The notes under the pieces are model-generated. The model was not told the origin of the DNA, ran no database searches, and worked only from the letters and a program-made list of their open reading frames with translations. The position numbers and the translations under genes were made by a program. From Chitinophagaceae bacterium (GTDB lineage Bacteria > Bacteroidota > Bacteroidia > Chitinophagales > Chitinophagaceae), in the NCBI GenBank assembly GCA_025923075.1, contig JAICGN010000042.1:1-32599 (forward strand): a DNA stretch of 32,599 nucleotides. The letters run 5' to 3'. Below are positions 1-32,599 of the stretch, one piece after another (within the stretch, counting starts at the first letter, position 1; each line of letters begins with the position of its first letter).

Positions 1-105
1 CATATAAGACACACATTGCCCAGACTGGTTTTAAATGATGGAGCAAATCTGGAGTTTATCAAACAAGAACAAAGCATCATTTTAGTAGAAATAAATTTTG
101 TTTGA
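1..105 (+). CDS. C-terminal end of an unidentified protein (5' partial)
   Basis: Frame 1 is open from the window edge to a TGA at 103-105 and gives 34 residues ending in ..SIILVEINFV. The stretch alternates hydrophobic and charged residues (PRLVLNDGANLEFIKQ) in the way of C-terminal beta-strands, and there is no in-frame stop before the end, so I read it as the tail of a real gene running in from the left. It converges on the minus-strand gene ending at 206. The product cannot be identified from this fragment, and it could be a chance open frame. Confidence 0.45.
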   Translation, partial: HIRHTLPRLVLNDGANLEFIKQEQSIILVEINFV

Positions 106-152
106 GTGCATCTATAAAAATCATTATTGCAAATTGTATAGGTCAGGAGTTT

Positions 153-185
153 GAAAATAAAAAGCCGCCCGTTGAATTGGGCGGC
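153..185 (-). terminator. Rho-independent terminator of the giant cargo-protein operon
   Basis: Perfect 7-bp arms gccgccc (164-170) and gggcggc (179-185) enclose an 8-nt loop. Read on the minus strand the hairpin is followed by TTTTTATTTTC. It lies 20 bases past the stop of the 1113-aa gene and so ends the leftward operon. Confidence 0.85.
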
Positions 186-205
186 GTGCCTTTGACTGCG
201 CTTGC

Positions 206-3200
206 CTAATCAGCCAGTTTGATCAATTTAATTTCTTTATGTTTTTTGCCTTGAATTATTCTTACAAAATATGTTCCAGGTCTGTATCGTTCACCAAACC
301 GGATCATTGAAGCTGCGTTTATATTTCTTGTTTCGGTGACTCGCCCATACATATCTATTACCTGCATGGTTATTTTTTCTTTATTTGAACTTGCTTTTAC
401 ATTTATAGTAAAGTTGTCTGCGCTTGGATTGGGGAAAGCAATTACATCAAGACCATCAGGAACTTCTTCAATACGCGCTTCCGTTTCTGCTTTTTGATTT
501 GTATTCGCAGAGGTTAGACCCGAATTCGAACTACTACAAATTACAACTGTACTGTTAGTTCCTACCGCCTGCACCGGAAATGCCGCATCACTTGCACCTG
601 GTTGATTATCATAAATGACCCTGCCATTATTTTTGTTAAAGATCTTCATCCTGATTTTATCAACACCGGTTCCGTCAAGTTGTCCATCCACAACCGTCAT
701 GGTAAATGCAACACCGCTCTGACCGCCAATGATCTTTCCGCTGCCTTTGAATTGCGCCATCGAATTACTGATAACGAGATAATCGAAATTCAAAGCATTG
801 AATTCAAAGTCGCCAACCTTAAAGTCAAATTGTGTTTCTCCTTTTGGCTGTGTGGCATTTTTATAATAATTCACTGTGAATCCATAACTCGCATCACCGG
901 TCGCTGCCGGATTTGAACTTAATGCGCCTGTTGGTGAATGAAAGTTGCCACCACCATAACTGTAACCTCCGTTAGGATCGTATACAACGACGATCGCTTC
1001 AAGATTATCATTTGTATTCGCATAAGTGAGTTTTCCATTTTGATCTGTAACATTCATTTGAATTTTATAAACACCTGTAGTATTGAACTTATAAGATCCT
1101 TTTACTGTTCCATTGGTTTGACCTGATGGTTCTGTAAGTGACCCATTTATCGTTACATTTTCATCAATTGTCCATTTTGCGGTATGTTTTTTACCGGGAA
1201 CGTCCCAATAATTGCCGCTAAGGCTTGCTGTAGAGCCGACTTTTATTGTAGCACCGCTGGCAGGTGATATGATCGTATGTCCTGCAACGACATCAACAGA
1301 ACCTGTTGTTGAATTGCCTTCAGCATCGGTGCAGGTAATTGTTACGGTGTAAATCCTGCTAGTTCCTTTCTTCGGGATTTCTGCCCGCAGGTTCACTGTA
1401 TGATCACCTGTTATTTCCCAATCGGGATTTATATTATCATTCGCAAATATTCCTGCCTTGATTGAAACATCAGTAATTCTGTAAGTAGCCCCCGGACAAT
1501 TATCCCAAATCGATGCGTTAATAGTAACAGGTTTCATCTTACGATCCGATGGCCATAAGAATGCAGGACTTGGAGTTATGCTTAAGATCGATGGAACAAT
1601 CTCATCAACTACCGTTACTGACGCGGTACAAGTAGAAGTATTGTTATTATTATCAGTAGCAGTTAATGTTACCTGGTTATTTCCTTTATTGGTGCAATCA
1701 AAAGTTGTTTTACTCAGACTCAAACTTTTAATTCCACAGGCATCTGTTGAACCATCATCTATTTGATTTGATACAATACTGGCATTGCCATCTGCATCTA
1801 ATGCGGTGCGAAGGTTTTTGCATTTAACATCAGGTGCGATCTTATCTTCCACCGTTACTGTAGCAGTGGCTGTAGAGGTATTGTTGCTGTTGTCTATTAT
1901 GGTAAATGTGATTGTATTGGCGCCGACATTGCTGCAGTCAAAACTTGTTTTACTCAATGACATAGACTTAATACCGCAATTATCCGTTGAACCATCATCA
2001 ACATTAGCAGCCGTAATGCTTGTGGCTCCCGAAGAATTTAATTGTGCAGTAATGTTTTTTGTCTTGGCGACAGGTAATTGTTTATCGAGAACAGTGACGG
2101 TAAAAGTGCAGGAGTGAGTTGTGATATCTGTATATGAATATTTGACTTGTGTTGCTCCTACCTGGAAATCCTTTCCATTAACTGAGCCGGTGCCTTGCTC
2201 CACTACAATTCCATTGCGCAAAAGCTGGTAGTTTACCGTACCGGTTGCTGTGGATGGAATAAAGGCCGGATCGAACCTGGAATCATTGATCGTTTTATAA
2301 CATTTGCCAGGGTCCGCATTAGGTTGTAGATCGCCGGCACCAAATGTGTTACATTTTAATCGTTTGTCTGTTGCATCCAAAGCAAGAATAAAACCATCGG
2401 CATCTAACACAACGCCAAGGCCGCCATAAAGTACCGGATAAAATCCTGCAACAAATAACCTCCTGTTGAAATAAACTAATTCTTTTGGAATGATATTATA
2501 GTCAAGATCCATTTCGTCATTTAGAAAACTTTGGTCAACGCTTCCATCGGTATGATGACGTATAAAAAATAAACGGGATAAGTAATGACCTGCCACTACC
2601 AATTTTCCATCAGGCTGAAACGTTATGGCTGTGAGGCCGGTTATGTTGAAAATAAAACCGTCATTGATATAAGAACCATCTGCATTCAAATAATAATAAT
2701 AAAAATCTAACGTAGCCTGGTCGAACTCGCCAATAGTTGTATAACCAATTTTACCGTTAGTATTCACTGCCAATCTATCAATGTCCCGGTTAGTATCAAG
2801 CTCCCCATCCCCGCCACCGAAACTAAGATCCAGTTTGCCATCTGTATTATATTTAAGAATGATGTCATTGACCTCACCTGTAACTCCCACACTTATTACA
2901 ATTTTATCGCTACCATCTACCCCACATTCCATAGCTCCACGTGACAGGAAGTCGAGAAAAAGTTGATTCCTTATTCCAGTGCCATTAAACTCCGTATCCA
3001 GTGAACCATCTGCATTCAGCCTTGCCACTGAAGGTGTACGGAATATAGGGTCCGTGCCAAAGGTTGCTCGCCCTGCCACAATGATCCTCCCCTTTGAATC
3101 CAATACAATCGAATTGTATCGCAAAGCAACAGCTGGAAGTTCGATCGTGACGCTTCCTTCATTACCCCAGGTTTCATCAATAGCACCGTTACTTGCATTG

Positions 3201-3547
3201 TGCTTAAAGATCCTACCGATAGATTCATGGCTAGCTAATAATAAAATGCTACCATCAGTCTGAATCGCCATATCCACAGCTCCATGATCCAACCGTTTCC
3301 AGCCATTAGTACCGAAACTGTTATCAAGAGTTCCGTTAGTATTGTACCTCCCGAGATACCCTCTTCTATGGACGATGATTTTTCCGTCTGGTTGAATACC
3401 CATGTTTGTGAATCCAGATTGAGGTTCCGTTCCGGTAAAATATGCCCACCCTGATGTTCCAAATGCTGGATCGGGAGCACCTGGTTGAGAAAGGGTCTGA
3501 AACGAAACAGTAAATAGAAATGCAGATAGCAGTAGTTTTTGTTTCAT
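206..3547 (-). CDS. Secreted T9SS cargo protein with delta-60 propeller repeats and HYR-like domains
   Basis: This 1113-residue protein is predicted to be exported by Sec (signal peptide about 1-20, ending ..QTLSQ) and then passed through the type IX secretion system. Residues about 23-390 hold delta-60-type repeats, each marked by NxDGxLDxxFG followed by a G-rich strand, which suggests a beta-propeller. Residues about 400-650 hold three HYR/Ig-like domains, two of them a tandem duplication. From about 655 to 1010 comes a module starting near LWPSDRKM, then YDPNGG, YGGG and FNALNFDYLVIS, which is strongly conserved in the neighbouring 1615-aa protein. Residues about 1036-1113 are a type A sorting domain (FPNPSADNFTI, MYGRV, GTYFVRI). 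It lies 70 bases downstream of the larger paralogue and is probably in the same operon. It is likely an adhesin or surface structural protein; the ligand is unknown and I see no catalytic motif. Confidence 0.88.
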   Translation of the reverse strand: MKQKLLLSAFLFTVSFQTLSQPGAPDPAFGTSGWAYFTGTEPQSGFTNMGIQPDGKIIVHRRGYLGRYNTNGTLDNSFGTNGWKRLDHGAVDMAIQTDGSILLLASHESIGRIFKHNASNGAIDETWGNEGSVTIELPAVALRYNSIVLDSKGRIIVAGRATFGTDPIFRTPSVARLNADGSLDTEFNGTGIRNQLFLDFLSRGAMECGVDGSDKIVISVGVTGEVNDIILKYNTDGKLDLSFGGGDGELDTNRDIDRLAVNTNGKIGYTTIGEFDQATLDFYYYYLNADGSYINDGFIFNITGLTAITFQPDGKLVVAGHYLSRLFFIRHHTDGSVDQSFLNDEMDLDYNIIPKELVYFNRRLFVAGFYPVLYGGLGVVLDADGFILALDATDKRLKCNTFGAGDLQPNADPGKCYKTINDSRFDPAFIPSTATGTVNYQLLRNGIVVEQGTGSVNGKDFQVGATQVKYSYTDITTHSCTFTVTVLDKQLPVAKTKNITAQLNSSGATSITAANVDDGSTDNCGIKSMSLSKTSFDCSNVGANTITFTIIDNSNNTSTATATVTVEDKIAPDVKCKNLRTALDADGNASIVSNQIDDGSTDACGIKSLSLSKTTFDCTNKGNNQVTLTATDNNNNTSTCTASVTVVDEIVPSILSITPSPAFLWPSDRKMKPVTINASIWDNCPGATYRITDVSIKAGIFANDNINPDWEITGDHTVNLRAEIPKKGTSRIYTVTITCTDAEGNSTTGSVDVVAGHTIISPASGATIKVGSTASLSGNYWDVPGKKHTAKWTIDENVTINGSLTEPSGQTNGTVKGSYKFNTTGVYKIQMNVTDQNGKLTYANTNDNLEAIVVVYDPNGGYSYGGGNFHSPTGALSSNPAATGDASYGFTVNYYKNATQPKGETQFDFKVGDFEFNALNFDYLVISNSMAQFKGSGKIIGGQSGVAFTMTVVDGQLDGTGVDKIRMKIFNKNNGRVIYDNQPGASDAAFPVQAVGTNSTVVICSSSNSGLTSANTNQKAETEARIEEVPDGLDVIAFPNPSADNFTINVKASSNKEKITMQVIDMYGRVTETRNINAASMIRFGERYRPGTYFVRIIQGKKHKEIKLIKLAD
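1611..2090 (-). repeat. Tandem duplicated HYR-like domain, 240-bp period
   Basis: Inside the 1113-aa gene the segment beginning accgttactg at 1611 recurs at 1851, a period of 240 bases or 80 codons. Both protein units carry DDGSTDxCGIKSxSLSKT and a following NNNTST segment. The DNA copies differ at many positions, so this is an old in-frame domain duplication. Confidence 0.7.
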
Positions 3548-3617
3548 AAACTAAATTTGCTTAACGATAAATGTTTTGATTATATCATCATTTGCGACAT
3601 GTGTTAAATTCTTAATT

Positions 3618-6600
3618 CTATAGCTTGACCAATTTCAATTCTCTTTGCCGTTTACCTTGTATTATTCTTACATAATAAACTCCGGCCCTGTACAGATCTC
3701 CCAGACGAACCGCTGAACCCGTTATGAGATTTGCCCTTGTTTCAATTGAGCGGCCATACTGGTCAAATACTTGCAATACAATTTTTTCTTTTGCATTATT
3801 ACTGTTGATCACTATATTGAAATAACTGCTGGCAGGATTTGGATAAACAGACACATCAGGATCATCCGGAACCTTTTTATCAGTTGCTTCCATTTCAACA
3901 TTGTGAGTTGTTGTATTAGATTTGGTCAAACTGGCGTTGGTTCCACTGATGACAATTGTACTGTTTGATCCTATAGCCTGTGTTGGTAATGCAGCGTCAC
4001 TGTCACCGGGTTGATTATCATAAATGATCTTTCCATTGTTCTTGTTATAGATCTTCATTCTTATTTTGTCAATACCTGTACCATCAAGCTGACCGTCAAC
4101 TACGGTCATTATGAATGCAATTCCGCTCTGACCGCCAACTATTTTTCCTATTCCTTTGAACTGTGCCATTGAATTGCTGATAACGAGGTAATCGAAATTC
4201 AATGCATTGAATTCAAATTCACCAACTTTGAATTCAAATTGTGTTTCACCTTTTGGATAAGTCGAATTCTTGAAATAGTTCATAGCAAAACCATAGCTGG
4301 CTTTTCCTGTTGCATTCGCATTTGAGATAAGGGCACCTGCAGGAGAATTAAAATGTCCTCCTCCATAAACATTGCCTCCGTTTGGATCATAGATAACAAC
4401 AATTGCATCGACGTCTTCATTTGTATTGGCATAAGAAGTAACACCGGTTTGATCTGTTACATTCATTTGCAGTTTATAAACCCCCGCCGATTTGAATTTA
4501 TAAGCACCGGTTACTTTTCCTTTGTGATTGCCTGAAGGTTCTGTTACAATCCCGTTTGCCACCGCTGATCCATCAATCAACCATTTTGCTGAATGGGTAT
4601 TTCCCGGCTTATCCCAAAATTCACCGGTAAAAGCAACTGTGGAGCCCACTTTGAAAGACCTTCCTGATTGCGGTGCGGTAATATTGTGTGCAACTCTTAC
4701 TGTAACAGTTTCTCTTGTTTCATTACCCTGTTCATCAGTACAGATTATTGTTATTGTATAAATTCTGCCATCGCCATGGGTAGCTCTTTCTGCGCGCAGC
4801 TTTACGTGGTGATCATCGATGATCTCCCAATCAGGATCTGTATCCCCATCGCCCGTTCCATTTATTGGCTCACTGCTTGACACTTCAAGTCGGCATGAAA
4901 CAACACCACAGTTATCATTTGAAGTATACCTGACCTCAACATCTTTCATTTTATGATTTGGCGGCCATAGTATATATGGGTTTGCAGAAATGTCAGCGAT
5001 AACAGGCGGCTGATTGTCTATAACCGTCACCGTTTGCGCACAACTCGTTGTGTTCTGAGAAGCATCAGTTGCAGTCCATTTTATTATGGTTACCCCTGCC
5101 GGGTAATTTGCATTCAGCGCGAGGCCATCACTGCGGTTTACATTTACTAAAACCTGTTCACAGTTATCTTCGACCGATGGACTCTCAATATTCAAGTTTC
5201 CTCCTTCTGCATAACATTGTCCCGGCACCGTGTGGAGCGTTATAGGCGGCTTGCAACGAATTATTGGTGGTACGTTATCAATCACTGTTATTTGAACAGG
5301 GCAAGACGCAATATTATCATGGAGATCGGTTGCGATCAATGAAATATTATGTTGACCCAATGCAAGTGCAGAAAGTGGCGCCATACTTTGTTCTATTTTT
5401 TTTATTCCACAATTATCCCATGCCAGGTTTTCACTGTTGGTATAATCGGGCAGAACGGCCCTACAGATAATGGACGTTGTATATAATGTCTGGGGAGGCG
5501 GACAATTAATTTGTGGTGGCGTCCTGTCGATGACTGTCACAGTAAAAGAACATTGAGCAGTATTACCGGCGCCATCTGTTGCCGTCGCAATAACCGGTGT
5601 AATGCCAACAGGGAATTGTGACCCCGAAGGAATATTTGTGATCACTGAGGCAAGACCATCACAGTTATCTTCGGCTACAGGAAAGAAATTTGCAACAGCA
5701 CTACAATCTGTGCTTGTCGGAGCAGTATTGACAAAAATGTTTTGACAAGTGGTTGAAACAAATTCTGGCCTGATCCCGTCCACTACCGTTATCGTGTAGG
5801 GACATGATGACCTGTTTCCATTAAAATCCTCGACCCTGATTGTATCGTAAAACACTCCTTTGGAAAATCTTCTTGGTTGAAGACTAACAGACCCGCCTGT
5901 AGAAACGCCCCCGTCATTAAATAACCGGGAGCTATACACTAGCGGTGATGCATTTGTACAATTATCCGACAGTGAAAAGCTATAGCTGATATCGACAACG
6001 CAATCCGGGTTAACTGATGCTGTCCGGTTATTACAAATAATTGCAGGCGCGACATTATCTACAAAGGCAACGTTAAAACTGCAACTTGCGGTACCTGCCC
6101 CGTTGGTTGCAGTGGCGGTGATGGAAGCACCACCGGGAAGACCGCTCAATGTTACGGAACCGACTTGCGCAATATTAGTAACACTGCCCTGTGTGGGTTG
6201 CGAAGGGTAGTTCTGAAAGATTGTCCAATTGTAACCGATTATTGGCGTCGGTGAACCGGTAAAGGAAACCGTATTAATATTCAGCGTGAATGAGCCCAAA
6301 CAGTTTTCATTAACAAGAACTGAAGAGTTTGCAGGACAGGTAATGGTTGGAACAGGAGAGGGCAAAGCATAAGTTATTGTATTGTCAGTGCTGGTGGAAG
6401 CCGAATTTCCAATATCGGATGCACTCAACACTGTATTGGCCGGTATGGTAGCAATGACCGTTCCGTTGCTTGTCATTCCACTTACGGCTACATTATAAGT
6501 AGTTCCATTGTTTGGAGCTATTTCAGTGATCACCACAGTTGTAGCGCCGGCTGTACCACTTAATGTTACATCAGAACTTGTAAACCCTATAACCGGCTCG

Positions 6601-8465
6601 CTAAATACAGCTGTAAAATTTATAGGGCTTGCACTTGTTGGATCAGTTTGACCTGATGCCTGGTTCATGGTACATGTAATTGGGTCAGTCGCTCCGATGA
6701 TCTTTTCGGGTGGAGGTATAGGACCTACGGCTGCGCTATGAGGTAAGACCTCCGGGGTAAACATAATACTATAACTACCAGCTTGTATTACGCCAAAACG
6801 CAGACTAAAATTTATGCTGGCGCCTGGTGCTAGCCCAGAGGGTAGCGAAAGCGTCAACGTTGAATTGAAGCCGCCGCCTTGTGCCTGCGTAGGAGGTTGC
6901 TCAAGTGTGGTGCCCTGAACAGTGACTTGACACGGGACTGTAGTTGGTAGACCGGTAGAAGTGCAAGTCGCAGGATCTAAAATGCCAGTTAGTGTTCCAG
7001 TTGAGGAATTGAGCGCCCGAAGATCTGCCTTTCCAATTCCTGCCGGAAAAGTTGTAAGCGAATCTAGTCGAAAGCGGATTCGCGTAAGAGCAGCACCAGT
7101 ATTATTCGTCAACCTGTATCTGAATTCTATTGTTCCAAACGTACTGTTGGTCCCCGGTGCTCCCGGCGTTGTGTTTCTCACAGCATTGGGTGGAGCAAGT
7201 GGTCCTACCACCTGATCAAGCCTCGTGATTATTATGTTTGAATTCCGGGAAACGGGACTGTTCAAGTTCTCAGGTCCTGGAGCTCCTAATCGGTGATGAA
7301 TGCCATCTGCAGTCCCATCTTTATCACCAAACTCAAAATCAGTAGCGTTATTATCCGTATCCTTGGGCGAGCCGTCATATGTTTTTCTCCTGAAGCGTGA
7401 CTCAAGTCCAGATATTGACAACGGTGCGTAACCCGTACCCTCCTTGTATATTGTATTCACCTCGTCGGATGAACCAACTGCATCTATCCTGTTTGCCAAA
7501 GAATAACTAGCGCCACCAACATTGTTATTGAATAAAGCAATTCCTGCATTGTCTGGAATGCCCGTGGTGTATGTAGCGTTATTTGCTGCCGCCCCGGTGC
7601 CACCATAGTTTGCAAGTGAATATCCACTTGAATTTGCAATGAGATAATGTCCATGGGCGGGGATGATTGTTCCATTTGGTATAACACCCCTTGTAGTTCC
7701 ATCTGAAGCAGCAACTCCTAATCCAGTTCCGCTCGCAGCAGCAACAGTATATGGATTAGTGCTGGTGTTATATATTTCAATGTATTCATCATTTTCACCT
7801 GCGGGCCCTCTCAGTCTGAATTCACTTATGATCAAAGGAGCGGCTGGTGGTGCAATAGTAAAATCTAGTGTCCAGCCACCGCTGATTGACCCATTGAATA
7901 AAGAGTTCGCGTCGTTTGAAACATACAGACTCCATGTACCGTTAGGGTTGGTCCCGTTAAACAAGCTGAGAGTCGAAGCACCGAATGGTGCTGCATTGTT
8001 ATATGGTCCCGCCGGAGCAGGAGAAGCAAAAACATCTTCAGTGCTTCCATAATTTGTTGGCCTGAATGGCCCGGAAGTCAATAGATGTACAGTAGTTCCA
8101 TCTGCAAGTTGGTTTGGAGCCAAATCATCGACAGATATCGTAATATCATTTACAGTGTTAGTAAAAGAAGATCCGCCTGCATCTGACCAAAAAGTCAGGG
8201 TTTGGCCAGCCGGCCCCACAAGGAGCATATCCACGTCACCGGGTCTGACATGAGTAAAACCATGTATTCCGACTGTTACCCTTATAATAGTTCCTGTTAA
8301 ACCGGAAACAACAATGTTAGATGGATAAAGACTTGCAGCGACTGGCGCTGTGCCCGTACCATTAATGGTTATCGGCGATGAGTTGCTAAAAGTTTGAGAC
8401 TGCAGGTTGGTTATTATAAGCAAAGACCAATTTACAAGCAGCAGTTTTAGTAAAGACTTGTTCAT
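3618..8465 (-). CDS. Giant secreted T9SS cargo protein: P/Homo B, lamin-tail-like, Ig-like and HYR domains
   Basis: A 1615-residue multidomain surface protein with an N-terminal signal peptide (..NLQSQ). Residues about 24-205 resemble a P/Homo B (proprotein convertase accessory) domain, with GDVDMLLVGPAGQ and NPNGTWSLYV. Residues about 208-325 resemble a lamin-tail domain (IISEFRLRG, NDEYIEIYN). About 410-590 is an unassigned beta-rich region. About 595-700 is a bacterial Ig-like domain (INFTAVFSEPVIGF). About 700-1150 holds several HYR-type repeats, each with a DNC/C pair and a TVxD ending. About 1165-1510 is the WPPNHKM...FNALNFDYLVIS module shared with the 1113-aa protein downstream, and about 1538-1615 is a type A sorting domain (YPNPASSYFNI, GVYYVRIIQG). 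No protease catalytic triad accompanies the P domain. It sits 24 bases after a small unknown gene, probably in one operon. The role is most likely adhesion or matrix; the substrate is unknown. Confidence 0.88.
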   Translation of the reverse strand: MNKSLLKLLLVNWSLLIITNLQSQTFSNSSPITINGTGTAPVAASLYPSNIVVSGLTGTIIRVTVGIHGFTHVRPGDVDMLLVGPAGQTLTFWSDAGGSSFTNTVNDITISVDDLAPNQLADGTTVHLLTSGPFRPTNYGSTEDVFASPAPAGPYNNAAPFGASTLSLFNGTNPNGTWSLYVSNDANSLFNGSISGGWTLDFTIAPPAAPLIISEFRLRGPAGENDEYIEIYNTSTNPYTVAAASGTGLGVAASDGTTRGVIPNGTIIPAHGHYLIANSSGYSLANYGGTGAAANNATYTTGIPDNAGIALFNNNVGGASYSLANRIDAVGSSDEVNTIYKEGTGYAPLSISGLESRFRRKTYDGSPKDTDNNATDFEFGDKDGTADGIHHRLGAPGPENLNSPVSRNSNIIITRLDQVVGPLAPPNAVRNTTPGAPGTNSTFGTIEFRYRLTNNTGAALTRIRFRLDSLTTFPAGIGKADLRALNSSTGTLTGILDPATCTSTGLPTTVPCQVTVQGTTLEQPPTQAQGGGFNSTLTLSLPSGLAPGASINFSLRFGVIQAGSYSIMFTPEVLPHSAAVGPIPPPEKIIGATDPITCTMNQASGQTDPTSASPINFTAVFSEPVIGFTSSDVTLSGTAGATTVVITEIAPNNGTTYNVAVSGMTSNGTVIATIPANTVLSASDIGNSASTSTDNTITYALPSPVPTITCPANSSVLVNENCLGSFTLNINTVSFTGSPTPIIGYNWTIFQNYPSQPTQGSVTNIAQVGSVTLSGLPGGASITATATNGAGTASCSFNVAFVDNVAPAIICNNRTASVNPDCVVDISYSFSLSDNCTNASPLVYSSRLFNDGGVSTGGSVSLQPRRFSKGVFYDTIRVEDFNGNRSSCPYTITVVDGIRPEFVSTTCQNIFVNTAPTSTDCSAVANFFPVAEDNCDGLASVITNIPSGSQFPVGITPVIATATDGAGNTAQCSFTVTVIDRTPPQINCPPPQTLYTTSIICRAVLPDYTNSENLAWDNCGIKKIEQSMAPLSALALGQHNISLIATDLHDNIASCPVQITVIDNVPPIIRCKPPITLHTVPGQCYAEGGNLNIESPSVEDNCEQVLVNVNRSDGLALNANYPAGVTIIKWTATDASQNTTSCAQTVTVIDNQPPVIADISANPYILWPPNHKMKDVEVRYTSNDNCGVVSCRLEVSSSEPINGTGDGDTDPDWEIIDDHHVKLRAERATHGDGRIYTITIICTDEQGNETRETVTVRVAHNITAPQSGRSFKVGSTVAFTGEFWDKPGNTHSAKWLIDGSAVANGIVTEPSGNHKGKVTGAYKFKSAGVYKLQMNVTDQTGVTSYANTNEDVDAIVVIYDPNGGNVYGGGHFNSPAGALISNANATGKASYGFAMNYFKNSTYPKGETQFEFKVGEFEFNALNFDYLVISNSMAQFKGIGKIVGGQSGIAFIMTVVDGQLDGTGIDKIRMKIYNKNNGKIIYDNQPGDSDAALPTQAIGSNSTIVISGTNASLTKSNTTTHNVEMEATDKKVPDDPDVSVYPNPASSYFNIVINSNNAKEKIVLQVFDQYGRSIETRANLITGSAVRLGDLYRAGVYYVRIIQGKRQRELKLVKL

Positions 8466-8489
8466 AATTTTTATTTGAAGGTTATGATC

Positions 8490-8939
8490 TTAGGTTTTTA
8501 TTCTATCCAGCATCCACCACTCACCCTGGCGCACAAAACACCATTGCAGCGAGAATTTGCCTGGCTTAACTGTATTACCGGAGGTTATGCCTGGTATTTT
8601 CAAATGTCCTTTTATAATAGCTGTAAACATGTCCGGCTTGTTGATCTTATAAGGAGACACTTCGATCACGGCCAGTTCAGTTATCACCGGATCCTCCGTT
8701 TGCCAGAATATGTTCTGTGCTGTATTCATCTCTTTTACCAACGTTTCTAAATAAGAACTCGTAACACATTTTTTTAATAACTCTATATTGCCGTGGGTTT
8801 TCGATTTATGAACCAGGTAAAAAATTATTCTTGCTTGTTCGGTCATACTTCCGTGATCCCATATCCTGTCTTTTTGTACCAGGTGGCTGAGCTTAGCACC
8901 GGCAATGGAGATCTTTATACTTTCCAGGGAAAACTTCAT
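8490..8939 (-). CDS. Small protein of unknown function, weakly Tim44/NTF2-like
   Basis: I place the start at the ATG at 8939 (149 aa). The frame stays open to 9011, but the 24 extra residues look like an untranslated leader. There is no signal peptide or membrane segment. An N-terminal helical region with a VQKDRIWDHGS stretch is followed by YLETLVKEMN, beta-strands (VITELAVIEVSPYKI) and a final strand pair ending FVRQGEWWMLDRIKT. The order helix, strands, 'FVRxGxWWxL' recalls Tim44-like or NTF2-fold domains, but the match is weak and from memory. It is the first gene of the leftward run into the giant cargo proteins and diverges from the sensor kinase at 9182. Confidence 0.6.
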   Translation of the reverse strand: MKFSLESIKISIAGAKLSHLVQKDRIWDHGSMTEQARIIFYLVHKSKTHGNIELLKKCVTSSYLETLVKEMNTAQNIFWQTEDPVITELAVIEVSPYKINKPDMFTAIIKGHLKIPGITSGNTVKPGKFSLQWCFVRQGEWWMLDRIKT

Positions 8940-9181
8940 TATTTTTTTGAAGTTAATCGTGAGCCAAACGCAGAAAAAGCCGCAATGGATTTCCGGCGGC
9001 TTGATTTTCATTTATGGAAACCATTTTGTAAAAAAATTCGAGTTCTGATTTCCGTATATGGCGCTCATTGAACTTTCAAAGGCAGTTCCGGTATGATAAA
9101 CGGTGAATGGTTACTGAAAGGACAAATGGCAGTGAGATTTTTAAGCGTAAGAAACTACCTTAGTGATGGCGCAACTGAACT

Positions 9182-12100
9182 ATGTTCAACTGTTTTTTAA
9201 ATATAGTCCTGGTGGCTGCAAGAAAGCTGAACAGCGTCTGGCGTGTATTTAATTTCAGCTTATTTATTTTTTTCTGCCTTTTTTGTCATTGCCAAACTTT
9301 TGATGAGAAAGATTATACTCGTTACACTGTTTTAGAGGGATTAAGTGATAGCTATGTTACAGGTATTACCCAGGATGAATTAGGCTATATCTGGATCAGT
9401 ACACGAAACGGACTGAATCGTTTTGATGGAAAAGAAATGGAAAGTATTTACCAGATTCCGGGTAAAGAAGGGCTCATCACTGACAACCTGGTAGATATAA
9501 AAGCTGTTGGCAACAGGTTATTGATCTATTCTGCGAAAGGCGCGGAATGGATCGATATAAAAAAAAATAGATTCATAAAGCTCAAAGTTTCTGAAGGCAA
9601 GCCCGCATTGGCATTGCAGAATTATTTTTTTGATGTGCTGATCACAAAAAATAATACCTGTTTTGTTTCAGGTTATACAGGTGTGTATGAGTTTGACAGT
9701 CTTGGTAACCTTATCTTCAGATACGACAGGCACAATCCAGACTCAACTGATAACCTGTATATCTATCCTCGTTTTGGCCGTTCCGTCAAAAAGATCAATG
9801 ACCAGCTTTTATTGCATTTTGATCTTAAATATAACATGTCTATTTATGATATCAATGCAAAGACATTTCGATCCATCGAAGAATACAAAAACAAGTTACC
9901 TGGCCTTTACTCATTAAGTGGCACAATGGCTCTGAAAGGAGATTTCGGTAAACATAAACTGCTTTTTCTTGACTTCAATTCCTGGAGGCTTATCATCTAT
10001 GATACTCAAAAAGACGTTGTTCTTACTCAGCAGTCGTTGTCGGCCTGGGCAAAAGCTTATTTTAACTGGGGCACGCATTGGGTACGGCTAAATGACAGCA
10101 CCGCTTTCATCTATGGGCAGCATAATGGTTTATACAAAATGCATATAGATCCCGTGAGTCTGCATATCAGGTATGATACAATCCCCTTAATGAACAGCAC
10201 CGTTTTTAGCGCCGCTTTCATAGACAAGAATAACCGATTGTGGTTAGGTGCACATAACGGGTTATTCCGGTATAACAAAAAGCCTGTAAACATTTTCTCA
10301 GTAAAACATCCCTCTGCAGAAAAGGCCGAATTCAATCACCCTATCTGGTTCTATAGTTTGTTTAGGTCCCCAAAATTCTTATATGCGTGCACATATTCTA
10401 CGCTACCATTTCTTGTCCTGGACGGCAATGATTACACGATAAAAAAACAGGTTTCCTTTGAAAGACTGTCAAAAAAATCAAACCAGATCTGGCAAATTGT
10501 GCCCTACAATAAAGACACCTTATGGTTTGGCACGCAAGACGGGTTGATCTGGTATGAAGAAAAGAACGGAACATTTGATCGTGTCAGTATCCCTGAAATT
10601 GACAGCTTGATACAACACAGGACCATTACATTACTTTATAAAGATTCAAAAGGAATGTTGTGGATCCAAGCGGATTGGGGAAGAGGATTCATAAAATATG
10701 ACCCTGAAAAAAGAACCAGTAAACGATATGCAATAACTGATAAAAATAATTACATGCCATTGCGGGTCGTGAATTTTGCCGCAGAGGATAAAGAAAACAA
10801 TCTATGGTTTGCTGAAAAAGGGTTGATTCGATGGAACCGGAAAACAGATGTTTTCGATACACTGATCACTTCCTACTATGGCTTTAACAAGGATAACAAT
10901 GCTATCACCGGCCTGAGCACTGATGAAAAGGGTAACCTTGTTTTCTGCAACGAAAATAACGGGGTATTGACATATGATCCAGTCACGCACCAGTATAATC
11001 AAATCACCACCGTAAATGGTTTGCAGGAAAATGCAGTCTACCAGGCAAAATCATTGGATAATTATCTTTGGGTGATCTCACACAATTATCTTACCGCAAT
11101 CAATAAAAAGAATTCAAAGGCAATAAGCTATTCATATTCGGACAGCTTTCCATCGGCCCTCTTTCTAAGGGCATACCATGACCCGGTAAAAAAAAGGTTG
11201 CTCCTGGGATTTGATAACCAGTTTGCCTGGATAAGCGATTCAATAGACAGACCACAGGAAAATTTCATCCCGTTTTATATTGACGCAATCAGTGTTGGCA
11301 ACGATACCACGCTCCTCTTTCCCGAAAAGACGATCAAATTGAAATATTTTGAAAATGATATCAGGATCCACTATAGTGCCCTGAATTTTGATGATCATCT
11401 TCTTAACCGGTATGCTTACCGCATCAACGGCAAAGAATGGGTGCAATTGGGCGACGAGAACTCTATTTATTTCAGTAATCTTTCCCCCGGTTCATACGAT
11501 CTGGAGGTCAAGTATTATTTAGCATCAGATCCGGATAATCAGAGCATCCGTACACTTAGTTTGATTGTGGCAGCGCCATTCTGGCAACAGCGGTGGTTCA
11601 TGGCAGTTGCTGCAGGCTTAGCGATCGCAATTCTAATATTCTTCTACAGGCGAAAGATCTCCGGGATAAGACAAAAGGCAAGCATTGATAAACAAATTGC
11701 AGAGTATGAGATTAAAGCCCTTCATGCGCAAATGAATCCTCATTTCATTTTTAATTGTCTCAATAGTATCCGGGAAATGATACTGAATAACGAGAATCAA
11801 CAGGCCTCTCACTACCTGAGCAAGTTTGCGCAGCTGATACGTATTACATTGAATCAATCTTCAAAGCAATTCATTACATTGGAAAGCACGATAGATTACC
11901 TTGAACGATATATAGAAATGGAAAAGATTAGAAATAATAAATTCAGCTGTACCATCGAAACGGATGATCAATTACAAACTGATGAGATCATGGTGCCGCC
12001 AATGCTTATCCAGCCATTTCTTGAAAATGCCATATGGCATGGGGCCGTTCCCGGAAAAGAGCTTCATATCGGGGTTCATTTCAAGAAAGAAAATAACCGG

Positions 12101-12337
12101 TTAATTTGTTTTGTAGAAGATAACGGCCAGGGTATCGACTCATCTTTGAATAGTAAAAAACAGTTGCAGGACCATCACAACCCCATCGGCATCGCCAATG
12201 TGAAAGAACGGATACATGTACTAAATGAAAAATATAAATTGAATTGCGAGCTCAGCATTGAAGACAAGTCGAAAAATGGCACTGGAAGCGGCACGACCGT
12301 AAAATTGTATTTTCCACTTCATTCGACAATGTCATGA
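9182..12337 (+). CDS. LytS-type sensor histidine kinase with Reg_prop beta-propeller and Y_Y_Y domain
   Basis: A 1051-residue inner-membrane sensor kinase. After a signal-anchor (about 20-37) residues about 45-690 form a two-component-regulator propeller with repeated LGYIWISTRNGLNRFDG, NNRLWLGAHNGLFRYN, DTLWFGTQDGLIWYE and KGMLWIQ motifs. A Y_Y_Y-like Ig domain follows (about 700-785, NRYAYRINGKEWVQLG), then a membrane helix (about 803-822). The cytoplasmic part has a His_kinase domain (PF06580 type) with the phospho-acceptor motif HAQMNPHFIFNCLNS (His854 in NPHF) and an HATPase region with PFLENAIWHG and EDNGQGID. The family senses periplasmic ligands and phosphorylates a LytTR regulator, which is encoded directly downstream with an ATGA overlap. 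The ligand cannot be read from the sequence; the divergent operon of surface proteins is a possible target. A start a few codons downstream is possible. Confidence 0.93.
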   Translation: MFNCFLNIVLVAARKLNSVWRVFNFSLFIFFCLFCHCQTFDEKDYTRYTVLEGLSDSYVTGITQDELGYIWISTRNGLNRFDGKEMESIYQIPGKEGLITDNLVDIKAVGNRLLIYSAKGAEWIDIKKNRFIKLKVSEGKPALALQNYFFDVLITKNNTCFVSGYTGVYEFDSLGNLIFRYDRHNPDSTDNLYIYPRFGRSVKKINDQLLLHFDLKYNMSIYDINAKTFRSIEEYKNKLPGLYSLSGTMALKGDFGKHKLLFLDFNSWRLIIYDTQKDVVLTQQSLSAWAKAYFNWGTHWVRLNDSTAFIYGQHNGLYKMHIDPVSLHIRYDTIPLMNSTVFSAAFIDKNNRLWLGAHNGLFRYNKKPVNIFSVKHPSAEKAEFNHPIWFYSLFRSPKFLYACTYSTLPFLVLDGNDYTIKKQVSFERLSKKSNQIWQIVPYNKDTLWFGTQDGLIWYEEKNGTFDRVSIPEIDSLIQHRTITLLYKDSKGMLWIQADWGRGFIKYDPEKRTSKRYAITDKNNYMPLRVVNFAAEDKENNLWFAEKGLIRWNRKTDVFDTLITSYYGFNKDNNAITGLSTDEKGNLVFCNENNGVLTYDPVTHQYNQITTVNGLQENAVYQAKSLDNYLWVISHNYLTAINKKNSKAISYSYSDSFPSALFLRAYHDPVKKRLLLGFDNQFAWISDSIDRPQENFIPFYIDAISVGNDTTLLFPEKTIKLKYFENDIRIHYSALNFDDHLLNRYAYRINGKEWVQLGDENSIYFSNLSPGSYDLEVKYYLASDPDNQSIRTLSLIVAAPFWQQRWFMAVAAGLAIAILIFFYRRKISGIRQKASIDKQIAEYEIKALHAQMNPHFIFNCLNSIREMILNNENQQASHYLSKFAQLIRITLNQSSKQFITLESTIDYLERYIEMEKIRNNKFSCTIETDDQLQTDEIMVPPMLIQPFLENAIWHGAVPGKELHIGVHFKKENNRLICFVEDNGQGIDSSLNSKKQLQDHHNPIGIANVKERIHVLNEKYKLNCELSIEDKSKNGTGSGTTVKLYFPLHSTMS

Positions 12338-13104
12338 CCCAGCGCTTGAAAAGCATATTAGTTGATGACGAACCGCGGGGATTAAGCTCCATGCAAAAGT
12401 TGCTGGAGTTAAATTGTCCTGACGTGGAGATCACTGCCCTGTGCAGCAATGTGGATGAAGCGACTGAAAAAATAAAACAATTAAGGCCAGACCTGGTTTT
12501 TCTTGACATTTCGATGCCTGTAAAAAATGGATTTGATCTGCTAAAAGAATTAAAAGACGCTCATTTTGAGGTGATATTTGTTACAGCACACAACCAGTTC
12601 ATGATAGAAGCCTTTCATTTCAGTGCTATTGATTATCTCTTAAAGCCTGTTGATGATGAATTATTGATCGACGCTGTAAAGAGAGCAAGGAAAAGAATTG
12701 CAGAAAAAACAGGAACCAAGAATATCGAAACCTTTCTTCATAACATGCAAGTGAAGCATTCACCACAGAAAATGAAACTATGTGTATCATCGCTGAAAGG
12801 CTTCCAGGTCGTAGAATTGGATGATATACTTTATGCTGAATCCTCAGGCAACTACACTAATTTAAATTTTACCAACGGACAAATCATCTGCACTTCAAAA
12901 CCGATGCACGAATATGAAGAACTATTAGAAGATTCGGGCTTTATCAGGATCCATAAATCATTTCTCGTTAACCTGCTGCATGTAAAAGAATATGTCCGAG
13001 GCGAAGGTGGTTCCGTGATTCTTTCCAACAATAAAGAGATAGAAGTGAGCAGAAGAAAAAAAGATATTTTCTTAACTAAGATGAAAGGGTTTTATAAATA
13101 TTAA
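12334..13104 (+). CDS. LytTR-family response regulator
   Basis: A 256-residue DNA-binding regulator. Residues about 6-122 are a receiver domain with the acidic pair D11-D12, the phospho-acceptor D58 (LVFLDISMP), the conserved Thr in FVTAHN and the Lys in YLLKPVD. Residues about 150-250 are a LytTR DNA-binding domain (LYAESSGNYTNL, FIRIHKSFLVNL). The ATG overlaps the kinase stop codon as ATGA at 12334-12337, so the two are translationally coupled and form a cognate pair. The targets are unknown. Confidence 0.95.
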   Translation: MTQRLKSILVDDEPRGLSSMQKLLELNCPDVEITALCSNVDEATEKIKQLRPDLVFLDISMPVKNGFDLLKELKDAHFEVIFVTAHNQFMIEAFHFSAIDYLLKPVDDELLIDAVKRARKRIAEKTGTKNIETFLHNMQVKHSPQKMKLCVSSLKGFQVVELDDILYAESSGNYTNLNFTNGQIICTSKPMHEYEELLEDSGFIRIHKSFLVNLLHVKEYVRGEGGSVILSNNKEIEVSRRKKDIFLTKMKGFYKY

Positions 13105-13115
13105 TTCCAATCTTT

Positions 13116-13916
13116 TTAACCAGGTAAAGATAATTCCCCCTTCATATAAAACACACACTGCCCTGCCATGGTTACACGATCACCCCACCATTTACATTCA
13201 AGCTCGCCTCCCCGTTGTGAAATCTGCTTCGCAAACATTTTCTTTTTATCAAGTTTTTCCGCCCAGAATGGAATGAGTTGTGAGTGGGCAGAGCCCGTTA
13301 CGGGATCTTCGTCAATGCCTGCCGCTGGTGCAAAAAACCTTGAAACAAAGTCAATACCATTTCTTCCCGGGGCAGTAATGATTACTTTATACCCCGTATC
13401 CTTTAATAATGAAAAGTTAGGAGAGCATTTTTTTACCTCATCCTCATTTTGCAATTCAACCAGCACATCACGATTTTTATAAACTCCGACAACATCCGAA
13501 AGATTCAATGCATTCAATAATTCTTCAGGATAATCATCAAATCGTTCAGGCTTCCATGATGGAAAATCCATATGTAATACATCGCCACGTTTTTCTACGG
13601 AAAGCTTTCCGCTTTTACAATTAAAATGAATTTGGTCCTGCTCAAAACCCAGTTTGTTAAAAATGATCCATGCACTCGCTAAGGTAGCGTGACCACAAAG
13701 ATTAATTTCTATTCCCGGAGTAAACCACCGAAGCTCGAAATCAATTCCGGACTGGGATGATGGAACAAAAAAAGCTGTTTCACTTAAATTATTTTCCATC
13801 GCAATTTTTTGCATCAGATCAGTATCTAACCATTTTTCTAATGGTATGATAGCGGCGGGGTTGCCCTGGAATAGTTTGTTGGTGAATGCGTCTACTTGAT
13901 AAAGAGTCAGTTTCAT
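13116..13916 (-). CDS. PhzF-family isomerase/epimerase
   Basis: With the ATG at 13916 the protein is 266 aa, the normal PhzF length. The frame continues to 13946, but those ten codons (MSIANCQFIT) are encoded by a simple degenerate repeat and are unlikely to be translated. Family hallmarks are MKLTLYQVDAFT and GNPAA at the N-terminus, the catalytic-glutamate motif NNLSETAFFV (E46, matching Glu45 of PhzF), the GHATLASAW motif near 75-85 and the DEDPVTGSAH motif near 205-215. The family has a pseudo-twofold diaminopimelate-epimerase fold and carries out proton-shift isomerisations. The substrate of this one is unknown and there is no phenazine gene nearby. It converges with the LytTR gene, the two stops being 11 bases apart. 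Confidence 0.9.
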   Translation of the reverse strand: MKLTLYQVDAFTNKLFQGNPAAIIPLEKWLDTDLMQKIAMENNLSETAFFVPSSQSGIDFELRWFTPGIEINLCGHATLASAWIIFNKLGFEQDQIHFNCKSGKLSVEKRGDVLHMDFPSWKPERFDDYPEELLNALNLSDVVGVYKNRDVLVELQNEDEVKKCSPNFSLLKDTGYKVIITAPGRNGIDFVSRFFAPAAGIDEDPVTGSAHSQLIPFWAEKLDKKKMFAKQISQRGGELECKWWGDRVTMAGQCVFYMKGELSLPG

Positions 13917-13917
13917 T

Positions 13918-13950
13918 GTAATAAATTGGCAATTTGCAATTGACAATAAG
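13918..13950. repeat. Degenerate ttgcaat/aattggcaat microrepeat, downstream flank
   Basis: A short run of overlapping near-repeats (aattggcaatttgcaattg) sits between the PhzF gene and the broken four-helix-bundle gene. A similar run lies on the other side of that gene at 14347-14378. Such simple runs are not coding, although they extend the PhzF frame by ten codons. Confidence 0.45.
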
Positions 13951-13957
13951 CAAATGT

Positions 13958-14319
13958 TTAATACTTATCAGGATTATTAATCATATGATTAAGCAATCTT
14001 CCTATTTCTTCGTTTCGTAAAATCAATACTTCGTGTTTTTGTTGAGCAATATACTTACACGCAAGTGCAAAATCAAACCACACGCCTGTTTCTGGGTTTT
14101 CACCGTCGCTATCTGTAACTTTTGAAACAAAATGGGCAGGATAACGTTTCTTTCGATATGCTTCCGCTAAATTAGTGCAGATGCTCCGGATGATTTTCTA
14201 ATTTGATTTGTCAAGGAGTATGTTTCTTCTTTGGGAAATGTTTTTGATATATCATAAATCTCCATCGCTTGTTCAAATGAAAGCCTATAAACTCTATCTT
14301 TAAAACTCCTTGCAGCCAT
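13958..14319 (-). pseudogene. Frameshifted four-helix-bundle protein (IVS/bAvd-like family)
   Basis: Reading from an ATG at 14319 gives MAARSFKDRVYRLSFEQAME, then KTFPKEETYSLTNQIRKSS, and then a stop at 14167-14169. Shifting frame near 14185-14189 restores RSICTNLAEAYRKKRYPAHF, KVTDSDGENPETGVWFDFA, CKYIAQQKHEVL and RNEEIGRLLNHMINNPDKY to a TAA at 13958. The whole matches the family of about 120 residues often annotated 'four helix bundle protein' or 23S rRNA-intervening-sequence protein, including the YSLTxQIRxSSRSxxxNLAEA core. The span of 362 bases is one short of 121 codons, consistent with loss of one base (tcatccgg where tcatcccgg would keep frame). It is a recent pseudogene or an assembly error. 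It is flanked by degenerate microrepeats and lies between two metabolic genes. Confidence 0.8.
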
Positions 14320-14346
14320 ATGAAATGTCAATAGAACGTGTTTCTT

Positions 14347-14378
14347 GCCTCTTGTCAGTTGCTCATTGCCTATTGCAT
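14347..14378. repeat. Degenerate ttgc microrepeat, upstream flank
   Basis: The spacer holds cttgtcagttgctcattgcc and then tattgcat: near-repeats of an 8-9-base unit of the same style as 13918-13950 on the far side of the broken four-helix-bundle gene. It directly abuts the 3' end of the E1 dehydrogenase gene. Confidence 0.4.
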
Positions 14379-14379
14379 A

Positions 14380-16770
14380 TTACTCCTTCATCATCTTCTT
14401 AATCACCGTTTCAATCTCCTCAGCATTGGGTTTGCTGAAATAATCGCCATCACTTCCATAAGAAGGCCGGTGTTCTTTGCCCGTTAGAGTTCTTGGAGCT
14501 ACATCAAGATGGCGATATCCTCCCTGTTCTTCCATGACCTTATTAAACATAAACGCTGCTGCGCCACCGGGAACATCTTCATCGACAAATAAAATGCGAT
14601 TTGTTTTCTTTAGTGAGTCCAGAATTTTATGATTGATATCGAACGGTAGCAACGTCTGCACATCTATTATTTCACAACTAATCCCATTCACTTCTAACCG
14701 ATCCGCCGCTTCCTGTATTATTCGTAATACCGAGCCATAAGAAACAACCGTTATGTCAGTTCCGTCTCTTATTATTTCAGGCAGTCCGAGGGGAACAGTG
14801 AATTGAAGAAGATTTGAGATTAATTTTTCTTTCAACCTGTATCCATTTAAACATTCAATGATGATACCAGGATCATTACCCCTTAATAATGTGTTATACA
14901 TACCAACGGCCTGCGTCATGTTTCTTGGAACACAAACATACATGCCTCTTAAAGAATTTATCACCATTCCCATGGGTGACCCACTGTGCCAGATCCCTTC
15001 CAGCCTGTGACCGCGGGTCCTTACAATCAGCGGGCAACTTTGTTTTCCTTTTGTTCTAAAATGTAATGTTGCCGCATCATCACTCAGCGGTTCCAGACCA
15101 TATAATAAATAATCAAGATATTGGATCTCTGCAATTGGTCTTAACCCTCGCATTGCGATACCGATACCCTGTCCCATTATCGTTAGTTCACGAATACCGC
15201 TGTCAAAAATCCTTGCATCACCATATTTTGCCTGCAAACCGCTGAAGCCCTGATTAACGTCCCCAATCTTACCAACATCCTCGCCAAAAGCAACTACATA
15301 GGGATTGCTCGCAAACAATGCGTCAAAATATTTGTTCAATATTTCAAACCCGTTTATCATCGGTGCATCAGTAGCAATCACTGCTTTTGTTTCGGTAACT
15401 TTTAATGTACTTTTTTCACCAGTATTATATAAATGAGAATTATAAAGAAGTTCATTTTCTTTTAAGAGATCATTGTAATAATCTTTTGCCCAGAATGCTG
15501 CGTCATGATCTCCTGCTGCGTTCAGTATCGCATGCAATGATCTCATCACATCGCGGCGCATCGGTTCACGATTGGAAGAAAGCTCCTTGGAAATCTGTTG
15601 CACTGTCTGACTCTTGTTTGGAATATTCGTTGCAAGTGATGTTGCCAACTCAACGATCCGCTTTACGTGTTCCTTTATTGGCGCCTGGTATTTCTCGAAT
15701 GCTTTTGTTCTTTCATCCTTCACCTGGTTCTTGGCCTTTGATTCGAGGCGACTTAACTCCTCATCAGTTGCTAACGCAGCATCAATGATCCATTCACGCA
15801 TTTTTCTCATGCAATCAAATTCCCTTTCCCATTCAAGTCGTTCAGGTGTTTTATAACGTTCGTGGCTGCCGGAAGTGGAGTGCCCTTGTGGTTGCGTCAG
15901 TTCTTCAACATGAAATAATGCAGGTGTATGTGTTTCTCTTGCCAGCCGAACGCCTTCTTCAAACGCCTCGCACATACCTGCATAATCCCAGCCCCTTACT
16001 TTATAAATATGAAAACCATTTGAATCATCTCTTTTTTGAAAGCCACTCAGTGCTTCCGAAATTGATCCTTTAGTGGTTTGCAATTTTTTCGGAACAGAAA
16101 TTCCATACCCATCATCCCAAACAAATATTGCCATCGGGACCTGCATCACTCCCGCCGCGTTTACCGTCTCCCAAAAATGACCTTCTGATGTTGCAGCATC
16201 CCCAATTGTAACAAAGCAAACCTCATTGCCATTGTCAGAAAGGTGAGTGAATTGTTTTAATTCTTTGATGCTGCGAAAACATTTAGATGCAAGAGCAATG
16301 CCCAGACCTCGCGGCATCTGGCCTGCCGTTGGTGCAAGGTCAGCAATCGTATTTTTCCGATTCACCAGGTCAAGCCAATCCCCATTTTCATCAGTCAGGG
16401 ACGTACAGAAATGAGAGACCATTTGTCTTCCTGCACTGTTTGGATCATTATTCTCATTTGGATCAGCGTATAATTGCGAAAAAAATTGTTCGACAGTGGT
16501 CTGTGCGATGGCGAATTGAAAAGTTTGATCGCGATAATAGCCGCTGCGGAAATCCCCCTCCCTAAAAAACTTTGCCATGGCTACCTGTGCCACTTCCTTA
16601 CCATCACCAAAAATTCCAAATTTGGCTTTGCCCGTAAGCACTTCTTTACGACCCAATAAACTTGCCTCCCTGCTTAAACAGGCAGTATAAAAATCATTTA
16701 AAACCTCATTACGAAAACTTTCAAACGAAAGTTTATCAGCGGCAATTATGGAGGGATGAGGGGTATCCAT
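14380..16770 (-). CDS. Fused alpha/beta E1 component of a branched-chain-type 2-oxoacid dehydrogenase
   Basis: A 796-residue thiamine-diphosphate enzyme that decarboxylates a 2-oxoacid and passes the acyl group to a lipoyl-E2 partner. Residues about 15-380 form the alpha part, with the ThDP-binding region GDAATSEGHFWETVNAAGV...WDDGYGIS and the phosphorylation-loop-like QPQGHSTSGSHERY. Residues about 380-460 are a linker. Residues about 465-796 are the beta part (VVAFGEDVGKIGDVNQGF, GIRELTIMGQGIGIAMRG, RTRGHRLEGIWHSGSP, VDEDVPGGAAAFMFN). E1 alpha and beta are separate genes in many bacteria; the fusion is usual in Bacteroidota. No E2 or E3 gene is present here, so partners must be encoded elsewhere. 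The most likely substrate class is branched-chain 2-oxoacids, but specificity cannot be read from the sequence. Confidence 0.93.
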   Translation of the reverse strand: MDTPHPSIIAADKLSFESFRNEVLNDFYTACLSREASLLGRKEVLTGKAKFGIFGDGKEVAQVAMAKFFREGDFRSGYYRDQTFQFAIAQTTVEQFFSQLYADPNENNDPNSAGRQMVSHFCTSLTDENGDWLDLVNRKNTIADLAPTAGQMPRGLGIALASKCFRSIKELKQFTHLSDNGNEVCFVTIGDAATSEGHFWETVNAAGVMQVPMAIFVWDDGYGISVPKKLQTTKGSISEALSGFQKRDDSNGFHIYKVRGWDYAGMCEAFEEGVRLARETHTPALFHVEELTQPQGHSTSGSHERYKTPERLEWEREFDCMRKMREWIIDAALATDEELSRLESKAKNQVKDERTKAFEKYQAPIKEHVKRIVELATSLATNIPNKSQTVQQISKELSSNREPMRRDVMRSLHAILNAAGDHDAAFWAKDYYNDLLKENELLYNSHLYNTGEKSTLKVTETKAVIATDAPMINGFEILNKYFDALFASNPYVVAFGEDVGKIGDVNQGFSGLQAKYGDARIFDSGIRELTIMGQGIGIAMRGLRPIAEIQYLDYLLYGLEPLSDDAATLHFRTKGKQSCPLIVRTRGHRLEGIWHSGSPMGMVINSLRGMYVCVPRNMTQAVGMYNTLLRGNDPGIIIECLNGYRLKEKLISNLLQFTVPLGLPEIIRDGTDITVVSYGSVLRIIQEAADRLEVNGISCEIIDVQTLLPFDINHKILDSLKKTNRILFVDEDVPGGAAAFMFNKVMEEQGGYRHLDVAPRTLTGKEHRPSYGSDGDYFSKPNAEEIETVIKKMMKE

Positions 16771-16865
16771 GCGACAAAGATATAGGAAAGGGTATCTGCT
16801 TTTCGGCGTGTTAAAAAATACTGAATTTCTGTGCCTTTAGCCTATGGTTTCTGGAGTTGATGTCT

Positions 16866-16873
16866 TAAATTTG
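16866..16873 (+). promoter_or_regulatory. Candidate -7 box for the DUF1573 pair
   Basis: taaattTG at 16866-16873 matches the Bacteroidota -7 consensus TAnnTTTG exactly and lies 33 bases before the ATG at 16907. I see no good TTG/TTTG element at the expected distance upstream, so the call is tentative. Confidence 0.35.
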
Positions 16874-16906
16874 ATCCCGAGAACGATCGGAACTAAATCA
16901 TTCAAA

Positions 16907-17338
16907 ATGAAAAAACTTTTTACCCTTCTTTCTGCAATTGCAATAGCAATTGTAGTAAATGCACAACCACCTCAGGAAGTACTTTCAGTTAAAGAAACAG
17001 CCTTTGATTTTGGAACTATACCCCAGGGAAAACCTGTTTATCATTTTTTTGAAGTTACCAACACAGGTAAGGATCCTATGGTAATCTCAAATGTTCAAAC
17101 CAGCTGCGGTTGTACAACGCCGGAATGGAGTAAGGAGCCGATTGCTCCCGGCGCAACTTCTAAGGTCCGGGTTGGATATAATGCTGCCGGTGAAGGTCAT
17201 TTTGAAAAATATATCACGATAATGTACAACCAAAATCTCTCAAAACAGATCAAGATAACGGGAACTGTGTGGAAAGCACCGGCTGGCTCAGCACCTGAAA
17301 ATTCATCAATTAGCTTACTAAAACAAAAAAACAATTAA
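16907..17338 (+). CDS. DUF1573 secreted protein, first of a tandem pair
   Basis: I choose the ATG at 16907 (143 aa), where a clean signal peptide begins (MKKLFTLLSAIAIAIVVNAQ). The frame extends to 16844, but those codons contain the candidate promoter. The mature part is a DUF1573 (ASPM-SPD-2-Hydin-like Ig) domain: VKETAFDFGTIPQGKPVYHF, the hallmark TSCGCTTPEWSKEPIAPG, and VGYNAAGEGHF. The family is periplasmic or surface-exposed and of unknown function. A second DUF1573 gene starts four bases after the stop, so the two are cotranscribed. Confidence 0.92.
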   Translation: MKKLFTLLSAIAIAIVVNAQPPQEVLSVKETAFDFGTIPQGKPVYHFFEVTNTGKDPMVISNVQTSCGCTTPEWSKEPIAPGATSKVRVGYNAAGEGHFEKYITIMYNQNLSKQIKITGTVWKAPAGSAPENSSISLLKQKNN

Positions 17339-17342
17339 GATC

Positions 17343-17792
17343 ATGAAGAAGTTATTATTATTTGTTGCCGCGGCCTTTGCAATATCTTCAGCTGTAACGG
17401 CACAGACGAAAGCAGAGGATGTCGTAAAATTTAATGAACTGAAATATGATTTCGGAAAAATCAAGCAGGGAGTACCAACTACTTTCGATTTCGAATTTAA
17501 AAATATCACGGACAAACCACTGGTGATAGAGAATGCATCAGCCTCTTGTGGATGTACCACTCCAAAATGGCCACAAGCACCTGTAATGGCTGGTAAAAAA
17601 GAGAAAATTAATGTTGGCTATAATGCGGCAAGTGCCGGGGCATTTTCAAAAACCATTACCGTAAAACTTGCTGGGGTGGATGCTCCTGTAACGTTGACAA
17701 TTACCGGGGACGTACTGACCGCCGAAGCTTATGATGCGTACGTAAAAGAAAACGGATCCAAACAAAAATCAAAAGGCAAATCCGGTAAGTAG
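17343..17792 (+). CDS. DUF1573 secreted protein, second of a tandem pair
   Basis: 149 residues with signal peptide MKKLLLFVAAAFAISSAVTA, then a DUF1573 domain (FNELKYDFGKIKQGVPTTF, ASCGCTTPKWPQAPVMAGKK, VGYNAASAGAFSKTI). It aligns throughout with the upstream gene but is clearly diverged. It ends in a lysine-rich tail (NGSKQKSKGKSGK) that the first copy lacks, which could contact anionic cell-surface polymers (inference). The unit is closed by the terminator at 17821. Confidence 0.92.
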   Translation: MKKLLLFVAAAFAISSAVTAQTKAEDVVKFNELKYDFGKIKQGVPTTFDFEFKNITDKPLVIENASASCGCTTPKWPQAPVMAGKKEKINVGYNAASAGAFSKTITVKLAGVDAPVTLTITGDVLTAEAYDAYVKENGSKQKSKGKSGK

Positions 17793-17820
17793 TATATTAT
17801 TCAATTGAAAAATTTTAGGG

Positions 17821-17847
17821 TCCCCGTCTTAAGACGGGGATTTTTTA
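17821..17847 (+). terminator. Rho-independent terminator after the DUF1573 pair
   Basis: A perfect 20-base palindrome tccccgtcttaagacgggga (17821-17840) is followed by tttttta. It lies 28 bases past the stop of the second DUF1573 gene and separates it from the aminotransferase. Confidence 0.92.
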
Positions 17848-17856
17848 TTCATAAGG

Positions 17857-17885
17857 TTGAACTTAACTTATGATAATTACCTTTG
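17857..17885 (+). promoter_or_regulatory. Candidate promoter of the aminotransferase, possibly leaderless
   Basis: TTG at 17857-17859 and TAccTTTG at 17878-17885 are separated by 18 bases, close to the Bacteroidota pattern TTG-N19-TAnnTTTG. The -7 box ends only four bases before the ATG at 17890, so transcription would start at or next to the initiation codon. Confidence 0.45.
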
Positions 17886-17889
17886 AGCC

Positions 17890-19116
17890 ATGCTAAAAAT
17901 CTCAGATCGTGGCCAGCAAATGCCGGCGTCCCCGATACGTAAGCTTGTTCCCTACGCTGAAGGAGCAAAGAAAAAGGGAATAAAAGTTTATCATTTGAAT
18001 ATTGGTCAGCCCGATATTGAAACACCGCCGGCGATACTGGATGCTGTTCGTAACACAGAGATTAAAGTGCTGGAATATAGTCACAGTGCCGGTAATGAAA
18101 GCTATCGCCGAAAGCTTGTAGAATATTATAAGAAAGTAGGAATCGATGTTACTCATGAGCAGATCATTATTACAACGGGTGGCAGTGAAGCTATTATGTT
18201 TGGCTTTTTCTGTTGTTTGAATGCCGGTGACGAAGTGATCATCCCTGAACCATTTTATGCGAACTATAATGGTTTTGCCTGTGCAGCAGGTGTCAATGTA
18301 ATTCCTATTACTTCACATATCGAAACCGGTTTTGCCCTGCCTCCTATTGAAGACTTTGAAAAAGTAATTACACCAAAAACAAAGGCCATTATCATTTGCA
18401 GCCCTAATAATCCAACCGGCTATTTGTATAGTCGAAATGAAATGGAGGCGTTGAAAAAGATATGCATTAAATATGATCTGTATTTGTTCAGCGATGAAGC
18501 TTATCGTGAATTTTGCTACGATGGCGAATATGTAAGCGCGATGCATCTTTCAGGCCTGGAAAAAAATGTGGTACTGATGGATACCATTTCAAAAAGATAC
18601 AGTGCTTGCGGGGCCAGATTAGGAGCATTCGTTACTAAAAATAAAGATGTATATAATACGGCGATGAAATTTGCGCAGGCAAGACTTTCTCCTCCTGGTC
18701 TTGCACAAATAATGGGTGAAGCAGCAGTTGACCTTCCTGATACATATTTTGATGCGCCAAAAGCCGAATACCTTGCAAGAAGAGATCTGCTTGTTAGCAG
18801 ATTAAATAAAATGCAAGGGGTGTTTTGCCCAAATCCGGGTGGCGCATTTTATGCCATTGCAAAACTTCCGATCGATGATTCCGATAAGTTTTGCCAATGG
18901 CTATTAGAAAGCTTTTCTTACAACGATCAAACGGTGATGCTGGCCCCGGCAACTGGATTTTATGGCACAGCGGGTTTAGGGAAGGACGAAGTCCGATTGG
19001 CTTATGTACTAAATCTTGATGCTCTTAATGCAGCAATGGATTGTTTGGAAAAAGCATTAGAGAAATATCCGGGTAGAGTGATGGCTAAAGGGTTAAGAAC
19101 GGCAACCGCAAAATAG
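17890..19116 (+). CDS. PLP-dependent class I/II aminotransferase
   Basis: A 408-residue cytosolic fold-type I aminotransferase, normal length for the AspC-like family. Residues seen are the N-terminal SPIRKLVPYAEGAKKKGIKV, the substrate-loop IGQPDIETPP, the cofactor-phosphate region TTGGSEAIMFGF, SPNNPTGYLYS, the Asp of SDEAYREF, and the PLP Schiff-base lysine K235 in TISKRYSACGARLG. The Arg that binds the substrate carboxylate is probably in DEVRLAYVLN near the C-terminus. It transfers an amino group between an amino acid and a 2-oxoacid; the substrate pair (aspartate or another) cannot be settled from sequence. It has its own candidate promoter and follows a strong terminator, so it is not in the DUF1573 operon. 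Confidence 0.93.
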   Translation: MLKISDRGQQMPASPIRKLVPYAEGAKKKGIKVYHLNIGQPDIETPPAILDAVRNTEIKVLEYSHSAGNESYRRKLVEYYKKVGIDVTHEQIIITTGGSEAIMFGFFCCLNAGDEVIIPEPFYANYNGFACAAGVNVIPITSHIETGFALPPIEDFEKVITPKTKAIIICSPNNPTGYLYSRNEMEALKKICIKYDLYLFSDEAYREFCYDGEYVSAMHLSGLEKNVVLMDTISKRYSACGARLGAFVTKNKDVYNTAMKFAQARLSPPGLAQIMGEAAVDLPDTYFDAPKAEYLARRDLLVSRLNKMQGVFCPNPGGAFYAIAKLPIDDSDKFCQWLLESFSYNDQTVMLAPATGFYGTAGLGKDEVRLAYVLNLDALNAAMDCLEKALEKYPGRVMAKGLRTATAK

Positions 19117-19337
19117 CCGTTGCTATCCTTTTATTGTACAAATGCCTTAGCACAGATCTTTTTGATCCTTTCATATCATCCGGTTCAGCGTTTAACCTTC
19201 GTAGGGGCTTTCAATATTTTTAAAAATGATGGAAAAACAGTTGTTAGTATTTCAAAAAAACATTTATCTTTTGCTCCTGAAATAACCCACCTGTATTTCA
19301 ACGTTCATCTTATTTAATCATACTAAAACAAACTGAC

Positions 19338-20147
19338 ATGAGACAAATGTTGAAACCATTAGCCTTTCTGCTTATTGCAGGTGTTGCGCTTAGTGCATGC
19401 AAAAAAGAGGTAAAGGATGAAGGGGTGCAAGAAGAAATTTCCCAGGAAACGTTGACAAAAATCTATACTCACGGTTTTGGGACAACCAATGTTCAGAGGG
19501 TGGAGGAAGGATATCTGGTAGAAGGAGACATTATTCTTACAGAAGAATTCCTGAACTCAACTCCTGGCGGAGACTTTCTTCTTATTGCAAACACTGAGCA
19601 GTACCGTACTACAAACCTCGTATCAGGTGCGAGAGTTATAACAGTTAGTCTGGATTCAAAACTTGCTGCACTCTCAGGCTATCCTGAAGCGCTGGCGGAA
19701 ATGGTAAGGAGATATAATGCAGAAACGCTTAGACTGACTTTTCAGATAGTCAGTTCGAATGGTAATATCAGGTTCGTCAATGCTAATGGTCCTTATCTTG
19801 CGTCAGCAGGATTTCCCAACAATTCGGGCGATCCTTACGGCCAGGTAAAAGTATATTCCCGGAATATCGGAACCGGCACTTCTTCCACTTTCATTAATTT
19901 TCTTGCAACAATCCTGGCACACGAAGCCGGACATTGTATCGGTTTCCGCCATACCGACTATGCGGATCGCAGCTATAGCTGTGGCGGCGCATATGCCAAT
20001 GAAGGAGCATCTTCCATTGGCGCTATTCACATTCCTGGCACACCTACAGGTCCGGATCCCAAGTCCTGGATGTTAGCTTGCATCAGCAGGAACGAAAACA
20101 GACCATTTAATGCTAATGACAGAGAAGCTTTGGACTATCTATATTAG
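19338..20147 (+). CDS. M57-type zinc metalloprotease lipoprotein
   Basis: 269 residues. The lipobox LSAC with Cys21 after a hydrophobic signal (LAFLLIAGVALSAC) marks an outer-membrane or periplasmic lipoprotein. Zinc ligands are in AHEAGHCIGFRH (H195, H199, H205, catalytic E196), followed by TD, the HExxHxxGxxH pattern of metzincin-like proteases. Overall layout (TLTKIYTHGFGTTNVQRVEE, YLVEGDIILTEEFL, and the ending NDREALDYLY) matches the Bacteroidota family annotated as M57 or dual-action HEIGH metallopeptidase. It lies between the aminotransferase and a bidirectional terminator, with a 221-base spacer upstream in which I see no gene. The physiological substrate is unknown. Confidence 0.88.
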   Translation: MRQMLKPLAFLLIAGVALSACKKEVKDEGVQEEISQETLTKIYTHGFGTTNVQRVEEGYLVEGDIILTEEFLNSTPGGDFLLIANTEQYRTTNLVSGARVITVSLDSKLAALSGYPEALAEMVRRYNAETLRLTFQIVSSNGNIRFVNANGPYLASAGFPNNSGDPYGQVKVYSRNIGTGTSSTFINFLATILAHEAGHCIGFRHTDYADRSYSCGGAYANEGASSIGAIHIPGTPTGPDPKSWMLACISRNENRPFNANDREALDYLY

Positions 20148-20165
20148 ATTGCAAAAAATATTTCA

Positions 20166-20195
20166 TAAAAGCCGCTCGTAAGCGGCTTTTATTTT
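20166..20195. terminator. Bidirectional terminator between convergent genes
   Basis: Arms gccgct (20171-20176) and agcggc (20181-20186) enclose the loop cgta. The hairpin has ataaaa on its left and ttttattttt on its right, so it can stop transcription from both sides. The stop codon of the minus-strand methyltransferase (20189) lies inside the right-hand T tract. Confidence 0.85.
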
Positions 20196-21136
20196 TCTAT
20201 GACATAGCAAACACGATTGATCCTTCCCTGAAAATCGAATGGACTTGTTTGCCGGGTAATATCTTTTATTACTGCAGAACTGATTGCCTTGCCATCAAGA
20301 ATGAATTTTCTATAATTAGTGCTGAAATAAATCTTCCCTCCTGAATGCAGAAGTCGTAAACAATTGTTGATCAAGTCTACATGATCCCGCTGAATATCCA
20401 AAACATCTTCCATCCGTTTACTGTTGCTGAATGTTGGAGGGTCAAGTATTATTAAATCAAAGGAATTCCTTGGAATAGTGCCTAAATACTTTAAAACATC
20501 CGCCTGTATGAATTTATATGTAACCAAATCAGAAAAACCATTAAGCTGCATATTTCTTTGTGCCCAGCCGAGATAAGTTTTGGACAGATCGACTGTCACT
20601 ACTTCTTTGGCACCACCGGCCGCAGCATACACTGAAAAAGTACCGGTATAGGAGAATAAATTCAAGACCTTCTTTTCCTTTGCCTCGGCCTTAACCTTCG
20701 CTCTTGTCATCCTGTGATCTAAAAACAAACCTGTATCAAGGTAATCGCTGAGATTAACGATAAACTTTAACCCGTTCTCTTCTACAATAAATTCCTTTTT
20801 CTTTTCCTCGGTTTTCTGATATTGCCCAAGCCGACCGGGCTTTCTTTGCCGGAGTTTTAAAAATATATTTTCATTCTTAACCTTCAATATTTCACGGATA
20901 ACGGTAATACTTTTCTCCATCCAGTCCTCATGCTCTTCTTCATTCATCCCATGGCGACGTCTATACTCCGCTATGTAAATATTTTGATCATAGATCTCAA
21001 TACAAAATGGAAATTCCGGCAGATCATGATCATATATCCTGTAACAGCTTACTGCAAGCTTTTTTGCCTGTTTACCCAGGTGCCGGAACACTTTTTCCAG
21101 CCTGTTACGAAACATTATAAATTTATCATCCGACAT
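20189..21136 (-). CDS. rlmK: RlmK-like 23S rRNA (guanine-N7) methyltransferase, stand-alone
   Basis: A 315-residue SAM-dependent methyltransferase that corresponds to the C-terminal (RlmK) half of the E. coli RlmL fusion protein, which makes m7G2069 in 23S rRNA. Shared landmarks are FRNRLEKVFRHLGKQ, CYRIYDHDLPEFPF, FIVNLSDYLDTGLFLDHR, the SAM motif NLFSYTGTFSVYAAAGGAKE, VDLSKTYLGWAQRNMQLNG and DPPTFSNSKRMEDVLDIQRD. The N-terminal THUMP/RlmL half is absent, so here the domain is a separate protein. It diverges from the nuclease gene at 21199. The rRNA target is inferred from homology; a different G could be modified. Confidence 0.85.
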   Translation of the reverse strand: MSDDKFIMFRNRLEKVFRHLGKQAKKLAVSCYRIYDHDLPEFPFCIEIYDQNIYIAEYRRRHGMNEEEHEDWMEKSITVIREILKVKNENIFLKLRQRKPGRLGQYQKTEEKKKEFIVEENGLKFIVNLSDYLDTGLFLDHRMTRAKVKAEAKEKKVLNLFSYTGTFSVYAAAGGAKEVVTVDLSKTYLGWAQRNMQLNGFSDLVTYKFIQADVLKYLGTIPRNSFDLIILDPPTFSNSKRMEDVLDIQRDHVDLINNCLRLLHSGGKIYFSTNYRKFILDGKAISSAVIKDITRQTSPFDFQGRINRVCYVIEK

Positions 21137-21198
21137 AGGAAATATTTTGCGAACTTAGTCTGCTTTTTTTACAATCTGATAAGAAGCCTGAGTAAATC

Positions 21199-22608
21199 AT
21201 GTACGCTATAGTTGACATAGAAACTACCGGAAGTTACGCCTCAGCCAATGGAATTACAGAAGTGGCTATTTATGTCTTTGATGGCAAACAAATCATTGAC
21301 AAATTTGAAACGTTGATCAATCCGGGGCAACCAATACCAAGGTATATTCAATCATTTACCGGTATTACGGATGAGATGGTTGCAAGTGCACCGGAGTTTG
21401 AAAAAGTAGCCGAAAAGATCTTTTGTTTGCTTAATGAAAATGTTTTTATAGCGCACAATGTAAATTTTGATTATAGTTTTTTAAAAAGTCACTTATCAAG
21501 AGCAGGGCATGAGTTAAGATCAAAAAAACTTTGCACAGTGCGCCTGAGCAGGAAAATATTTCCGGGATTTCCTTCTTACAGTCTCGGCAATCTTTGCCGG
21601 TGCCTTGAAATAAACATTAATAATCGTCATCGTGCTGGTGGCGATGCTGAAGCGACAGTGAAAGTATTCAGCAAGTTGTTGGAAAATGATAAAGAAGATT
21701 TTATTGCGAAAAGCCTGCTGCGAAATTCAAAAGAGCAGTGCTTGCCACCCAATGTTCCCAAACAGCATTTTGAGATATTACCCACGACTCCCGGCGTCTA
21801 TTATTTTCACGATGCGAAGGGAAAAATAATCTATGTCGGAAAAGCAATCAATATCCGCAACCGTGTGAACAGTCATTTCAGTAATAATTCTGAAAGCAGG
21901 CAAAAACAAAATTTTATTACGCATATTCATTCTATTAGTTATAAAAGTTGTGCAACAGAATTAATGGCCTGCATACTTGAATCTGTGGAAATAAAAAAAT
22001 ACTGGCCTAAGTTTAATTACTCGCAAAAACATTGGGAAGACATATTTGGCATTTATACGTATGAAGACAGGAACGGCTACCTGCGCCTCGCGATTGAAAA
22101 AAACAAAAAGAATCTCAAACCTGTTCATACATTTCATAATTTATCGGAAGGTTATACCTGGCTCCGAACTGTTATTGAGGAGTATGGTCTATGCGCCAAA
22201 TTATGTTTTTTGGAAAAAGCTGACGGGGCCTGCACAGGCACGGCAAATGGATCATGCAAAGGAGCCTGTATTAAACAAGAAAGTAAAGCTGCCTATAACA
22301 AACGTGTAGAAAAAGCAATTACAGAAATGAATGATGAAACATCGTATGCCATTATAGACAGAGGGCTTGAGGAAACAGAACTATCATGCATACTTGTTGA
22401 TAACGGAAAATTTTTTGGTATGGGTTACTTGCCTTCTGAATATGATCCTGCTAATATTGACGAAATAAAAACATATTTGACATCCTACAGGGGAAACAAT
22501 TACATACGAAATCTTCTTACCGGCCATAGAGAAAAATTTCCTTCTGCAATTATTAACCTGACAGAAAGAAACAATAACAAGTACGTAAAGAAAGACTTGA
22601 ACTTATGA
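21199..22608 (+). CDS. DEDDh exonuclease fused to a UvrC/Cho-like GIY-YIG nuclease
   Basis: 469 residues. Residues 1-165 are a DnaQ-like 3'-5' exonuclease with D6 and E8 (VDIETTG), D91 (HNVNFDYSFL), and H144/D149 (HRAGGDAEAT), a complete DEDDh set. Residues about 192-275 are a GIY-YIG domain (TTPGVYYF, IIYVGKAINIRNRVNSHF, ELMACILESVEIKKYWPKFN) like the N-terminal nuclease of UvrC or Cho. Residues 336-357 have four cysteines spaced C-x8-C-x7-C-x3-C, resembling the metal-cluster cysteines of UvrC. There is no UVR motif or RNase H-like C-terminal nuclease. It probably acts in DNA repair. A 28-base gap separates it from the FKBP gene on the same strand. Confidence 0.9.
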   Translation: MYAIVDIETTGSYASANGITEVAIYVFDGKQIIDKFETLINPGQPIPRYIQSFTGITDEMVASAPEFEKVAEKIFCLLNENVFIAHNVNFDYSFLKSHLSRAGHELRSKKLCTVRLSRKIFPGFPSYSLGNLCRCLEININNRHRAGGDAEATVKVFSKLLENDKEDFIAKSLLRNSKEQCLPPNVPKQHFEILPTTPGVYYFHDAKGKIIYVGKAINIRNRVNSHFSNNSESRQKQNFITHIHSISYKSCATELMACILESVEIKKYWPKFNYSQKHWEDIFGIYTYEDRNGYLRLAIEKNKKNLKPVHTFHNLSEGYTWLRTVIEEYGLCAKLCFLEKADGACTGTANGSCKGACIKQESKAAYNKRVEKAITEMNDETSYAIIDRGLEETELSCILVDNGKFFGMGYLPSEYDPANIDEIKTYLTSYRGNNYIRNLLTGHREKFPSAIINLTERNNNKYVKKDLNL

Positions 22609-22636
22609 GCTATATTTGCCTGCCAAAAAAAATTTT

Positions 22637-23599
22637 ATGCTAAGAATATTCTGTTTGACTTTATCTATATTTTTTACAACTTTTATTTTTTCGCAGAATA
22701 CAAAAACAGTCAGCGCACAAAAAGCGCCGGTGCAAAAGCCTACGGCTCCTAAACCTGTATTGAAAGATCTGCGGGATTCAGCCAGTTATACTGCAGGAAT
22801 ACATGTGGTCAATAAATATCGTTCGGAAAATGTCTACAATTTTAACAGCTCCGTTGTCGCCAGGTGTATAAATGACATCCAATCGAACAAGCCCCCGCTT
22901 ATTGGGATTAACGATGCCGATAAAATCATCCTGGCCTACCAGGATACACTGAAGGCAAAGCCAACAATGACACAGAAGTCTTCCAAACCAGGAACAGCAC
23001 TAAACAACATAAGAGATTCAGCAAGCTATGTTGCTGGTATATATATTGTAAACTTTTTTCGCAAGTTCGAGATCACCGATCTCAATGGCGCTGTTATTTC
23101 AAGAGCAATAGATGATTTACAAAATAAGAAAAAACCGTTGCTCAATGACAGCCTGGCTAATATGGCCGCGATGCGATATCAGCTGCAGCTGATGGAAGTT
23201 AAAAATAAAAGTACGATCGATGCAGGAAAGAAATTTCTTGCTGAAAATAAAAAGAGACCAACAGTAAAAGTTACCAAAAGCGGTTTACAATACGAGATCA
23301 TTACCCAGGGCACCGGTAAGATTCCAACTGAAAAAGACACCGTATCCTGTAATTATACAGGTTCATTTATTGACGGCACTGAATTTAATAATTCTTACAA
23401 AATGGGGAAGCCCATTTCCTTTGCCGTCACCGGTGTAATTAAAGGCTGGACAGAAGCGTTGCAAATGATGCCTATCGGGTCAAAATGGAAATTATTTGTT
23501 CCTTATACGCTGGCGTACGGACCAGGACAATATCAGGCTATCCCGGGCGGATCTACCCTGGTATTTGAAATAGAATTGCTTGGCGTTACAAATAAATAG
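22637..23599 (+). CDS. Secreted FKBP-type peptidyl-prolyl isomerase with duplicated N-terminal domain
   Basis: I use the ATG at 22637 (320 aa), which begins a signal peptide (MLRIFCLTLSIFFTTFIFSQ); the frame reaches 22616 only through a TTG. Two related segments of about 65 residues follow: LKDLRDSASYTAGIHVVNKY...ARCINDIQSNKPPL and LNNIRDSASYVAGIYIVNFF...SRAIDDLQNKKKPL. Each resembles the Mip/FkpA N-terminal dimerisation helix region. The C-terminal ~100 residues are an FKBP domain (GLQYEIITQGTGKIP, VSCNYTGSFIDGTEF, VIKGWTEALQMMPIGSKW, PYTLAYGP, GSTLVFEIELLGV). The position equivalent to FKBP12 Asp37 appears to be Asn (GTEFNNS). It likely assists folding of exported proteins in the periplasm. 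Its stop is one base from the stop of the convergent channel gene. Confidence 0.92.
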   Translation: MLRIFCLTLSIFFTTFIFSQNTKTVSAQKAPVQKPTAPKPVLKDLRDSASYTAGIHVVNKYRSENVYNFNSSVVARCINDIQSNKPPLIGINDADKIILAYQDTLKAKPTMTQKSSKPGTALNNIRDSASYVAGIYIVNFFRKFEITDLNGAVISRAIDDLQNKKKPLLNDSLANMAAMRYQLQLMEVKNKSTIDAGKKFLAENKKRPTVKVTKSGLQYEIITQGTGKIPTEKDTVSCNYTGSFIDGTEFNNSYKMGKPISFAVTGVIKGWTEALQMMPIGSKWKLFVPYTLAYGPGQYQAIPGGSTLVFEIELLGVTNK

Positions 23600-23600
23600 G

Positions 23601-24611
23601 TCAATCAAGATTACTTTTCATTTCCGCAATTTGTGAGCGGGTGCCAAACACAATTACTTTACAACCTTCCGTTACGAGCATTTCATCAGGTGGATTGATT
23701 ATGAATTTGCCTTCTTTATTCTTCATACCCAGACAGCTTACACCCGTTTTATTCCATTCCATCACAACTTTAAGTGGCTTATCCTTTATTTCGGTTGGTA
23801 ATAGATCATAAGAAACAGAATCCATATTTACTGATTCACCATCTTCGCTTGTCAGGAAGTCCATAAATTCAATGATATCTGGTTTTGACACTAGCGTAGC
23901 CATATGAGAGCCACCGATCTTATCAGGCATGATCACATTATCAGCACCGGCCTTTCTTAATTTTGGATAAGCGCTTTCTTCAGAAGCACGGCTGATGATA
24001 TGTAGCTTGTGATTAAGACCTCTTGCGGATAGCACAATAAAAACATTATTGGCATCATCTGGCAGTGCGGTGATCAATGCAACAGCCTTTTCAATCCCCG
24101 CTTTTTTTAGCAGATCATCATCAGTCCCATCTCCTACCAAATAGATAAGTTCAGGAAAAAATGGTAGTGCTTTTTCGATTGACTCTTCTTCTTTCTCAAT
24201 TACCACGAACTCCATATTATGGTTCTTCAGTGTCCTCGCCGCCTGCTGGCCGTTTCTTCCAAAGCCGCAAAGAATAACATGGTGGTTTAATTCGGCAACT
24301 GCTTTCATATTCTTTTTTGTTTTAAAATATTTGTTTATCTCACCGGTGATAACAAATTGAGTAATACGTGCAAAGGCCCATGCAAAAGTGGTCCAACTGG
24401 TGAGAAGTAAAAAAATAGTGAACATTCTTCCTTCGTTGCTCAAAGGCTTCACTTCGTCAAATCCGACCGTGGTAATTGAAATAGTCGTCATGTAAAGAGC
24501 CTCCATAAAAGAATATCCTTCTATTATGATATAGCCCATGGTGCCAACGAAAATCAGCAAAACCAATACAACAAATGGTTGAAGGAGCCGATATGTCCAT
24601 TGTCGTATCAC
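23601..24611 (-). CDS. Two-helix K+ channel with RCK (TrkA-N/TrkA-C) gating domain
   Basis: 336 residues in the inner membrane. TM1 is about 10-30, a pore helix and selectivity filter about 38-55, TM2 about 62-85. Residues about 107-225 are a TrkA-N Rossmann domain (HVILCGFGRNGQQAARTL, the acidic residue in FVVIEKEEE, GDGTDDDLLKKAGIEKA), and about 255-336 a TrkA-C domain. This layout matches MthK-like ligand-gated channels. The filter reads TTVGFDE (T48-V49-G50-F51-D52-E53) in place of TVGYGD, so the second filter glycine is Asp; the codon on the minus strand is GAC. Homologues with TVGFxE filters exist to my recollection, so this may be a subfamily trait. It lies downstream of the cargo gene at 24742 but behind a terminator. 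Confidence 0.9.
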   Translation of the reverse strand: MIRQWTYRLLQPFVVLVLLIFVGTMGYIIIEGYSFMEALYMTTISITTVGFDEVKPLSNEGRMFTIFLLLTSWTTFAWAFARITQFVITGEINKYFKTKKNMKAVAELNHHVILCGFGRNGQQAARTLKNHNMEFVVIEKEEESIEKALPFFPELIYLVGDGTDDDLLKKAGIEKAVALITALPDDANNVFIVLSARGLNHKLHIISRASEESAYPKLRKAGADNVIMPDKIGGSHMATLVSKPDIIEFMDFLTSEDGESVNMDSVSYDLLPTEIKDKPLKVVMEWNKTGVSCLGMKNKEGKFIINPPDEMLVTEGCKVIVFGTRSQIAEMKSNLD

Positions 24612-24685
24612 AGTTACTTTTTATAAAAGTAAACCAGTACGGCGAGTTTCTGAAAAGACTTTGAAGGGCAGACGATTTTTGTATT

Positions 24686-24715
24686 AAATAAAAAAGGGCG
24701 GCTCGAACGCCGCCC
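24686..24715 (-). terminator. Conserved G+C hairpin terminator, cargo gene at 24742
   Basis: Arms gggcggc (24696-24702) and gccgccc (24709-24715) with loop tcgaac; on the minus strand a T run (TTTTTTATTTAATAC) follows. Between hairpin and stop codon is ccgccgttggttaaaacc, which recurs in three further genes of the array. Confidence 0.88.
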
Positions 24716-24741
24716 CCGCCGTTGGTTAAAACCATGTAGTC

Positions 24742-26298
24742 TTAACGTTTTTTCACAACAATTTTTTCTACTGTTTGTTCTCCCGTTTCTGTGTCAACGA
24801 TCCGGATAGTATAGAACCCGGCCAACAGATTATCGATTTGAATATTGTTAGTGGTAACACTCTTCCATTGCTTAATGATCCTGCCATTTAAATCCGACAG
24901 CGATACGTCCCGGGGTGTATTTACATCTGCAAACACAACATTCACTTTGCCATCGGCACTTGGATTTGGATAAACAATTGTTTTTCCTTTTTGACTTCCT
25001 GCTCTTACTGCACGTATTGGGCTGTAAGCATGCTTGCCGTCAATATCAACTTGTCTTAATCGGTACTGGCTTATGCCTTTTGCATTGTTAAGATCTGAAA
25101 AGTCATATTTCAGCAGAGAGTTACTGCTACCATTCGCCGCTTTCGTTTCAACAAATCCCAGGGTCTGCCAAATATTATTGCCAAGATTTCTTTCAACATA
25201 AAATCCCCTGCTGTTCTGTTCACTTACTGTTTCCCATTTTAAAAGAACATTCGAATTGTTGCGTGCCGCAGTAAATAACCTTAATGACACAGGTAGCGGT
25301 GACGCCGCACAAGCCTCTTCAACTACCGGCGTACTCAACGTATTTACAAATTCCCTCGCAGTCACTTCTACATAGATGCCCCATAATGACCAGGGTTCGC
25401 TGCAACAAAAGTCTCCCGGGAGATCAAGCAAACCAGAACTAAATGGAGTTGTAGAATTTACGATGATCGTATCGGAGACAAATAAAAGCGAATCATCACC
25501 ATCAGGTTCTCTTATACCATCCAGGTCATCGGCATAAAGACGGTAAACCACATGAAGGTCAACGGTGCTTGCTGCAGTAAGCGCAACAGAATACTGGAAA
25601 GGAACTGCAGCACAGACTTTTTGAAGAGCAATTGTTGGATCCCCGAAGGACTGACCGATTCCACAGACATAACATTGAGCTTTAGGATCAGGTGCATTTG
25701 AATTAGAACCCCATATATCTGTTTTTATTATTACAGGAGTACCACATGGCGTATTTACTATTACTTTTAAATTAGTGATTTCAAAATGTAATGTATCTGA
25801 GTTTCCTTGCCTGGTTATTGTTGCCATCATCCCGGGTGAATTCAATGGAGAGTTTAAAACAACACTGGGATCATGAGGATAAGTAGTTGCAATATTAGCA
25901 GTAACATTGACCGGTACATCAGGGGCAAATGTGAGATCATTTAGATTTATAAATCCAATATCATTAAATGATTTCCCGGGGTCATCAATCGCAGTTCCCA
26001 GTTGAGCACTTGTGCCGGGGTCGACAGCAGGGGTATTTCCACTGCAATCAAAGATCGGCGGATTTGGATAATCCTGCAGCAACCATGAATGAAAAAATAA
26101 ATACTTAAACCCGGAATTAGTAACAATATCAAACGATACATCGATCGTATATTGACATTTGTTAGGACCTAAGGGGGTTATATCTGTCGAAAACGCCCTC
26201 GCCAGGTTCGGGAACGAAAGGTCGCACTGGGCATTAAGTCGATTAAATGAAAACAAAGCTCCGCTGACAAGAAAAAGAGAAAGTAAAAACTTTTTCAT
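24742..26298 (-). CDS. T9SS cargo protein, ten-cysteine passenger family, copy 1
   Basis: I use the ATG at 26298 (518 aa); the frame extends two codons to a TTG. A signal peptide ending NRLNAQ is followed by a passenger (about 24-338) that I do not recognise. It contains DIVTNSGFKYLFFHSW, QLGTAID, TDIWGSNS, QCYVCG, DLHVVYRLYADD and DFCCSEPW, and has ten cysteines in the same places as in the two sister proteins. Residues about 340-430 are an FN3-like beta domain (LPVSLRLFTAARN, GFYVERN, GISQYRLRQVDIDG). Residues about 438-518 are a type A sorting domain (GKTIVYPNPSADGKV, GFYTIRIVDTETGEQ, ending VEKIVVKKR). No catalytic residues stand out. It is presumably a disulphide-stabilised surface protein of unknown role. 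Confidence 0.88.
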   Translation of the reverse strand: MKKFLLSLFLVSGALFSFNRLNAQCDLSFPNLARAFSTDITPLGPNKCQYTIDVSFDIVTNSGFKYLFFHSWLLQDYPNPPIFDCSGNTPAVDPGTSAQLGTAIDDPGKSFNDIGFINLNDLTFAPDVPVNVTANIATTYPHDPSVVLNSPLNSPGMMATITRQGNSDTLHFEITNLKVIVNTPCGTPVIIKTDIWGSNSNAPDPKAQCYVCGIGQSFGDPTIALQKVCAAVPFQYSVALTAASTVDLHVVYRLYADDLDGIREPDGDDSLLFVSDTIIVNSTTPFSSGLLDLPGDFCCSEPWSLWGIYVEVTAREFVNTLSTPVVEEACAASPLPVSLRLFTAARNNSNVLLKWETVSEQNSRGFYVERNLGNNIWQTLGFVETKAANGSSNSLLKYDFSDLNNAKGISQYRLRQVDIDGKHAYSPIRAVRAGSQKGKTIVYPNPSADGKVNVVFADVNTPRDVSLSDLNGRIIKQWKSVTTNNIQIDNLLAGFYTIRIVDTETGEQTVEKIVVKKR

Positions 26299-26602
26299 AG
26301 ACAAATTTTAATGATGAATAATATGAATGTGGTTATCCAGGCATTGATTCTGCCCGACATAGGATTTACAAAAAATAAACCGTCTCTGTGCCTTGTACAA
26401 AAAGCTATCCACTCTTTCAGAAAAGATTTTGACGTTTTAAAATGAGTTATTATCGGAAAAACCCGGTCTTGCTTGTGTAGAAATGTGCGATTCGGCCTGG
26501 AAAAGTGTAGAATATTTTAATCATTCCTGGAGCACCAAAGTATCCCCTAGCTGAATTAAGGCCGTTGCCCCGACAAAAAATCTGATCGGCAATCCTGGAT
26601 AG
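26299..26602. other. Spacer upstream of copy 1; diverged copy of the array spacer
   Basis: No gene is visible. Two patches recall the conserved spacers farther right: tttcagaaaagattttgacg (26415-26434), like tttcaggaagagtttttgac at 29617-29636, and aagtgtagaat (26503-26513), identical to bases near 28440-28450. The promoter of the leftward gene should be here; cctggataac on the minus strand (near 26338-26347) resembles the -7 areas proposed for copies 2 and 3, but I see no well-spaced partner. Confidence 0.45.
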
Positions 26603-26633
26603 AAATAAAAAGGGGCGGCACGAAAGCCGCCCC
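26603..26633 (-). terminator. Conserved G+C hairpin terminator, cargo gene at 26659
   Basis: Perfect 8-bp arms ggggcggc (26612-26619) and gccgcccc (26626-26633) with loop acgaaa; the minus strand continues TTTTTATTTC. The same 3' block ccgccgttggttaaaacc separates it from the stop codon. Confidence 0.9.
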
Positions 26634-26658
26634 CGCCGTTGGTTAAAACCTTGAAGCT

Positions 26659-28206
26659 TTAACGCTTTTTCACGACGATCTTTTCAACAATCTGCTCGCC
26701 AGTTTCCGTATTAACAATACGAACGGTATAAAATCCGGTACCCAGGTTTTCTATCTGCAGGGTATTACTCATTACACTCTTCCATTGTTTCATCATCCGT
26801 CCGTACATGTCCATTAATGATACATCACGACTTCCATCTTTATCTTCAAACACTACAATTACCTTACCATCGTTGCTTGGATTTGGATAAACAATTGTTT
26901 TACCTTTTTGTCCTTCACTACGGACTGCCCGTATCTGGCTGTATGATTGTTTGCCATCTATATCTAGTTGCCTTAACCTGTATTGCGAAATCCCTTTTGC
27001 ATTATTGAGGTCGGTGAATTCATAGCTAAGCGGCAGGCTGCTGTTTCCATTTATCGCTTTTGTTGCTACAAAGTCAAGTGTTTGCCATCCGCCACCAGGA
27101 AGCTTGCGCTGAATATCAAATCCTTTGCTGTCTTCTTCCAGCGCCGTTTCCCAATTTAAAGTCACATAACCAGAACCATTGCGAACTGCGGTGAATGATT
27201 TAAGATTGACAGGCAATGTTGCGCAATCTGCTGAAATCATCGGTGAGGTTATCGTGTTTAAGAATTCCGTACCTGTAACTTGTACATAGAGGTCCCATTG
27301 TGCCTCGGGCTCACTACAACAATATGGGTTCGGTAAGGCAATTGCGGCAGGATCATATGGATTGAGATTATTTAACGTAATTGTTCCTGATGTGAAAAGT
27401 AATGGGTCACTCGGATGAGGGTCAGGACCCAGTGAAGGATCATGTGCATAGAGCTTATAAACAACATGTAAATCTGTTGCACTTTCTGTTGATAAGCCAA
27501 TATCATAAGAGAAGGGAGACGAACCGCAAAATTTAATAAGAGAAATAATGGGATCGTCAACTGACTGGTATAAGCCGCAGATATAGCATTGTGCTTTCGG
27601 ATCGTTTGCGCTTGAATTAGATCCCCAAATATCTGATTTGACAATAACCTCTTCCCCGCATGCACCATTGATAACAATCCGGATATTCGTTACCACAAAA
27701 TGTAAAATGTTTGAATTTGTTCGGGTAATGATCGCGGTTAAACCCGGAGAATTAGATGGCTCAGTTAATATGACACTATTATCATGGGGATAAATGGTGG
27801 CAAAATTTGCAGTGACATCAACGGGCGTTCCTGTCGGAAAATCAAGATCATTAAGGTTCACAAAACCAATATCAATAAAAGACTTGCCTGCTTCATCAAT
27901 CGCAGTACCTAGCTGGGCATTGGTGCCCGGGTCTGCCGCCGGCGTGGCTCCGCCGCAATTAAAAATTGCCGGGCTTGGATAATCTGCGAGCAACCACGAA
28001 TGAAAAAAAAGGTATTTAAAGCCTGAATTGGTGGTGATGTCAAAAGAAGCATTGAACACATACTCACATTTGCCATTGCCTAAGTCATTAGGCTCTCCTA
28101 CAGGAGTAACCATCAGGTTACTGAACTGGAGATCACATTGTGCTTTTGCATTATTAGTAACTACTAATGCAGACAGCGTTAAAAAAGAAAGTAAGATTTT
28201 TTTCAT
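26659..28206 (-). CDS. T9SS cargo protein, ten-cysteine passenger family, copy 2
   Basis: I use the ATG at 28206 (515 aa), where a signal peptide starts (MKKILLSFLTLSALVV...AKAQ). The frame stays open to 28302, but that stretch contains the candidate promoter. The passenger (about 24-333) aligns along its length with copy 1: DITTNSGFKYLFFHSW, QLGTAIDEAGKSF, DIWGSNSS, QCYICG, DLHVVYKLYAHDPSLG, YCCSEPEAQW, with the same ten cysteines. Then come the FN3-like segment (about 335-430, LPVNLKSFTAVRN, YRLRQLDIDGKQSYSQIR) and the sorting domain (about 437-515, GKTIVYPNPSNDGKV, ending VEKIVVKKR). Function unknown. It has its own terminator and candidate promoter, so it may be transcribed alone. Confidence 0.88.
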   Translation of the reverse strand: MKKILLSFLTLSALVVTNNAKAQCDLQFSNLMVTPVGEPNDLGNGKCEYVFNASFDITTNSGFKYLFFHSWLLADYPSPAIFNCGGATPAADPGTNAQLGTAIDEAGKSFIDIGFVNLNDLDFPTGTPVDVTANFATIYPHDNSVILTEPSNSPGLTAIITRTNSNILHFVVTNIRIVINGACGEEVIVKSDIWGSNSSANDPKAQCYICGLYQSVDDPIISLIKFCGSSPFSYDIGLSTESATDLHVVYKLYAHDPSLGPDPHPSDPLLFTSGTITLNNLNPYDPAAIALPNPYCCSEPEAQWDLYVQVTGTEFLNTITSPMISADCATLPVNLKSFTAVRNGSGYVTLNWETALEEDSKGFDIQRKLPGGGWQTLDFVATKAINGNSSLPLSYEFTDLNNAKGISQYRLRQLDIDGKQSYSQIRAVRSEGQKGKTIVYPNPSNDGKVIVVFEDKDGSRDVSLMDMYGRMMKQWKSVMSNTLQIENLGTGFYTVRIVNTETGEQIVEKIVVKKR

Positions 28207-28258
28207 ACTACGAAGATTTAATGTTAATAAAAATGATTTACCAGGGATCCAGATAAGA

Positions 28259-28290
28259 TAAATCCAGGCTGAAGATTCATGCAGATCAAA
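28259..28290 (-). promoter_or_regulatory. Candidate promoter of cargo copy 2
   Basis: On the minus strand TTTG (28290-28287), a 20-base spacer, then TGGATTTA (28266-28259) fits the Bacteroidota TTTG-N19/21-TAnnTTTG layout imperfectly. The neighbouring cargo gene has TTTG-N20-TGGCTTTG at the same place and spacing, and the two regions are otherwise diverged, which supports the call. Confidence 0.45.
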
Positions 28291-28300
28291 TCTTGGAGAC

Positions 28301-28497
28301 AATGCCGTTTGGCTTTTCAGGAAGAGTTCTTGATAGGTGTTGAAGTTATACGATCACTGGCGGCAATCAGGAAGTTACTATTCAGAGTGGGTGGTGGAAA
28401 TAAGGCCAATCCTGGGTTTCTTCAATGGAGAGTGGAAGAAGTGTAGAATTATATATTCAAGTTACTACAAATTTTAAGTGTTAAAAAATATTTTATA
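28301..28497. repeat. Conserved array spacer, copy A
   Basis: This non-coding block aligns in the same orientation with 29602-29790. Shared words include aatgccgt, ttttcaggaagagtt, ttatatattcaagttac and aaattttaagtgt, in the same order. It lies between the terminator of one cargo gene and the promoter of the next, so the duplicated unit includes intergenic DNA. Confidence 0.75.
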
Positions 28498-28525
28498 TAA
28501 AAAGGGGTGGCGCGAAGGCCACCCC
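28498..28525 (-). terminator. Conserved hairpin terminator with compensatory change, cargo gene at 28552
   Basis: Perfect 8-bp arms ggggtggc (28504-28511) and gccacccc (28518-28525), loop gcgaag. Compared with ggggcggc/gccgcccc in two sister terminators, the same base pair has changed on both arms, which keeps the helix intact. Confidence 0.9.
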
Positions 28526-28540
28526 CCGCCGTTGGTTAAA

Positions 28541-28550
28541 ACCTTGAAGC
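28541..28550 (+). repeat. 3' arm of a 10-bp inverted repeat flanking the 318-aa gene
   Basis: accttgaagc here, one base outside the stop codon of the minus-strand gene, is the exact reverse complement of gcttcaaggt at 29509-29518, directly outside its start codon. Confidence 0.75.
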
Positions 28551-28551
28551 T

Positions 28552-29508
28552 TTAACGCTTGTTTACAATAATCTTTTCCACTACCTGCTCACTTGTTTCT
28601 GTGTTCACAATGCGAATTGTGTAGAAACCCGGTGTCAGGTTATCAATCTGAACAATATTATTTGTAACGCCTTTCATTTGCTTAATGACACGGCCACTCA
28701 AATCCGTCAATGAAATATCACGAATACCACTCACCTCATCAAACAAGATGTTCACTTTACCGTCACTGCTCGGGTTAGGGTAAACAATTGTTTTGCCTTT
28801 CTGACCATAGCCACGAACGACGCGGATGTCACTTAATTTGGATCTGCCGTCAATGTCAACCTGCCTGATGCGATACTGGCTGATCCCTTTTGTTGAATTC
28901 TGATCAGTGTAAGAATACGTAAGATCAGATGAGCTATTACCACCACTTGCCTGGCTTGCAATAAATGAAAGAGTTTCCCAGGTTCCATTGCCGATCAGTC
29001 GCTGAATTTCAAAACCGCGATTGTTGCTTTCCATAGAGGTTGTCCATTTCAAAGCAACAACACTATTGTTGCGTGAAGCGGTAAAGGCACGGAAAGAAAC
29101 CGGAAGCGTTCCTTCCTCACCACTACATGGAGCTCCATTATAAGAAACGACAAATCTAAACACTGAATTTCTGCCTCCGAGATTGTTATTGTTATTTGGC
29201 CCAACATAATAACAATATTTTACATCGCCGTTATTAAGCAATGTTCCCGTACCAAAGGTGATGTCTTCCACTAATACAGGGTTCAGCGGATCAGTGATAT
29301 CCGTGACAAAGGCAATGGTGGGTATCAGCAGCGGATCAATTACCCCGTTAAATGACAAGGTTATCGTTCCTGTCGCAGACGTTCCGTTTAGGTCCGGGCA
29401 ACTACCACCGCCATTGTTAATTTGGTAATCGCGGACACAGGGGTTTTGTGAGAAAACAAAGCTTACTGATGATACGATCAGTAAGAATAAAAGTAGAATC
29501 TTTTTCAT
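28552..29508 (-). CDS. T9SS cargo protein with a different passenger on the shared C-terminal cassette
   Basis: 318 residues. Signal peptide MKKILLLFLLIVSSVSFVFS. The passenger (about 21-130) is short, Asn/Gly-rich, has four cysteines (NPCVRDYQIN, GGSCPDLN, VKYCYYVG, APCSGEEG) and does not resemble the ten-cysteine passenger of its neighbours. From about 134 the sequence switches to the array's common cassette: LPVSFRAFTASRNN, NNRGFEIQRL, GISQYRIRQVDIDGRSKLS, then the sorting domain (GKTIVYPNPSSDGKV, GFYTIRIVNTETSEQ, ending VEKIIVNKR). The cassette, 3' block, terminator and spacer all match those of the neighbours, so only the passenger differs. Function unknown. Its coding sequence is bounded by a perfect 10-bp inverted repeat. 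Confidence 0.88.
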   Translation of the reverse strand: MKKILLLFLLIVSSVSFVFSQNPCVRDYQINNGGGSCPDLNGTSATGTITLSFNGVIDPLLIPTIAFVTDITDPLNPVLVEDITFGTGTLLNNGDVKYCYYVGPNNNNNLGGRNSVFRFVVSYNGAPCSGEEGTLPVSFRAFTASRNNSVVALKWTTSMESNNRGFEIQRLIGNGTWETLSFIASQASGGNSSSDLTYSYTDQNSTKGISQYRIRQVDIDGRSKLSDIRVVRGYGQKGKTIVYPNPSSDGKVNILFDEVSGIRDISLTDLSGRVIKQMKGVTNNIVQIDNLTPGFYTIRIVNTETSEQVVEKIIVNKR

Positions 29509-29518
29509 GCTTCAAGGT
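29509..29518 (+). repeat. 5' arm of the inverted repeat flanking the 318-aa gene
   Basis: gcttcaaggt directly precedes the start codon (reading leftward) and is the reverse complement of 28541-28550. In the transcript ACCUUGAAGC before AUG could pair with GCUUCAAGGU after UAA. Confidence 0.75.
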
Positions 29519-29558
29519 ATTTATGTTAAAAAATAGTTTACAGGGAATCAGATGTAAA

Positions 29559-29590
29559 CAAAGCCAGCGCTAAAGAAGCATTAAATCAAA
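29559..29590 (-). promoter_or_regulatory. Candidate promoter of the 318-aa cargo gene
   Basis: On the minus strand TTTG (29590-29587), 20 bases, then TGGCTTTG (29566-29559). This matches the spacing and shape of the element upstream of cargo copy 2. Confidence 0.45.
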
Positions 29591-29601
29591 GTTGTTTAAA
29601 A

Positions 29602-29790
29602 AATGCCGTGTGGTTTTTCAGGAAGAGTTTTTGACAGGTGTTGGAGTTGAGTGATCACAGGCGCGTACTGGTCAAAATTTTTGGTGGGGATAAAGCCAGT
29701 CCAGGTTTATTCAAAGGACATTGCGGAAGGGTATAGTTATATATTCAAGTTACCGAAAATTTTAAGTGTCAAAAAAAATTGATCTATTCT
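29602..29790. repeat. Conserved array spacer, copy B
   Basis: This block aligns with 28301-28497: aatgccgt, ttttcaggaagagtt, gatcac, ttatatattcaagttac and aaattttaagtgt occur in the same order. I see no open frame in it. Confidence 0.75.
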
Positions 29791-29818
29791 AAAAAAGGGG
29801 CGGCTCGACGGCCGCCCC
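29791..29818 (-). terminator. Conserved G+C hairpin terminator, cargo gene at 29843
   Basis: Perfect 8-bp arms ggggcggc (29797-29804) and gccgcccc (29811-29818), loop tcgacg, with a T run following on the minus strand. The ccgccgttggttaaaacc block separates it from the stop codon. Confidence 0.9.
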
Positions 29819-29829
29819 CGCCGTTGGTT

Positions 29830-29841
29830 AAAACCTTGAGC
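29830..29841 (+). repeat. 3' arm of the inverted repeat flanking the 531-aa gene
   Basis: aaaaccttgagc is the reverse complement of gcttcaaggtttt at 31439-31451 except for one missing base. It lies directly outside the stop codon. Confidence 0.6.
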
Positions 29842-29842
29842 T

Positions 29843-31438
29843 TTAACGCTTGTTTACAATGAATTTCTCTACTGTCTGTTCACCTGTTTCGTTATTTACG
29901 ATCCGTACAGAGTAGAATCCCGCATTGAGGTTATCAATCTGGATGTTGTTATTAGTAACGCCTTTCCATTGTTTTAATGTTTTTCCGCTTACATCCATCA
30001 ATGACACATCACGAGTGCTATTCACATTTTCAAATACTATATTCACTTTACCATCACCACTTGGGTTTGGATAGATGATCGTTTTGCCTTTCTGACCTTC
30101 ACCACGAACAGCACGAATTTGGCTAAGAGCTTGTTTACCATCTATATCCAATTGTCTTAATCTATATTGTGTGATTCCTTTCGAATTATTGGCATCACTA
30201 AATTCGTAGGTAATTGGCAAACTGCTGTTACCATTCACTGCTTTTGTCTCAACGAAGTCAATTATTTGCCATGCGCCATTTGAAAGTTTACGCTCAACAT
30301 AGAATCCTTTACTGCTTTGTTCCTGTGCGGTTTCCCACTTTAACTCTACAATACTTGCATTCTTACGAATCGCATTAAATGCTTTTAAATTTACTGGCAA
30401 TGTTGCACATGTCGAATTTACAAGAGGTGTTGACACAGTATTCTGAAACTCCTGACCGGTAACCTGTACATATAAATCCCATTGTGCCCACGGATCAATA
30501 CAGCAATACGGATTTGGAAGGTCTATTGGATCAGGGTTGTGAGGCACGTTCTTGCTCAAAGTAATTGTTGGAGAAGTGTATAGTAATGGATCAGTATTAG
30601 GGTCAGCAACATTGCCTAAACTTGGATCGTGAGCATATAGCTTATAAACAACATGTATATCTGTTGTACTTTCTGTGCTTAATCCAATATCATATTGAAA
30701 TGGGCTTGAACCACAGATTTTTGTCAATGATATAGAAGGATCATTAAATGATTGTGGGACTCCACAAACATAACATTGAGCGCCAATCTTACTTTTAGAA
30801 GTTCCTAACTGAGATCCTGTCGCATTTGAACCCCAGACATCCGTGATGAGTGCAGGGAAACCACCGTCGCTGCATGGACCAAGTATTTCAATCTCGATAT
30901 CATTAATCTCAAAATGCAAAATGGAAGGATCATTTTCGTCTATTGTCACAAATGCACTTGCAGCAGTGTTTAAAGCAACAGTTTCGTTAATGTTATTATC
31001 ATTATTTGGATAGTCCGGAGCCTGTGCAATTAAACCTGTTATAGGGTACTTAACGCCGGGTGTGTTATTCGCGGCAAGAAATTCCTTTAAACCAATGAAT
31101 CCAAAGTCGAGGATCGATTTGTTTGCAGCATAAATTATTGAGCCCAGCTGAGTGACGTTTCCAGGGCTCTGGTTGGGGGTATGTCCCGTACCGCAATCGA
31201 ATAACGCAGGATAATCCTGCGCAAACCAGGTATGGAAAAACACATACTTAAATCCTGAATTTGTTGTAAGATCAAAAGTCGCACTGAACGTGTACTTGCA
31301 ACGTTCAGGCCCCAATAGCTGCTCAGGGATACCCGCAGTAGTCACCAGGTTACTTAACTCAATGTCACATTGTGCTTTGGTATTGGTTGCAATACCAAGA
31401 GCGAGGACTGTCATTAATGAAAGTAAAATCTTTTTCAT
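29843..31438 (-). CDS. T9SS cargo protein, ten-cysteine passenger family, copy 3
   Basis: 531 residues with signal peptide MKKILLSLMTVLALGIATNT, ending KAQ. The passenger (about 23-345) is the most diverged of the three sisters but keeps TFDLTTNSGFKYVFFHTW, DVWGSNAT, QCYVCG, DIHVVYKLYAHDPSLG, YCCIDPWAQW and all ten cysteines; it has a longer middle section and an insertion after DVWGSN. FN3-like segment about 348-445 (LPVNLKAFNAIRKN, YRLRQLDIDGKQALSQIR); sorting domain about 453-531 (GKTIIYPNPSGDGKV, GFYSVRIVNNETGEQ, ending VEKFIVNKR). Function unknown. The bases just outside its start and stop codons form an inverted repeat with one bulge. Confidence 0.88.
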   Translation of the reverse strand: MKKILLSLMTVLALGIATNTKAQCDIELSNLVTTAGIPEQLLGPERCKYTFSATFDLTTNSGFKYVFFHTWFAQDYPALFDCGTGHTPNQSPGNVTQLGSIIYAANKSILDFGFIGLKEFLAANNTPGVKYPITGLIAQAPDYPNNDNNINETVALNTAASAFVTIDENDPSILHFEINDIEIEILGPCSDGGFPALITDVWGSNATGSQLGTSKSKIGAQCYVCGVPQSFNDPSISLTKICGSSPFQYDIGLSTESTTDIHVVYKLYAHDPSLGNVADPNTDPLLYTSPTITLSKNVPHNPDPIDLPNPYCCIDPWAQWDLYVQVTGQEFQNTVSTPLVNSTCATLPVNLKAFNAIRKNASIVELKWETAQEQSSKGFYVERKLSNGAWQIIDFVETKAVNGNSSLPITYEFSDANNSKGITQYRLRQLDIDGKQALSQIRAVRGEGQKGKTIIYPNPSGDGKVNIVFENVNSTRDVSLMDVSGKTLKQWKGVTNNNIQIDNLNAGFYSVRIVNNETGEQTVEKFIVNKR

Positions 31439-31451
31439 GCTTCAAGGTTTT
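31439..31451 (+). repeat. 5' arm of the inverted repeat flanking the 531-aa gene
   Basis: gcttcaaggtttt directly outside the start codon matches the reverse complement of 29830-29841 with a one-base bulge. Its first ten bases equal those outside the start of the 318-aa gene. Confidence 0.6.
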
Positions 31452-31592
31452 TTTGGTCGGCTTGTAACAGACCTTTTTTTTAATAAATAGTTTTTTACAG
31501 TTTACGAATCACTACCCTTCGGCTTTATTTTTCGGGGTAGTATATATGATGAGTTAATTCATCCACTTGTTAGTGGTGATTCATCAGGAGGT

Positions 31593-31709
31593 TGGAACCT
31601 TGGCATTCAGAATAGGAAGGGACTTAGCTTTGATTCGCTTCAATAGGGGTATGGAAACCTGGCATTCAAAATAGGAAGGACTTAGCTTCGGATCGCCTTA
31701 ATAGGGGTA
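31593..31709. repeat. Tandem direct repeat, 59 + 58 bases
   Basis: Unit 1 (31593-31651) begins tggaaccttggcattcagaa and ends caataggggta; unit 2 (31652-31709) begins tggaaacctggcattcaaaa and ends taataggggta. They differ at scattered bases and one indel. Non-coding. Confidence 0.9.
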
Positions 31710-31820
31710 TGGTACTGATAATTCAGAAGTATTGGAGAATCTTTGGTGCCACAAATGATCATTGTACAACACAATCACCATTGCAGCTACACAATAGAGT
31801 TCAGGCGAAAATGGATTTTG

Positions 31821-31832
31821 TTAACCAACGGC
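31821..31832 (+). repeat. Inverted partial copy of the array 3' block
   Basis: ttaaccaacggc on the plus strand equals the minus-strand 3' sequence of four cargo genes (ttaaccaacggc in ggttttaaccaacggcgg). The preceding ggattttg also resembles the block's ggtttt. Orientation is opposite to the genes. Confidence 0.55.
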
Positions 31833-31980
31833 TTTTTAAATAGGAGAGTAGAATTTGGTGGATCGATTTGCTCAATCAGAACGCTAAAATAGAAAGAGTT
31901 TTCAGAAATACAAATAACCATGTCAAATTTCTTTTGTAAAACGCCGCCTGAAATCTACTAACTGCCACCTGAGACCGGCA

Positions 31981-32001
31981 AAGCAGGGATTTCCCCTGCT
32001 T
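31981..32001 (-). terminator. Hairpin after the partial cargo gene, possible terminator
   Basis: Arms aagcaggg (31981-31988) and ccctgctt (31994-32001) with a 5-base loop end one base before the stop codon at 32002. Only three T residues follow on the minus strand, so termination may be weak. It differs from the hairpin of the other array members. Confidence 0.5.
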
Positions 32002-32599
32002 TCATCCTTTCCTATTCAGCACAATGGCCTTGTAGATAGTTACCTTCTTGCTCAGTTGCTCGTCTATTTTAATAATATAGATATCGGGCTTCAAATTCGC
32101 AATAGTTAAGACCGACCGGCAATTATGCCATTTGTTTACCAGTCTGCCATCCTCATGGTAGATCCTGACACTATACAGCGATCTCTGATCCGCGAAAGCA
32201 ATATTTACATTGTCCGCAGTAGGGTTCGGGAAAATAGTTATGGCATTGCTGGCCTCGTTCTTCATGATTCGTATCTCACTATATTCAAAATTGCCATTGA
32301 GGCCAACCAGTTTCAACCTGTATTGAATAGCTTCTTTCAGGCTGATATAGTCAGTATGTGCATAGATGAGATCTGAAGTGCTGTATCCTCCAGGTGCCAG
32401 TGAATTCACAAAACCAATTGGCTCCCAGGGCCGGTCCCCTACCCTTCTTTCGATAGCAAACCCTTTGCTGGCAACTTCTCCCCCGGTTACCCAATTGACC
32501 GAATTGACGGCACCCAGTTTTGTTGCTTCAAATGATTTCAGTCTTACCGGTATTACAGAACAGTTTTGACGGGCTACCGCCTGTGCAGAGTCGCTGTTC
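32002..32599 (-). CDS. T9SS cargo protein, C-terminal part (5' end outside the window)
   Basis: The frame is open from the TGA at 32002 to the window edge, about 198 codons; an internal GTG at 32409 is not the start. The visible part has the array's cassette order: VIPVRLKSFEATK, VNWVTGGEVASKGFAIERR, PWEPIGFVNS, AIQYRLKLVGLNGNFEYS, then a sorting domain (NAITIFPNPTADNVNIAF, IYHEDGRLVNKW, PDIYIIKI). It is much more diverged from the other four than they are from each other, ends VLNRKG, and lacks the conserved 3' block and hairpin. Passenger unknown. Confidence 0.85.
   Translation of the reverse strand, partial: NSDSAQAVARQNCSVIPVRLKSFEATKLGAVNSVNWVTGGEVASKGFAIERRVGDRPWEPIGFVNSLAPGGYSTSDLIYAHTDYISLKEAIQYRLKLVGLNGNFEYSEIRIMKNEASNAITIFPNPTADNVNIAFADQRSLYSVRIYHEDGRLVNKWHNCRSVLTIANLKPDIYIIKIDEQLSKKVTIYKAIVLNRKG

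Follow-up and report, generated by a model that had tools for sequence, protein, structure and literature searches.

Pairing between the 5′ and 3′ UTR of a bacterial mRNA is known in single genes or toxin mRNAs, as described in the papers on icaR, hok and aapA. In Staphylococcus aureus, the icaR 3′ UTR carries a motif that is complementary to its own translation-start region (PMC3868564). In hok and aapA, the full-length mRNA is described as doubling back on itself, and its 3′ end then covers the region where translation starts (PMC5502269, PMC6733600). Bacteroidetes are generally without a Shine-Dalgarno sequence, and in Prevotella a start-region structure of −5.2 or −11.1 kcal/mol is reported to leave 0.12 and 0.007 of the protein, respectively (PMC3155529). 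Here complementary ends recur in many secreted-protein genes of several Bacteroidota genera, whose mRNA ends can probably zip and thereby hide the start.

Sorting-domain genes of the window and their arms

The window, by which we mean the whole stretch of 32,599 nucleotides that was analysed, contains four paralogous genes for type IX secretion system (T9SS) cargo. All four (4/4) encode a C-terminal sorting domain above the curated cut-off (PF18962, TIGR04183). The genes and the short sequences at their ends, here called arms, are as follows.

29843–31438, minus strand: T9SS type A sorting-domain protein, 531 aa, paralog c3 (PF18962 / TIGR04183 matches)
31439–31451, minus strand: 5′ arm of c3, abuts the ATG (direct reading, pattern search, RNAduplex)
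29830–29841, minus strand: 3′ arm of c3, GCTCAAGGTTTT, 1 nt past the stop (direct reading, RNAduplex)
29796–29819, minus strand: terminator-like hairpin behind c3
28552–29508, minus strand: T9SS type A sorting-domain protein, 318 aa, paralog c2 (PF18962 / TIGR04183)
29509–29518, minus strand: 5′ arm of c2, ACCTTGAAGC, abuts the ATG (direct reading, pattern search)
28541–28550, minus strand: 3′ arm of c2, GCTTCAAGGT, 1 nt past the stop (direct reading, pattern search)
28502–28527, minus strand: terminator-like hairpin behind c2
26659–28206, minus strand: T9SS type A sorting-domain protein, 515 aa, paralog c1 (PF18962 / TIGR04183)
26648–26657, minus strand: 3′ arm of c1, intact (direct reading, pattern search)
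28207–28220, minus strand: 5′ arm of c1, degenerate, AAATCTTCGTAGT (−5.1 kcal/mol)
26611–26634, minus strand: terminator-like hairpin behind c1
24742–26298, minus strand: T9SS type A sorting-domain protein, 518 aa, paralog c0 (PF18962 / TIGR04183)
26299–26311, minus strand: 5′ arm of c0, degenerate, AAAATTTGTCT
24728–24741, minus strand: 3′ arm of c0, degenerate, GACTACATGGTTTT

In c2 the ATG lies at 29506–29508 and the stop codon at 28552–28554, and a single spacer base (28551) precedes the 3′ arm. An earlier, sequence-only reading of this DNA had described a perfect 10-bp complement at the start and stop of c2, and direct reading and pattern search confirmed it; RNAduplex extends the 10 perfect pairs into the flanks, giving 14 pairs at −16.0 kcal/mol. 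The same reading was correct about c3, whose arms form 12 pairs with one bulge at the same positions (direct reading; −14.0 kcal/mol), and about c1, which retains its 3′ arm and pairs on the 5′ side over about seven bases with a wobble (in register AAATCTT only, one wobble, −5.1 kcal/mol). The fourth paralog, c0, has degenerate arms (AAAATTTGTC / TACATGGTTTT, −3.9 kcal/mol), and its ortholog in genome G002 has intact arms that changed together. By eye, no start could be assigned to the ortholog of c0 in G001. The 5′ arms are AAAACCTTGAAGC-like, without a GGAGG-like stretch or Shine-Dalgarno motif.

The arms are rare sequences. With at most one mismatch ACCTTGAAGC occurs at 7 places in the window against 1.9 expected, a count reached by 1 of 100 shuffles. 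The whole genome of this bacterium holds 2 exact places of ACCTTGAAGCATG, both in the window; its matches at one mismatch (6 places in total) are not notable because the reversed control gives 3. The 17-base 3′ arm GCTTCAAGGTTTTAACC, with at most two mismatches, was found at 2 places, both in the window, against 0 for the control, a pattern that misses the third copy, which is one base short. Given this rarity, the relatives and the controls, chance or composition is an unlikely origin of the arms.

Occurrence of the arms across genes and genera

The tests of 5′/3′ complementarity covered 84 of 102 genes; those dropped had an end missing or a chosen start without K or R after it. In the anchored test, the helix had to end 0–2 nt from the start codon and 0–6 nt from the stop codon. 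Such complementarity was found in 19 of 30 genes of one T9SS sorting-domain subfamily, against 0/54 lower-scoring sorting-domain genes and 9/298 ordinary genes of G365; when up to three ATGs were allowed for each ordinary gene, 50 of 869 gene/start combinations passed. Arm-bearing genes belong to seven genera (g1, g13, g28, g39, g49, g127 and g136). Sorting domains of the PF18962/TIGR04183 type are common, with 50 matches in the genome of this bacterium, and only some of these genes carry arms: anchored arms were found in 0 of 21 other sorting-domain-like genes (10 in this genome, G000, and 11 in G002).

Arms also occur in sorting-domain genes outside the subfamily. They pair at −19.7 kcal/mol in L310, at −9.7 kcal/mol in L317, and in L309 at −13.0 kcal/mol from the second ATG and only −4.2 kcal/mol from the first. 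In five genes of G441 and G462, the 5′ ends come in two main forms, and their pairing with a 3′ motif about 135–140 nt beyond the stop has energies of −9.5 to −14.8 kcal/mol; in L309 this distance is about 20 nt. The PF18962 cut-off was passed by 6/6 of those scanned among the eight arm-bearing genes outside the subfamily (L317 was scanned as L130). Eight unrelated genes with the 5′ motif (besides L130) and with an available 3′ end showed no 3′ partner, at −0.8 to −6.7 kcal/mol; two genes ran off the locus. The 5′ motif was also considered as a general leader, and this was rejected: among the family-wide matches examined, those in L083, L125, L126, L127, L133, L134 and L140–L143 open only frames of 4–50 codons.

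The cargo regions vary among genes with common ends. The arms could be a functionless leader and trailer, kept through recent duplication and gene conversion; the genes are paralogous and partly tandem, and the swap tests described below are weak. However, the arms persist across seven genera in spite of differing cargo and changing terminator stems, and they are present outside the subfamily. We therefore consider mere inheritance very unlikely.

The positions of the arms bear on two further explanations. In the main subfamily the helix ends so near to both codons (0–2 nt and 0–6 nt) that start and stop face each other, and a helix that juxtaposes them could pass the terminating ribosome on and raise output. 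This is less likely because the 3′ motif of the five G441/G462 genes lies about 135–140 nt past the stop, and that of L309 about 20 nt past it. Moreover, the helix lies over the landing site of the ribosome, where structure is reported to cut translation strongly in Prevotella (PMC3155529). Such a handover from stop to start is highly improbable. Alternatively, the two motifs may be inverted copies of one DNA or RNA site bound by a protein, with mutual pairing unnecessary. Both motifs are conserved in sequence, and the g1 form CTTGAAG/CTTCAAG is near-palindromic, so that a dimer could read either orientation. However, the 5′ arm keeps its place relative to the start codon and not to the upstream sequence, from which a hairpin separates it in 29843–31438 and the relatives L043 and L045, and clearly non-palindromic forms (CCTGAGAGC, CCTCTGAGC, CTCAGAGC) still pair. 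A protein binding site is thus an improbable explanation.

Complementarity, covariation and predicted folding of the ends

Own 5′/3′ pairs, at −11.08, were stronger than permuted ones, at −9.59 (p = 8e-4, n = 30). In 25 genes, 86.2% of the pair cells were standard, compared with 14–57% in slid controls; this set leaves out L048, L176, L050, L179 and L180, which have neither motif and are included in the n = 30 permutation, anchored and folding counts. In the same 25 genes there were 10 double-change cells against 4.2 in shuffles (3/500 as high), and the covariation score was 0.176 against 0.134 (2/500), a comparison in which related sequences may exceed shuffles without structure. The number of pairs with a double change was reached by 20/500 shuffles, further pair types were not above shuffles (116/500), and RNAalifold predicted nothing on the joined ends. 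Covariation between the arms is therefore modest. Exchange of 3′ arms between genes costs little (p = 0.05, n = 25; p = 0.17 for the 19 strict arm genes). The expectation that the arms covary in relatives was thus borne out in the share of standard pairs and some double changes, and not clearly in the swaps. Independent drift, which the sequence-only reading had named as evidence against itself, is seen in part: in 26659–28206 the 3′ arm is kept and the 5′ arm is weak, and in G467 the 5′ motif is kept and the 3′ arm is lost. Joint change is seen in the L044 gene of G002, in which both sides became CCTTGTA/TACAAGG (AAACCTTGTA/TACAAGGTTT).

An alternative is pairing in trans, in which a 3′ UTR (arm and terminator) would work as a small RNA, or give rise to one, that pairs with the 5′ leaders of the whole group of sorting-domain mRNAs. 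Sibling 3′ arms often fit as well as the own arm: in 24 comparisons within genomes the own arm was better in 11, equal in 5 and worse in 8. In g136 the 3′ element is less variable than the 5′ arms, and 10 g136 genomes hold TGCTCAGGGTTT at 31 places and its reversed control at 0. Among 30 of these loci, 10 lie within 20 nt behind the stop of a long reading frame, 5 at about 135–140 nt behind one, and 15 have no adjoining long reading frame, three of which resemble ordinary local hairpins. On the other hand, G269 and G017 each gave a single match in a search limited to the subfamily, in G032 only one of the subfamily matches has arms, and the co-changed G002 gene prefers its own 3′ arm (−12.1 kcal/mol) to those of its siblings (−8.9 and −9.0 kcal/mol). 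Pairing in trans seems rather unlikely.

When whole mRNAs were folded by partition function, 17 of 29 subfamily genes reached 7 or more expected pairs between the two ends, compared with 1 of 64 controls (L247 was left out as too long). The two well-armed window genes have 11.5 and 12.2 expected pairs, and the other two paralogs form poor helices (0.0 and 0.19). The earlier suggestion that pairing of the bases before AUG with those after UAA could hide the start is supported as a prediction by these folds together with the seven genera and the standard pairs. The analysis shows the arms, their positions, their conservation and co-occurrence and a few double changes, and it predicts the folding.

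A terminator-like hairpin with a T-run follows the 3′ motif in 31/31 genes by a lenient test, the genes having been picked by that motif. In 13 g136 genes (12 picked by the 3′ motif, with L241 added), the motif is near-invariant over about 12 bases and lies outside the local consensus fold given by RNAalifold, and the terminator of the same genes has double changes in 8 of 10 pairs. Another idea was that the 3′ arm forms one side of a local hairpin. Single-sequence folds of several g136 genes join GGTTT to an AAACC further downstream, but RNAalifold on the 13 sequences gave the terminator only, and the idea was rejected. In L046, L130/L317, L294, L311 and L312, an ACCTTGA- or CTTGA-like stretch follows the 3′ motif and could pair locally. 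In Rfam, searched up to E = 1, the sole match had a score of 19.2, below the gathering score of 34.

The sequence-only reading had also raised the possibility that the repeats bound a DNA cassette which once inverted or was exchanged. The coding sequence is flanked exactly by inverted repeats, and cargo differs between genes with shared ends. This idea is not supported: each of the 31 3′ arms tested precedes a terminator-like site under the lenient test, and the arms have bulges and wobbles, which RNA tolerates. We regard a cassette as extremely unlikely.

Proposed masking of the start and comparison with known systems

Taken together, we favor with moderate confidence an explanation in which a duplex between the 5′ and 3′ UTR hides the start of translation, in the manner of icaR in S. 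aureus and of hok and aapA. Both arms would belong to a single RNA element, a long-range helix in which about 8–15 pairs join the end of the 5′ UTR to a segment of the 3′ UTR. This segment starts 0–6 nt past the stop in the main subfamily and lies about 20 or about 135–140 nt past it in some other sorting-domain genes. The mRNA would form a panhandle with the coding sequence as its loop, and the helix would hide the stretch before the AUG, the landing site of the 30S subunit. Early rounds of translation would precede synthesis of the 3′ arm. Once the mRNA is complete and carries few ribosomes, the ends may pair, and the start would be masked, or a double strand offered to RNase III, or both, so that synthesis of the secreted protein stops. 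Blocked initiation and an RNase III substrate are features of icaR-type pairing. We infer that the helix forms in cells, acts mainly in cis and represses.

A wider and rather doubtful proposal is that T9SS cargo mRNAs of several sorting-domain subfamilies share one 3′ element, GCTCA[A/G]GGTTT, with matching start-site leaders, and that their ends open and close both in cis and between members of the set, so that translation of the whole group would be switched together. Where the helix touches both codons, as in the main subfamily, access to the start would be decided by the ribosome that has reached the stop codon. If true, this would be a bacterial counterpart of closed-loop translation, common to several genera.

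No case of RNA-level control of T9SS cargo of this kind was found among the literature matches listed, and masking here would also be such control. A comparative case that spans many genes and genera of a phylum generally without Shine-Dalgarno sequences would allow a direct test of closed-loop mRNAs as a wider form of bacterial control. The genes resemble icaR, as far as it is described in the cited text, in that a 3′ UTR segment complements the initiation region of the same mRNA (19/30 anchored, 17/29 folded), and whether pairing occurs in cis or in trans is undecided for icaR also (PMC3868564). They differ from it in three respects. In icaR the Shine-Dalgarno region is paired, whereas the arms here have no such motif; icaR has a long 3′ UTR, whereas the 3′ arm of the main subfamily lies a few bases past the stop; and icaR is a single gene, whereas the arms recur in T9SS cargo genes of several genera. 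With hok and aapA, as described, the genes share the end-to-end fold of a full-length mRNA, here as a prediction (17/29). However, those are toxin mRNAs with a small ORF (aapA3 is 225 nt at full length) that have a cis antisense RNA and are activated for translation when their 3′ end is trimmed (PMC5502269, PMC6733600), whereas the mRNAs here are about 1–2 kb and encode secreted proteins, those of the window being 318–531 aa with sorting domains.

Complementary arms in the tandem paralogs

The window is a complete contig of 32,599 nt. It carries a cluster of four paralogs arranged in tandem on the minus strand, whose products all have a T9SS type A sorting domain at the C-terminal end. The genes and other features of the window are as follows.

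9182-13104, plus strand: large histidine-kinase-like protein, then a response-regulator-like protein (translations read only)
24742-26298, minus strand: paralog with degenerate or weak arms
26659-28206, minus strand: paralog with degenerate or weak arms
28552-29508, minus strand: paralog with good arms
29843-31438, minus strand: paralog with good arms
31455-31473, minus strand: 5' UTR hairpin just upstream of the 5' arm of 29843-31438
31590-31720: upstream of the cluster, non-identical head-to-tail repeats of a unit of about 60-70 bases with AATAGGGGTATGG at its end (by eye)
31821-31832, plus strand: TTAACCAACGGC, a match to the cluster's 3' UTR core in opposite orientation

The sequence-only reading described a 5' arm directly before the ATG and a complementary 3' arm shortly after the stop in 28552-29508 and 29843-31438, and direct reading and a pattern search bore this out. 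ACCTTGAAGCATG has two exact places in the genome itself (G000), and the 17-base 3' arm has two at no more than 2 mismatches, all inside this cluster. The same reading offered past inversion of the coding segment as an alternative. Bearing on this, 31 of 31 genes selected for carrying a 3' motif show a terminator-like hairpin and a T-run behind that motif; within the scanned stretch such hairpins follow three of the four window paralogs, and the fourth belongs to the 31-gene set.

The 5' UTR hairpin recurs at the same place in the related loci L043 and L045, with stem sequences differing among all three (folds of -6.1, -8.7 and -14.3 kcal/mol for 29843-31438, L043 and L045), and may protect the mRNA 5' end. 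By eye, L043, the ortholog of 24742-26298 in G001, has no ATG near the expected start of its open frame; another start may be used, or the gene may be damaged.

Predicted anchored helices among sorting-domain genes

A profile built from 20 sequences over their C-terminal 99 residues matched 53 of 394 genomes of the family at E≤1e-18. Searches by genus at E≤1e-28 matched 2 of 2 in g39, 14 of 42 in g136 and 2 of 4 in g127, and all 8 matches at E≤1e-26 among 396 genomes drawn from the order fell inside the family. The fetched genes and flanks gave 102 distinct sorting-domain genes, 84 of them with both ends and a usable start, picked by a rule blind to the arms. Thirty of these, scoring at least 130 bits, form the subfamily; the other 54 score lower. 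An anchored helix was defined by a 5' side ending no more than 2 nt from the ATG, a 3' side starting no more than 6 nt past the stop, at least 8 pairs and -7 kcal/mol or better.

Such a helix was found in 19 of the 30 subfamily genes, from genera g1, g13, g28, g39, g49, g127 and g136 (-7.3 to -16.0 kcal/mol), and in 0 of the 54 lower-scoring genes. Three more subfamily genes fell narrowly below a cut-off (L044 of G002, -12.1; one in G471, -9.2; L241 of G462, -7.5 kcal/mol). Ordinary genes of the genome G365 had one in 9 of 298 cases, and 50 of 869 gene/start combinations passed with up to three ATGs per gene. A same-genome control used stretches for 20 of 21 other places in G000 and 19 of 19 in G002, among the matches listed (total sorting-domain matches, 50 and 54), and one of G001; G001 and G002 are relatives in the genus of G000. 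This yielded 21 sorting-domain-like genes for which both ends were available, 10 from G000 and 11 from G002; none of them had an anchored helix, and their mean was -3.26 kcal/mol.

Whole mRNAs of 1.0-2.1 kb were folded by partition function to predict how many pairs form between the 16 nt preceding the ATG and the first 26 nt past the stop. The expected number was 7 or more in 17 of 29 subfamily mRNAs and in 1 of 64 control genes; the controls, of 280-420 aa, span the lower part of the size range. The predicted values were 11.5 and 12.2 for 28552-29508 and 29843-31438; the remaining window paralogs reached 0.0 and 0.19.

Arms also occur outside the subfamily. In 10 g136 genomes, TGCTCAGGGTTT was found at 31 places (reversed pattern, 0); among 30 loci examined, 10 lie within 20 nt past the stop of a long reading frame, 5 about 135-140 nt past one, and 15 have no such frame beside them. 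In L310 (795 aa), 5' AAAACCTCTGAGCA pairs with TGCTCAGGGTTTT at -19.7 kcal/mol. With starts chosen with the arms in view, L317 of G292 (g41) has a matching 5' arm at -9.7 kcal/mol, and L309 gives -13.0 from its second ATG and -4.2 from its first. Five genes of G441 and G462 have 5' ends AAACCCTTGAGC-ATG, AAAAATCTCAGAGC-ATG or a variant, which pair with a motif 135-140 nt past the stop (-14.8, -14.8, -12.1, -12.1 and -9.5 kcal/mol, one -14.8 being obtained with the frame's second ATG as start). All six genes scanned passed the PF18962 cut-off, namely three of these five together with L310, L309 and L317 (the last as L130). In the sorting-domain genes L046, L130/L317, L294, L311 and L312, a CTTGA-containing stretch lies a few bases after the 3' motif, as in GCTCAGGGTTTTTATACCTTGAACCCC; from their sequences, the two could pair locally within the 3' UTR. 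A different sorting-domain clade in genus g119 (L192, L194, L195, L197, L198, L206) shares a GGACAGGAAAAACCAGATAA-type stretch in the 3' UTR, for which no clear 5' partner was seen by eye in those loci.

Covariation and possible pairing in cis or in trans

Own 5'/3' pairs were more stable than permuted pairs in the full set of 84 genes (-7.44 vs -6.23, p=2e-4) and in the subfamily of 30 (-11.08 vs -9.59, p=8e-4); the 54 lower-scoring genes showed no such signal (p=0.27). Much of this advantage is co-occurrence. In the arm alignment (25 rows), 86.2% of helix cells are standard pairs, whereas slid versions are 14-57% paired. The covariation proposed as a check on the arms was modest. Double-change cells (10 vs 4.2 in shuffles, 3/500), the covariation score (0.176 vs 0.134, 2/500) and pairs with a double change (5 vs 2.6, 20/500) exceeded shuffles, but further pair types did not (10 vs 8.9, 116/500), all these fractions not being probabilities because the shuffles ignore relatedness; the effect of exchanging arms between genes was weak (p=0.17 among the 19 strict arm genes, p=0.05 among 25). 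The clearest double change is in the G002 ortholog of 24742-26298 (5' AAACCTTGTA, 3' TACAAGGTTT), whose paralogs carry CCTTGAA with TTCAAGG or TCAAGG instead; the three orthologs group at 100/99 in the protein tree (58 rows: 22 with arms, 26 without, 10 unknown, under slightly looser limits). Other paired variants are CCTGAG/CTCAGG in G269 and G453 and CTTTGAGC/GCTCAAGG in G017. Covariation in these comparisons is supportive of paired arms, not proof.

The 3' end of one mRNA might instead pair with the leaders of others. Within genomes, a gene's own 3' arm was better than a sibling's in 11 of 24 comparisons, equal in 5 and worse in 8, and the 3' element is steadier than the 5' arm among g136 genes (13 aligned rows chosen for having that element). 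Because sibling arms fit about equally in most genomes and the g136 element is more constant, a trans-acting 3' end is a serious rival, although the G002 double-change gene fits its own 3' arm better.

Proposed start masking and known parallels

The most economical reading of our analysis would be start masking, because the helix would cover the start region of the mRNA, the 19 strict arms range from -7.3 to -16.0 kcal/mol, and start-region structures cut protein output in Prevotella, another member of the Bacteroidota. In that study, structures of -5.2 and -11.1 kcal/mol reduced protein to 0.12 and 0.007 of the level from the unstructured construct, and its abstract gives a fivefold reduction for -5.2 kcal/mol (PMC3155529). 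In main-subfamily genes, a starting or ending ribosome would sit over both arms, from which we infer that ongoing translation should prevent the helix from closing; the argument fails where the motif lies far past the stop.

Searches of open-access literature, mostly at the level of titles and abstract openings, listed no paper that describes arms of this type in Bacteroidota. The nearest parallel of 5'-3' UTR pairing is icaR of Staphylococcus aureus (PMC3868564), and hok and aapA are others (PMC5502269, PMC6733600). Pairing of this kind is known, but the form described here, which recurs across several genera in genes for secreted proteins, looks new.
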